Below, piece by piece: positions 1 to 64,000 of a DNA stretch of 64,000 bases. Origin of the DNA: Acholoe squamosa (Eukaryota; Annelida; Polychaeta; Phyllodocida; Polynoidae); assembly GCA_949317995.1 (NCBI GenBank), contig OX439044.1, forward strand, positions 29,770,733 to 29,834,732, written 5' to 3'. The translations under genes and the position numbers were made by a program. The stretch's first letter is position 1, and every line of letters begins with the position of its first letter. Under the pieces are notes generated by a model. It was given only the letters and a program-made list of their open reading frames with translations, searched no databases and had not been told where the DNA came from.

Positions 1-1120
1 TTAAGGGTCAGCACACATAAACGCCGAACCAAATAGGTGTGTCAGGTTGCCAAAGGTCAACAGAACTATTTATAAATGTACCGGCATAGTACAGGTTAGA
101 GTGTAATATTTTCAAACCTGTGGGCCATGTACACTGGAGCTACCGTATGGCCTCGACTATGGACCACAGCCTGTACATAAATTAGATGGGAGTCTGGGTG
201 CGGCTTACCCACGCAGTACTTTTTTTACACTATGATAATGATTGAGTAGTTGAGCTCAAAGTGGAGCTTACAGGATATTCTGAATATATAGCTGATGATT
301 ATGATTACTAGCGCTGCAGCTTATATAAGGAAGGCTCCTATGATAAACAGCACCTCAGGTTTGAATGACGTCGCGGCTTATACCTGGGGGTTTATGGTAT
401 CCCCAGGTCATTTTCACATTGAATCGTTTATTATTTACACATTTCAAATGTAGGCCTTTCAACATGATATTCATAAACAGTATATTTATAAGGAGAGTCA
501 ATACAGGCACCATATGTATAAATCCAGATTCCCAAAATAGAGCAGTGCCACTTCATCATATGAAGCACACCTCTAAGGCTCAAGACATGATCTGACTATC
601 AATAACCATACACTCCTTGAAATATCACCACGTGTTTATCACTGGTGGCAACAAATCGATGACCTTTTCCCAGAATAGACGCTGTGGTGTATTTGCGTAT
701 ATCTGGGATCAATTTGCAGTACTAGTAAGCCCCTCTGTCCATCACCCACCCCCCAACACTGTCATGTGAAATAGTTGATTTGCAATTCTGGTTGGAGGTT
801 CTGGTGGCGACTGCTGGTGCTAAAGTGACGCCCAGGGCAATTGCCCCGCAATATGGAATATATACAGGTTGGGATTCTATTCTCGGACACAGTAAAATGC
901 TTAAATATCTGTTGTTTTTTTTTCGATGCCCATCGCTGTAGTAGGATCTAGATTTCCCCGACCATTTCTGAAATCTTTTTTTAGCAAGTTGTCCAGTATA
1001 TCAAATTAACACTTGGTTATATCAAGGCAGAGTTACACTATAATCCATGTACTAAGTCTAGATACAACTCTTTCCGTTTTCACCCATGAACGGTTGATTC
1101 TGATTTAGAATTTGTCAAAT
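1..1120. other. No gene or clear repeat seen
   Basis: AT-rich intergenic sequence. Only short open frames occur, none with splice-site support or a recognisable domain. No tandem or inverted repeat stands out. Confidence 0.5.
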
Positions 1121-1302
1121 TAGAGAGTGAGTAATAGATATTTAAGCCATTTCGACAGCTAAGGTCATATTCATGGCGACAACTACATTACACAAATCCA
1201 GAGGAATGTGTCGGTGCCCGCACATATGTGCACCACACACATCCCGAGGGGACAGGAAAGACAAGATATAGAGCCTTCTAAGTGGGCTAAGGAAGCCCTG
1301 TC
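1121..1302 (+). repeat. Dispersed repeat, copy A (family with AGTGGGCTAGGGAAGCCC end)
   Basis: About 180 bp that recurs at 19526-19711 and in part at 38586-38697. All copies share a GAGTGAGTAATAGAT start (absent from the third), a middle with GTGCACCACACACATCC and an end near AAGTGGGCTAAGGAAGCCC. The conserved 3' part and variable 5' part resemble a SINE or a truncated LINE 3' end. This copy is the most diverged of the three. Confidence 0.7.
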
Positions 1303-3080
1303 AAATTAGAGCAAAGTCTAAGACAAATATAATGAAAAGGGGCTGGAAAACATTTTGTGTCATAAAAAGATAATTTTCAATGCAATTAACATGTTTACTA
1401 CTCGGCAGGTTCTGAAAGCAGGCACCTGAATAACAAGATTTTCGCAAATAAACAAAGAAGGGGGCATTGCCCGAAAAAAAGCCCACTATCATGATACATG
1501 ACGTCTAATACGAAGTAAATTAGGCACCTTCTCTAGGATTTGCCCTGAACCTCAATTAATGGACTAATGTGGGCAAGGATGTCTAATTACCTTAATCAAA
1601 TTGGACAATTAGTGGAAGTCTTTGGTCGAGGCCTCTATTAGGCTACACTGTCACCCTAGAGGAGACTTGCTACTCCAGGATCATAATAGAGCTTCTGAAT
1701 AAGGTATGAGGGACACCCCCCCCCCCTTCAGGCCGCCAGTTCAGAAACTAGCCATATATGGTAGCCTTTTTCTGTCTTTATCCAAACTGGGTGGTATAAC
1801 TGTTTCATCAAGAATGTAAGAGCCTGGGGTGCAAAATTAAAGCTGACTTATTGACGTAAACTGAGAGGTACCTGGTACCTAGCTGGTCAGTTTCCGGAGA
1901 CACTCCATATCAGGGCAAGCTGCCGAGCACAAGCTAAGGGAGTGGTCATTTATCGTTCTTTTCCTTTTCTTCAGCAGAGAATAAAGTTTGAAGTAGAAGG
2001 ACGGGATAAACAGATTTTGACCTTCCTTGTAGGGTTGTGGGAAATGCCGTCCAAGTCGGAGTATTGATAATTATAGATAAACTGAAGGGAATGTATGGGC
2101 GAAATCTAGGCCTTATAGTAGAAATCTACTGATTGCCCTATGATATTGAAAAATGGCCGTTCCATTAGGCAAGGAGTAACCATGGTGACTATGGCATGAT
2201 GACGGATCAGACTGGTCTGCCTTCCGGGTAACCATTTAGGTGCGGCCACAGGTCGGGATTGACAGTTTGCCTGACCGGATGTAAGAACAAGACGTATACA
2301 ACCGTCCAGGTAGACCCTGCCGTTATGTTGGGGACATCATAGAGGCAGGCCATGTCTAAGAAGTTACAAGTCAATCATCCCCTGTTTTAACCCTTACTCA
2401 CAAGAGGGCACCCTAACACCCCAATGGTCAACCTGTCTCTCCTATACAGATTTTTGGATATAGTTTGTGATTGGAGAATAGAAATACTCCCATCTAGTGG
2501 AGACGAAGAATACTTCTCCCCATGATCTGAGGAGAATGTTATCAGACATGGCCAGCGGGTATCTAGCCCTCAAATACCTGCGGGGACTAGCGTAGGTAGA
2601 CCCCTCCCCCCTTCTGACACTCACTATGCTAGACTTGTGTGGGATGGAGGGGGATTATTCTAGCACCTGCCAATATCTCTATATTTCTATCATAATATGT
2701 CTGAAAAGTGTATTACAAAAAAACACATATCTTGTGATTAGAAAGGCAACAGAATAGACCATAAAATGCCAGCGAAATATCTTGAAATATCTTAAATATG
2801 TGTTCTTACAAGTTTATGAGAAATTACACATATTTTTAAAAATTATAGCAAATTCCTATCCGAAAGATCATGAGACCACATATATTCTTCTCCTTGAAAT
2901 TGGAATTCTGCCATCCTCACGATGCCACATAAAAAAACAGAATAAAACATAAAAAAAATGCCTTCATTGGTTTTTCACCTCTATATCTAAGTCACCCAAT
3001 TTATCACCTCGCTCATCCCAAGGCTTCAGATCTCAAGACCAACATCTGTTTCAGGGCCGCATAATGAGTCAAAATTGAAG
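1303..3080. other. No gene seen
   Basis: Intergenic sequence with short homopolymer runs (a C-run near 1706) and no open frame with codon structure or splice support. No tandem array is visible. Confidence 0.5.
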
Positions 3081-3084
3081 CCCC

Positions 3085-3280
3085 TTTCTTCGCATGATGA
3101 ATCAATGAAATGCTGGCCTATCGAGCAGATGCGTATCATGACGACCATTCAGGAATGCATTAAGCCCAGAGGATCGGCATGATGTATGAATGGAGTATTG
3201 GTGATACTTACCCAGACTACATCACGCACCGTGAGAACAAATGTACACTGATACACTATGAAGCCCTTAAAGGGGCTTAG
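3085..3280. repeat. Decayed copy of the GCATGATGCAT palindromic family
   Basis: Contains a GCATGATG word, ATCATGACGACC, GCATTAAGCCC and a terminal CCCTTAAAGGGGCTT. The same words recur in the same order at 12893, 24745 and 27665. It is non-coding and probably the remnant of a short palindromic mobile element. Confidence 0.5.
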
Positions 3281-3526
3281 GACCTTTCAGGAGGGACAAT
3301 GTGGCCCATCTCCAGATCACCAGCTAAGGGGCAATCTAAGGTGTGTGTGTGTGTGGGGGGGGGGTAAATATTGGGATTGGGGAGGGGTGACTGGGTGGCA
3401 CTGGAATTGGTATCCCCTCCTGCACTATAAACGACATCTATGACAGGCAGAGGCAACAGGCACCACTAGATAACTCCTTTGAAGGAACAGTCATGTCGGA
3501 TCAGTCCGATAAGCCATCCATGTGTG

Positions 3527-4107
3527 CCCACTGGGGTTTCGGACCTTTCAGCCCCCAGCCATCCGGCCCCTGACCATCCGGCCCCATCCATTCAGCCCCT
3601 TACCATTCAGCCCCTCATACATCATAACTACGTCATAACCAAAAAGCAAACAAAATTGATGTATTTATGATGTATTTATGACGTACTTATGATGTATTTA
3701 TGACGTATTTAAGGGCAAGCCAGTAGCAAAACGATTTAGACAGCATATGATGTATTACTGACGTACTTATGATGTATTAATGACGTATTTATAAAGGAAA
3801 TTACAAGGAGTGTTTAAAGAAAGAGTAGTGATGCATCTATGACGAAATTATGACGTATTTATGATGAATTTATGACGGAATTATGACGTATTTATGACGA
3901 AGTTATGACGTAAATTACAGCAGGAATTAAGAGAAAGGGCAGATGATGTATTTATGATGAAGTTATGACGGAAGAATGATGTATTTATGACGAAGTTATG
4001 ATGTAATTATGACGTATTTGGGGCCAAAAGGCTAGGGGCCGAATGACAGGGGGCTGATTGGTAGGGGCTGTTTGACAGGGGCCGAATGACCTACAATCCC
4101 CACTGGG
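3527..4107. mobile_element. Inverted-repeat-flanked element containing an 11-bp array
   Basis: The left end reads CCCACTGGGGTTTCGGACC. The reverse complement of the right end reads CCCAGTGGGGATTGTAGG. Just inside each end lie several copies of an ATTCGGCCCCTG-like block, direct on the left (3541-3615) and inverted on the right (4021-4090). The centre is the 11-bp array at 3655-4018. There is no coding potential. The symmetry suggests a non-autonomous DNA transposon, but no target-site duplication was established. Confidence 0.5.
3655..4018 (+). repeat. 11-bp tandem array of TGAYGTATTTA units
   Basis: Consecutive 11-bp units alternate TGATGTATTTA and TGACGTATTTA, with variants such as TGACGTACTTA and TGACGAAGTTA. 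Two short spacers interrupt it near 3710-3740 and 3795-3830. Many units carry TGACGTA, which resembles a CREB/ATF half site. Whether it binds such factors is not known. Confidence 0.8.
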
Positions 4108-4245
4108 AGGCGCAGGGAGGGGGGAGAAGGGGTGGGAGGGGGCAGTAAATGCAAAACCAGGCCAGGCTGATGCACGTTTAGGAGTCTCGACCCATATCCA
4201 GTGGGTCCACCATTTTGAATTTTACTGGTTCTTCTAAAAGTGGCA

Positions 4246-4397
4246 AAACACACTGATAAGACATGTTATGATGGGTACCTTGTTCCTGGATAACACCCAC
4301 TTCAAAGGACAAGCTGGTTCCATCTTATCAGCTGTTATCAGTGCATGTCGCCAGAAACCAGATCCAGTCCCGCTTAGACCCAATAGGACGCCGATAG
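4246..4397. repeat. Dispersed ~150-bp repeat, inverted copy of 50047-50205
   Basis: This stretch contains CACTGATAAGACATG, GGGTACCTTGTTCCTGG, AACACCCACTTC and CAGAAACCAG. The same words occur as reverse complements in the same relative order inside ERGIC2 intron 6. GATAAG-type words at both ends make the unit partly self-complementary. It is probably a MITE-like family with at least two copies here. Confidence 0.7.
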
Positions 4398-4767
4398 GGC
4401 GAGCCGTATGAGTAAGGGAGAGAATGCAAGGGGAATTTAAAATATAATTTATGTAGCACCAAATGCTAGACCGACTGATAGTGTGGGATTGTGTCAAATA
4501 ATTCTCTCGCGCTGCCACTGACCTGCTGATAACAGGCGGACCAATCGACTACACATGTACTGGGTTATCAGTGAAGAATAAGTAAAGATGTAGTGCTCAT
4601 CATTCCCTGATGTATGTCTTGCTCTGTTAATTAAACCCTTTAATCTAAAATACCACATTCTGTATTGACCCACAATGGACTTTGGTTTCATGATGTGTGA
4701 CTAAAGCCCTGGGGAATAACTCGCCATGCATCGTGCGAATTAGATTATGGGATTGGTGCACTGAACA

Positions 4768-4889
4768 AGTAACCAATGGATAACTCATGACGAGTGTGGG
4801 TTAGTGAAGGATAATGACACGAGACCGTAGACCGAGTATTATTAGCCTTTGCTAACCCACACGAGTCATGAGTTATCCATTGACTACTT
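4768..4889. repeat. Hairpin with ~38-bp arms
   Basis: The left arm (4768-4805) has core ATGGATAACTCATGAC; the right arm (4852-4889) has GTCATGAGTTATCCAT. Arms pair over about 38 bp with roughly four mismatches around a 46-base loop. It is non-coding and probably a fold-back element. Confidence 0.7.
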
Positions 4890-4994
4890 ATTTTATACCA
4901 CGAAACCAATAAATAATCAATATTATACCAATAAATCAAGTTGAAAACAAAAATTATTCCCCCTCCCTGGGACTCGATGCCAGCCATTGTGTGT

Positions 4995-5435
4995 ACACAG
5001 GTACATACACCTCGGCACCCGGCAGTGGACAGCGACAGCCCCGGTCTCGGCTAGGCTTCCTTTGACTGCGTCTCGCTGTTATGTTTGTGTATAATACACC
5101 TCCTCGCCCGGCAGCGGACAGCGACAGGGCACACGGCGAAAAAAGAAGCTTCTCGCGGTTATGTTTGTGTATAAAATACACCTCATCGCCCGGCAGTGGA
5201 CAGCGACAGCGCACACGGTGAAAAAAGATGCGCCCGGACCGGGACTCGATCCATGTACCTACGACGGCTGAGCGCAAAGCGCTAACCGCTAGGCCACCGC
5301 GTCTCCTCCTTCTGCGCCTGGCAGCGGACAGCGACAGCGCACACGGCGAAAAAAGACGCGTCTCGCTGTTATGTTTGTGTAGAATACACCTCCTCGCCCG
5401 GCAGCGGACAGCAACAGCGCACACAGCTTTGTATC
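4995..5435. repeat. Tandem repeat of about 85 bp (CGGCAGCGGACAGCGACAG units)
   Basis: The core CGGCAGYGGACAGCRACAG occurs about five times (near 5020, 5108, 5192, 5322 and 5400). Linkers read CACACGGCGAAAAAAGA and GTTATGTTTGTGTATAA. A tRNA-like segment (5229-5304) interrupts the array. The 156-codon minus-strand open frame here is a by-product of the repeat. Confidence 0.75.
5229..5304 (-). ncRNA. tRNA-like sequence (probable SINE head)
   Basis: Read on the minus strand it carries an A-box-like GGTGGCCTAGCGGTTAGCGC and a B-box-like GGATCGAGTCCCGG, about 30 bases apart. The acceptor stem pairs poorly and no anticodon arm is convincing. A functional tRNA is unlikely. A tRNA-derived SINE fragment inside the local tandem repeat fits better. 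Confidence 0.5.
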
Positions 5436-5472
5436 ATATCCAGACTTGGTTCGAACCGAGCATTTCTCGTCA

Positions 5473-5547
5473 GTCCTTGTGGCGCAGTGCATAAGGAGTT
5501 GGATTTGGGATGTGAGACTGCAGGTTCGATCCCTACCTGGCCTGGAC
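5473..5547 (+). ncRNA. tRNA-like sequence (SINE head or tRNA pseudogene)
   Basis: About 75 bases start GTCCTTG, with an A-box-like TGGCGCAGTGCATAAGG and a canonical B-box GGTTCGATCC, and end CTGGACT. Only the outer four acceptor-stem pairs (GTCC/GGAC) form and the anticodon arm is unclear. It is probably a SINE promoter or a tRNA pseudogene. Confidence 0.5.
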
Positions 5548-5589
5548 TATTTCGTGGGTTTTAACATGTAACATATGGCATGGAAGGAC

Positions 5590-5672
5590 ATGAGAGGCGT
5601 GCGGTTATCCTGGATTACCGCACGCCTTCCATGGATAACCGCACGCCTTCCATTGATAACTGCACGCCTTCC
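5590..5672. repeat. Short palindromic tandem repeat (ATAACCGCACGCCTTCC)
   Basis: ATAACCGCACGCCTTCC-like units repeat three times, preceded by the inverse GGCGTGCGGTTATCC. The segment can fold on itself. Confidence 0.7.
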
Positions 5673-5674
5673 AA

Positions 5675-6424
5675 AATTGATGTTACAGCCTATAGGGTGT
5701 GCAATATCGACAGATATGTGGATGGGAATAGACACCAAAAAGCACTGTGTAACCCACAAATTGTGGTATAATTCCAAATATTTGCCATGATGTAGCAATA
5801 GAGTGGACTCGTAACCAATACATTGGTACATCATGAGAGAAAGGGAATCAATAATCCAGAGGCATCATATGGCCTATTTATTTGTTATGTATGGAGCTGG
5901 ATGTAGACCCAGGGCCTGGGGGCGTGGTAGGGATGGGTTATGTATAACAGCATGGAAGTAGCTGTGACAGTAGGCCAATAGGCACAGATGGGGTGACGAT
6001 AAAGAGGTCACCGACTCAGTGCGTAGGGGTGAAAAGTACAGGAATAAGGGAGTTTGTTTGTTTTTAAACAGAGGGGTTGATGGTAGTAGAAAATCCTCCG
6101 CCTACTCCCCAGTGGTTGGAAATGTTGCACAAGTAGATTACTCTTTTCTGTAAATTCAATTCTTTGCTGAGAAAGGCCTATTTTCTTTTGACCCCCCCCC
6201 CCTCATATAAAAAAGTGAGTGCTCCCTAAAGGACTGCAATAAGCACAGCGAGCATGTTAGAGGGTTGGGTCATAGGGGAGCAGCTCAGAGCAGCAGGGGC
6301 ATATCCTACTCACCCACATGGGAAGACACTACAACATCAAATATTGAGCCCACCCACGGCCACGTATCTCACACAAGTACATGGCATGTAGGGATCAATG
6401 CTAGCGGGAGCTGTCTGTGAGCAG
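5675..6424. other. No gene seen; MITE-end remnant near 6190-6235
   Basis: Non-coding sequence. A C-run followed by AAAGTGAGTGCTCCCTAAAG near 6190-6235 resembles the ends of the TTA-flanked element at 63275-63585, so it may be a decayed copy. Confidence 0.4.
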
Positions 6425-7300
6425 ATAGCTACCATGACCAACCACTGCTAGCTCACTCCTAAACCTGTGATAGACTAGCTACCTGCCCTGTAGGGATATT
6501 CGACCAACCCCTGCTAGCTCATAACCGACTAGCTACCTGCCCTATGGGGGATATTCTCAAACCCCTGCTATCTCACTCCTAAACCTGTGATAGACTAACT
6601 ACCTGCTCGATGAGGATATTCGACCAGCCCATGATAGCTCACTCCTAAACCAGTAATAGACTAGCTACCTGCCCTATAGGGATATCTGACCATCCCCTGC
6701 TAGCTCACACCTAAACCTGTGATAGACTAGCTACCTACCCTATAGGGATATTCTCAACCCCTGCTAGCTCACACCTAAACCTGTGATAGACTAGCTACCT
6801 ACCCTATAGGGATATTCTCAACCCCTGCTGGCTCACTCCTAAACCTGTGACAGACTAGCTACCTACCCTATAGGGATATTCTCAACCTCTGCTAGCTCAC
6901 ACCTAAACCTGTGATAGACTAGCTACCTACCCTATAGGGATATTCTCAACCCCTGCTAGCTCACATCTAAACCTGTGATAGACTAGCTACCTACCCTATA
7001 GGGATATTCTCAACCCCTGCTAGCTCACACCTAAACCTGTGATAGACTAGCTACCTACCCTATAGGGATATTCTCAACCCCTGATGGCTCACACCTAAAC
7101 CTGTAATAGACTAGCTACCTACCCTATAGGGATATTCTCAACCCCTGCTAGCTCACACCTAAACCTGTGATAGACTAGCTACCTACCCTATAGGGATATT
7201 CTCAACCCCTGCTAGCTCACACCTAAACCTGTGATAGACTAGCTACCTGCCCTATAAGGATATTCGACCAACCCATGAAAGCTCACTCCTAAACCTCATG
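6425..7300 (+). repeat. 64-bp minisatellite, about 13 units
   Basis: The unit begins GACTAGCTACCTACCCTATA and includes CCCCTGCTAGCTCACACC and AAACCTGTGATA. Successive GACTAG starts at 6725 and 6789 give a 64-bp period. Central units are nearly identical and both edges more diverged, as expected for unequal exchange. Confidence 0.9.
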
Positions 7301-8149
7301 CACAAACCTCCACTTGTCTAGTAATAATCATGTCCTACAGGAAAACCAAGTCAAATATATAAAAATAGACTACACGTTTCTGTGGGAGAGTATTACACTT
7401 CCAAAGCCAATTATCTCTCTCAGGAGTTACTGTGACAGACTAGCTTTATTTATCTTTACACGTCAACTTTATTGGTATGCTCGGATCTCATTAGATAGCT
7501 ACATTGTATTCATGCAGCTCCTCAGCCAATGGAATCGATGGGCAGAGACCACGTGTTGATGCGACGGCCATCTTTCTCTTTTTTTGAAAGGTTACTTGAG
7601 GGCAGCTCCTGTCATCAGCAGGTGGGATATTGGCCCTTATCCCTTTCCCAAAACACACACATCGACTTGTCAACCTCCTACAGCGCTAGTCAACTACCAC
7701 ATGATGTCAGCTGCATATTTGCAGAATTCAGAGAGCAAAATTGATTTTCAAGTCACCTAAATTAGATTATCATATTAACAACCTCTAAAATTCCTTGCTT
7801 TGGTGTGAAGTACTTTGAAACTAAAGGAAACACGTAAATTCGATTACAAGTATACTGTTTTTGTTTGTATAATTTTTGTCTTTATGTTTAATAACAGACC
7901 ATAAATAACCTTTTTCTTCTTCTTTTCTTTTTAGTGAAAAAAACAAAACAAAACAGAATATAATCTATATGATCTCGAATGCTTCAGGCATTTGAGAATT
8001 TGCCGTCTGTTGCCCAAACATGTCTGGGCTATCTATCAGTATCCAGAATCACACCATAGCTCTGTGTATGGCTCTGTAGACAAGCATGTTAATTAGATAC
8101 ATGGAGTGGGTTTGCCATAAGGGACCAACTTGTCTGCAATCAGTGTTAT
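7301..8149. other. No gene seen
   Basis: AT-rich sequence with a T-rich/A-rich stretch near 7855-7960. Open frames are short and unsupported. Confidence 0.5.
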
Positions 8150-8412
8150 TGGTGAACTACCTCTTTAAATGCCACTGAGTGCATTAATGAATTATTCCAA
8201 CTGACCCACATGATGCATATAAATGCAGCCGAGGCTAGTGCATTTTCCAGGGATGCACCCATTCACCATGCTAGCCCCAAGGGTTTGATAAAATCCCAAA
8301 CGATTGCTATGAAGCACCAATACTGCTCTAGTGGGTTTTCTCGCCAGCCCTGCATTGGTGCATTGTGGCGGATGAACATGAACTCAGGGCATCATGCTGC
8401 CTTCAATAGCTA
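8150..8412. repeat. Copy of the GCATGATGCAT palindromic family
   Basis: Contains ATGATGCATATAAATGCAGCC, CTCGCCAGCCCTGCATTGG and GGGCATCATGCTGCC. These are the recurring words of the dispersed family: ATGCATCATG palindromes around a CTCGCCAG block. Confidence 0.55.
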
Positions 8413-9740
8413 AAAGCCTACAGATGTCTGCTACCCTTTTGGGAACAAATGGGCAAACTTTCCACACGACTGATGGTCGTTCTGTCCACATAATCGAGGG
8501 TCATTAGCTCCATGCAATCTATGGCTACCCCCTCGCCCAGGCTTTCCCTCTCATTTCTCTTTCTGTAATGTTTATAGTCATTTAAGATGCTAGTATCATA
8601 GATATAGGGAGTATCTGTTACGTACAATCTTATCAAAACTTATCGATTTTCGCAGCAGATTGTTGATACCTATATAACACATAAAGCCTTTGATGTTCAT
8701 ATCAATAAAAAGGAAAAAAAGCCAACACTAGTAAGGTAGGGCCGACAACCAACCAAACCACTAAAAAGGTCGAAATCAATTTGTTTCCTTTACGGATATT
8801 ATACCTCACTTAGTCCATCACATGCTAAACCTATCCCCTCCCCACACAAACCTCGGTAAAAACACCCCATAAAACATACTTCAAAATGGTCCCGTCGAAG
8901 GCAAAGCAGGCTTTTTATCGTGTAAAATAATACTTTAAAAAGGCAAAAAACAGATATTACAAAAAAGAGAAGAGAGTACACTGGGACTGGGTAAATAATA
9001 AGTGGAAACAAAACATGGCGGCTGCAGTGATGTGTGTGGAAACAGCGTCCATTGCTTCCCCTGTGGAAAGCATTTGAAGTGTTGGGAGGGTGTTATAGTC
9101 AGAATTGTAAAATGTACGTCTATTTCTGACTACTGTCAAATCAATACACTGCACTGGGTTACCTGTTAAAACATCCAGCCCTCCAAGCCTACCTCCAACC
9201 TCACCATGTGACTTTAAACATGCAGGGGGCAATGCGCAGTCTGCACACACCCATCCACCTGTCCTTTCCAAAACTTACCTATCTGAATGGAAGACTTTCG
9301 TGGGACCACCGCCTATCACTGTTCTGGATCCAAACCCCATCACTTCATGATGGGTTTAATATGCCCCCGCCCCCCTCAGCCCGCCTCAGTAATTTCACCT
9401 ACCTGCTCTATATCTGCCCACCTTCCCTGTATTATGATGATGTACTACCTACGTATATGTCTATATCTGCTAATTATCCGCTTCTCTTACAGGTGAATTT
9501 CATATAATAAAGCTGCAAATTGACAAAGGGAGTTCCTTCTCTCTCAGATCAAGAGGTAGTCCCAAATGGGTCCCAAATACTAGCTACTAGACGACATAGC
9601 AGCCATCATGGTGCCCCATTTGATATCACTGTTGATATGGCGATTTGTCTATTCCGCAACAAAAAGAAGAAGTATGCCCTTCAAGTGTACTTAATCCATC
9701 AAGCACCACACAGTGAGCCAATGGACTTTAAGCTTCGGTG
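8413..9740. other. No assembled gene
   Basis: Non-repetitive sequence. At 9014 on the plus strand AACATGGCGGCTGC is a strong start context, but its frame closes after 20 codons and no convincing donor precedes the stop. Confidence 0.4.
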
Positions 9741-9751
9741 ATACAGTAATG

Positions 9752-9893
9752 CAGCCCTGGCGATTAACTCGCCAGTGCTGCTGCATATCAGCCCTGGCGA
9801 TTAACTCGCCAGTGCTGCATATCAGCCCTGGCGATTAACTCGCCAGTGCTGCATATCAGCCCTGGCGATTAACTCGCCAGTGCTGCATATCAG
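9752..9893 (+). repeat. 34-bp tandem repeat of a palindromic unit, four copies
   Basis: The unit has a palindromic core CTGGCGATTAACTCGCCAG followed by TGCTGCATATCA, at a 34-bp period. The core matches the CTGGCGAGT/ACTCGCCAG block of the dispersed family, so the array appears to be its local amplification. Confidence 0.9.
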
Positions 9894-12055
9894 GCGACAT
9901 GGAATTGACAGGGATGTAAGTCAGGCATGGGTAAAAATCAGGAAGCCATACCTGTACTTGATATAAAAGCCTTTCAACTTTTCCAAACAGACCTCCTTCC
10001 CACTTATATTAGGAAAAATACATGTCATTCAAAATTTTCATTAATCAGGAAATCCTAATGAAACCTGATGACTTACATCCCTGGATTGATACACGACCAA
10101 GGGGTCAGTATGATGCATACAAGCAGGACTAGTGAATCTACTTAGACATGGTGCATAATTAGCGCATCACAAGATATAGAGACACGGTTTTAGGGACCAT
10201 ACTGTCTGTCCTGACTTAGGAGGGGCCTCAGGGAGATTAGACACCAGCCCTATATTGGCAATAAATTCCTGATATCGAAGATCATATCGACCCAGCATGG
10301 ATCGGGTAGGCGTTGTCACACTCACCGTGCACTGGTATACATCTCTCTCCAGACACATGTTGAGTAAAATGGCAATACAGAGACTGTGTGAGGAGGCTCT
10401 TTGAGCAATATTGACCTTAGTCTTACCACTTTGGCCTTATTCTGATATTAACATAATCAGACCTTTGCCAATATCATTATTTCAGCCCTAGCTGTTGACC
10501 TCTGTGACAGATTAGTTTCACTGAGTGGGGTGGGGGGGGGGGGGGGGGCAAACGCCAGCTGCCATTGTCACCAAGATCCACAAGGCCTATGCTGTGAGAA
10601 TAGTGGGCGACACTGAAAGTGGGTCAGGCGTGGAATAGCTCATTGTCAAACGAGCTGCTCGATGAGTTGAAGGAGCACCCCAAGGCATACATGAACATCT
10701 CAGGTATTGTGAGAATATCACTCCTACGGATATACTACCTATGTTATTGTAAATTAGGAACACACTTAGTCATAATTGCTACATTATTTCGGCTTTCCTG
10801 AGGCTCCTTGTTCTGTTCTACTTGATATTTGATCCATATGACTAATTTGTTGCATGAAGTGGCAATATGGCATTGCAAAAATCAATTTTCATGATAGGTG
10901 CTAATTAAATTAAATGGGCATGGATGAGAACAGATTTTTTTTCCCTTGAATATAAAATAGTACTTTTTAGAACAAACTTTGAGCCCAGGGTGCGCCTCAT
11001 ATGGGGTGTGTAGCTTATACGCAGGCTAAGTGCGATAATACTGTTTCCTATCAGGCACGGATTGGAAGGGCTGTCCATTAAATGCCTGGAATTTCCCCTG
11101 TGAGCCATAAGACCAAATGTCATCTCCTCAACAGAGTTGTTGTCGATAAGTGATATGGCCAAATCACGTACAACCTGCTTAACAATAATTATATATCTGA
11201 CTGCTTGAGGATGCACTTTTGACATTTTCATCATAGTATTTTGGAGTAGTTATTTTATCGAGATGATGTGGTTATCTTGATTCAATTCATGATAAAACTG
11301 CCTATATCATTTTAGAACATTTTTTCAAAAGAAACACAACATGTACCATTTAAACTAAAGACTTTCATAGTACTCCAGTGCCTTGGGATGAAGTGAACAA
11401 CCAAAAGCACTTGGTATTGTCTCTTAATAGAAACGCACGGGGAAACTTTCATCAGACCTGTTGTACACATGTGGTCACTCTCCCTCTACAATATGGCAGG
11501 CAGGGACTACCATTGGCGCACCCCCGGAGGGCCAACACTTAGATCCAACTCCAAGGCAATTGTGGACAACACTTTGGTCAGTTCGCAATATCCAGAGGAA
11601 AGGTCACCAAAACCCTTTCCAATCAGTCATGCTAGAGTAGTAGACTACACTTTTAGGCGGAATATTATAAGACTGTGTTTTCGTTTTATTTAAATTAGCA
11701 TAAGAAAGACTGTTCAGTTGAAGTAGACGACTTTGAAAACTGTGTGTAAAATGGCGGGAAAATGGGAGTGGTTGAGTTAAATAGGCAAGCGTCCCAATAA
11801 TGGAGGAAAGTGGTGATGGATAGCGGGTGGTGAAGGGGAGGCCACCCTCTTGTAGAACCGGCATGGGGGGGGGGATTGAGGGGGTGATGGGGGGTAGTAG
11901 TATAGTGGAGTTGGGGTAGTGGAGGCGGAGTGATTGATCCATCAGAAATGCTTCACTATGGGTGGTGTAAAACCTACTACACGTCTCACTCAGGGCTGAA
12001 GGCCTCTGCCTGTAGAGAACCCCCTATATGGGACACCTTTCCCACTTCAAGGCCC
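9894..12055. other. No assembled gene; possible coding fossil at 10555-10710
   Basis: A decayed palindromic-family copy lies near 10095-10150. At 10555-10710 a plus-strand segment reads as a plausible peptide (PAAIVTKIHKAYAVRIVGD), hits a TAG, and continues in another frame as SNELLDELKEHPKAYMNIS before a weak donor-like GTATTG. It may be an exon relic, but I do not recognise the protein. Sequence near 10975-11035 (GCGCCTCATATGG, CTTATACGCAGG) resembles the MITE at 56806. Confidence 0.35.
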
Positions 12056-12059
12056 ACTA

Positions 12060-12290
12060 GAGACTTGCCATATACCACCAACTCACCTTTCTCTCAACTC
12101 GCATCTCAAAGCAACACTTCACAGCCAAATATCACAAACTCACCTTCTCTTCACATCATTCTCTTCTCAAACTTTCACAGCCAAATATCACAAACTCACC
12201 TTTCTTTCTACATCTCAAACCAACACTTCACAGCCATATTTCACAAACTTACTCTCCTCTTTACATCTCATTTCAACACCTCATAGCGTT
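12060..12290 (+). repeat. Degenerate tandem repeat (CACAGCCAAATATCACAAACTCAC)
   Basis: CACAGCCAAATATCACAAAC recurs three to four times with CT-rich linkers, at a period of about 55-60 bp. The 118-codon plus-strand open frame covering it is low-complexity. Confidence 0.65.
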
Positions 12291-12892
12291 GTAGCCCGGC
12301 ACTTTTTAAGATACACTTGCGTTCATGCGTCATTATGGGATGTTAATTGGCCCCTATAATTTATGAAAGGGTGGGAGTATATATAGTACCTTGTCAATCA
12401 AGCCATCTGGGAAAAGATAGAGATCTGCTGGCCTACCTTATAACTAGCATCGCGTACAAATTGTTGGCACTTTCTGCACGTAACTCACCTAAAAAGAAAA
12501 TATATAACATATTATTATAAAATCAACATAGACACAACATATCATCATGAAATCATCAAAAATACGTCTACAACTCAGCATTAGCAGCAATTTCAAATTT
12601 CTAGACTATTTACTACAGTAAAGTATACTTAACCAAACCTTTGAAAGCACGAAAATGTGGTTTGTGCATTCCAATGGAAAAAGAGTAGAAAATGGACCCA
12701 CAGATATAGCACATCATAATGGTATATGTTTATTCCATGTCACCATATATACCAGACACGAGAGCTCAAGGACACTCTGTCTTCATGGCTGACTTGCCAT
12801 ATCTATTGAGCTGCTCCCCTCTCTGTCTCTGTCCCTGTGAGCAAACATAAGTACCACAGGACCGTGTTGGAAACCAAATTAAAACAAACACT
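12291..12892. other. No gene seen
   Basis: AT-rich non-coding sequence without visible repeats. Confidence 0.5.
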
Positions 12893-13100
12893 GCCGCGTA
12901 ATGCCTTCATGCCCATGTTCCATTGTCGACATGACACACCAAAACCCTCGCGAGTCTACTCGCCAGTACTACATTGGTGTTATCTCGGCCCCTAAGGGAA
13001 TGCATCTAGCCCTTAGGGTTAGCATGGTTCATAGTTTTCCATGCATTATGACGACCAATAAGCATAATGCATTAAAGCACTATGCAGCCATTTAAGGGTA
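12893..13100. repeat. Copy of the GCATGATGCAT palindromic family
   Basis: Contains CGAGTCTACTCGCCAGTACT, GCATTATGACGACCAATAAG, CATAATGCATTAAAGC and ATTTAAGGGTAAAG. The order matches other members, and it sits about 300 bp from the large 77-bp array. Confidence 0.65.
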
Positions 13101-13400
13101 AAGCAAACAGTGCTGGGGTATAGGCTGAATGACAGAACCAGCAGCTGCAAAACAACAGCCACTCCCTCCGCCCTCCCATTGGGACCCATACACTAAGTAG
13201 TCATATTCATTACATTTCATACTTCAAAGGGAGATATCATTGACATTACACGGAGGCTATGTAAATTAAAGGATCATTTTCAAACCCTCAAAGCCGTAGG
13301 GATTAATACTTTGCAATATCATAGTTTTTTATATGATTATGATGATGATAACATAACAATACAATTTCAGTTTTCTTTTTCTCCGGATGGACTCTTTCAC

Positions 13401-15120
13401 TCAACAGGGCTGTATTCATGGACCCTGACAAAGAGTCAGGGTGTATGATTGCACTGAATGTAGTCATGGTGAGCTACTCAACAGGGCTGCATTCATGGAC
13501 CCTGACAAAGAGTCAGGGTGTAGAAATGCACTGAATGTAGTCATGGTGAGCTACTCAACAGGGCTGCATTCATGGACCCTGACAAAGAGTCAGGGTGTAG
13601 GAATGCACTGAATGTAGTCATGGTGAGCTACTCACCAGGGCAGCCATACACCCTGACAAGAGTCAGGGTGTATGAATGCACTGAATGTAGTCATGGCGAG
13701 TTACTCAACAGAGCTGCATCCATGCACCCTGACAAAGAGTCAGGGTGTATGAATGCACTGAATGTAGTCATGGTGAGCTACTCAACAGGGCTGCATTCAT
13801 GCACCCTGACAAAGAGTCAGGGTGTAGGAATGCACTGAATGTAGTCATGGTGAGCTACTCAACAGGGCTGCATTCATGCACCCTGACAAAGATTCAGGGT
13901 GTAGGAATGCACTGAATGTAGTCATGGTGAGCTACTCAACAGGGCTGCATTCATGGACCCTGACAAAGAGTCAGGGTGTGTGAATGCACTTAATGTAGTC
14001 ATGGCGAGTTACTCAACAGGGCTGCATTCATGCACCCTGACAAAGAGTCAGGGTGTAGGAATGCACTGAATGTAGTCATGGCGAGTTACTCAACAGGGCT
14101 GCATCCATGCACCCTGACAAAGAGTCAGAGTGTAGGAATGCACTGAATGTAGTCAAGTGAGCTACTCAACAGGGCTGCATTCATGCACCCTGACAAAGAG
14201 TCAGGGTGTAGGAATGCACTGAATATAGTCATGGTGAGTTACTCAACAGGGCTGCATTCATGCACCCTGACAAAGAGTCAGGGTGTATGAATGCACTGAA
14301 TATAGTCATAGTGAGTTACTCAACAGGGCTGCATCCATGCACCCTGACAAGAGTCAGAGTGTATGATGGACAACATGGTTCTAAAGACTCATTCAATTTT
14401 CATCATAATGTACCAATATTCTGCAGAGGAGCAACTCGTCCGTGCTGCAATTTAATTGCATCATCCTTGTCACTTGTACCTATAGAGGGGTACTAAAAAA
14501 AATTACTCCCGTCACTTTTGAGGAAGGATGGAGCATCTCATGTCACTGGGAAGTTTTGAAACTACCTCCGTCCGTCAATTCTGAAACTCCTGTGTTACCA
14601 ACATTAAATTTAACAGCCCCTGCTTCCCACCGTGCTGCTTCATGCCATCAGATGTCACTTTTTACGCATGTATGGGCACAACCTTGTGTAAACATAATGT
14701 ATGGATGCAGTGCTGGGGACTTAGCTATAAATGCATTCATGTATCATGGCATCAAAAGGACATGCATTAATGCATCATACTGATCCCCTGGGTGTGTATC
14801 AACCCCATTGGATCAGCGTGATGCATGAATGTAGTCATGGTGAGATACTCAACAGGGCTGCATTCATGCATCCTGACAAGAGTCAGAGTGTATGAATGGA
14901 CTTAATGTAGTCATGGTGAGCTACTCGCCAGGGCAACCATACGCCCTGACAAGAGTCAGGGTGTAAGACAAGAGTCAGGGTGTATGAATGCACTGAATGT
15001 AGTCATGGTGAGCTACTCCCCAGGGCAGCCATGCACCCTGACAAGAGTCAGGGTGTATGCATGCACTGAATGTAGTCATGGTGAGCTACTCGCCAGGGCA
15101 GCCATGCACCCTGACAACCA
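13401..15120 (+). repeat. 77-bp minisatellite, about 13 units plus a second block
   Basis: The unit begins ACTCAACAGGGCTGCATTCA, continues with the inverted pair CACCCTGAC/GTCAGGGTG, and ends TGTAGTCATGGTGAGCT. TCAACAGGG at 13401 and 13478 gives a 77-bp period. The main block ends near 14365; about 455 bp of unrelated or family-derived sequence follows, and related units resume from 14820 to 15120. Every unit can form a hairpin around CACCCTGACAAAGAGTCAGG. Open frames crossing units are artefacts. Confidence 0.9.
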
Positions 15121-15129
15121 ATGAGCATG

Positions 15130-15790
15130 ATGCATTCATACACTATTGGCGCTTGATCCCCGTCCAATCTCCGTCTTTGTGTATTTACCACTCATCTGCT
15201 GCTTTCCTTCCTTTCGGTTATATAGCAGTCTAGTATCATGGTATATCTAATATCTGTTTTTCTTCTTCTATAATATCTAACTCAGTATCTGCAGTTGTCC
15301 TAATGCACTTCTTGATGTTTCGGGAGGGCGTAGAAGTCATACCCCCCCCCCCGATCCTCACATCCTTTAGCTAAACTCTTCTCAATGAGAGCAGTGTTCA
15401 ATTCTAACTTGGATTTACTTTGAACACTTCAATTTTGAATTATTATAAAATGGTCTGGAGTATAAGTATTGTACCAAACTCTACCTGTTAGGTGTAAAAA
15501 TAAAGACACCCTACCGATGTACCCTTGGTCAGAGTCCTTCAGTGAGAAAATTTTAGACCTGGATGACAGCCTGCCCTGGGGAACGAGCATTGATCCAAGG
15601 TTGTCTCCGAGGAGGTGTTATCCCTCCAAGGCTCTCCATCAATACCCCTGTCATTATAGAAGGGAGCCATGCTGTTTAATTACATAGGCCGTGACTTAAT
15701 CTATCATCCAGTCTCTCATTATAGCACCCAGAATTAGGCCATGATTCTCGAACTCCCCCAGGACTGAACATGCTCACCAATTCAGATTCC
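15130..15790. other. No gene seen
   Basis: Non-coding; contains a C-run near 15343. No repeat or splice-supported frame is visible. Confidence 0.5.
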
Positions 15791-15791
15791 C

Positions 15792-16032
15792 AGTAGTCAG
15801 TGGTGACAACTTTAGGTCCTCAGGTTGACAATACCTAAAACAACGACCTTAGGTGGTCAAAATGACACTTTAGGTCGTCAACCTGATGACCTTGACGACT
15901 GTATTGTCAGTATTGTCATACTGACGACTTAGGTCGTCAGGATGACGACCTAGGGGTGTCATTTTGACCACCTAAGGTAGTTGTTTTAGGTGTCGTCAAC
16001 CTGAGGACCTAAAGTCATCACCACTGACTAGT
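15792..16032. mobile_element. Fold-back (palindromic) element, ~100-bp arms
   Basis: The left end reads AGTAGTCAGTGGTGACAAC and the reverse complement of the right end ACTAGTCAGTGGTGATGAC. Pairing continues inward through TTTAGGTCCTCAGGTTGAC, CCTAAAACAAC and CCTTAGGTGGTCAAAATGAC. Nearly the whole 241 bp is one inverted repeat with scattered mismatches. The centre has repeated TTAGGTCGTC words. It has no coding capacity, so it is probably a MITE or fold-back transposon. Confidence 0.85.
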
Positions 16033-17965
16033 TTCGGATCTTCAGTGTAAGCGAGAGGGTGTGCTTTTGTGTCCCGGGTTTTGTCTATGGACTGAAATGG
16101 GAGATGATACGCATATAAAATCTCTAAACTATATGTACAAAACGAATATTGTCCAATTGCTTTAATAGGGTTATTTACATGCAGAATTCCCAGTGAGATA
16201 ATTACCAACATAAGAAAAAAGGATAAAAACTATACCCATATACATCTTTGTATTCAGGAATGACCTCATCAACCCATTTATCATAACGTTTGAAATGATC
16301 ACACCTTCTAACAACGGATGTTGACATATAGTGTTGATACTCAATGCTAAAATAACTGACATCCAATCTTAATTTCCAATTAACAGGTAAATAATACGTG
16401 GTATTCAAGACCAACATTAAATATTGAGAGCCAATATCAATTATAAGATACAATGACCTTTTCCCATTCTATAAACCAGTTCGTATCTCCCTCTCCCACC
16501 CTTAATACCCAATTGACAATTCCCATATCCATTGATGCTTTCGAGGGCAAAATGTATGAAACACATTTCCCATACCGTGTGTAAAGCTATGTGCCTGGCT
16601 TCATAATAGTGAATATATATCCAAAGAGATTCCACTCTATCATCATAATCCATAAACCCATATACCCTTACAGTGCCTATACCAGAGTGTCATGAAAGTG
16701 TGACTATTGCTTACTACTACTGCCTAAGTACACATTCAACTAGCCTTTAATTATCGTCCATGGGAGGCTGGTGCCTGCTTCTGCTGCCCAGCCAGCTGTG
16801 TTTATATCCAGGTTCCCACCTTCTCTGGTTCCTGGGCCAACTGACATCGAATAACTCAGGCAACCACAAAAGCAGGGACACACCATGAGTCAGGGGTTGA
16901 CAAATCAGATTGCAGCTAGCCTCTGTGTCTGCAAAAAAAGGTGTGTCCAGGAGATGTAATGGTATGTGCCTAGCTTCAACTGGGTACAACTTTTAAAACT
17001 CGTTTGTGTTCTGGGCACTACGGCTATAGACACAGGAATGCAATTACACGGGGAATTCAATGACGCATGTGGGTTAAAAGCATTCCCCACTGTGCATTTA
17101 TTTGGAATTTTACTAAATGGTGGCCTAGATTTCTAACTGGTACGTACTTCTGGAATCTCTAGATTAGCAGATACCAGCGGTAATACATCCAACCACAGGA
17201 GTACAGCGTGTCTCCCACTGCCTGTCCCCACATATCCACGGAAACGAAATTAACCCACTGGTGGCAGGCTCTTTCAGTTGGCGTCTGGATTAGGACATAG
17301 GAGAATTAGGGCCTAAGGCAGCTAGCAAGCTCAATCAATATTTGCAAATTTGTGGCTAGGCCCTAGGTTAAATTGGAAATTGAGAAAGTTGCCAAGTTTA
17401 CAGCAGGTTTCTCTGCAGGTTTAAAAGACATGAAACACTTAACATCCATGCTAAGAGATATAAGCAATTGGCTTGTAATTTTATAGGCTATAATTTTCTT
17501 GTTCAATGACTAAAATATTCTTAAAGAGCCATACCCCAGTATTGGGACATGTGACATTGGCAGCTTGAATATAGATATCAGTGGCCTGCCGTCCCCATTG
17601 CAGTGTCAGAACTTGGATTTGCATGATAAGGTGGCTAGTGTTTCGGTGGCTGTGAACTTTTGAAGAGGAGACGGATGGGAAGCAGAGGTCTGGGTGTATG
17701 GTTTACTGATGTATTTGTGTGTATTGCCGGATTGGAATGCAGTCAATTTGGGCTGTGGGGAGGGTATGTTCTTTGATGAGTTTGGCAGTTCTGGATGGAC
17801 TCGGAAATGTTTGATCTCTGAGTTCTATCACGAGACGCGAGGGAGCAGAGGTACCATTTGACGGGAGAATGCACACAGGGCAGTGCTGGTTGTAGATAAA
17901 GAAAGCTCCAAATAGCCAGTGTGACTGCAACATATTGGTGCATCTATAGGCTATAGGTTATTCGC
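16033..17965. other. No gene seen
   Basis: Mixed AT-rich non-coding sequence. Several open frames of 60-80 codons occur on the minus strand, but none shows a recognisable domain or linked splice sites. Confidence 0.45.
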
Positions 17966-17969
17966 TGGG

Positions 17970-18450
17970 TTTTGGACAACATCGGTGATGGTCGTTGGGC
18001 TTTGGGTCCAATTCCCATTAGGACCTGGATTTTGGATCCTTTGCTGCATACGTTGGTCTTCACGTTCATTGCTGATCTGGCTTCAGACCTAATAGATTAG
18101 GCCTTTGGTCTTTTGACCCCATTGGCGTAGGTCATCGGGCTTTGAACCCTCTTTGTATAGGTCATTGGGCTTTGACCATTTGTCTTGGGCGCAGGGCTTT
18201 GCAATCTGTTGGTGTTGGCCTGTGGGATTTGGACCGCATTGGTCACTTTGGTGTTGTTGGCTATTGAACCCATTGATGTTGGTCATTGGACCCATTTGGG
18301 ATTTGGTGTTGGTCAATGAGCTTTAAAACCCAATTGCTATAGTCATTTGACTTCGGGTCCAACTGATATTGCCCATATGGACTTTGACAAAAATTGCTAC
18401 TCGCCATTAGACAGTGTGTCCCGTCGTTATTGAGCACCTGACTATGGGCC
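17970..18450 (+). repeat. Highly degenerate repeat (GGTCATTGGGCTTTGACCC)
   Basis: Variants of TNGGTCATTGGGCTTTGRACCC recur about ten times at irregular 35-45 bp intervals. The units are much diverged, so the array is old. Confidence 0.55.
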
Positions 18451-19525
18451 CATCAGTGTTGGAATCTGAGACTGGATTCATATACCTACTATGAATAACC
18501 AGTCCTCAGGTGTACACGGTTCATACCACTGTGAATATTTATTACTTGCACCGTAAAAAATAACTGTTGAATCTCCCAGGGATCCTCGTAAAACGGAACA
18601 GTGGACCACTGTTGTTGAAAAGCATTGCACCTGTGTAGTTTTACAAGACCTCGCAGGTGGCAGTACAGTGGTACACAGATGTACAAGGAACCTCTGTGGA
18701 AATAAAGATGGATTTCTGGCAACTTTGGAATGAGGAATGTGCCATTATTTCGAAGACATTTTTTTACAGTGTACGGATATATCAAGATGGCTAGCTATCC
18801 CTAAATGGGTCTACAAATGAAAGCCAATAAGTATTTATTCTACATGCTGTCTCTAGCTATGTTGCTCAGCATACATCATATAGATCAGACTGTGAGTGGT
18901 CAGTGACTGAAGGGTTTGACAGTGCATGTATATGAAGGGTTGTTTATGGAGGGGCTTAGCCGTGGGGTATGGGAACTCAGGCCTACTGCCTCATAACTAG
19001 ACGTAACGACAAATTAGCAGCCTGGTGCCCATTCATGTAGCTACCTCCTGGGACCAAGAGGTATTTGTGTAATCGTGCATCCCATTGGCAGGCCTGGAGT
19101 GGCACTGCAGCTCTTCAAGGCCTCTAGGTTGTGGGTCTGAAGCAGCTATTATGTACTTGAGAAACTCGTGTATAATCCGGACCCACATATTGATAATTAG
19201 CTTTTAATGTTGTCTGCTTCAGGGTGTGGCTAAATTAAAAGATGAAGTTCCACACCATTGAATTCATATTTACTTCATTATTTCTTGTAGCCAAATGGTA
19301 TCACATAAAATAGGCCTAATGTAAAGAGCTCTCCTACAACATATCGTCGCCTTATACACGGTTGTAACTGACATTTTGATAAAATTCAGTTTTCTTCTGT
19401 TTTAACATCTCTTGAAACGTATCTACCTTCTATGAAAGTATTGAAGCTCTGTATAAGATGTACATTTTAAGGTAGGGAAAGGAGTGTAACGCCTCATAGT
19501 TCCTGTTTTATGTTGCAGGTGTATG
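18451..19525. other. No gene seen
   Basis: Non-coding; no repeat or coding signal recognised. Confidence 0.45.
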
Positions 19526-19711
19526 TGAGTGAGTGAGTAATAGATGTTTAACGCCATTTCGACAACTAAGGTCATATTCATGGCGAGAGCTACATTACAC
19601 AATTCGTAGAGGAATGTGTCAGTGCCCGCGCATATGTGCACCACACACATCCTGAGGGGATAGCAAAGAGAAGATACAGACCCTTTTAAGTGGGCTAGGG
19701 AAGCCCGCAGG
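19526..19711 (+). repeat. Dispersed repeat, copy B (family with AGTGGGCTAGGGAAGCCC end)
   Basis: The most complete copy. It starts with GTGAGTGAGTGAGTAATAG, continues TTTAACGCCATTTCGACAAC and GTGCACCACACACATCC, and ends AGTGGGCTAGGGAAGCCC. The same family occurs at 1121 and 38586. Confidence 0.8.
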
Positions 19712-20648
19712 TGTATGTAGGTCTACCATATGGATCCTGTCTTTAATATAGATATTGTCTGTGGTTCATGTCTATGTGCAGATATAGTAATTAGATCCTA
19801 GGACCAACTACCTTTCCCATTGAAGACCAGTGAGAGGGTTTCCAAGGCCTCAATGCACTAGGCTTGTGTCAACTGTGTGCTACACTTCTTTTGTCTCTCC
19901 TGCAAAATTTGAAATATGCAGACACAACCTTGTTGCATGCAGTGAGGCAACATATGTAACAGCTCAGCAATATTACTGACATGTGGTCTGAGGCATGCCT
20001 AAATAGATCACAAGACACACAAGTTTGTGAAAATGATCAAAAATGCCAGTGCTGTCATTACACAATATCCAGGGGTTGTCAAGCTCTTGATGCATTAATA
20101 CCAAAGGGAAGGATGCCCACTTACCACACCAGTAAGGTGTACCAAAACTCTAGCCTAGCGTCACAAAAATCCACAATTCTATGTAAGATTATTGTATTTC
20201 TGACATTCCCAATGTTAATGCCTCTCATGATTCATACAATTTGTCATTTGGGAAGCCATGAGTGACTTGACAACTGTAACAGCCCATTGGGTACGCCTGT
20301 CAAACCCATATTACTATGATCAGGCATGATATAATGGCAATTTCACAGTGCTTGAGGATGGGAATTATATGAAAGCTAGCAATCCATTCACACCATAAAT
20401 AATGCATGAATTGACAGTTGTAATATTTGGTAAAGCAAACACATACTTTTTTTTACTTATATCTACAACATACTTCAGTATACTTAATGAGGATATATGG
20501 GTGTGTTTCCCTGATTAATGCATCGAATGTATCAAATGCACAGAGAGAGTGCAGCATAATCATTTTGATCCCATTCAGAATGAAGTTCAATTGCTTCAAA
20601 ATCTCTAGGCATCTAAAAGAAATACGTGGTGCCTGCTAAAATAAGTGT
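19712..20648. other. No gene seen
   Basis: Non-coding sequence up to the left end of the putative transposon at 20649. Confidence 0.45.
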
Positions 20649-21394
20649 TTAGGGTAAAGGCACCCATTTCGGACGCTCCTGGACATATAAGAGGTGACCA
20701 TTTTTAGTGCTCAAATCTTGTCCCTTATAACTTTTTGAATTCCACTTTCTATTACACCAGTTGATACATGATACTTGACCATCAATACCTATAAAGAGGT
20801 TTTGATGAATCTCTCCAATACATATGGATAAATGAAGTGTACATATCTTGTTTTCAAAACATCAAATTGTACCTCAAGTCAGACAGCTCATGCCAGACAT
20901 GACCCTACAGTTGGACACCATGTTATCTCATTGATATAGACCCAATGGTTCACTATGATATGAAATATGCTATAAAGGCATATAACACACACCACTAGGG
21001 TATCTAAGCTAATACAATATTCCTCTCCAGGATGCTCTCAGATGTTTGATTTTGCATGACTGTAATTGGGCAGTCTGCAGACTCAGATAAACGTGACTTC
21101 CATGGGTACACAGAGTAGTGATCAGATCTAACCACTGCTAACTGTTAAGAATAGGTTAAACCAAGCACAGACTAGATATGCATGGCTAGGAGTAAATATA
21201 TGTCATAAAGCATTCTCTATATGACCAAATATCCATTGTTAATTCAAAGAAATCATAATACTAGGAGGCGTGTATTAAATTTTGATGGATTAAGGAAATC
21301 AGTTAAGCATGGCATAGCCGTGGTGATTTATTTTGTCATGGTTAATCATAAGCTTAAAGTGTGCATCAATGTAGCAGGTCACCCATAAAGGGTT

Positions 21395-21845
21395 AACTGT
21401 GTATTAATGCATCATGCCATCTATAAAGTTTTAAGTGTGCATCAAAGCATCATGCCATCCCTAAAGGATTACGTGTGCATCAATGCATCATGCCATCTAT
21501 AAAGGGTTAAGTGTGCATCATGCCATCTATAAAGGGTTAAGTGTGCATCAATGCATCATGCCATCTATAAAGTTTTAAGTGTGCATCAATGCATCATGCT
21601 ATCCAAGGGTTAAGTGTGCATCAATGCATCATGCCATCTATAAAGGTTTCAGTGTGCATCAAAGCATCATGCCATATATAAAGGGTTACATGTGCATCAA
21701 TGCATCATGCCATCCAAAAAAGGGTTAAGTGTCCATCAATGCATCATGTCATATATAAAGGGTTAAGTGTGCATCAATGCACCATGCCATCTATAAAGGG
21801 TTAAGTGTGCATCAATGCATCATGCCATCTATAAAGGACGACATT
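21395..21845 (+). repeat. 38-bp tandem repeat, about 12 units
   Basis: The unit joins AAGTGTGCATCAATGCATCA and TGCCATCTATAAAGGGTT at a 38-bp period, with one unit shortened near 21510. GCATCAATGCATCATGCC plus AAAGGGTTAA is the end motif of the dispersed palindromic family, so the array appears derived from it. Sequence at 21845-21930 continues as an ordinary family copy. Confidence 0.85.
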
Positions 21846-21934
21846 AGATCATGAATGTAGTAGGATTATGCATGATGCACAAATGCAGCCCTGCTGAGTA
21901 GACTACCACACTGCATTGGTGCATCATGACGACA

Positions 21935-22490
21935 TTAGAACAACATAGAGGGTCTTATTGAGCCTGCAGGGGGTCGTGTACTGTGTAGTTATAGTTAGGA
22001 CTACATGCAGGTGACTGAAGACATTAGCTAACCAAGCAGAACGGAGTGATCACGGTGCCTACCATAATTATGTATCAGTGCCCACACTGCACAACTGTAC
22101 AAATATAACCATGAGGTCGTCCTCATGTACCATAAGTATAGCTGCATAGGTGAGTAAGACTTAGGGCATCTCTACCAGCGTTCTCATGGTTGACACTGAC
22201 AGGGCTGAGTGTCTGTCACAGCTGACCACACACCTAATGGGCTGGCATGTTTGCCAGGCTGCAATCATCCACACTGAGACCACAGAGGGAAAATGGATTG
22301 CACTGCTATATTTGGAGGTATGTTTGGAGCCAAGGGTAAGGAGGGCAGTGCCACTTGTCTCGGCCAGATCTAATCCACGGGCATAAAGTAGTAAGGCCAG
22401 TAAACAGCCTATGCTAGAATCTATGGGTTCTGTGTGCTGGCCCCAGACATATTACCTATTAAGTTACTGTCCGTGCCTAGGATTTCAGTA
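21935..22490. other. No gene seen
   Basis: Contains a 66-codon plus-strand open frame (22186-22386) without homology I recognise. Confidence 0.4.
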
Positions 22491-22673
22491 GATGAGCTAT
22501 TGGTCAAAATTTCAACCCTTAGCTATAGATGTAAATGATTTATTTTCATACATGAAAATAAATCTATAATTGTGTCCAGGAGATGAGCTATTGGTCAAAA
22601 TTTCAACCCTTAGCTATAGATGTAAATGATTTATTTTCATACATGAAAATAAATCTATAATTGTGTCCAGGAG
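22491..22673 (+). repeat. Two-copy tandem duplication (~92 bp) with hairpin core
   Basis: Two essentially identical copies start GATGAGCTATTGGTCAAAAT and end TTGTGTCCAGGAGA. Each contains the palindrome TTTATTTTCATACATGAAAA. The identity implies recent duplication. Confidence 0.9.
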
Positions 22674-22779
22674 AGGGTATAATTAGTGTCCGAATGTAGG
22701 GGTAATCTGAAGGCAATATAAGAATAACTCCCACAATGTAATGTGAGGGATTTATTCAGGTTTACTGTCAAATTATCAG

Positions 22780-22783
<4 letters not shown>

Positions 22784-22868
<85 letters not shown>
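22784..22868. repeat. (TA)n microsatellite
   Basis: About 42 uninterrupted TA dinucleotides. The IY-repeat open frame on the minus strand is an artefact of it. Confidence 0.98.
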
Positions 22869-22870
<2 letters not shown>

Positions 22871-23175
22871 CCATTGCTGTGTATAGGAAGTCGATGAACA
22901 TGAAGGTCAAGACACAAGAGATTGACAAATCAAACCAGGTTTTGCATTCACTTACCATTCTTCATGATGAGAATATAACAAAAACACCCTTGGTTCACAC
23001 AAATATATGAGCATGTATAAAGGGACTTATATTTTGTATGTTGCAATTGTTTGAGAGTAGGATAGATGAATTTTCATTTCTGTGATACATAAAATCTTCA
23101 CATTGATTATGTAATTAAATCCAAAAGGTGTCCGACTGTAGGTGTCTGTCCGACTCAGGGTGCCTCTACCCTAAG

Positions 23176-23660
23176 TGAGAAAACAGTTCGACCTAGAGAA
23201 AAATGCTTGAGAAATATTGACATTATAATCTATCATATAAAATCCCCATCTATAAGTCTACCCCCTCTTTGGGAAAAAATCGACTTAATATGAAAAAAGA
23301 TGCAAATAAAGAATCAACTTATAGCCAGGGTTTTACGGTATGTAGGTCACCAGTGCTGGAGAACATTTATCTATAATTAATCGGTAGTCAAATTAAGCTG
23401 TGGGCAGAAACCCTCTATCCCACGGCCTCAAGGGTTGAATCCAGGGGTCCTGGATAATATCATTTCTCTAGGTTTTCCTCATTTTATACCATAGAATGCA
23501 ATATCTGACATGGCCCTTCGCTCCCCACATTTTGTACTTTGGTCAACCTCTTTTAAAGCTGAGGAGCTGGTGTGAAAACACCTTCATCTTGACCTTGGGG
23601 CAATGGCTACTTATATGTGAGTATATAAAGTTGTAATGTTAGAGGTTCTGATACCTGACA
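23176..23660 (+). repeat. ~490-bp duplicated segment, copy 1
   Basis: Matches 25623-26120 closely. Shared words include GAGAAAACAGTTCGACC, CCAGTGCTGGAGAACATTTA, GTCCTGGATAATATC and TATAAAGTTGTAATGTTAGAG. It starts with the right part of the MITE seen whole at 25570 and ends with a single unit of the minisatellite that is expanded only in copy 2. Confidence 0.9.
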
Positions 23661-23710
23661 GAATACACTATAATTTTGCACTTGGAAATTCACATATACA
23701 TATGGAAGTA

Positions 23711-23828
23711 ATATATGATGAATAGACTTGCACTTGTTGGCTTTAGGGGGTGATATAAGCATGAGCCGAAGGCGAATGCTTATATGAAACCCATGAAGCC
23801 AACAAGTGCAAGTCTATTCATTATATAT
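23711..23828. repeat. Hairpin with 33-bp arms
   Basis: The left arm 23711-23743 and right arm 23796-23828 pair at 32 of 33 positions, with core GACTTGCACTTGTTGGCTT. The loop has a smaller inverted pair GATATAAGCAT/ATGCTTATAT, so about 118 bp can fold almost completely. The right arm runs into the terminal repeat of the next element. Confidence 0.9.
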
Positions 23829-24420
23829 TGCGCTTATAACACGGTTTCCACCATTAATTCTAAGTATTTACCTTTAAAATAGATAGAATCCATACATTTC
23901 TTTTGCGAGTCGACAAGACGGCCCTCCGCCATCTTGGTTTCATGTTAACGTATGGTTAAGCTGGCAACCTCCTCCACCTCCCATTCTCGTAGGTCTACTA
24001 CTGCGAATACGTCGAGACAGAGCTGCCCAAGTCTAAAATATAATCCATTCTGTACACACCAGGCGGTGGCACCTGTAGTATTGACAGAATGGCGAACACG
24101 CACAGTCAGTCGCCCGGTTCGAATCTTTATGATTTTTTTATGTTAAATTCAGCCATAATATCAAGTAATCTACCCGACAGGGAGTTAGAATGAGGTTTCA
24201 ACTATGTTATGACCAAAGCATTTCGCTAGATTTGGTACATAAGCTTCAAAAATGGAGGATTTACTTTCGTGTCAACTCGTTGTCAAGGTAGGATTAAATA
24301 TGTCTGCTCCGCTGCGTGTCTGCTGTCAATTTTGGGTTCTTATATCGCTAGATATCAGAACTCGTATTATCCATTTTACGCACTGAAAACTCGCTAACCG
24401 TGTTATAAACCGCAATATTG
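23824..24420. mobile_element. TIR element with ATATTGCG...TTATAACACGG ends
   Basis: The left end is ATATTGCGCTTATAACACGG; the reverse complement of the right end is ATATTGCGGTTTATAACACG. The roughly 595-bp interior has no transposase frame. A B-box-like GGTTCGAATC at about 24116 hints at a tRNA-derived fragment inside. It is probably a MITE. Confidence 0.6.
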
Positions 24421-24744
24421 CATAAGTGCCAGTTTATAATCTATAAGTACTGGTCTTGTACAACGGGGAGAGAAGGGTACTGAAATATAATATATTAGGC
24501 CTGGGCCACTTAGTGATGACAATATGGTAGAGATATATACTGAGAATACTGAGGTTTAATAATAGGTTTGATACATGCTAATCAGTAGATCTATGTGAGT
24601 AAATATATAGGCCTACAAACGGAATCCTGGCTTTTCCAGACCTGAATTTCACCCGGCCTATCGATCCTATAGCCCACCCACTCAAATCTATATAAACATC
24701 CCCCCTCTCCAATAATGATACAATATATTGTATTCATAACCCTT

Positions 24745-24947
24745 CAGTGATCATGATGCTTGAATGCAGGTCCCCAGGAATGCACCTATGCATCATGTCT
24801 ACACTACAAGTTGACACTCAAAACGGTCTGTCATGATACACTAATGCAGTGCTGGCGAGCGGACTGACCAGCATAGACTTGGTGCATCATAAATGGTCAA
24901 TAAGGATACATGAGCTTGAAAGCATCATGCCGCCCTTAAAGGGTTAA
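24745..24947. repeat. Copy of the GCATGATGCAT palindromic family
   Basis: Contains ATCATGATGCTTGAATGCAG, GCAGTGCTGGCGAGCGGACT, TTGGTGCATCATAAATGG and GCCCTTAAAGGGTTAA in family order. Confidence 0.65.
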
Positions 24948-24949
24948 AT

Positions 24950-25565
24950 ACCTTAAAAAAGTAACTGTCGCAGCACATGGCAATGATGAAGCTGCAGCCT
25001 TGGCCGCCATGACTGTTTGATGTGCGGCCATGCTAAAGGTTTCCCATTCACTGCTGCTCTATTTATAGAGATGAAATGCTATTGATTACTACGGTTGAAC
25101 CGATATTATCGCCCATCGATCTGTTATAGGCTATTATACAGGCTTGGTCTAGGCACAGGTGTGACTGGCACACTGATACGTCACGGTAATGACGTCATGT
25201 CATCACCATGACGTATGACATAATTCAGGCTGATGGCGTAACTTGCATTAGATAGGGAATTCTATGAAGGAAATTCCAATGTGTGGTAGTACGGCAAATT
25301 ATGGTCTATGGGAATTTCCGTTTGAAGAACGGATTAAACTTGTTAACTGTCGTTTTATTTGTTGTACTCTTACGCATTAGAGTCATTGATTCCCTCAACC
25401 TGCCACTCTAGTGATACCAGAAGGTCCTAACATACATATGACAACAATAGGGGCGGCTGGGTATTGACAGTGGTGTCCCACAGGAGCAGGCACTAAGACC
25501 TTTAGTACACATTGATCCATTTGTTGAGCCTAGTGCGGGGGTGGGGATCAGCCTCTCCTATCTTA
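24950..25565. other. No gene seen; TGACGT-rich patch
   Basis: Near 25175-25220 several TGACGTCA/TGACGTAT-like words cluster in a CACGGTAATGACGTCATGTC context. No coding exon is recognised. Confidence 0.4.
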
Positions 25566-25569
25566 GACG

Positions 25570-25793
25570 TACCGTAAAACCCCACCTATAACTTATAGTA
25601 TAAGTCGACCCCTCCCCCTCTTTGAGAAAACAGTTCGACCTATAGAAAAAATGCTTGAGAAATATTGACATTATAATCTATCATATAAAAACCCCACCTA
25701 TAAGTCTACCCCCTCTTTGGGGAAAAAATCGACCTTATATGAAAAAAAAAAGATGCAAATAAAAAATCGACTTATAGCCAGGGTTTTATGGTA
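25570..25793. mobile_element. MITE with TACCGTAAAACCC ends
   Basis: The left end is TACCGTAAAACCCCACCTAT; the reverse complement of the right end is TACCATAAAACCCTGGCTAT. The interior is rich in CTTATAAGTCGA-type words. At 224 bp without coding potential it is a typical MITE. A 5'-truncated copy lies at 23176-23342. Confidence 0.75.
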
Positions 25794-26120
25794 TGTAGGT
25801 CACCAGTGCTGGAGAACATTTATCTATAATTTCTCGGTAGTCAAATTAAGCTGTGGCAGAAACCCTCTACCCCACGGCCTCAAGGGTTGAATCCAGGGGT
25901 CCTGGATAATATCGTTTCTCTAGGTTTTCCTCATATTATACCATAGAAAGCAATATCTGACATGCCCCTTCGCTCCCTACATTTTGTACTTTGGTCAACC
26001 TCTTCCCCTCTTTTCAAGTTGAGGAGCTGGTGTGAAAACACCTTCGTCTTGACCTTGGGGCAATGTCTACTTATATGCGAGTATATAAAGTTGTAATGTT
26101 AGAGGTTCTGATACATGACA
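25623..26120 (+). repeat. ~490-bp duplicated segment, copy 2
   Basis: Direct copy of 23176-23660, about 2.45 kb away. Differences are mostly substitutions and small indels. The end merges into the minisatellite at 26106. Confidence 0.9.
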
Positions 26121-27560
26121 GAGGTGAGCAGCTCACACTCACACCCACTCTCAGTTGTACATGGATTACAGTTACAATATATCATGTTAGAGGTTCTAAT
26201 ATCTGGCAGTGGTGAGCAGGTCACACTCACTCTGTCTCGGTTGTACAGGGATAAGAGTTGTCATTTTAGACGTTTTGATATTTAGCAGTGGTGAGCTCAC
26301 ATCCACCCTCAGGTGTGCAAGGACTAGAGCTGCCATGTTAGAGGTTCTAATACTTGGCAGTGGTTTGAAGCTCACACCCACCCTGTCTCGGATGTACAGG
26401 TGTTAGAGCTGCCATGTTAGAGGTTCTAATACCTGGCAGTGGTTTGAAGCTCACACCCACCCTGTCTCGGATGTACAGGTGTTAGAGCTGCCATGTTAGA
26501 GGTTCTAATACTTGGCAGTGGTGAGCTCACACCCACCCTGTCTCGGATGTACAGGTGTTAGAGCTGCCATGTTAGAGGTTCTAATACTTGGCAGTGGTGA
26601 GCTCACACCCACCCTGTCTCGGATGTACAGGGATATAGAGCTGCCATGTTAGAGGTTCTAATACCTGGCAGTGGTGTGAAGCTCACACCCACCCTGTCTC
26701 GGATGTACAGGGATTAGAGCTGCCATGTTAGAGTTTCTAATACCTGGCAGTGTTGAGCTCACACCCACCCTGTCTCGGATGTACAGGGATATAGAGCTGG
26801 CATGTTAGAGGTTCTAATACCTGGCAGTGGTGTGAAGCTCACATCCACCCTGTCTCAGATGTACAGGGATATAGAGCTGGCATGTTAGAGGTTCTAATAC
26901 CTGGCAGTGGTGTGAAGCTCACACCCACCCTGTCTCGGATGTACAGGGATTAGAGCTGCCATGTTAGAGGTTCTTATACTTGGCAGTGGTGAGCTCACAC
27001 CCACCCTGTCTCGGATGTACAGGGATATAGAGCTGGCATGTTAGAGGTTATAATACTTGGCAGTGGTGAGCTCACACCCACCCTGTCTCGGATGTACAGG
27101 GATATAGAGCTGGCATGTTAGAGGTTCTAATACTTGGCAGTGGTGTGAAGCTCACACCCACCCTGTCTCGGATGTACAGGGATTAGAGCTGGCATGTTAG
27201 AGGTTCTAATACTTGGCAGTGGTGTGAAGCTCACACCCACCCTGTCTCGGATGTACAGGGATATAGAGCTGGCATGTTAGAGGTTCTAATACTTGGCAGT
27301 GGTGAGCTCACACCCACCCTGTCTCGGATGTACAGGGATATAGAGCTGGCATGTTAGAGGTTCTAATACTTGGCAGTGGTGAGCTCACACCCACCCTGTC
27401 TCGGATGTACAGGGATTAGAGCTGCCATGTTAGAGTTTCTAATACCTGGCAGTGGTGAGCTCACACCCACCCTGTCTCGGATGTACAGGGATATAGAGCT
27501 GCCATGTTAGGGGTTCTAATACTTGGCAGTGGTGTGAAGCTCACACTCACTCCTGCCCTC
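26106..27560 (+). repeat. 76-80-bp minisatellite, about 19 units
   Basis: Each unit has GCCATGTTAGAGGTTCTAAT, ACTTGGCAGTGGTGAGCTC and ACACCCACCCTGTCTCGGAT. Two length classes arise from GTGAGCTC versus GTGTGAAGCTC. The founding unit is visible at the end of both copies of the 490-bp duplication, but only this copy expanded. Confidence 0.92.
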
Positions 27561-27664
27561 AGCTGTAAACCAATAATATCCAATAATTCAAATATAAATC
27601 AATTCAAATACAAGTGATTAAATGGTCATGAATATTCCACATCACCCAATGTTCACCTTAACCC

Positions 27665-27900
27665 TGTAAGAGCCGCTGAAATATTAATGCATCATGCCCA
27701 TGTAATGACGCATGCATGCAGCCATTGAGGGAACATCCATGCATCATGCCAATTCTATGGGGATAATAAGCTCCTGAAGGGTCGGCATGATGCTCCAATG
27801 AAGTGCTGGCGAGCAGACTCACCAGTTCCTCATTATTGCATCATGCCGACCAATAGGCATGATGCACTCCTGCATTAGCGGCCCTTAAAGGATTAAGTTC
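27665..27900. repeat. Copy of the GCATGATGCAT palindromic family
   Basis: Among the best preserved: AATGCATCATGCCCATG, GTCGGCATGATGCTCCAATG, GTGCTGGCGAGCAGACTCAC, GCATCATGCCGACCAATAGG and GGCCCTTAAAGGATTAA. The halves read as a loose inverted repeat. Confidence 0.7.
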
Positions 27901-28410
27901 AAAACACAATCATTATTTCATTAGGTCATCAAGGGTCCGTGTAAGCACTGGAAGAGGCGAGGATGCAGCCTTAATTAACAATTACAGCTCCTGCCAAAAT
28001 AATATTTTGTGGCTTTAAAATATTAATTTCTGCAGAATCGTGAAAATAGGCAAACGCCATTTGGTCCCAATGTAACAAGATGGATCCGTTGATCTATAAA
28101 GAGGGAACTCTTAGTATTTACCGTTCTTGAAAAGGCACTGATAATAAGAGCTCTCCTTTGCAATCTTTACTTTTATAAACACGTTAAAAAGAGATGATGA
28201 TTAATAAAACAGAAACCTAATTCCTAAAGGGAAAGGCTAAATTTGACTACCTGTGAAGTAAGCAGGCTAATATTAAAATGGTTTTGGTGTTTTGTCTAAA
28301 ATAATGAAGAAGGCCAAAGTTCATTCACTTGTCTTCTTCAATACCTAGTCATATTATACCTGGTATAGAGCATTTACAGGTGCTCATACAAAGTAATGCT
28401 ATCTAAACTA
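27901..28410. other. No gene seen
   Basis: AT-rich non-coding sequence. Confidence 0.45.
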
Positions 28411-28622
28411 CCGCAAAACCCAACACATGGGGTGCACTGCGCCCATAAGGCGAACTTGGGACCCATTTTTGACCATTTATTTCTATACTGCTCTATAAAT
28501 CCTGGCCTTTATACTCATAACATTAATATGGGACGCAGCCTGACGTCATAGACAGATTTTTTACGGCGAAGCTAGGGCTTATCTTTGTATATAAGCCGCG
28601 CATTATACGCGAGTTTTTATAT
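28411..28622. mobile_element. Probable MITE (TACCGCAAAACCC ... TATACGCGAG)
   Basis: It begins CTACCGCAAAACCC and ends with ATAAGCCGCGCATTATACGC followed by GAGTTTTTATA. Composition and end words resemble the elements at 25570 and 56806. The terminal repeats are imperfect. Confidence 0.45.
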
Positions 28623-28675
28623 AGTAATAATGAAGTAATACTATAGCTTTACCTGACAGACATTACACTGTAGAA

Positions 28676-28817
28676 CAGTGCCGGATCCAGGATTTTGAAA
28701 AGGAGGGGGCGCACCCCCTATTTTTGGACACATTTTGGGGTCTAAAATATGTAGCTAAACTCTAAAGTACTGGGCAAAAGGGGAGGGGGCGCCCCCCCCC
28801 CTCTAAATCCGCCACTG
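28676..28817. mobile_element. hAT-like MITE (CAGTG[G/C]CGGAT ends)
   Basis: The left end is CAGTGCCGGATCCAGG; the reverse complement of the right end is CAGTGGCGGATTTAGAGG. Inverted AGGGGGCGC blocks lie inside. CAGTGGCGGAT-type termini are common in hAT MITEs. The flanking 8-mers do not match, so the target-site duplication has decayed or the ends are slightly off. Confidence 0.65.
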
Positions 28818-28819
28818 TA

Positions 28820-29284
28820 AAATGCTTCTATAGTTTACCTCATAGCATATACATAGAATCAATAGTCTAGCGAAGTGTGTGCCTGCAATTGGTTCTTTAT
28901 GAAGGTGCCTCACACCCTTTTCATCTATCAATCTGTTAGGGAGTGCTTTGAATTAATACCCATTGTACTGGTTTGAACTTGTAGACCCCTCCTCAAACGC
29001 CGATATTCCCGCCGAGCCAGTGCTCCTGTACCCGAGCCCGCCTTCATGCAAGTCCAGGACCAATCAATTTCAGGATGTAATGGTGACAATGGCAGTAAGA
29101 TAGTCTATATAAAGTATAATCGACGCCATTCTTTGTAGACGTTGATATTAAATGATCTAGGTCAGCTGTTTCTAGACGATCGCCTAGCCTAAAGGAAATC
29201 GTTACTTTACATAAGGAAGTAAAGGTAGGTTCTTCACAACACATCGGTGCTTTTTAAAGCGGCTATCCCGGACCAAAATGCAGT
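28820..29284. other. No gene seen
   Basis: A 66-codon minus-strand frame (29044-29244) has no recognised domain. Confidence 0.4.
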
Positions 29285-30575
29285 AGAAATGCAGTACTAA
29301 AGCAGCTGGGAAACAGTGTGGTGTGACAGTAGTGATTCAGTGTGAAAGCAGCATCAGAAACAGTATTGTATCAGCATCTACTGTCATTCTACTGCTCAGC
29401 ACCACAAAACTTGCAGCAGTGGTACAGTAGTAGAACAGTAGTATTAGCAGCATGCAAGCAGTATTGAATCATTTGTCCCAATTATGTAAATTAGATGGCA
29501 GCATTTGAACAGTATCTACTTATTTAATGCTGCATGACCATATATGGGGTTGGGGCAGTGTTCAAACAGCACTACTGCATGGCTGCTGCTATAGCAGTAG
29601 TTGAGCAGTAGATCATACTGAAAACTACTGCTGGGGGCAGGTAGAAGCATAAAAGAAGCAGCCGCTGTTCTAGTACTGGCACCACCAATGCCTCTCTAGG
29701 TGGTCCTTGCTGGATTTGAACTTGGGATCTTCTGATTACTCTACCAACGCATTAGCCCCCTGAGCCACCGCCCCATCAGCTATGTGGAGCGGTTACTACT
29801 TCCTAGTAGTGCATGCAAATCATGTAGGAGGGGGCTAGGGCAGTATTGATTCAGTAGTACTGGGTAACTCTTACCATAGCAAAAGGGTAAGAGTAGACAT
29901 ATCTATAGAGTGCTGCTATAGTATAATGCCTTTCAGTTTACTGATGTTAAGGTGATGAGACAAGCACTTTGTAATTATCAATGATACATGGATACTATGT
30001 AAAAAAAATATGTCATGATGGGGACCAAAAGAATACTTGAGGATTCAGGATATTTGTACCCTATATAAAGTCAGTGAGTAATTCCTCACTTTCATACACC
30101 CTAACATCCATGTGTATCCATTACTGGCACTGAATAAGATAATATGCAAAGGGGTGAAGAAGTATGCTTGTCTCCACAAACACAGGATAGTTTCATTATT
30201 ACATTACTGAATCTTTTGATTGCCATACTGACATTCACACTATGGACTGCCTTAGAAGCATCAGGTAAATAATCCATGAATGGACAGAGTCATACCAGTA
30301 GATGGTCAGTAGACTACTGCATCTATGCTGCTGCACAGAGTGTATAATTTCTGGACTCTATTAACATTCAGTTGAGAGTCAGTAGACTACTGATTCTTGC
30401 CTGAAATGCAGTGCATATTCAGTTGATAGTCAGTACACTACTGAGTCTAGACTGAAAATGCAGTGTGGAGTCAGCTGGTTTTTGAAGTATTTCAGCAGTA
30501 CCTACTGCAATATGCAGTTGTTGATCAGCATATTCTCAGTAGCCACTGATAGGAGAAGTAGATACTGCCTTCTGG
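29285..30575. repeat. Degenerate region rich in CAGTA/TACTG words
   Basis: GCAGTA, ACAGTAG, CAGTAGTA and their complements occur tens of times at irregular spacing, densest at 29285-29660 and 30290-30570. No fixed period is visible. A tRNA-like segment lies within. Confidence 0.55.
29698..29775 (-). ncRNA. tRNA-like sequence (probable SINE head)
   Basis: The minus strand reads GGGCGGTGGCTCAGGGGGC (A-box-like) and, 35 bases later, CCCAAGTTCAAATCCAGC (B-box GTTCAAATCC). Arm pairing is imperfect. The CAGTA-rich surroundings suggest a SINE body rather than a functional tRNA gene. Confidence 0.55.
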
Positions 30576-30579
30576 TCCG

Positions 30580-33254
30580 GGATCTCACATAATTATTGTT
30601 TACACATAATTTTCCTCATACTCTTTTAGCCAATTAACGAGAAGGGCGTTAACATTTAGAGAATACCTTTGATTATTTGGGACAGAGTACCGTTGGTTAT
30701 GAAATTACCTTCACTTAAAACTAAATATTCACCAGCTGACATCATCATTGTGATACCCGTGAATAGTGACCCTAAAGGTTACATATGGTTTCTGCAATGT
30801 CACTCACATCTTTATGGCAAGTTAGTATAAGATGTGTACGGCATTAAGTACCATTCTATCTGAAACCTGAAATGAAAACTTTCTATAAAGAACACAATGG
30901 AATTTCATCTATCCATAATTTACCATACCTCTATTGGATTAGAATATTACATAACCAATCTAAATCACGAATTTCCCATACAGCTTATTGAAATAAGTTG
31001 TGCGTTATTTAATTATTTAATTCGGACATGGAGGAGAAGGCATAATCGCCTTTGACGATTTGAAAACAGAAAATGAATTGTGAGTGTGGGTGACGCCAAA
31101 TGGAGACAAAAAGTCTCAATTTGATCAGAGACAAATCATTCTGCAGACGACATTTGTCTTGGCCCATGGGCGGCGCATGCGCACAAGTTCCTCATTCCCA
31201 TGATTCCCGCGGCCATGCCGTGGTGTTTGATGTTGCTGGTGGAGGCGCTTTCATCTAGCAAAGTAACAACTCCGGTGGCTGAGTAGGACTATATACATGT
31301 ACTAGACGAAGCAAACATATAATCTATTTCTTTGTGTCTTCTCCCAACCCAACCCCGACTTCTCTGTCCCCTTCCTGTCTTGCTCAGTCATTCCCTGTTG
31401 AGTTATCTTAGATTTCTCAAACTAATAGGTTCTGTTTTCTTGAAGTTCATGGACATGTAGTGGGTTGAGGCCTCTGTCCTTTGGTGCTAATCATGTGAAC
31501 CTTAGACCCTACCTAGATCCTTGCCCCCACTCCACATCAGAGAAACAGAAAGGTACTGCAACTAGCAAGTACCCCGCTGGGTGACCAAAGTTATTTATTT
31601 AGGAATGCTCGTGTGTGTTTGGTGGTGGTGGGAAGGGGTGGGTATTAGGCATCGCATGGAGAAAGACACCAAAGGGCTTTGGTTTTTCTTTCGTCTGAGG
31701 AGCCAAATTGGGTGGCTGTTAATGTTATGAACATTTAAAACGATTTAATACAGATTCCTCAATATAGATATCACAATATAAAATTGTGCATACGGTGGTT
31801 TACGACGAAAAGTTAATTTACAATTTTCCCTATCAAAATCAAGTTTCAGAAAATGAGGGCTTGCATCACCAAGCAACAAAGGAAGAATGTATATCCTTCC
31901 ACCTTTTTCCATAGAATTACATAGTAAAGACATGAAAATGTATAGTTTCTTTCACGTCATGATTACGTCACATGGGAGACTACCTCCTTATCTCCCTCAC
32001 TGCAGGTGTGTCCTATGGGTGAGCAGAAATCAGAATTACTTATTATATAATAGACAGTGTCAGCTTTAAATCCTGACTTTGGCTTGGGACCTGGTAGTTG
32101 AGTATGTTCTCTTTCCTTATCACATTCCTAAATGTGGCACCATGCAGTTACTGTGGTGATAAGCTATATCACAGTCTTTCAGTGCCTTTGCAGTGACTTA
32201 AATGTTTACGTGAGTAATTGGGTTATTCAAAATATAGTGTTACTGTGGCATATTAGAGGGAAAATGCTGTTAAGCGTGACACGCCGGGTTTAAAATCAAA
32301 CATGTGCGGCACAGGGGGTTGAAAAATCAAGTTTGTTTTGTACAGATTGCTTCATGCTTCACCGCGATATAGCTATACATTGTATCAGGTTTCATTGTAT
32401 CAGGAATATGCTCAAACTGCACATGGGTTCAAAATATAGGCCTATGCAGTTCCGGAATCATCGGTAGCTGCATATCAGGTAAAGTTGGGTTATTATTATT
32501 AGAAAGAATGGAAAAATTGCAAGGAGCTATCTCAAACCGCTTCGTATTTGGAACGACAAGACCTAGATCATATTACAAACTGTTCACTTCATCCTGGCTT
32601 GTTTTAATCATAAGTCAAATTGAGCTTTCCTTAATTGATGTCTCCATGGCATGTGGTCGGGGGACATGAAAGATCTCGTATATCAGATAAATGTACTTAA
32701 TGTGGTTGGCTTTCCGCCCAGTAATCATGACAATCCAGGAACAAGACAATCATGTTCATTAGAAGTGAAGACATCGCACCGCGTCCGACAGCAAGTCAAC
32801 CCAACGACGCCGGGGCCGCTGCAAAGACAGATGATTTCCTGTTTAAATGACAAAATACACCACCTGGCCTACCCAAAACCAGCGTCAGTAAAATATGATC
32901 AGCACATTCCCCCACGTCATTTACGTCCTTCTGGTGCGTCGTTAGCGCAGACGACAGTGCGCTCGTCGCAGACGACATTCCACCAGTGATAGCTGCAGTC
33001 ACTTGGGAGAGGAAAGCTCGGCACTCAAACCACGAAGTCTTGGCATTACTGAGGCGCCAGTAGGAACGGATAAATCAATGAAATCATTAACGCCGCCATA
33101 ATACAAGTAAAACTCCTTGAATCGATTAGAAGAACTGCAAATAAATCAACCGAGGAGGAGTTGAGTTTCCATTCTTCACATCCTGACAACGATTACTAGT
33201 TTGATTGTCATTTTTTAGATAGTAGATGGGATGTCACTGAGTATGGGATAGAAA
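30580..33254. other. No assembled gene; NRF1-like site at 31173-31182
   Basis: Unique-looking sequence. A GC-richer block at 31060-31260 contains the palindrome GCGCATGCGC, an NRF1-type promoter site. Short frames with good start contexts lie on both sides (ATGGCCGCGGG on minus, ATGCCGTGG on plus), but neither extends beyond 30 codons. Frames at 31745-33002 lack recognised domains. Confidence 0.4.
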
Positions 33255-33328
33255 TTCTATGAGGTTTCTACAGGATATAGACATCCTCCTTCGCCAGGTG
33301 TCTATATCCTGTAGGAACCCCATAGAAG
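33255..33328. ncRNA. Pre-miRNA-like hairpin
   Basis: The left arm (33255-33283) has core TTCTACAGGATATAGACA; the right arm (33299-33327) has core TGTCTATATCCTGTAGGAA. About 29 pairs form with a few mismatches around a 15-base loop. Size and near-perfect stem fit a microRNA precursor, but a short fold-back repeat is equally possible. I recognise no known miRNA seed. Confidence 0.35.
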
Positions 33329-33329
33329 T

Positions 33330-34904
33330 TTCTTTCCAACTTATAAACTTGATGCTTTTTATGGCCCAGGTGACTATGGCATATACCAAAGGTGCCCCCA
33401 AATAAAGCTATCTCATAATCTAAAACATCAGTTTCTAAAACATATTGGGACACCACATGCCGAGTGACACGCCCTGGTCGCTATGGCAACAGGAATGTAT
33501 TGTTTCCCCTGAAGACATGAGCTATTTGTCCAGTGGGATGGCTAGTCACAATGCCCGGGGTGCTTGTGTAACTATAGTGATCAAGGCCGCATGTGACTGT
33601 CTCTTTCCACTCAAACCCATGTCTCTTGCCCCGCACTACTACTGTCACTACAAACCTCAAACCAAGTCAGGGCGTCATCAACACTGCCACAGTTACGGTG
33701 TCGTGGTATTTGAGACAAAATGAGATGTATATCACTTGTAAAACAGTGAGAAACTTATTATCGTTTCCTTTCAGATTTCATATTCAATAGAAAGCACCTT
33801 ATTTGCCTATTGTTTGTACTGGCTTAAAATGAATATGCATACATTGAATTGATTTTGGCTTTTTTTTTCTTTTAATATTTGGCGGGTATACGAAGAGCTG
33901 TCCCGGAGGGCTAATGAGACAAGTGTGGAGGACTGGACGTCCGAGGTCTTGGGTTATTGCAGCACACATCAGGAGGGACATGTGGTACAGGTTCGGGAAA
34001 TAATCTATGAGGAGTATGTGGACGTGTGTACAAGGCGAGTTTTTTTTTCAGAAATGGACATGATAGTGTGGTTATGTTGAAGATACCACAAAGACCAGCC
34101 TCTATGGTTCACTAGAACAAAGAGGGCTTCCCTTGACCATCTTATAATGGTCTAAATCCTGAGTCTAATCTTAACTTTACTGTTCCCTCCGTGTGTTTGG
34201 TGCGGGGCACTGACACACATTCATCCATTGATTAGTCGTTTTTTCCTCGCTATAAATAAGACACCTGCTGCGCTTGACAACTGTTACTCACTCATATTTA
34301 ATTGCAGCAAAGAGAGTTGGTCTATTTCATTACATTAAGTTCAAGGTCTACCTTGTATTCATCAGCGTAAGTAGGGAGGACAGGAGGGCTGTACACAGTA
34401 ATATACCACTTTGCTCTGAATCATCAACGCTGCACTTGAAATGCTCTAAAAGTAGAATCCATTTGTGCTTTGTCAGCAATTATATAACCTACTGCGAGGT
34501 AACAACATCATCTCAATTTCCTGAACACACAAGTCCCTGCCGATTCTGTAGTTCATATAGTACAGAATCAATAGAATTAATGGCCTATTTATATGCTTTG
34601 TCAATTGATCCCGATAACAAAGGAGTCTTGTTGTTATCGGTAAGCTTATCCAATTACACAAGACGGGCCAATGTAGCTATACACTATCACAAAACAATCA
34701 CACTGTGTTAGGTACTGGGGACGCCTAGGACATATATTTATCATATGGAAGCCATAAAGGAGATATCGATCTACACTGGACGCCCACGGTATACCAGTAC
34801 TACAGGGAGTAAAAAAACACAGGTGACCAGTATCGTTAGGACCACAGCCATATATCAAAACTTAATTACCTCTCCTTAAAACTCAGTCCACTGATTTGTC
34901 TTGG
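33330..34904. other. No gene seen
   Basis: A 145-codon plus-strand frame (34274-34711) shows no domain, signal peptide or membrane segment and is probably chance. Confidence 0.45.
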
Positions 34905-36090
34905 AGGAAAGGTTGGGTGAAGGGGTTGGGGTTGCAGAGGTGAGGAGGTTAAAAGGGGGGATATATAGGTAAGGAAAGGGGAGGTTGTTGATGGTGGAGG
35001 TGAAGGGGTGTTAAGGAAATGATAGTGAAAAGGGGAGGGCGGCAAGGTTGGTGGTGGAAGGGTGCTGAGTAAATAGGGCGAGGTTGGTGAGGGTGGTACG
35101 GGTGGTGGCGGAAGGGTGCTGCGGGATGAGATTGAGGTGGGTGAGGGTGGTAAGGGTGGTGGTGGAGGAGAGGTGAGGGAATGAGGGTGAGATGGTGGGG
35201 GGGTGGTGATGGTGGTGGTGGAGAGGAACTGAAGGACTGAGGCTGAGATGGGGGAGTTTGGTGAGGATGGTGGTGGAGGGGGGCTGAAGGAAATGATAGT
35301 GAAAAGGGGGAGGGCAGCAAGGGTGGTGGTGGAAGGGTGCTGAGGAAATGAGGGCGAGGTTGGTGAGGGTGGTACGGGTGGTGGTGGAGGAGAGGTGAGG
35401 GAATGAGGGTGAGATGGGGGGGGCGGCCCGGGTTTGGTGAGGAGCTTAGGGAGTGTGGGTGAGATGGGAGAGTTTGGTGAGGGTGGTGGTGGAGGGGAGC
35501 TGAGGGAGTGTGGGTGAGATGGGAGAGTTTGGTGAGGGTGGTGGTGGAGGGGAGCTTAGGGAGTGTGAGTGAGATGGGAGAGTTTGGTGAGGGTGGTGGT
35601 GGAGGGGAGCTGAGGGAATGAGGGTGAGATGGGAGAGTTTGGTGAGGATGGTGGTGGAGGGGAGCTTAGGGAGTGTGGGTGAGATGGGAGAATTTGGTGA
35701 GGGTGGTGGTAGAGGGGAGCTTAGGGAGTATGGGTGAGATGGGAGAGTTTGGTGAGGGTGGTGGTGGAGGGGAGCTGAGGGACTGAGGGTGAGATGGGAG
35801 AGTTTGGTGAGGGTGGTGGTGGAGGGGAGCTGAGGGAATGAGGGTGAGATGGGAGAGTTTGGTGAGGGTGGTGGTGGAGGGGAGCTGAGGGAATGAGGGT
35901 GAGATGGGACAGTTTGGTGAGGATGGTGGTGGAGGGGAGCTGAAGGAATGAGGGTGAATTAGGGGGGGGGGGTCGAGGGTGGTGGTGGAAGGGTGCCGAG
36001 CTGAGGAGTGGGATTGAGGTAGTGAGGGTGATGAGGGTGTGAAGCACTGAGTCAGGTTAGTGTGGTGGCGGAGGGGGCTGGGGCAATGAG
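34905..36090 (+). repeat. G-rich 55-bp minisatellite
   Basis: The unit combines GAGGGTGGTGGTGGAGGGGA, GCTGAGGGAATGAGGG and TGAGATGGGAGAGTTTGGT at a 55-bp period (AGTTTGGT at 35471 and 35526). About 1.2 kb of the plus strand is almost free of C, with many GGG/GGGG runs that could form G-quadruplexes. Proline/serine-rich open frames on the minus strand are by-products. Confidence 0.9.
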
Positions 36091-38015
36091 GGGAGTGAGA
36101 ACACTCTCTCCTTGTAGCTTGGTTGGTGCTAGACCAAATCTTAATTAGAAATGACAGCTAATGAAAGGCAGGCATCTTAATCAATTATCATAACAGGCTC
36201 ACTGTGGAAACTGATCAAGGAATAGTGTCCCTGTTCAGAGGGATGGGAGGGTGGTCGGGTGGTAAGAGAGATGGTGTGTCCTTTCAGGTCCTTGTACAAG
36301 TAACATGGCATCTAATTATTTCATAAATCAATAATAGAGTTCCTAGATGGGTTCAGCCTCAATCTAGTATCAGCTAGATATAATGCCATAAATCAAACAA
36401 GATAGCTTTGAGAGTGCATTAATATATACCGATATCAATCATGACAAAGTTTAAATCTCCACCATCATCAGACAGTGCGGCACTTTAAAATCCAATTTTG
36501 TAGGCTCAAGGGGTATTCTTATGTACATATTACAATACATGATTCAGTCTTGAAATTGAGGCAGATTCTCAACCTTTTGCTTATCAAATTGAGCACTATA
36601 TTCCCGGCCCGGGATTCCCAGGTAAAGGTTTTCTTTTCTTCTTTTTCTTTTTTTTTCAAGACACGGTTTCTTAAAATCAGACCAAATCAGAGTCAAAACG
36701 AAACAAATGCTGGGAGAATAGCACCCTGGTGCCTTGAAACCTGATTGAGGCAGCAAGGGGCAATAGGAATAAAGTCTGAATTAGAAAAAAATCCACATAG
36801 CACGTCAATCATCGGCCTCAGGATAATATAAGCAATACCCCAACAACGGTCCGTGCAATACTGGTCAAGAGTTTGGAGAACTAGAGACAGTTCAACAGAA
36901 GTATTCCCTTTGAACTTGACACCATTTAACAAAACTTGCTTCAAGAGGACTCAACCAAAAACAGATTAAGCCCAAAAAGAATTCCTTTGTAATTCAACAG
37001 GATGAGAGGATGGAATTTGTCATGGATTCACATCTGCAGAAGCTGACTTGCTTCTTTCTATTAATTACTGTTAATTTTATAAAATCATTTCAGCACCTAC
37101 AGCTGAGAAAAAGAATAGGATCTGTGAGGACCATTTCCAAACCAGGTCAGTCTCTCCAATTACTGCCATACAATTACTTTGAGTCGGTTGACGAAAGAGG
37201 CCCGCAAACAACCAAGAGAAATGCTTAGAGGCAACATTAGAGAAGAACCAGGAATGCCCACATTCCCTTTAAATTAAGAACCATATTTTTTTTTTTTTTT
37301 TTGTATTTTCCCCCCTTTTTAAGACATATTTTGGAACCACTCCTTTTTTTCCCCTCCCGAGTCTGCATAAGATTCATTTTCCAGTGGGAGACCCAGGCCG
37401 GGAAGAAGAGTGCCAAGAAAGAGGGGACTGGCGCTACTGAAGAGACTGAGCCTATGGGTGTGCGTCCTTGAAGATTGTGGAGGATTGTCTATGTGTTGTG
37501 GTGTGTGTCCATGGATCTATAGAGAAAGAGACATTGAGGATGGGGTGGGTGGGTGGGAGGAAGGTGTGGGAGGTTAGGGATTGACAAGGCTTGACTCCAC
37601 AGCCACTGACCAAGCCTCAAAAGGGCACCCTAGATCTATAGAACGACCGACTGAGTGGGGTAGCATGGTTGTGGGTGGGGATGATTGTGGTGGTGGTGGA
37701 CATTGATATCCCTTCTTTATGTCTATATTGAGTAGTTGTATCTAAAGGATATCATTCAACTCCCATAAGTATTGTGTTCGTCGATTGTATTATTTTGTCA
37801 GCTGACTCTCCGGAAGGAACAACGCTTTCAAGTGACATCTATTCTACCTTTTATTTCATTGGGAGATAGAAATATCTGTCCTCCACCCACTATACTTTAA
37901 ACACAAATCAATCAAACAAATGTTTCCACTGATCTAGTCATGAATATACGAGTTTGAGGATGTAGAGCAAGCTCTAGCCTTTGTCTCTGCATCCAAATGT
38001 AATTGGAACATTTCC
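36091..38015. other. No gene seen
   Basis: Mostly unique sequence. At 37093-37145 a short plus-strand segment between a TTTCAG acceptor and an AG/GTCAGT donor encodes a peptide with RICEDHF, which has the C-x2-H spacing of the end of a THAP zinc finger. No linked exon was found. Confidence 0.4.
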
Positions 38016-38165
38016 ATTGATTGCCTGGTGCAAAACGCGTCCGGCGACGATGGGGTTCGATCCTGCGCGGCTGAAACGCCAGGAGCCTGGTCCAAACCGC
38101 GTCCGCTGACGATGGGGTTCGATCCTGAGCGACTGGAACATTTTGCGGCCCGGGATAGAGCCGCG
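38016..38165. repeat. Two-copy ~65-bp duplication with B-box-like motif
   Basis: Two copies of a unit with CGCGTCCG and GACGATGGGGTTCGATCCTG. The GGTTCGATCC word equals a tRNA B-box, suggesting a tRNA-derived short repeat. Confidence 0.6.
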
Positions 38166-38507
38166 AAACCTCACTCTCTATCACTCGTTGAGATTTAACT
38201 TCCTTTGTCAAAGACAAAGGAAATAAGGGGATTGATAAATTTCTAAGGCAGTCTTCGGGTAAAAGGTTTGCAATATAATGTAGGCAGTTTACCCAGTTGG
38301 GCTAAAAAAAAAAAACGACAAAAAAAAAGAACAACAATATTTCTCAACATCATCGCAAAAGGGAACTTTTTTAAATGAATAAATTTGGTGATAACTAACG
38401 ATGACCTCAGATTGGAACTTGAAAGTTTGAGAGATTGACTAACCTGGATAATGGATTCATTTCTATATACTGTATTGTCATGGATAAGCGCCCCGGTGCT
38501 TATAGAT

Positions 38508-38697
38508 TTGGATTGATTGATTGATTTGTGTTTTACAGCACTTTAGCGGCACTAAGTGGCTATCCCGTGCTTCACAGGTTGATAATTTAACAGAGGAATG
38601 TGTCAGTGCCCGCGCATATGTGCACCACACACATCCTGAGGGGATAGGAAAGAGGAGATATAGACCCTTTTAAGTGGGCTAGGGAAGCCCGCTTATA
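38508..38697 (+). repeat. Dispersed repeat, copy C with different 5' part
   Basis: The 3' part (38586-38697) matches copies at 1121 and 19526. The 5' part instead reads GATTGATTGATTTGTG and GCGGCACTAAGTGGCTATCC. Different heads on one tail fit a LINE/SINE family with shared 3' end or a chimeric insertion. Confidence 0.7.
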
Positions 38698-38799
38698 GAT
38701 TTGGAGGGGGCATTACCCCTGGCCCTTATACAAGACAGGTGCTTATTCAAAATCCAGTCTTAATGCTTAACAGATAATTCAGTATCCCATTTCCCGGTG

Positions 38800-39180
38800 C
38801 TTAATTGAGAAAGGCCATGTATGACCTGGACAATGGGTTCATTTCCATATACTACTCACTTAAGATGCCTGTTTATTTCAATATACTACCCGCTTCAGAC
38901 ACCTGTTCAAAACATGCTTTTCTCTGCTATATTATGACCTGAATAATGGGTTCATTTCCATATACTACTCACTTAAGATGCCTGTTCATTTCCATATACT
39001 ACTCACTTTAGATGCCTGTTCAAAGAAGTTTTTCTCTATATAGGTCTGACCTGGATAATGGGTTCATGTACATATATACTATTTACTTTGGGGGCCTCAA
39101 GTGTTGAAAACACGCTTTTTTCTGTCATGTGCAACCTGGATAACAGGTTCGTTTCCATATACCCCTGAGATGGCTGTTAA
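38800..39180 (+). repeat. Degenerate tandem repeat (GACCTGGATAATGGGTTCAT)
   Basis: GACCTGGATAATGGGTTCAT and TCCATATACTACTCACTT recur four to five times at irregular spacing; related words occur near 38430 and 58030. Confidence 0.6.
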
Positions 39181-39654
39181 AAATATCACTACTTACAAAC
39201 CAAGGTCAACCTGTGAACCATGCCTCACTGCCAAATCAACCAAAGAAACGCTGCCACATGCACGGTCCAACGACCGATCATAAACGCCGTATTTAGGGAG
39301 AGACGCGCTTTTTGCGTGCACCCGCTGGCGAGTGTTAGACCGATGTTTGTCAACATAATTAATCCTTTTATGACGGCGGCTGAATTATGAATGAGACACA
39401 AGGGCCTTTTCGGCGGTGGCGGCGCCCAACTACCAAACATGCAGGAGAGTGTTGGCTTGAGGGTTGGTTGGGGGGTGTGGTGTGGGGGTGGGTTAGGATC
39501 GGTGTTGTATGAGGAGGGAGAGAGGGTGGCTGAGAATGAGAGGGGTGGGGCCCAGGATATGGCCTCCAGTCTGATCGAGCGGAAGTGGTCAAATCAGGGG
39601 GCGGCCTCCATCTACCTGTGTGTAGGTAATAGATAGCCCGGCCACATGCTACAC

Positions 39655-40365
39655 CTGCACGTCTACCTGTCCACCTAAGCCTTTAACCCTCTGGAGGCAG
39701 CATGCTATACCTGCACGTCTACCTCTCCACCTAAGCCTTTAACCCTCTGGAGGCAGCATGCTACACCTGCACGTCTACCTCTCCACCTAACCCTTTAACC
39801 CTCTGGAGGCAGCATGCTACACCTGCACGTCTACCTCTCCACCTAAGCCTTTAACCCTCTGGAGGCAGCATGCTACATACACCTGCACGTCTACCTCTCC
39901 ACCTAAGCCTTTAACCCTCTGGAGGCAGCATGCTACACCTGCACGTCTACCTCTCCACCTAACCCTTTAACCCTCCGGAGGCAGCATGCTACATACACCT
40001 GCACGTCTACCTCTCCACCTAAGCCTTTAACCCTCTGGAGGCAGCATGCTATACCTGCACGTCTACCTCTCCACCTAACCCTTTAACCCTCTGGAGGCAG
40101 CATGCTACACCTGCACGTCTACCTCTCCACCTAACCCTTTAACCCTCTGGAGGCAGCATGCTACACCTGCACGTCTACCTCTCCACCTAACCCTTTAACC
40201 CTCTGGAGGCAGCATGCTACATACACCTGCACGTCTACCTCTCCACCTAAGCCTTTAACCCTCTGGAGGCAGCATGCTACACCTGCACGTCTACCTCTCC
40301 ACCTAACCCTTTAACCCTCCAGAGGCAGCATGCTACATACACCTGCACGTCTACCTCTCCACCGC
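39655..40365 (+). repeat. 56/60-bp minisatellite, about 12 units
   Basis: The unit has CCTGCACGTCTACCTCTCCA, CCTAAGCCTTTAACCCTCTG and GAGGCAGCATGCTACA. A TACA insertion in some units gives 60 bp instead of 56. Variant units (CCTAACCC versus CCTAAGCC) are interspersed, suggesting exchange between units. Confidence 0.93.
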
Positions 40366-40489
40366 GAAGCGGTACAGGAGTGCGCTATGATGATTGCATT
40401 TGCCCCATGTGATGAGGTCTCACAATACAAAATTTCTGAATAGAGAAATTGACATTAACGGCGGGAGGCGTTTTTTTATGCGGTCACAA

Positions 40490-40830
40490 CCGCATTTCTT
40501 GTTTAGATTTTCTTTTTAAAGTTCCTGGATCCCGAAAACTGTCAAAAACATATTAACCAAAATCATATTTTATTTTTTATTGACCTAATTAAAAAAAACT
40601 ATAAAAATGATGGTTATTTTATGTTACTAGCATTTGTGAGGCCGTGGGCTTTAATTTGATACCAAACATGCCTATATATTGCCATTTATTTACATTTATC
40701 TTTAATTTTGGGTCAAATTTACCAAAAATTTCTAAAAAAAAAAAATTGAAAAAAAATTAGGGTCGGGCCAAAAAATTAGGGTAGGTCGGGATACCTGAAC
40801 ACAACTTTTTTTTTTTTAGGCCTAATGCAC
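40490..40830 (+). repeat. Dispersed repeat, copy 1 (shared with 62225-62480)
   Basis: AAGTTCCTGGATCCCGAAAAC, GGTTATTTTATG, GTGGGCTTTAATTTGATACC and CCTATATATTG occur in the same order at 62225. ATTAGGGTAGGTCGG lies at the 3' end here and at the 5' end there. It is an old, A-rich, non-coding element. Confidence 0.75.
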
Positions 40831-40834
40831 CAGT

Positions 40835-41420
40835 GGCGAATCTACTCGCCAGCACTCTGTTGGTGCATCATACGGAACAACTTTGTGTCCCTTGAAGAGC
40901 TTAGTCCTTTTAGTCGCCTTACCACATGTATGTAGGTTACAATGTATCAGGGCTGTATGCTTGCAGCATATACTGCAGTTTGTATACTGAGGAAGGGTTG
41001 TTTTGATGAATAAATACCTGGGGAGTCACTCGCCCGAACTATGTCATATTTGAAAAAGTGAACATGGTGCCTTAACTCGACATAAGGCATAATGGCACCC
41101 TTGAATGGCTAATTCTGGTGGATTGCCTGCCTTTGTGTGCATGTATGGAAGGGAGGGGGGAGGTACTTATTTACAGTCTACCAAAGAAACTACCGATTTC
41201 CGTTTGTGCCTATTGCCATCCTCTATCTCTCTTACTGTCCGCCCAATTGTTGGAGCGGATCCACCGGCCTGTATTGGCTCTGAATATATGATATGGAGGT
41301 ACATGTCTAAGATCGATGGAGCTTTGAACGACATGATGCCTCAAGGCTTTACGTACAGTTCTTGGGATGCCCTGGGCGTGATGCACTGATGCAGCATAAG
41401 TAAGGGCGAGTAACTCATCG
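40835..41420. repeat. Two decayed copies of the GCATGATGCAT palindromic family
   Basis: GCGAATCTACTCGCCAGCACT and TTGGTGCATCATACGG lie near 40840-40875; CGTGATGCACTGATGCAGC and GGGCGAGTAACTCATCG near 41377-41420. Between them, opposing open frames (41105-41389 plus, 41210-41539 minus) have no recognised domain. Confidence 0.5.
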
Positions 41421-41559
41421 TTGGGAGTGTGAATCAGTCCCATCAGGTCCACAAGGTTGGCCTTATGGCCAATAGTAACATCGCCATAGGAGAGTTTCTT
41501 TCCTATGTTCCCTTTGAAATCAATAATCTTTTGTACCAATACAGTGTATAAGCAAAATA

Positions 41560-42740
41560 CAAAAAAAAAAAAAAACGTAAGCTATTTTTCACATACTAGT
41601 ACATATAGCTATATAGCATGGCCTAGCTCAAGGTACCGTATGTCATTAAAACTCGCCATGTTGATCTAATTATCCTCATTAGGTCTAATGGATTATAAAT
41701 ATTACCTTGTACTGTATAAAAAAAAGAACTTATAAATTTCAATTATCATTACGACATGGCAGAGCTGCAAGCACATGTATATCGAAATCAGGCCCTGCAT
41801 TTGGCTGACAGCATGTTTGTCCCCATTTCAGTATCCCAATGTTTCTTGTGTGAAAAAAAAAACCCAACAAAAAACAATATGTAAAACATAACCTATAAGA
41901 GCTGACATCCTTCTATACCAGTAAATGTTTCTCATAAAAGAAATGCCGGTATCACCTAAAGTTCAAATAAACTCAATCTCGACGAGAAGCCCCTATTGTC
42001 TGTTTATAAGTCAGGTCGCAGTGTATTTGATTCTATATTATAGTTATTGTGTGACCTAAAGGTACCACACCATCAATCGTTCTATGGCTACAGTGCAAAT
42101 GTACAATTATAATTTCTTATGTGATATATGAAATCACATGCATAATGCCTATCTATGCATTAATTTCATCCATCTAGCCTAGTTTTTTTTTGTCTATGAA
42201 TCCTTCAGAAACACACCTATCAGTGTTTAATATTTTTTCTTATTTTTCTTCTTTTCATGGGCTAAAGCCCGGGGCAAAATCAGTACCGGTAGTGCGACGC
42301 ATAGCCATGATATTACCGTAGTTTCTTACATGGATATTGTAATCTGGACTTAAATGTTCTCATGGTAGTTCCCTATACTATTTTGCTACCAGCTTATTCC
42401 TGAATCTAACCTCTTTAGAACTGTTCGTTGTCCTTATTTTTAAAACCTATAGTCAAAATATTAGAAATTGGACTGCTGTTTTGACAGGGAAAGATAGATG
42501 ATGGGTCAGAAGGAAGCTGTCAATGTCAAGAAATTGAGGATCCATACACTCTTCTGATCACTGATCCCGTGACAGATCTGAGCCTTGGTAGGTGACTGAC
42601 ATCATTCATTAGCACCTGAAGCAAAGCTCCAGTGATTTATAGACCCATCCTTCTAACTCTAAGTCTCATATTATTTAAGTGACAAACTGTTGCCACTCGC
42701 TGGTCTCGACTCTGGTGAGGATGTGATGGGGCTGCAGTAG
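41560..42740. other. No gene seen
   Basis: AT-rich, with poly-A runs; probably intron or downstream sequence of the candidate minus-strand gene starting at 43208. No second exon could be identified. Confidence 0.4.
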
Positions 42741-42941
42741 GAGGTTGACAGCTGCAAGTGACGCTCTCCCTAATGAGCCTCCTCCTCCTCCCCATCCTCA
42801 CGGCGCACCTCCCGCCTCCTCCCCCGGACTACACCGCCACCACAGCCGCCGCACTGCGGCCAAATTCCCCAACCACTGTCGCTGTCCGCCACTACCAGTT
42901 GGACGGTCCCACCACGACAGGGCAAGATAGCACCAACCTAC

Positions 42942-43208
42942 CTTGACATATCCCATTCCCGGGCGTCGACCGTGCCCCTCATGATCAGAAGGGTGTTTTC
43001 TGTGGCCGTGCGTATGGAAATCCGAGCCCGGACTAGAACAGTTGGACTTGGTTGTTGACAGCGAACAGGCGTCCGTTGTCATTGTCGTCGAAGGAGTGAT
43101 CTCAACTCCTGTGTCGCCCAATTTGTATCGACTGTCTGCACTGTCCGCCGACCGTGAAGACAGCGGATATTCATCATCTGGTTCGGGATGTAATCTGTGC
43201 ATGGACAT
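42942..43208 (-). CDS. Candidate first coding exon, unknown protein (89 codons, partial)
   Basis: On the minus strand an ATG at 43208 follows an in-frame TAA ten codons upstream. It opens 89 codons ending exactly at a consensus-like donor (CAAG/GTAGGT), in phase 0. The peptide starts MSMHRLHPEPDDEYPLSS and is rich in Ser, Asp, His and Thr, with a His-rich stretch near residues 67-83, and ends PGMGYVK. It has no signal peptide or membrane segment and looks like a disordered cytosolic N-terminus. The surroundings are GC- and CpG-richer than flanking DNA, as at a promoter. I do not recognise the protein, and later exons, expected at lower coordinates, were not found. Chance remains possible. Confidence 0.45.
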
Positions 43209-43900
43209 GTCACGGGACAGTGCGTCCTGTGGGGTTTAATCCGCTATTTTAGCAGCTGTCAAGAGAGAGGGGTGGGTGGTTCTGCCCCTCCCGCCATGGC
43301 GAAAACAAACACTTTCCCTGTCTTCTCTACCAAACAGAGTTAGCCGCGCGCACAAATCAACATAACACTCTCCAAGCAGGTGCACAAGGCTTTGGCTAGA
43401 CTCACCGCTAGCTTGGCTCCGCTTGGAGAAGTTCATCAAAAATGTTGAGTGGTGATTTCGTATGCAATTTACTATCAGATCAGGCATTGGCTCACATATA
43501 AATAAGCTTGATATCATTTAGCGTTATTCAATTTTATATCCATGCTATTACCACCATTTCTGTTTAAATTCCACACCTGCAAGATATATGTACGAAAACA
43601 ATTCACCAAATGTGGGCTGATTAGTTCGTCTACAGCTCACCAGGGGCCTGATCCAGCAGCCACATCAACATCTGTTGGCCACAAAAGTGTAAAAACATCA
43701 GGTGTTTGGTGAGTATTCTGCGTAGTTACGTCTTTATATCTAGGTTCTATTAATAGGGAAACCCTAAAGTCTGAGTACCGGTGGAATTACACGGGCATTG
43801 TCGCTGTATTTTTGGGTTGAAACACTGCCCGGCACTTCCCTATCGCCACCTCCCCTCTACTCTAGCCACTTTCGTATCTCTACTCTAGTCTCTACTCCCG
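43209..43900. other. Possible promoter side of the candidate minus-strand gene
   Basis: CpG-containing sequence to about 43430, then AT-rich. No TATA box or recognised exon. Confidence 0.3.
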
Positions 43901-43904
43901 TTCC

Positions 43905-44450
43905 CCTCCCGTAGGGGGGGGGGGCTGGTGGGTTTGAGCGGGGGGGGGTCAGAATTTTTTCAACCCCTTAATCTCCGATGGGGGGGTCAAAATAATTTCA
44001 CCTGTTTTCAGTGGAAAACCCTGCGTGTTAGTATAGGCTAAAAGGGGACGTTGGCGCGCGCTTTTTGTCTCTTATGGGGGGGGGGTCGAAAAAAATTTTC
44101 ACGCATCCGTGCGCAAACCCACCAGCCCCCCCCTCCCCGTTGTTAAAAAGTGATCACTCCCTAAGGGCCGAGTCATTTTATTGCCAGCTTGCGTATGGGG
44201 GGGGGGGGAGGCTTGATGGATTATTGCAGACTGGCATTTTTTTTCTGACCCCCCACCAATGGGCGTTGAATCAAAATTTGTTGTGCCCCCCCCCCGCCAG
44301 AGGTGCGGAGAATTTTCGTGCCCCTCTTTGATCTATAGTAGCACGGGGGCTGTCTTGCTAAAAAGAGGATAAATTTTTACGCCCCCCCCTCAAACCCACC
44401 AGCCACCCCCCCCCCCCCCGATGATAAATAATGACCACTCTTTTAAAAGC
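43905..44450. mobile_element. Decayed G/C-run MITEs related to 63275-63585
   Basis: GGTGGGTTTGAGCGGGG, AAGTGATCACTCCCTAAGG and GATAAATAATGACCACTC are the end motifs of the intact element at 63275. They occur here in a jumbled arrangement consistent with two overlapping or nested copies. Long G and C runs interrupt it. No coding potential. Confidence 0.6.
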
Positions 44451-45275
44451 TAAGCGCCATTTTTCAGAAATAAAAAAAAATTCTCCCCCCCCCAAAAAAA
44501 AATTAGATGCATGTGTACTGACACGTTACATGAGTACTCAAATTGCCCATATTTAATTTTGACCCCTACACTCTGACGGTACCAGTGTGAATCGCTGACT
44601 CGGGACTGGACTGGTTCCCGGGAGCGCCACATGCATGCTGACATCAGCAACTTCCGGACCTGATCTCGCAGCCACATCTGTTCCTGGCATGTCAAGCAGG
44701 TCAAGTATGGCGACCGTCTGAATGTCGCAAGAAATTCCGAGGTCAGAACCATCATGGCCACACACACACAATCAACATCCCCCCCACCAAGGAACTCCCC
44801 CCCCCTCCCCAAATGACACTCCCCCCACCCCATAGCCGATATCTAACAAGTCCCCCTCCCCTCCCCGCCTGACAATAAATGACTTGGCCCTAGCCTGCAG
44901 TGCTAGGCCCATAGGCTCTGTGACTATGCCACGCCCAGAGATATAGACACAGCCTATAGCTGTGTCAGTTGATCTGGTGGTCAGTGATTCAGGGTCCCCT
45001 CGCCAGAGGGGTATACCCAGAAATGTACAAAAGCATTGCCTACAATCAGGCATAAAAAAAGTTGTTTGGAAAAAAAGTTTTTTGTTCCATGTAACATGCT
45101 GAGAAAAATCTTTGATGCCCATGAAGAATTCCAACGACCTGTATGAGTTATTTTGTTCTTTAATGTTTTGTGCTTCCAGGTCATCTATGTAACTCTAGGA
45201 GATACAGTAACCGTCATAAGATATTGAAGTCTGATCGTTCTACATTGCACACAGGATAGCTACCATTCTTCCACT
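44451..45275. other. Upstream region of ERGIC2; no assembled gene on the other strand
   Basis: At 44553-44771 the minus strand has a CpG-rich 72-codon frame with fairly natural composition, which might be an exon, but it lacks splice-site support. C-runs fill 44790-44870. Just before ERGIC2, GTGCTTCCAG at about 45170-45179 could be a 5' UTR acceptor. Confidence 0.3.
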
Positions 45276-48200
45276 ATGAGGCGTATGAATGTGGTCAATA
45301 GAAAGCAGGCCTTAAAGGTGGTCAAAGAACTGGATGCCTTCCCCAAAGTACCAGAGAGTTACAAGGAGCAGACAGTGTCAGGAGCTGGAAGTAGGTTCAC
45401 CGCTTAGGCTAAAGACAAACATAGCCCTTTTGCTGACACGCGGACCCACATATATGTACATGTCAGGAAATACTTGATGTGTGATTTCTATTGCCCTCCA
45501 GTGTATATTGGCATGGTACCAGCCCTCCACGTGCAAGTGACGCGCTATGTCTATTTCCTGCATTAGATATTGACATCAATCACTTTGAACCTAGTATAAA
45601 ACCCTGCTTGTTAGCCAAATAATGCTAGAATAAGAACAGCGCAGTTTTCTAATGATATCTATGAGTAGATTTCTCGTTAAAACTTCACATCACTTCTACA
45701 GATCCCCGTGTGCTCTTTTTTGCAGTCTCGGTGGCTGTATTCCTTTTTATATTCGTTCTGGTCGTGTCGGAAATAAAGTACTACACGGACACAGATATGA
45801 AATATTCCTATGAGATTGACAAAGATTTTGACTCGTGAGTACATACTTTCTCCATTCTAAGAGCTTCTTTTGGTTAGTAAATGTTACAAGTCTTTATCTT
45901 GAAATCATATGTACAGGCCGTACGAGAATATAGATTTATAACATACATCTCTTTTCCATCAATCATAAAGCATTGTATTCAACTCGAAAAATGTGATAGG
46001 AGGCAGGATGTTTGCAAAGCTGGAGGGTCGTTGAAATTTGATAACATTTTCGGACATAAATCACTCCTCATTCTCCAGCACTTTCTTTGAGTGTTTTAAC
46101 CACAATGATGATGTTAGACAAAGCTGGCCTGTTTCTATTAGGAATTCACTGCTGTGTAGATTGATTGATACATAGTCATAGGGACACCCTGTATACCAAT
46201 AATACCAATATATTCCTGTGTCCTTTTCGAGTTAGGGGAGATTTGATGTCTTACCTCTGGTTCAGGAAATGCAGATTGCAATAATTAATCGTGACTTATT
46301 TATTTCTTTTTTTTCCATATATTTTTCTCTTTCAGAAAATTGAATATCAATATCGATATGACAGTCGCTATGAAATGTAATGGTAAGTACACACACTTTC
46401 TTTTCCAAGCAATGCACATACATACTGAGATAAAACTATTCCACTAAACGACGTCCATGAAGTTTCTTACATTTCAGTAAGAGTTATTCATTGGTCCAAA
46501 ATGTTTCAAAATCCATTATAACTGCGTCTTCTTAGTGCATGAAGGTTGTAACTGCAGTTAGATGCCATGTCAGTAACAACCTTGTTGCATTGAGGTGCAT
46601 AGAGATTCAGGCGTTGACTTAGATGTACAAGTTTAATCGTAGGAAAAAGTTATTTATGATACTTTTATCAAACAAAAATTCTATTGCAAAAAAAAAGAAG
46701 AAATTGATACGCTCAGTTAAATGGTACATATCTTCCTTATTCTTTCAGCAATAGGAGCAGATATTTTAGACTTGACAGGACAGAATGCAGATGCATTCGG
46801 TCGACTGGAAGAAGAACCGGTTGTGTTTGACTTAACCGATGACCAGAAGTCGTACCTGAAGATGATTCACCAAATTAATGATTACATCAAAAATGAATAT
46901 CACGCAATTCATGATTTCCTATGGAAATCGGGTCATACAGGGCTCCAAACGGCAATGCCTCCAAGGTATGAACTATGAAAATAGTATTAGATGATTGAGT
47001 ATTAGTCACATGAGTGTATGTAAAGAAAAAATAATAAATAGCTCATATTATGTTGTTGTGCAGTTTATATGAAAACTTATTCCCCTCATAGGCCACTTGG
47101 TCCCGCAGATTATTCTTCAGGCCCAGATTGATCTTGGCAGGGCCAAAGACTTGAAGATTATTATTGTCAGGAGAGACACAATAATTAACTCTTTATTTTA
47201 ATAATTCAACTCTTTAAATCAGTAATGTCTTTTATTTTAGGCTGTATAAACCTATATAATGGTCTGATTTGCAAGTCGTAACAAGAAATTATAGCCAAAG
47301 ACACTTATAATATTGAATGTATACTTTTTATTTCATGACCCCCATACCTCCAGGGTTTGTACAAGACCAGAGCTTATTCAGACCCCTTGTGATATTGATA
47401 ATATATTTTTGTACATTGATTTAATCAGGAAAGAAGATCCAACAAAGCAGAAGGATGGGTGTCGGCTTCACGGAAGGTTAACCGTTAGTAAAGTAGCTGG
47501 TAACTTTCACATCACGCCTGGCAAGTAAGTCAGAAACTTTGATACCTCAAAACATATCCAAGATTCGAATGTTTGTAGCTATACTTACCGGTTCTAGAAA
47601 TCAAACATTGGAATATGAAGATAAAAATAGCAATAGTAACTTTAGACTTATGCTTTTGTGAAAGTGTATAACTATAAGTAATTATTTTATTAAATAGATT
47701 AGATCTACATACAAAATAACTCAGGATCTATTATTGTATGCAATATATGGCTATTTTGGAACGATTTTACTGTTTTACAAATAGTGTTCCTAGACCAAGT
47801 TCTGTTAGAATTCCAAAGCAAGTTCTCCTCTACATAGATTACGAGCGGTTTTGTTTTGTTTCAGTTTTGGTTTTGGTTTTGTTAATATTTCCCCCTCCTT
47901 CACCCCCCGGGATTCACCCATCAAAATGCTCTTGGAGTTGAACGAATCTAAATCCATGCCAAAAATTAAACCATTCTATTTGATCTTGTTGGGCAGAGAA
48001 TTAGATACTTCATTTAGTAAGGAATCAATTCTGCAATTTTGATCCATGGTAAAACCCTATTTTAGAAGCTGCACCATGTATAAGTCACACTCTGAGTTTT
48101 TCTATAAATCGCAGCAAAAACGTAGGGTTTAAGGTATGTTTAACATCAAATCTATGGTCAAAACTTACACAATACCTGGTAGTATACCTATTTACTTACT

Positions 48201-51200
48201 ACAATTTAAATTATGATCCAACAATGGACTCAGCTTCATTAGTTTCTTCAAAATTTAACTTAACATTAAATACGGAAGCATGTCTGCGTCTTGTCTTTCA
48301 CAAAACTAAAAGATATTATCAGGAAACAATAAATGTGTTTTGGTGTGACATTGAGAAGCTAAGTAATGACCTCTACCCCCATGACAGGTCTATCAATCTT
48401 CCTGGTGCCGGACACGCCCACGTGGCTATGGCCTCCTCCCAGGGTAAGGGCCTTAAGGCCACCTCCTGCTGCATGCCTTTGCATAAAGTGTAGTATATGC
48501 TGTTGTGTTAGGGCCTTTATACTGGCCCCTCCTACTGTATGCCTTTGTATGACTGTACAGTTTGTTCTGCTGTGTAAGGGCCTTTATACTGACCCCTCCT
48601 ACTGTATGCCTTTGTATGACTGTACAGTTTGTTCTGCTGTGTAAGGGCCTTTATACTGAGCTGATCTGCTGTATGCCTGTGTGTGACAGTGTAGTGTATG
48701 CTGGTGACTAAGGGACTTTATACTTGCCTGTCCTGCTGTATGCCCATGTATGACAGTGCAGTGTGTGCTGCTGTGTAAGGGCCTTTATACTGGCCCGTCC
48801 TGCTGTATGCCTCTGCATGACAGTATAGCGTGTGCTGCTGCGTAAGGGCCTTTATACTGGCCAGTCCTGCTGTATGACAGTACAGTATGTGCTGCTGTGT
48901 AAGGGCCTTTATACTTGCAAGTCCTGCTGTATGACAGTACAGTGTGCGCTACTGTGTAAGGGCCTTTATACTGGCCAGTCCTGGTGTATGACAGTACAGT
49001 GTGAGATGCTGTGTAAGGGCCTTTATACTGGCCAGTCCTGGTGTATGACAGTACAGTGTGTGCTGCTGTGTAAGGGCCTTTATACTGGCCAGTCCTGGTG
49101 TATGACAGTACAGTGTGAGATGCTGTGTAAGGGCCTTTATACTGGCCAGTCCTGCTGTATGACAGTACAGTGTGTGCTGCTGTGTAAGGGCCTTTATACT
49201 GGCCAGTCCTGCTGTATGACAGTACAGTGTGTGCTGCTGTGTAAGGGCCTTTATACTGGCCAGTCCTGGTGTATGACAGTACAGTGTGCGCTACTGTGTA
49301 AGGGCCTTTATACTGGCCAGTCCTGGTGTATGACAGTACAGTGTGAGATGCTGTGTAAGGGCCTTTATACTGGCCAGTCCTGCTGTATGACAGTACAGTG
49401 TGTGCTGCTGTGTAAGGGCCTTTATACTGGCCAGTCCAGCTGTATGACAGTACAGTGTGTGCTGCTGTGTAAGGGCCTTTATACTGGCCAGTCCTACTAT
49501 ATGCCTCTGTATGACAGTACAGTATGTGCTGCTGTGTAAGGGCCTTTATACTGGCCAGTCCTGCTGTATGACAGTACAGTGTGTGCTATTGTGTAAGGGC
49601 CTTTATACTGGCCAGTCCTGCTGTATGACAGTGCAGTGTGTGCTGTTGTGTAAGGGCCTTTATAATGCCCCCTCCTGCTGTATGCCTTTGTGTGACAATA
49701 CAATGTTTGCTGCTGAATGCCTTTGTGTGAGAGTGCAGTGTGTGCTGCTTAAAGCATGTTATTCTAATCTCACTAATCAGAACTCACATTTTTCTAGGCC
49801 AAATACAAAACTTCCTAATGTGCTTTCCCACATGTTATGATGAATTAACCCGGTATTAACTTTAGACCCAGAAGTCAAGATATTTCCATGCTTCTTGAAT
49901 CCCATTTCCCAACCCCGCTTTCCAGCCTCAATTTTACTAGCCCCTTCGACATTAAAATGCCATGTGAGCTTGTTTAACTCTTATGGAGGTATTTCTCCAA
50001 TATTTTCTGTACTAAATCGACACAAACCTCAACATGAAAATTCCCACATTGTCTATTAGGTCTAAGCAGGACTGGGGCTGGTTTCTGGCAACATGCACTG
50101 ATAAGAGCTGATAAGATGAAACCAGCTTGTTCCTGGAAGTGGGTGTTATCCAGGGACAAGGTACCCATCATGACATGTCTTATCAGTGTGTTTTGCCACT
50201 TTATGTAGAAACAGCGAAATTCAAAACGTAAGAAAAAATGTATTAGGTACCTTGTCAGGGCTATGCATGTTAAGCTAACCCAGTGACACATTTAGTATTA
50301 GGTACAGGTCAATGTGAGACTTATAAACCTGAGGTTTATAACAGGGTACCTCAAGGGGCACGCAGACATGTCCATATGGCACAGGGCGTTAATAACCGAG
50401 GTAAGGAAGTTGGACCTAGTGGTCAGGGCAACATTATAGAGTCTGCTAGAGTTAGTTTTGATGTAACTTAGGTAAGGGAGCATACATTGTAAGCTCCCTT
50501 ACCTAAGTCCTCTCAAAATCCAAAAGCTAGTATAAGACCCATTATCATAACTCCTCTTATAACCCGAAAGCATAATGTAAGCCCCATTATTTTAACTTGT
50601 CTTGTAATCCAAAAGCATAATGTATGGTAAGCCCCATTACCATAACTCATCGTGTAAGCCAAAAGCACTGTACAAATTTCAAGGACATCAAATGGCCAGT
50701 ATCGGAATGTTAGCAATGGGGGCACATGCTGTCATTTGGTAAGTGATTGGAACATGATCTATCTATAGGCACAAGTTAGCTTCATTTGTTAGAAGTCAAT
50801 TGGAAAAGCGAACCCGGTATGCACTTTATTTTTCTTTGAAACATACCTTCATTTATCTCACTCTCTTATACATTTTGTACTGGCCTCCCTACTCTTTGAT
50901 AGGTTCAGGGTGATAAGAATCAGAGTAACTGGATTCCACAAAAGCTGCCACAAGGATTCCCTAGTACCAGCCGTTCACACCAGGGGGCAAACTGCTTAAG
51001 AGCAGCTTGTTACTTTTATGGTTGAGCAAGAGAAGTCTCCCCAAGTCTTAAGATTTCTTTTCGTACCCCACTAGATTTTAAGTAAAATTCCACATCTTAC
51101 CCACCCCAACATGCAAAGTTTATCAACAGGAGTAACAAAAACAAAAAAAAGAACACAAACAGACTAGTAATTGGACCTATTAAAAGGCAAATCTTTAACC

Positions 51201-54200
51201 AATGTCCCACACTGTTACTTGTGCCTGTTAACTAGGGGGTTCAACCTCAGAGGGCACCACGTGCACCATGCGGCAGCCGTAGACGACAAAGGTAACTGGT
51301 GAATGGGCCGGGTGTATGGACTACCGGGTTTTAGTAAGGCCTTCAAGGGCCAAATAGTGCATTGATAAATTGTCCTTATCTGAAGCATGAATGCAGCCCC
51401 ATGGTCTACTCACTTGGAATGTAGCCCCATGGTCTACTCACTTGGAATGTAGCCCCATGGTCTACTCACTTGGAATGTAGCCCCATGGTCTACTCACTTG
51501 GAATATAGCCCCATGGTCTACTCACTTGGAATATAGCCCCATGGTCTACTCACTTGGAATATAGCCCCATGGTCTACTCACTTGGAATGTAGCCCCATGG
51601 TCTACTCACTTGGAATGTAGCCCCATGGTCTACTCACTTGGAATGTAGCCCCATGGTCTACTCACCTGAGATGTATTCATGGATCACGTCAACCTAACAG
51701 GGTTAAAAGACGAAGGGTTAGCATGATCATAAATCATAATGCCTTGGAGAAAGGACTCGGCAAGGCTGCATCCACGCATATACCATGGGTATGAAATATG
51801 GTATGATGCGTTAATGCACAATGTGGCCATTAAGGACCAAATAAAGTATGAAGGCGCCAGGGCCACTGAATGGGAATATTTCAAACACTCAAACCAGAGG
51901 CTTTTAATTTCTATTATAAAATTTCCCTCTACTTTTCCGTCCCTCATACCTGACCCATTCAAATTCTAATGTTATTGCATGATGATTGCCTTATGACAAC
52001 TTGGAATAGAAGGAATTAACTACATGCATTCAACTACTAATTAATAGATGATAGCTTTTAGTGTTAAGTATCTGTGGCTGTATGGTGTGCCGAGTGAATG
52101 GATGCTTCTACTAGTTAAGACTTTTAAATATTCTTTCACCTTAAACTTTAGAATACAAACACTGTACATGTCTTCCATTCGTTCAAGTGTACTATGTTCT
52201 ATTAAAATTATTGTTGTATGTTCTATTAATTTTCTTTTTGTGTCAAATAATTTCATGTATCAAATTACCCGGAAGGATAATCCAAAGATGTTATTGATTT
52301 AGAGAGGTTTATCATGATCAAATGCCTATTTATTCATTCCCTAAAAAATATTCGTCCAAAAATTACATAATACAGCTGATTTAACTGTTACTTAGAGACT
52401 TATTATCATGTCCCATCAGTATCTACTGATATGACCTACATTACAGATAGGATCTCTGTGATATTTTGCAGATTACAACTTCTCACACCGCATAGATCAC
52501 TTCTCCTTTGGCAAGCCCACACCGGGTATTGTTAACCCTATGGACGGTGACTACAAAACGATACACGATAGTAAGTTCACACAAACATACTAACACGAAC
52601 ACGGTACTTGTTGTATTTCTAAGGGTGAGGCAGCTAGCTCCCTAGTTTTATATGAAATATCAGTTTCTGTATAATCATTATATCCTTTTGTTATGTCCTC
52701 ACTTCTTTATTATGGGATCAGTAATACAATACTGAGACTGCATTGAGAAATGGTAATAATTGTGTGTACAGGAATATATATGAGCTCCCCAGGGATAATC
52801 ATATTCACATTCCATCCTGACTTTGGACTTTGTGCACTCTCAAGGGGTCAAAGTCATAGACCAATGCAGTACTCAGCAGGCCGGTTTAATTACCGACTTT
52901 GTACACACATACTCTCAAGGGGTCAAAGTCATAGACCAATGTAGTACTCAACAGGCCGGTTTAATTACCACTGTTTTCACATATATCATGAGAATGAAAA
53001 AAGAAACCTCCAAGTATTGCATTGCCTTTTAAGATTAATAGGGAAATGACATTTGTATGTCCTTTACAGCTCACCACATGTTCCAGTACTTCATACAAAT
53101 AGTGCCAACAGTTGTCCACACACGACAAGCACACGTCGATACCTGTCAGTATTCTGTCACCGAGCGGGTGAGTCAGCTTTGTACCATTATAAGAAAGTTT
53201 ATTAAATTCGCTATAGAAAAGTGATATACCCTAGTACTTAACATTACATTTAGCAGACTATTAAAAGTGCCTATGTTCCTGTTAAGGACTGTGACAAATG
53301 TTTATGAATAGGGGAATTCAAAGGCCACTGTAGGTACAATTGAATCTTGGTTAAAAGGTGAGGTGATAGGTTCCACACATACAGCTTCATATCAGCGGGA
53401 CTTTCACTTTTCGTTTCTTACCCCGTCAAACTCTTAGTCCCCATATAATATAATATCTAGGCTAAAAGCAGTAGGGTTAGAATCTCTTATTATGACCGAG
53501 TGTATTGCCATGGACTTGTAAAGCTTTATCACATTTAACAATATAACACCTAACAGATTCAAGCAGTGAATTACACGAGATAGGCACAATAAGCTAATCC
53601 ACATTTATGATACAAAATTACATAGAACCGTACCATCAACCACTCTACGGGTAGTCATGGAGTGCCGGGTATCTTCATGAAGTATGACCTAGCACCGCTC
53701 ATGGTGACCGTCAAGGAGGAACACAAACCTTACTGGCAGTTCCTCGTACGGCTGTGCGGCATCATCGGGGGAGTCTTTGCTACATCAGGTATGTTGACTA
53801 TAGGCTAAACTAAAAAAAAATATTGTTTTTCCTCACAAAAGGCCCATAACAAATTACATGACATCGGAGATACATGACTGCTTTGGCGAGTAAAATCAAA
53901 GATTGCATTCATGCATCAAGCCGACTCTTAAGAGGTTTATTCACATAAGAAGGGTTGTTCTTAAATGGTAAACTTAATGATTCTGATAGTGATACTCAAT
54001 ACACCCCCATGAATGAAATATGCTTACATGTGTTAAGAGCACACCCCATTATTAACTGTACAGTGTGGTTCTTTGATTGTGGGTTTCGAAGTTCTTTTTC
54101 CCCTCTTTTCAGGTCTTCTAAACAGTCTAGTCGGCTACGTCGTGGACGTTCTCTGCTGCCGCTTCAAACTAGGCACATACAAGTCTTCACAGAAGGATAC

Positions 54201-54384
54201 CACAGCTGAAATACCAGCCTACCCCAACCCACTGAGGGACAGTCCCGAGCACCTACCCTCCCCAGACTCACAACCCCTCACCCTTAACTCCAGCCCTCAA
54301 GGGGTCTCCTTACTGACCGCCACAGAGGTCCCGTCGTCATGGCAACAACAGCCAGTAATAGCACAAGACAGCTTATACCAATGA
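45276..54384 (+). CDS. ERGIC2: ERGIC2 (Erv41-type ER-Golgi cargo receptor), 10 coding exons
   Basis: Coding exons: 45276-45390, 45726-45834, 46336-46382, 46749-46965, 47429-47524, 48388-48443, 52472-52570, 53070-53167, 53626-53788 and 54113-54384, all GT-AG and in phase, giving 423 residues. An in-frame TGA 17 codons upstream supports the start. The product matches ERGIC2/Erv41: N-terminal KELDAFPKVPESY, first membrane segment near residues 39-57, a lumenal domain with NIDMTVAMKCN, KVAGNFHITPGK, GHAHVAM and YNFSHRIDHFSFG, then GVPGIFMKYDLAPLMVTV and a second membrane segment near 318-347. In this family the protein pairs with ERGIC3/Erv46 and cycles between ER and Golgi in COPII/COPI vesicles, retrieving and carrying cargo. 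The cytosolic tail after CCRFKLGTYK is Pro/Ser-rich and about 45 residues longer than I recall for the human protein (377 residues). Intron 6 (4.0 kb) carries a donor-derived minisatellite. Confidence 0.95.
48444..49670 (+). repeat. Intronic 67/57-bp minisatellite copying the exon 6 donor
   Basis: The first unit starts at the exon 6 5' splice site (CAGG/GTAAGGGCCTT). Early units are about 67 bp (TGTGTAAGGGCCTTTATACT ... GTATGCCTTTGTATGAC); later ones are 57 bp after loss of about 10 bp (GCCTTTGTAT). About 18 units keep GTAAGGG. Since 57 is a multiple of 3, a 235-codon open frame of 19-residue repeats (CMTVQCVLLCKGLYTGQSC) results. It is intronic and not a gene. Confidence 0.93.
50047..50205. 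repeat. Dispersed ~150-bp repeat in ERGIC2 intron 6
   Basis: Reverse-complement copy of 4246-4397, with CTGGTTTCTGGCAACATGC, CACTGATAAGAGCTGATAAG, GTGGGTGTTATCCAGGGAC and GACATGTCTTATCAGTGTG. Confidence 0.7.
50466..50508. repeat. Perfect 16-bp stem hairpin
   Basis: ACTTAGGTAAGGGAGC and its exact complement GCTCCCTTACCTAAGT are separated by 11 bases, within ERGIC2 intron 6. The left arm includes GGTAAGGG, another donor-like word. Confidence 0.85.
50515..50670 (+). repeat. Short tandem repeat, three ~60-bp degenerate units
   Basis: CATAATGTAAGCCCCATTA-like and CCAAAAGC-like words recur three times, directly after the hairpin. Confidence 0.65.
50671..51389. other. ERGIC2 intron 6, no further feature seen
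   Basis: Intronic sequence without recognised exon or repeat. Palindromic-family words begin near 51360. Confidence 0.5.
51390..51672 (+). repeat. 28-bp tandem repeat, about 10 units, ERGIC2 intron 6
   Basis: The unit GTAGCCCCATGGTCTACTCA+CTTGGAAT repeats at 28 bp with almost no divergence (one GTAGCC/ATAGCC variant in a block of three). Flanks at 51360-51390 (GCATGAATGCAGCCCC) and 51720-51840 (GCATGATCATAAATCATAATGC) belong to the dispersed palindromic family, so the array is an internal amplification of such a copy. Confidence 0.92.
51850..52471. other. 3' part of ERGIC2 intron 6, nothing recognised
   Basis: AT-rich intronic sequence ending in ATATTTTGCAG before exon 7. Confidence 0.6.
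52822..52972 (+). repeat. Two-copy ~76-bp duplication, ERGIC2 intron 7
   Basis: GACTTTGTGCACTCTCAAGG to CAGGCCGGTTTAATTACC occurs twice with few changes. Non-coding. Confidence 0.85.
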
Positions 54385-55880
54385 TACTTTGGATATATGC
54401 ATTTATTTTTATTTTTGGTTATCAATTGTTATTATTTTTGTGGGAGAAAGAAATCTATTATTTATGAGTTGATAAGGATGTGTGTGTCCTAGAAATTCCT
54501 GCACTTCTAGAATACAGTGAAATGAATCAAGAGTGGATGATTTTATGTGTGTTTGTCAATGTAAATCGAGGAGATAAAATTTCAAATATCAAGGGTGTAA
54601 AATACCAAAACCCCTTTCGGCTGAAGTACCAGTAGATTGTACAGCATCTCGAAAGTTATTAGTTGGTATTTTTACACGAGATAAGTTATCTGAATAGTGA
54701 ATCAACAAAATGAAACGAAATATTGGTATACATGATAATCCCCTTCCACGTTTCTCTTTATTATTTATCGTACATTAATCCATCGGTTTTGCGGTAGTTC
54801 TTTAATCGTTCATCATACATTAATCCATTGGTTTTGTGGCATTTCATTAATCTATTCATCTATTCTAACGTACGAACAAACTCCAACAATTTTAATGTAT
54901 TCCTATTCCAGTGACTAACTTACTTCATTATTAATCTGTTTCATCATAATGAATCTTTACTTTCTGCTATTTCTTTGGAGATGGATTTACGTAAAATAAA
55001 TCTTTGGTTAAATGTGCCAGTATAATTTGATGGACTTTTTGTAATATTGTCCTGATAGGTAATACCGGTAGGTATACTTGTACAGATGTATATAATTCAT
55101 CATATTGAGATAATGTACACCACTGTATTACATAAAAAGACATTCTCTGTGATAGTCAAATCAGCAAGATAGTCCCTTAAACCCAGTTTTTCATAAAATG
55201 TGGAGGCATTTTATTTCTAGGCTACCTAGTTAAAGAAAAAAAAATCCAAAATCATCAAACGCACCATTCATTGATCCAATGGTTGCTCTTTGATTTACAA
55301 CGAAACTGATAAACTTTGAGATGGGACATTACATGAAATGTCTCATCATCTAGGACTGCTCAGCAGAAATTTTTAATGAGGTGTATTTCAATTTTTAAAT
55401 TAGTATGTGGTCAACTAGAATCCATTTGAATGTATATCATAATGTTCTTATGGTGAGTGATTTTGATAAGGAGTTATCAACTTGTTCTATAGATGTGCAG
55501 TGGTGATGAGTGAAAATTGTGCAAAAAATGTATTCCTGGGCGCATATTTACAAAATATGGGCAACATGTTTGGACAAAGTCCCAATTAATGTGGTGCAAA
55601 GTGGTTGTGTGTTTATCTTGACGATTCTATAATTGTTTGTATTTTCTGTGGGTTTATTTATCAGTTTCTTCCAAGTGGACTTTCTTAAAACAACCATTGT
55701 AAGATTCAATCCTTATCATGAGAATCGTTATACCTTTATTAAGACTTGCAATTATGTTCCAATAATTGACTGAGATGTTCCATGAGATTTTTTCTTTTCT
55801 TTATTCTGTTGGGAATGGGGCAGTTCATCTTCCTGGGTAGAAGTTATTGTGTCATAATACAATAATAAAGGAATGACTAA
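54385..55880 (+). other. ERGIC2 3' untranslated region (probable)
   Basis: AT-rich sequence follows the ERGIC2 stop without open frames. Poly(A) signals AATAAA occur at 54995-55000 and 55864-55869. The second is followed by a GT-containing stretch and nearby MITEs, so it may be the distal end. UTR extent is inferred. Confidence 0.5.
55864..55869 (+). terminator. Candidate distal poly(A) signal of ERGIC2
   Basis: AATAAA about 1.48 kb after the stop codon; an earlier AATAAA at 54995 is an alternative. Confidence 0.45.
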
Positions 55881-56055
55881 GACAATGGTTTGCAATTATC
55901 ACTTTAATTATCCTATCTCATTGATCACAAGCAATTCTTCTCCAAAAAAACAACCCCTTCCTTATCTGTTCTCAGACAAATCTTAGTACTAGTACATGTA
56001 TTCACAAACCTTGGTCGGAAAGGTTATATCTTTCACAATATAGTCAATACTTATC

Positions 56056-56769
56056 CAGGGTTCCCACTATTTTTGTATCATGGTTTTAACTGACTTTTAG
56101 GCCACACCAAATTAAAAAGTTGGTCTATGGATTTTCGTTTTAAAAAAAATGGAGGGAGGGCGAAATTTTTTTGGGGGGGGGGGAATTTTTTTTTCTGTCT
56201 ATGGATTTCTGCTTCTGAAATGTGGAGAGGGCGATATTTTCTTCTTCTTTTTTGGTTGGGGAGGGGTTCCTTGCTTAAAATGTTTTTTTTTTAAAAATGC
56301 AGAATTGGCCTATATATTGAAACCAATGGAATTTTTTCCTATCCAATGAGTGGTCTGCCTTTTCTGTACTTTCATTGATTGACCTTGTAAGCTCCTTGGA
56401 AAAAAAATCTGCAATTTTCAAGATAATGATGCGGGCAGAATCCATAGACAAATAAATTTTCTTTAAAAAACTAAATTTAATTTTGAAAATAAGGTGCGGG
56501 AAATCCATAGACCAATATTTTAATTTGGTGTGGCCTTACCTGACATTTATCGAATTTTAACTGACCAAATAGTGGATCAGGAAAAAATTTATTGACTCTC
56601 GAGCGAATTTTTTTTTTAGAAATTTTGTGAATTCCCGTGGAATCTTGACAATTAACCCCCTAAATTAGTCAAAATTTCATTTTTAACTGACTTTTTCCAA
56701 AAATATTCTTTTAACTGACCTTTAAAGGAAAAAGATTTAACTGACTTTTAACTGACCAGTGGAACCCTG
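56056..56769. mobile_element. hAT-like MITE with 6-bp target duplication, carrying a nested MITE
   Basis: The left end is CAGGGTTCCCACTA; the reverse complement of the right end is CAGGGTTCCACTGGTCAG. Both sides are flanked directly by CTTATC (56050-56055 and 56770-56775). CAGGG termini are typical of hAT elements; 8-bp duplications are usual and 6 bp is shorter. Internal TTTTAACTGAC words repeat at both sides. A second element (56100-56535) sits inside. Without it this element is about 275 bp. No coding potential. Confidence 0.75.
56100..56535. mobile_element. Harbinger-like MITE nested in the hAT-like element
   Basis: The left end is GGCCACACCAAATTAAAAAG; the reverse complement of the right end is GGCCACACCAAATTAAAATA. 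Similarity continues through TTGGTCTATGGATTT. Flanking TTA (56097-56099 and 56536-56538) fits the 3-bp TWA duplication of PIF/Harbinger elements. The 436 bp are non-coding with T-, G- and A-runs. Confidence 0.8.
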
Positions 56770-56805
56770 CTTATCTCTACGATAGCACCTGACCATAATT
56801 TGAGA

Positions 56806-56985
56806 CCTACCGTAATCTCCCGCGTATAGGGCGCGTCTTATACGGGGGGGGGGTAGTTCTCATTGCATCCACAAGGGGGACTCCAAGACCTTTCTTTTAA
56901 TATGTTACATGCCCCCTTGGCCATAATAGGATATATGGTGGTCCAAAACTCTAGGTGTGCCTTATACGCAGGAGATTATTGTATT
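56806..56985. mobile_element. MITE-like element next to the METTL15 stop
   Basis: The left end is CTACCGTAATCTCCCGCGTA; the right end reverse complement is TACAATAATCTCCTGCGTAT. CTTATACG words lie inside. It ends within about ten bases of the METTL15 stop codon, so METTL15 3' processing probably uses element-derived sequence. Confidence 0.65.
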
Positions 56986-56989
56986 TGTA

Positions 56990-59487
56990 CTATCTCTTTC
57001 GGGCTACTCGTAGTTTGGCAGAACGCGAGCGTGGGTTGGTGCTTTCCTCCTCCTTGGACGGTAAGATCACCTTCCTGGTGAGCGGCTCCCATCTCTTCTT
57101 CATCACCTCCTCCAGGTCCTCCCTCCTGTAGGTCTTCATGTTGTTTCTATGCTGAGCAGTGATACTCATGTTACCCTTCATGTCTATGTCCAGACCATGG
57201 AAGTGTCGCTTAGCGATCCGGTCCTCCAGAGAATGAAATGCAATAGCGACACACACTCCTCCGGGGCGGAGGAGGTGGTGCGCTACCTCCAGACCATTAT
57301 TAAGTTCATTTAGTTCATTGTTGACAAAGATGCGCAGAGCCTGGAAGACACGAGTAGCGACATGTGCCTGTCTTTGGAGCTTGTCAAAACCAAAGGACCT
57401 AAGAATAATTGTAGGAAAAGAATCGTTGTTTTTTAAAGTAAAGAAAAGTTTCTCATATTTGACTTGAATCGATTAAATATGCTGAGACGTCTCCTCTGAC
57501 TTCTATATTTGACAGAAAATATCCAGAGGTTATGCATATTTATATGGTTGTCATTTCTGATCAGAAGAATTTACTATACCACTATGCACTTGCAGAGAAC
57601 AAACTACCAATACATGTAGAAAGTGTTTTTGATAGATATAATCTCAATAACTTTAGACTTACATTTGGTGTACGCCTGCTACAATATCAGCAAGTTGCTT
57701 TGTTCTGGTGATGCGCCCAAAGGTGTGACGGCTACTGACAATGGCCTGAGCGACCAACCTGGGTTTTCTCTCCTCACCGTAACGCTTGAAGATTTTATAT
57801 AGGTCTTCTTCATCCAAAGTGTTGATTATATCAGCTGCCGTGGGAGTTTCTGGACATCTGTGTTGATATAACTTCTTTATATTAAAGATATCAGGATAAA
57901 CCACCATATCAACAAACTATAAATACTCAGTCTTAAAGCCTCTCTCTTCAAGTTATCCCCCGATTTTAACAAGCTGAGTAATGCAAATCCCCCATTTTAG
58001 TATACTACTTCAATAATCGAATCCCCTTTTCCATATACTACTCACACAGTGAGACTTGGTTTAACATTTTAAGTACACTTAATAGTTACAATACAGAGAA
58101 AATACCACAAAGAACATACTCATGAACATGACAACCTCAAAACCTACCTTCCCCCATCCATCCTCATGTCCAGAGGTCCGTCCTTGGAGAGGGAGAATCC
58201 CCTGTGTGCCTCGTCAAACTGCATGGACGAGGCCCCCACGTCCAATAAGACGCCATCTAGGGAACCTGAAGTGATGCCATGTTCTGACACCAGATGGTGC
58301 GCCTCACTAAACCTCCCTAGGAGTGGCGTGAATCTGGGACTGCAAGAGAAACGGCTTGTGTGCAGAGCTGAATGTGTTATTTGTAAAGTTCATTTTCCTG
58401 TTACTTCTGTTGTTTTGTTTTTTTTTTGTTTTTTTTTTTGTAATAATATGGCATATGATTGTTACTACCGGTAAAATTTTCCTGGAAATTTTCTATAACA
58501 TCAATACATTCATACCAAGTGTGGGCACTAGGGGCAGTTTTCTAGTAAATCATAACACTCGATGGGGCCACGGAAGAAAGATAATACAGACTTTGACTGG
58601 GGGCTGTCTTTTAAAATACAGCAAAACCAAACTATCCTTTTCTAAAGATCTTGATGTAGAAACTTACTTTTCTTGGGCATATAGGTGTGCTATTCGGTGG
58701 GCTGTTGGGTCTCGGTCGAGTCCAAATACATGGCAGTCTGGTGCTCGCTCAAATATCGCCTTGGTATGCCCTCCTGCACCGAATGTCATGTCCAGGAATT
58801 TCTTGAGAACATCAAATTGAAATATAGAAATATATATGTATTTCAGCAACTGTGTGGACATTTTCAAAAGTGGAAATAGATGGAGGTAAGTACATAGACT
58901 CTTTGATCGGAAATAATAAAGATTTGTATTTGCATTGCGCTGGTGCATGTGTCTAAAAGTCAAGTACAATAATCAATTGTCATATTGTAAAAAAAATTAA
59001 CCCATGTAATCTTGTAAAAATCACCCTACCTTCCTGCTTTACGAAGGAGAATGACAAGTGATTGTTAACTGATTGACAATGGATCTCAGACTCAGGGTGT
59101 GTCCTGGTGCACTGAAGACAAATGTTTGGAAAATTCTCAAAGATTACACCTCCCCCTGATTACCCTACTCTTTTCACATTTTGTATATTGAACACGAATC
59201 ACCTGTCCATTCTGTGGATTGAGATATTCCAGAACTTCAGATAACAAAACAGGTACATGTGGCGGAGGTGCCTCAGACTGGAGCCTTGAAGTCTGACTAC
59301 TGCTCTCTACACAACTAATATCTGTAGAAGTCTGGGCATCTTCTTTCTGCTTGATGCATGAGCTTGTGGAAATGTGTTTCCATAGTCTGTATTGATGATG
59401 TCCATGCTGTGGGAACAATCCTGTGGTCTGGCGAACTTTGCATGCAACTGCATAAGTCATGTGTTTAGAAATGGATGAGATTTTCAT
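56990..59487 (-). CDS. METTL15: METTL15 (mitochondrial 12S rRNA m4C methyltransferase), 5 coding exons
   Basis: Coding exons in transcript order: 59487-59203, 58801-58668, 58339-58148, 57857-57663 and 57398-56990, all GT-AG and in phase, giving 404 residues (407 in human as I recall). An in-frame TAA five codons upstream supports the start. The product is an RsmH/MraW-type methyltransferase, which uses S-adenosylmethionine to methylate N4 of a cytidine; in mammals the target is mitochondrial 12S rRNA. The N-terminus has basic residues and no acidic ones until residue 49, like a mitochondrial targeting peptide. Next come [13 protein letters not shown] (77-89), SAM motif [12 protein letters not shown] (97-108), [20 protein letters not shown] (171-182) and [10 protein letters not shown] (192-201), [21 protein letters not shown] (323-329) and a C-terminal [17 protein letters not shown] replaces the common LDLGVSS. 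All family motifs are present, so it should be active. Confidence 0.95.
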
Positions 59488-60376
59488 CTTTGTGGCTGAT
59501 TAGGCTACACCTTTGTCAGTAGTGTAGATTGAATAAAATCATCCAAACGATAACAGGGTTTTGACTAGTCTACCCGGTAGGCCTACCAGTACCTGAAGTT
59601 TAAACCGATCCCCCGGTGGTTGCTGAGTGAGTGATATATAATCTTAGTTGACAGTTGTGCCGTCTCAGACTCAGGCTCAGCGTCTGTTGACCACGCCCAC
59701 TCAATGACAATCCACCAATTTACGGTGTGATGGAAACGTCCCTTACTAATTTCCCGAAGGTAATTTCCTGAATGGTCTACTCTATCCCTAAGTACACATA
59801 GATGTTATATTTTGAGATATTTCTGGCAGAGATCTGTCGTCTTCATGTACTTGTGTAAGTTATGAAGTGGATTCACGTGTCCTTGTTGACGTCCTGTCAA
59901 ACTAATCCACTTCCATTATCGCTCAACATGGTTAACATTTTCAATGCATACACAGTGACGCAGTCATTTAGCCAGCATCTGCATGATCCCAATAACAACC
60001 GATGTATTTTTCTAGCTTAATATGCCATTTAAGCGTATGTATGTCCTAAAAAATAAGAAATATGACAACAAATGTAATGTGGATTCGGTGTGATCACGCT
60101 GGTGTGCGCCCGGGAAGAAGATCATATTTTTAAAGCACATGAGAGACTGCGGGATTTTAGAAATTATTTTCTTGAAACCTTAGTACAATGTACAAAGATT
60201 AGAAAATAACAGATGATAAAAGGACATTACATAAACCTAATGTGAGAGAAAGATTACAATTTTACACACATTTACTTATTTTAATCTAATTAATATATCA
60301 CTGAACTCCATTACTACTATCCCACTCCACCCATTTTGCTATTCATTCGTAATATATGCAAATTATATGCAACCTT
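59488..60376. other. METTL15 upstream region
   Basis: Probable 5' UTR and promoter of METTL15 on the minus strand. No TATA box or repeat is obvious. Confidence 0.4.
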
Positions 60377-60630
60377 TGACCTCTGACCTGAGGCCAACCT
60401 CCCGGATAGAGCGATGGGCAGCTGACAGCCGAAGACACTGAAAAGGAACCCTTAATGTACGCATCGATCAGTTCGTTGCCTTCTCTCCAGGCGGCGCCAC
60501 CGCCGCAATATGTGACGCCATCAATGACGTCATCATCTTGCAGTTAAAAGGGATTCCCCTGTTAATTTTGTTTTTTGGCGCCAGCTGTCGACCTCGTGAC
60601 TCTCCCTTAGCTTCTTGAGAACTATCACAG
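60377..60630 (+). promoter_or_regulatory. Candidate promoter/enhancer with possible 5' UTR exon end
   Basis: The sequence contains a DR1 nuclear-receptor site (TGACCTCTGACCT, 60377-60389), a full CRE (TGACGTCA, 60525-60532), an NF-kB-type GGGATTCCCC (60550-60559) and TTTGGCGCC/CAGCTG near 60575. It ends ACTATCACAG followed by GTAAGAGT at 60631, a consensus donor. This suggests a first, non-coding exon of a plus-strand gene whose coding part lies further on. No such exon was found to 64000. A METTL15 distal promoter is an alternative. Confidence 0.4.
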
Positions 60631-60775
60631 GTAAGAGTTTGCATTTATCTTTTTCTTCAGAAACTAAATGCGAAATAAGTTTCCCTTACTGTAGCAGGCT
60701 TGTAAGTTGTGGTGACATATCTCATTCAGTCATTGAAGTTTAGGCCAAAGGGAGAACTTGAACAAGTTCCAGATC

Positions 60776-60930
60776 AGACCTGGTTTCCTTTTCAAAGAGC
60801 AGGGCTTTACTGTAAAGTTTACACGAAGCAAGGGCATTCATTGTGTTTGGCAGCCTGTGCGACCTGGTTTCCTTTTCAAAGAGCAGGGCTGCAACGTACC
60901 CCCTTTACTGTAAAGTTTACACGAAGCATG
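60776..60930 (+). repeat. Two-copy ~60-bp duplication
   Basis: GACCTGGTTTCCTTTTCAAA, GAGCAGGGCT and ACTGTAAAGTTTACACGAAG occur at 60776 and 60861; the second copy has an extra GCAACGTACCCC. Confidence 0.85.
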
Positions 60931-60934
60931 TGGC

Positions 60935-61378
60935 AGCCGGTGCGACATGCCACTTGCTAATTTTGCTATTCTCGCTGTCGGGAAGGGTAACGCTGGTCAC
61001 GTGACCACCCGCCGCGCACCAACTAGGGAGTTCAGGTGAATTTTATACATGGTTCATATCATTTAACCAACTAGCAGGCCTGGTAGAGCTCAGTCATACG
61101 ATTCTAATGCACCAAAAATCAAGTCTGAATAGCAAAATGTAATGAATTTGATATTGGTGTATTTCAAGAACCGTCCAATATATTGGCTTGAAATTTTTGG
61201 CATATACCCGCCTAAGGTTCTGGTGCCTGCCAGTTTTGTGTCAGTGACCTTGACCTTGGTTCAAGGTCAAATGTCACAACTAACAGGTTTTGAGGTCAAA
61301 TGGCCCAAAATCATTATATTTCCCATAATTATACTCAATAATCATGAACTAGCATACAAAATACATCAGGGAACTATG
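60935..61378. other. No gene seen; nuclear-receptor-like half sites
   Basis: Around 61246-61275 TGACCTTGACCTTGG and TTCAAGGTCA form an inverted pair of extended AGGTCA half sites. It may be a dispersed repeat rather than a regulatory site. The 98-codon frame here is unsupported. Confidence 0.4.
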
Positions 61379-62170
61379 TTCGGGTTAGGCGGGGAGTGTC
61401 CAGTGGATGTTCGGGTTAGGCGGGAAGTGTTCGGTTGATGTTCGGGTTAGGCGAAGAGGGTTGGGTGGATGTTCGGGTTAGGCGGGGAGTGTTGGGTGGA
61501 TGTTCGGGTTAGGCGAGGAGTGTTCGATGGATGGTCGGGTTAGGCGGGGAGTGTTCGTTGGATGTTCGGGTCAGGCGGGGAGTGTTCGGTGGATGTTCGG
61601 GTTAGGCGGGGAGTGTCCGGTGGATGTTCAGGTTAGGCGGGGAGTTTTGGGTGGATGTTCGGGTTAGGCGGGGAGCAGGGTTCTCCACAGGATGAAAAAG
61701 CATACAGGTAATTTTCAAATACAAACGTTGTGTGGATCATAGTGGCAAAACATAGGTATGTCTTTTGACAGAATTTTGAAAAATTATATTATAAATGGGC
61801 AAAAGAATAGATTCTGTTGGAATTTTTCTACCAAATTTTACTTTTTCAGCCCTAACTTCTGTTCTAATTGTCCGATTTGCAAAATTCAAAAAAGTGTAGA
61901 AAGCTTATAGTCTCCTGAAAAGCACACAGGCGGTGCTTTTCAGCTAAAGCACACGGGCGGCACTGAAAAGCACACGGGAACCCCGCCCGTGTACTCCCTA
62001 TGTATGGGTTAGGCGAAGAGTGTTAGGTGGATGTTAGGGTTAGGCGGGGAGTGTTCGGTGGATGTTAGGGTTAGGCGGGGTGTGTTGGGTGGATGTTCGG
62101 GTTAGGTGAAGAGTGTTAGGTGGATGTTAGGGTTAGGCGGGGAGTGTTCGGTGGATGTTCGGGTTAGGTG
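61379..62170 (+). repeat. 31-bp tandem repeat (GGATGTTCGGGTTAGGCGGGG), interrupted
   Basis: About ten units GTGTTCGGTGGATGTTCGGG+TTAGGCGGGGA run to 61675, and five more from about 62005 to 62170. The insertion at 61676-61984 splits the array. Confidence 0.9.
61676..61984. mobile_element. Probable hAT-like insertion within the 31-bp array
   Basis: It starts abruptly with CAGGGTTCTCCACAGG inside an array unit. The reverse complement of its end reads GGGGTTCCCGTGTGCTTTTC, a similar terminus. Near the right end AAAGCACACGGGCGGC-like words repeat. No target duplication was confirmed. Confidence 0.5.
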
Positions 62171-62224
62171 TAGACCTGCCAACCGGTCCCTTTAAGGTAG
62201 CAAAGTCAGGCGAATCTAGTTTGG

Positions 62225-62480
62225 GCCTAAAAAAAAGAAATACTTGAGTTCAGGTAACATAGCTGAAAAATTAGGGTAGGTCCGTCGGAATTTTTTTTTT
62301 AAGTTCCTGGATGCCAAAAACTGGCAAAAATGATATGAAACATGGCTCAACATATCAAACAAATAAAAATGTTGGTTATTTTAATCTAGTAGCATACATG
62401 AGACTGTGGGCTTTAATTTGATACCAAATAGCCTATATATTGAGATGTTTTACCCTTCTTGATTTTTGGGTTCAACACAA
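62225..62480 (+). repeat. Dispersed repeat, copy 2 (shared with 40490-40830)
   Basis: AAGTTCCTGGATGCC, GTTGGTTATTTTA and GTGGGCTTTAATTTGATACC occur in the same order as in copy 1. Confidence 0.75.
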
Positions 62481-63274
62481 GATCGATTTTCATCTTTACA
62501 GACACTGTCATATAAATATATCATTGTGCATGCTAGAGATGGGACTCAGCAAACCTCAATTTACCTTTATGACTATATACTACTATATAAAACATATTTC
62601 GCTTCTACTTGAGCTTGAATTTGGGTGGGCATTGACTTTCATCCCTGAAGTTTGGCCTTGCAATGCTGCAAAATCTTGGAAATATTTGATTACTTTTTCA
62701 GTTCATGAAATTCATTTCTTCTTTAATCATGAGCCCAGACAACGCAGGGACAATGAATGGTGACAAAACTGCACAGAATAGGACACATGAACTTTATTGC
62801 TTGGAAAAAATATGGAAATATGACAAAGTACACAGTCAGGAATGAACCATCTGTATCATACTATTCGTAATAAAGGTGATTTGGTATAATTGACTGCACC
62901 TGTGATATTTTCCATATGTTCAACTTTAATGTTTTCTGGGCGACTTCAGCACACTTATATTCATAATAGCATAGTAAACACTAAACAGCAATGCAAAGAC
63001 CCATACCATATCAGGGAGTGAAACAGGAAAAATGTCACAGACGTAGCACTAGTGCTAAGTACCTGTTCTCTATGACAATTTGCTCATAATATATCAAATA
63101 ATAAAATTCATTACAAATAACATAAAAATAGAAATGTTTAAGTCTACATGATATATGCACCACGCCCACTTTTTTTTAAACTCTAAAGGTTTATCTAAGA
63201 CTACATTAATACATCATGCCAACCTAAATGAACAATGACTGGTCATAATGGCGTCCAATAGAAAATATGCATTA
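62481..63274. other. No gene seen; family fragment near 63200
   Basis: AT-rich non-coding sequence. TTAATACATCATGCC near 63200 is a fragment of the palindromic family. The 107-codon plus-strand frame (62440-62763) has no recognised domain. Confidence 0.4.
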
Positions 63275-63585
63275 GGGAGTGGTCATTATTTATCAACAGG
63301 GGGGGTGGTGGGTTTGAGGGGGGGCATAAAATTTTCAGACCCCTCCTGAGGGGGGGCTAAAAAAAATTTGACTCCTCTTGAGGGGGGCTAAAAAATTCAC
63401 CCTCTTTTTAGCAAAAAAGCCAGCGCGCTTCTATAGATCAAAGAGGGGCGCGAAAACTCTCCGCGCCTCCGGCACGGGGGGCGCAAAAAATTTTGACTGC
63501 CGTCAAGGGGGGGGCATAAAAAATTTCCGCGCATCTACGCGAAAACCCACCACCACCCCCCTGTTGATAAATAATGACCACTCCC
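63275..63585. mobile_element. Intact TTA-flanked MITE (GGGAGTGGTCATTATTTATC ends)
   Basis: The left end is GGGAGTGGTCATTATTTATC and the right end its exact inverse, continuing through AACAGGGGGG and GGTGGGTTT. TTA flanks both sides (63272-63274 and 63586-63588), the duplication expected of PIF/Harbinger-type elements. The 311-bp interior is non-coding with G runs. Decayed relatives lie at 43905-44450 and near 6190. Confidence 0.85.
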
Positions 63586-63588
63586 TTA

Positions 63589-64000
63589 GGGTACTGGGTG
63601 TGTATATGTTGGTCGTCACGATGCATCAATGCATCCCTGGGGAGTAGCCACAGTAACAGCCCAGACGGACCTAGGGTATAGTACATACATATTATTCAAT
63701 CAGTATACACGGCCCAGACAGACCTGAGGCATAGTGAACGTATATAATTCAATCTGATAGCACTTGGGGACTGCTGACCCATGACCAGGCAGTGTCCAGG
63801 ACCCAGACAGATCTGGGGTTTAATAAATATACCCAGACTGTTCACTGTGCTTCTAGATGCGATTTCTTGCATCACAAAATCTGTGTCAACCTTAATGTAC
63901 CTGACCACTCGAGTGGACAGATACAATAAATGTCAATTTACAACTGGAATCGTATACATTTTCCTCTATAAGCTTGGTTTTATGAATGCACTTTATCTCT
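63589..64000. other. No gene seen; family fragment at 63610-63660
   Basis: CACGATGCATCAATGCATCC and GGGGAGTAGCC belong to the palindromic family. CCCAGACRGACCT-like words then repeat three times at about 70-bp spacing (63660-63830). Confidence 0.45.

What the first reader, a model, noticed from the sequence alone, without database searches (positions are those of the whole stretch)
48388..49670. Minisatellite grown from a 5' splice site gives ERGIC2 intron 6 about 18 decoy donors
The array begins exactly at the exon 6 donor, and each unit repeats GTAAGGGCCTT. The authentic donor GG/GTAAGGG is therefore followed by about 18 T/GTAAGGG copies at 57-67-bp spacing. Reading past the real donor meets an in-frame TAG at 48491-48493, so any decoy use would give a truncated ERGIC2 lacking the second membrane segment. 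The locus could set ERGIC2 level through array length, or U1 binding along the array could have an effect. Expansion from a splice site is seen directly; the functional consequence is inference.
Basis: partly seen in the sequence, partly recalled or inferred. Interest (0 to 1): 0.75.

Follow-up and report, generated by a model that had tools for sequence, protein, structure and literature searches.

The report
Intron minisatellite anchored on splice donor
A repeat array in the ERGIC2 gene of an invertebrate begins exactly at a real splice site and copies half of that site many times, an arrangement already known from human and amphioxus genes; here the copies look too weak to compete much with the real site.

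Summary
Exon 6 of an ERGIC2 gene (48388-48443) ends CAGG|GTAAGGGCC. A minisatellite of 21 full units (63, 67 or 57 bp) plus a partial one starts at the first intron base and carries 18 further GTAAGGG, one GTTAGGG and one CTAAGGG. The first unit is a diverged member of the array; exon 6 shows no detectable similarity to it.

The unit is wholly intronic, so the GTAAG copies have T or C before them, not the exonic G. They score 3.4-4.2 bits against 9.2 for the real donor, and -4.8 to -5.1 against -9.4 kcal/mol with U1.

Precedents: the human ABCA7 intron 18 VNTR, whose first two bases are the exon 18 donor, amphioxus 'mirages', human CBS and IFI6. In ABCA7, retention of one unit is about 2% and independent of length; length raises skipping of the next exon. 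I file this as a new member of a known kind, probably in a lophotrochozoan, most likely tolerated. Useful prediction: length-dependent in-frame skipping of exon 7.

The parts
45276..54384 (+). ERGIC2 coding region, ten coding exons (45276-45390, 45726-45834, 46336-46382, 46749-46965, 47429-47524, 48388-48443, 52472-52570, 53070-53167, 53626-53788, 54113-54384)
   Evidence: frame joins to 423 aa; Pfam PF13850 E 1.3e-27 and PF07970 E 1.4e-49; homologues
48388..48443 (+). coding exon 6 (56 nt), ends CAGG
48444..48454 (+). authentic exon 6 donor, AGG|GTAAGGGCCTT
   Evidence: phase G|AT gives Asp at the junction, frame continues as in homologues; PWM 9.16, U1 duplex -9.4 kcal/mol
48444..48506 (+). 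unit 1 of the array (63 nt), 68-77% identical to the other units
48507..49716 (+). units 2-21 (67- and 57-bp), with 18 GTAAG, 1 GTTAG and 1 CTAAG at the unit starts
49717..49749 (+). partial last unit without the donor-like motif (right edge approximate)
   Evidence: alignment; a TRF row ends at 49749
48491..48493 (+). first in-frame stop (TAG) past the authentic donor
48444..52471 (+). intron 6, 4028 bp; units 1-21 take 1273 bp of it
50401..50406 (+). strongest cryptic donor elsewhere in intron 6, GAG|GTAAGG, score 10.39, outside the array
52472..52570 (+). exon 7, 99 nt, in-frame if skipped

Best explanation
The first ~65 bp of intron 6, beginning at the first intron base, were tandemly duplicated and then expanded by ordinary minisatellite turnover, leaving old diverged units at the edges and young homogenised ones inside. 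The authentic donor is the start of the first unit. Because the unit is purely intronic, each GTAAGG copy has only the intronic half of a 5' splice site and not the exonic G, so U1 prefers the real donor and the array is mostly spliced out as neutral intron. Shown: array anatomy, exact register with the donor, divergence pattern, weaker decoys by score. Inferred: direction of growth, neutrality, splicing outcome.
For: Unit 1 aligns to the other units from base +1 and the similarity stops at the exon. Edge units are diverged from the core consensus (u1 0.74, u2 and u3 0.88, u4 0.81, u21 0.84, u22 0.86) while the inner 57-bp units are 0.93-1.00. The base before the 20 later units is T in 18, A in 1 (before CTAAG) and C in 1. 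The 18 GTAAG decoys score 4.17 (17 copies) or 3.36 (1 copy), GTTAG 0.14, against 9.16; U1 -4.8 or -5.1, GTTAG -3.6, against -9.4 kcal/mol. In the same intron 5 sites score 8 or more, none in the array. One genome search with the unit gave 20 placements, all at this locus (it scored one candidate place only, so copies elsewhere are not excluded). Direct precedents: ABCA7, mirages with reported normal splicing.
Against: No RNA data and no relative's locus, so origin and splicing are inferred. The donor matrix and the U1 sequence were recalled, not derived from this animal. Predicted accessibility does not favour the real donor: its GUAAG is 0.014 unpaired, against 0.001-0.071 at the other GT unit starts. 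About half of the sites scoring 4 or more in the intron lie in the array (24 of 49), so weak sites are many. The 11-nt donor-like start is somewhat less variable than the rest of the unit (3 of 75 minor cells in 11 of 67 columns, permutation p 0.013; distinct alleles p 0.046; 6-nt core p 0.10; in the seven 67-bp units alone p 0.068), which could hint at constraint. These p values treat columns as independent and ignore shared descent.
Confidence: 0.75

Rival explanations
1. The array is regulatory: its length tunes ERGIC2 output, either by decoy donors leading to a premature stop and decay, or (as reported for ABCA7) by longer arrays promoting skipping of the following exon and lower expression.
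For: ABCA7 precedent: VNTR length correlates inversely with expression (abstract) and raises exon 19 skipping; retention of one unit is about 2%. All GTAAG decoys lie past the in-frame TAG. Exon 7 is 99 nt, so skipping would be in frame.
Against: Decoys are weak. In ABCA7 the unit-retention event did not change with VNTR length. Nothing here shows length variation or an expression effect.
Confidence: 0.12
2. The match of array edge and donor is a coincidence: an intronic array happened to spread up to the exon, where selection on the exon stopped it.
For: Array edges are common enough that some introns should show this by chance: 19 arrays (period at least 15, at least 3 copies, at least 100 bp) in 264 kb around the locus give about 2.2e-4 per donor within 1 bp. 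With an assumed 160,000 donors (my assumption) that is about 35 cases in the genome.
Against: For the nine ERGIC2 donors the expectation is only 0.0019, and the donor itself is part of the repeat, with 11 identical bases.
Confidence: 0.12
3. Assembly artefact (collapsed or invented repeats).
For: Arrays are hard to assemble; no reads were available.
Against: Units carry their own substitutions and indels and are most diverged at the edges; the contig is 81 Mb long.
Confidence: 0.01

Closest known systems
Human ABCA7 intron 18 VNTR (De Roeck et al. 2018, PMC5954066; abstract, passages and section 21 seen)
   Same: The first two bases (GT) of the array are the canonical donor of the preceding exon; the unit's first two bases are a donor; the array lies in the intron immediately after the exon; use of the next unit gives a premature stop.
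   Different: 25-bp unit there, 57-67 bp here; there length polymorphism, unit retention and exon skipping were measured; different gene and animal.
Amphioxus 'mirages' in globin, Adh, TnC and PGBD5 genes (PMC3087553 and PMC3902484, passages seen)
   Same: Tandem repeats at an exon-intron boundary that multiply splice signals; splicing is reported as undisturbed.
   Different: Mirage units are described as spanning the boundary; here no exon similarity is detectable.
Human IFI6 (6-16) minisatellite giving multiple donors (Turri et al. 1995; seen only as a reference title, and through a sentence in PMC4526556; the paper itself is not held)
   Same: Repeat units at a donor supply further donors.
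   Different: There the downstream units are reported to be used as donors; unit length and context were not compared here.
Human CBS 31-bp VNTR c.1444_1467+7 (PMC2630376, passages seen)
   Same: Tandem repeat that crosses an exon-intron boundary, 16-21 copies.
   Different: By its coordinates the unit includes 24 exon bases and 7 intron bases.

Membership tests
Donor-anchored intronic VNTR (ABCA7 type) | Array starts at the GT of an authentic donor | tested here: met
   (donor assigned by homology, no RNA)
Donor-anchored intronic VNTR (ABCA7 type) | Further units also begin with a donor GT | tested here: met
   19 of 20 later units begin GT (18 GTAAG, 1 GTTAG), 1 of 20 CT
Donor-anchored intronic VNTR (ABCA7 type) | Length varies between individuals | not testable with these tools
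   one assembly only; no relatives held
Donor-anchored intronic VNTR (ABCA7 type) | Extra unit retained, or next exon skipped with length | not testable with these tools
   no RNA data
Amphioxus mirage | Repeat unit spans the boundary and includes exon sequence | tested here: not met
   exon 6 against doubled unit: 904 (u6) and 716 (u3) of 1000 shuffles score as high
Amphioxus mirage | Found in a cephalochordate gene | tested here: inconclusive
   the first ten named ERGIC2 relatives are annelids, a brachiopod, molluscs and nemerteans at 53-60% identity; I saw no named cephalochordate among the 120 listed, but the species itself is not identified
IFI6-type multiple-donor minisatellite | Downstream units are used as donors in mRNA | not testable with these tools
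   no RNA data; decoys score far below the real donor

The most novel reading that the evidence does not exclude
In this lineage, minisatellites are recurrently seeded at 5' splice sites, starting at intron base +1, and their length tunes the downstream exon: longer ERGIC2 arrays would raise in-frame skipping of exon 7. Weak support: a donor-like 8-mer occurs three times in a row 2.9 times as often genome-wide as its backward control (6296 against 2192 placements, strongly clumped).
Probability: 0.07. Interest if true: 0.5.

Novelty: new member of a known kind. Interest (0 to 1): 0.25.

Why it matters
It adds a clear case, probably in a lophotrochozoan animal, of an array that starts exactly at a splice donor. 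It suggests a simple reason why such arrays can be tolerated: copies of the intronic half alone make poor donors. If array length changed exon 7 inclusion, it would extend the ABCA7 mechanism far beyond humans.

Tried and rejected
Strong decoy model: rejected as the leading reading, because the decoys score far below the real donor.

Exon-spanning mirage: rejected, because there is no detectable exon similarity.

Other arrays as members of the same class: I looked at the 120 nt before the first exact donor-like copy in eight arrays (13399, 14875, 26183, 35045, 38819 minus, 12112 minus, 51389 minus, and one 28.5 kb upstream of the window). I judged open frames only, not homology. None looks like a convincing coding exon, although one frame before 13466 is open for 39 codons. 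In the 264 kb, 5 of 19 array units hold a donor-like site of score 8 or more on either strand, against 1.9 (sd 1.3) in random segments. That is suggestive only.

Conservation of the donor-like start: the 16-column window gave p 0.0009 for minor cells and 0.007 for alleles but was chosen after looking.

RNA accessibility: it did not separate the real donor from the decoys.

Genome-wide donor-array scan: one search lists only the first places, from a few long arrays. Forward and reverse counts differ (2215 and 4081), so the excess over the control (1128 and 1064) is not a count of independent arrays.

Rfam: no match in the window at gathering scores. PDB search with the raw exon 6 stretch: none at E up to 10.

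Full report
What is there. The window lies in a 1.48-Gb animal genome with no relatives held. On the + strand ten coding exons join into a 423-aa frame with the ERGIC N-terminal and COPII-coated ERV domains. A protein search gave 1165 proteins at E <= 0.001 among 3816 candidates, 120 listed. The best rows include unnamed sources (up to 63% identity). The first ten named rows are annelids, a brachiopod, molluscs and nemerteans (Owenia 60%, Lingula 58%, Lamellibrachia 55%, Haliotis 57% and 54%), so the animal is probably a lophotrochozoan; deuterostomes follow lower in the list (for example Saccoglossus 58% over 84% of the query). The gene name ERGIC2 follows from those hits. In an alignment with 14 of the 120 listed proteins the exon 6-7 junction has no insertion. 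Exon 6 is 48388-48443 and its donor reads AGG|GTAAGGGC.

The array. From 48444 there are 21 full units and a partial one: the first is 63 bp, the others 67 or 57 bp. Of the 20 units after the first, 18 begin GTAAG, one GTTAG and one CTAAG. The first unit is 68-77% identical to the other units. No shuffle of 1000 reached its alignment score against four other units tested. When the first 11 nt were removed, none did against three of them, and 46 of 1000 did against the fourth, u13. Exon 6 itself does not resemble the unit: 904 and 716 of 1000 shuffles scored as high. So the repeat begins at the first base of the intron. Edge units are diverged and inner ones nearly identical, the usual picture of a minisatellite that turns over in its middle (general knowledge). 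One genome search with the unit gave 20 placements, all at this locus; it scored a single candidate place and its counts are lower bounds.

How unusual is the register. A local count gave 19 non-overlapping arrays in 264 kb, that is about 2.2e-4 array starts within 1 bp per donor and 0.0019 over the nine ERGIC2 donors. That is rare for one gene, but with 160,000 donors (an assumed number) about 35 such cases would arise by chance in a genome of this kind. The count rests on TRF edges, which are imprecise.

Splicing. With a recalled donor matrix the real donor scores 9.16, the 18 GTAAG decoys 4.17 (17) or 3.36 (1), and the GTTAG copy 0.14. U1 pairing is -9.4 kcal/mol against -4.8 or -5.1, and -3.6 for GTTAG. 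The difference comes from the base before the GT, which is G in the exon and T (18), A (1) or C (1) before the 20 later units. Among 315 GT sites in the intron after the donor, 13 score 6 or more, 1 of them within the array and not a unit start, and 5 score 8 or more, all outside it; of the 49 scoring 4 or more, 24 lie in the array. The in-frame TAG at 48491 is confirmed, so any GTAAG decoy would give a premature stop and, by general knowledge, nonsense-mediated decay. Predicted local pairing does not help the real donor (0.014 unpaired against 0.001-0.071 at the other GT unit starts). I therefore expect the real donor to dominate; this is inference.

What is known. In human ABCA7 a 25-bp VNTR lies in intron 18 and its first two bases are the exon 18 donor (PMC5954066, passages). 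Retention of one unit was about 2% (2 +/- 1) and did not change with VNTR size, whereas skipping of exon 19 rose strongly with size (section 21), and VNTR length correlated inversely with expression (abstract). In amphioxus, 'mirages' are tandem repeats over exon-intron boundaries that are reported not to disturb splicing (PMC3087553, passages; PMC3902484, passage). Human CBS has a 31-bp VNTR over a boundary (PMC2630376, passages), and IFI6 a minisatellite with multiple donors (PMC4526556, passages; the original paper is not held). Variable tandem repeats at human exon-intron boundaries have been proposed to form new introns (PMC2812944, passages). Earthworm metallothionein genes carry minisatellites in their first intron; the passages I saw do not link them to the donor (PMC12783039). 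Eight paper searches were answered. In their listings I saw no ERGIC2 case (one search used the gene name; none of its 10 listed rows, of 1,851, holds that word) and no donor-anchored lophotrochozoan case. Only open-licence PMC papers are searched, and I opened 8 papers, mostly as passages.

Verdict. The thing is a new member of a known kind, closest to the ABCA7 VNTR. The decoy hypothesis is weakened by scores and by the ABCA7 data. The better test is exon 7: it is 99 nt, so skipping it would remove 33 residues, partly conserved, in frame, which parallels the in-frame exon 19 of ABCA7.

Wider pattern. A genome scan for three donor-like 8-mers in a row gave 2215 forward and 4081 reverse placements, against 1128 and 1064 for the backward control. 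The listed places fall in a handful of long arrays, so this is a lead and no more.

Noticed in passing
51389-51665: A second array in the same intron 6 (28-bp unit, 9.9 copies, 98% matches) carries a strong donor-like site CAA|GTGAGT on the minus strand, 9 exact copies.
   Followed up: partly
56990-59499: Minus-strand open frames read like a methyltransferase of the MraW/METTL15 kind (name recalled from the translations, not tested against a library).
   Followed up: no
1-64000: The window is rich in minisatellites compared with its flanks: 14 of the 19 arrays counted in 264 kb lie in these 64 kb.
   Followed up: partly
12112-12287: A 53-bp array whose unit holds a near-perfect minus-strand donor AAG|GTGAGT (score 12.3), 3 exact copies, with no evident coding exon before it.
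   Followed up: partly
G000 genome-wide: Threefold donor-like 8-mers in tandem spacing are 2.9 times as frequent as the backward control, but strongly clumped; for example arrays on C1 near 166 kb, 1.06 Mb, 1.73 Mb and 3.76 Mb.
   Followed up: no
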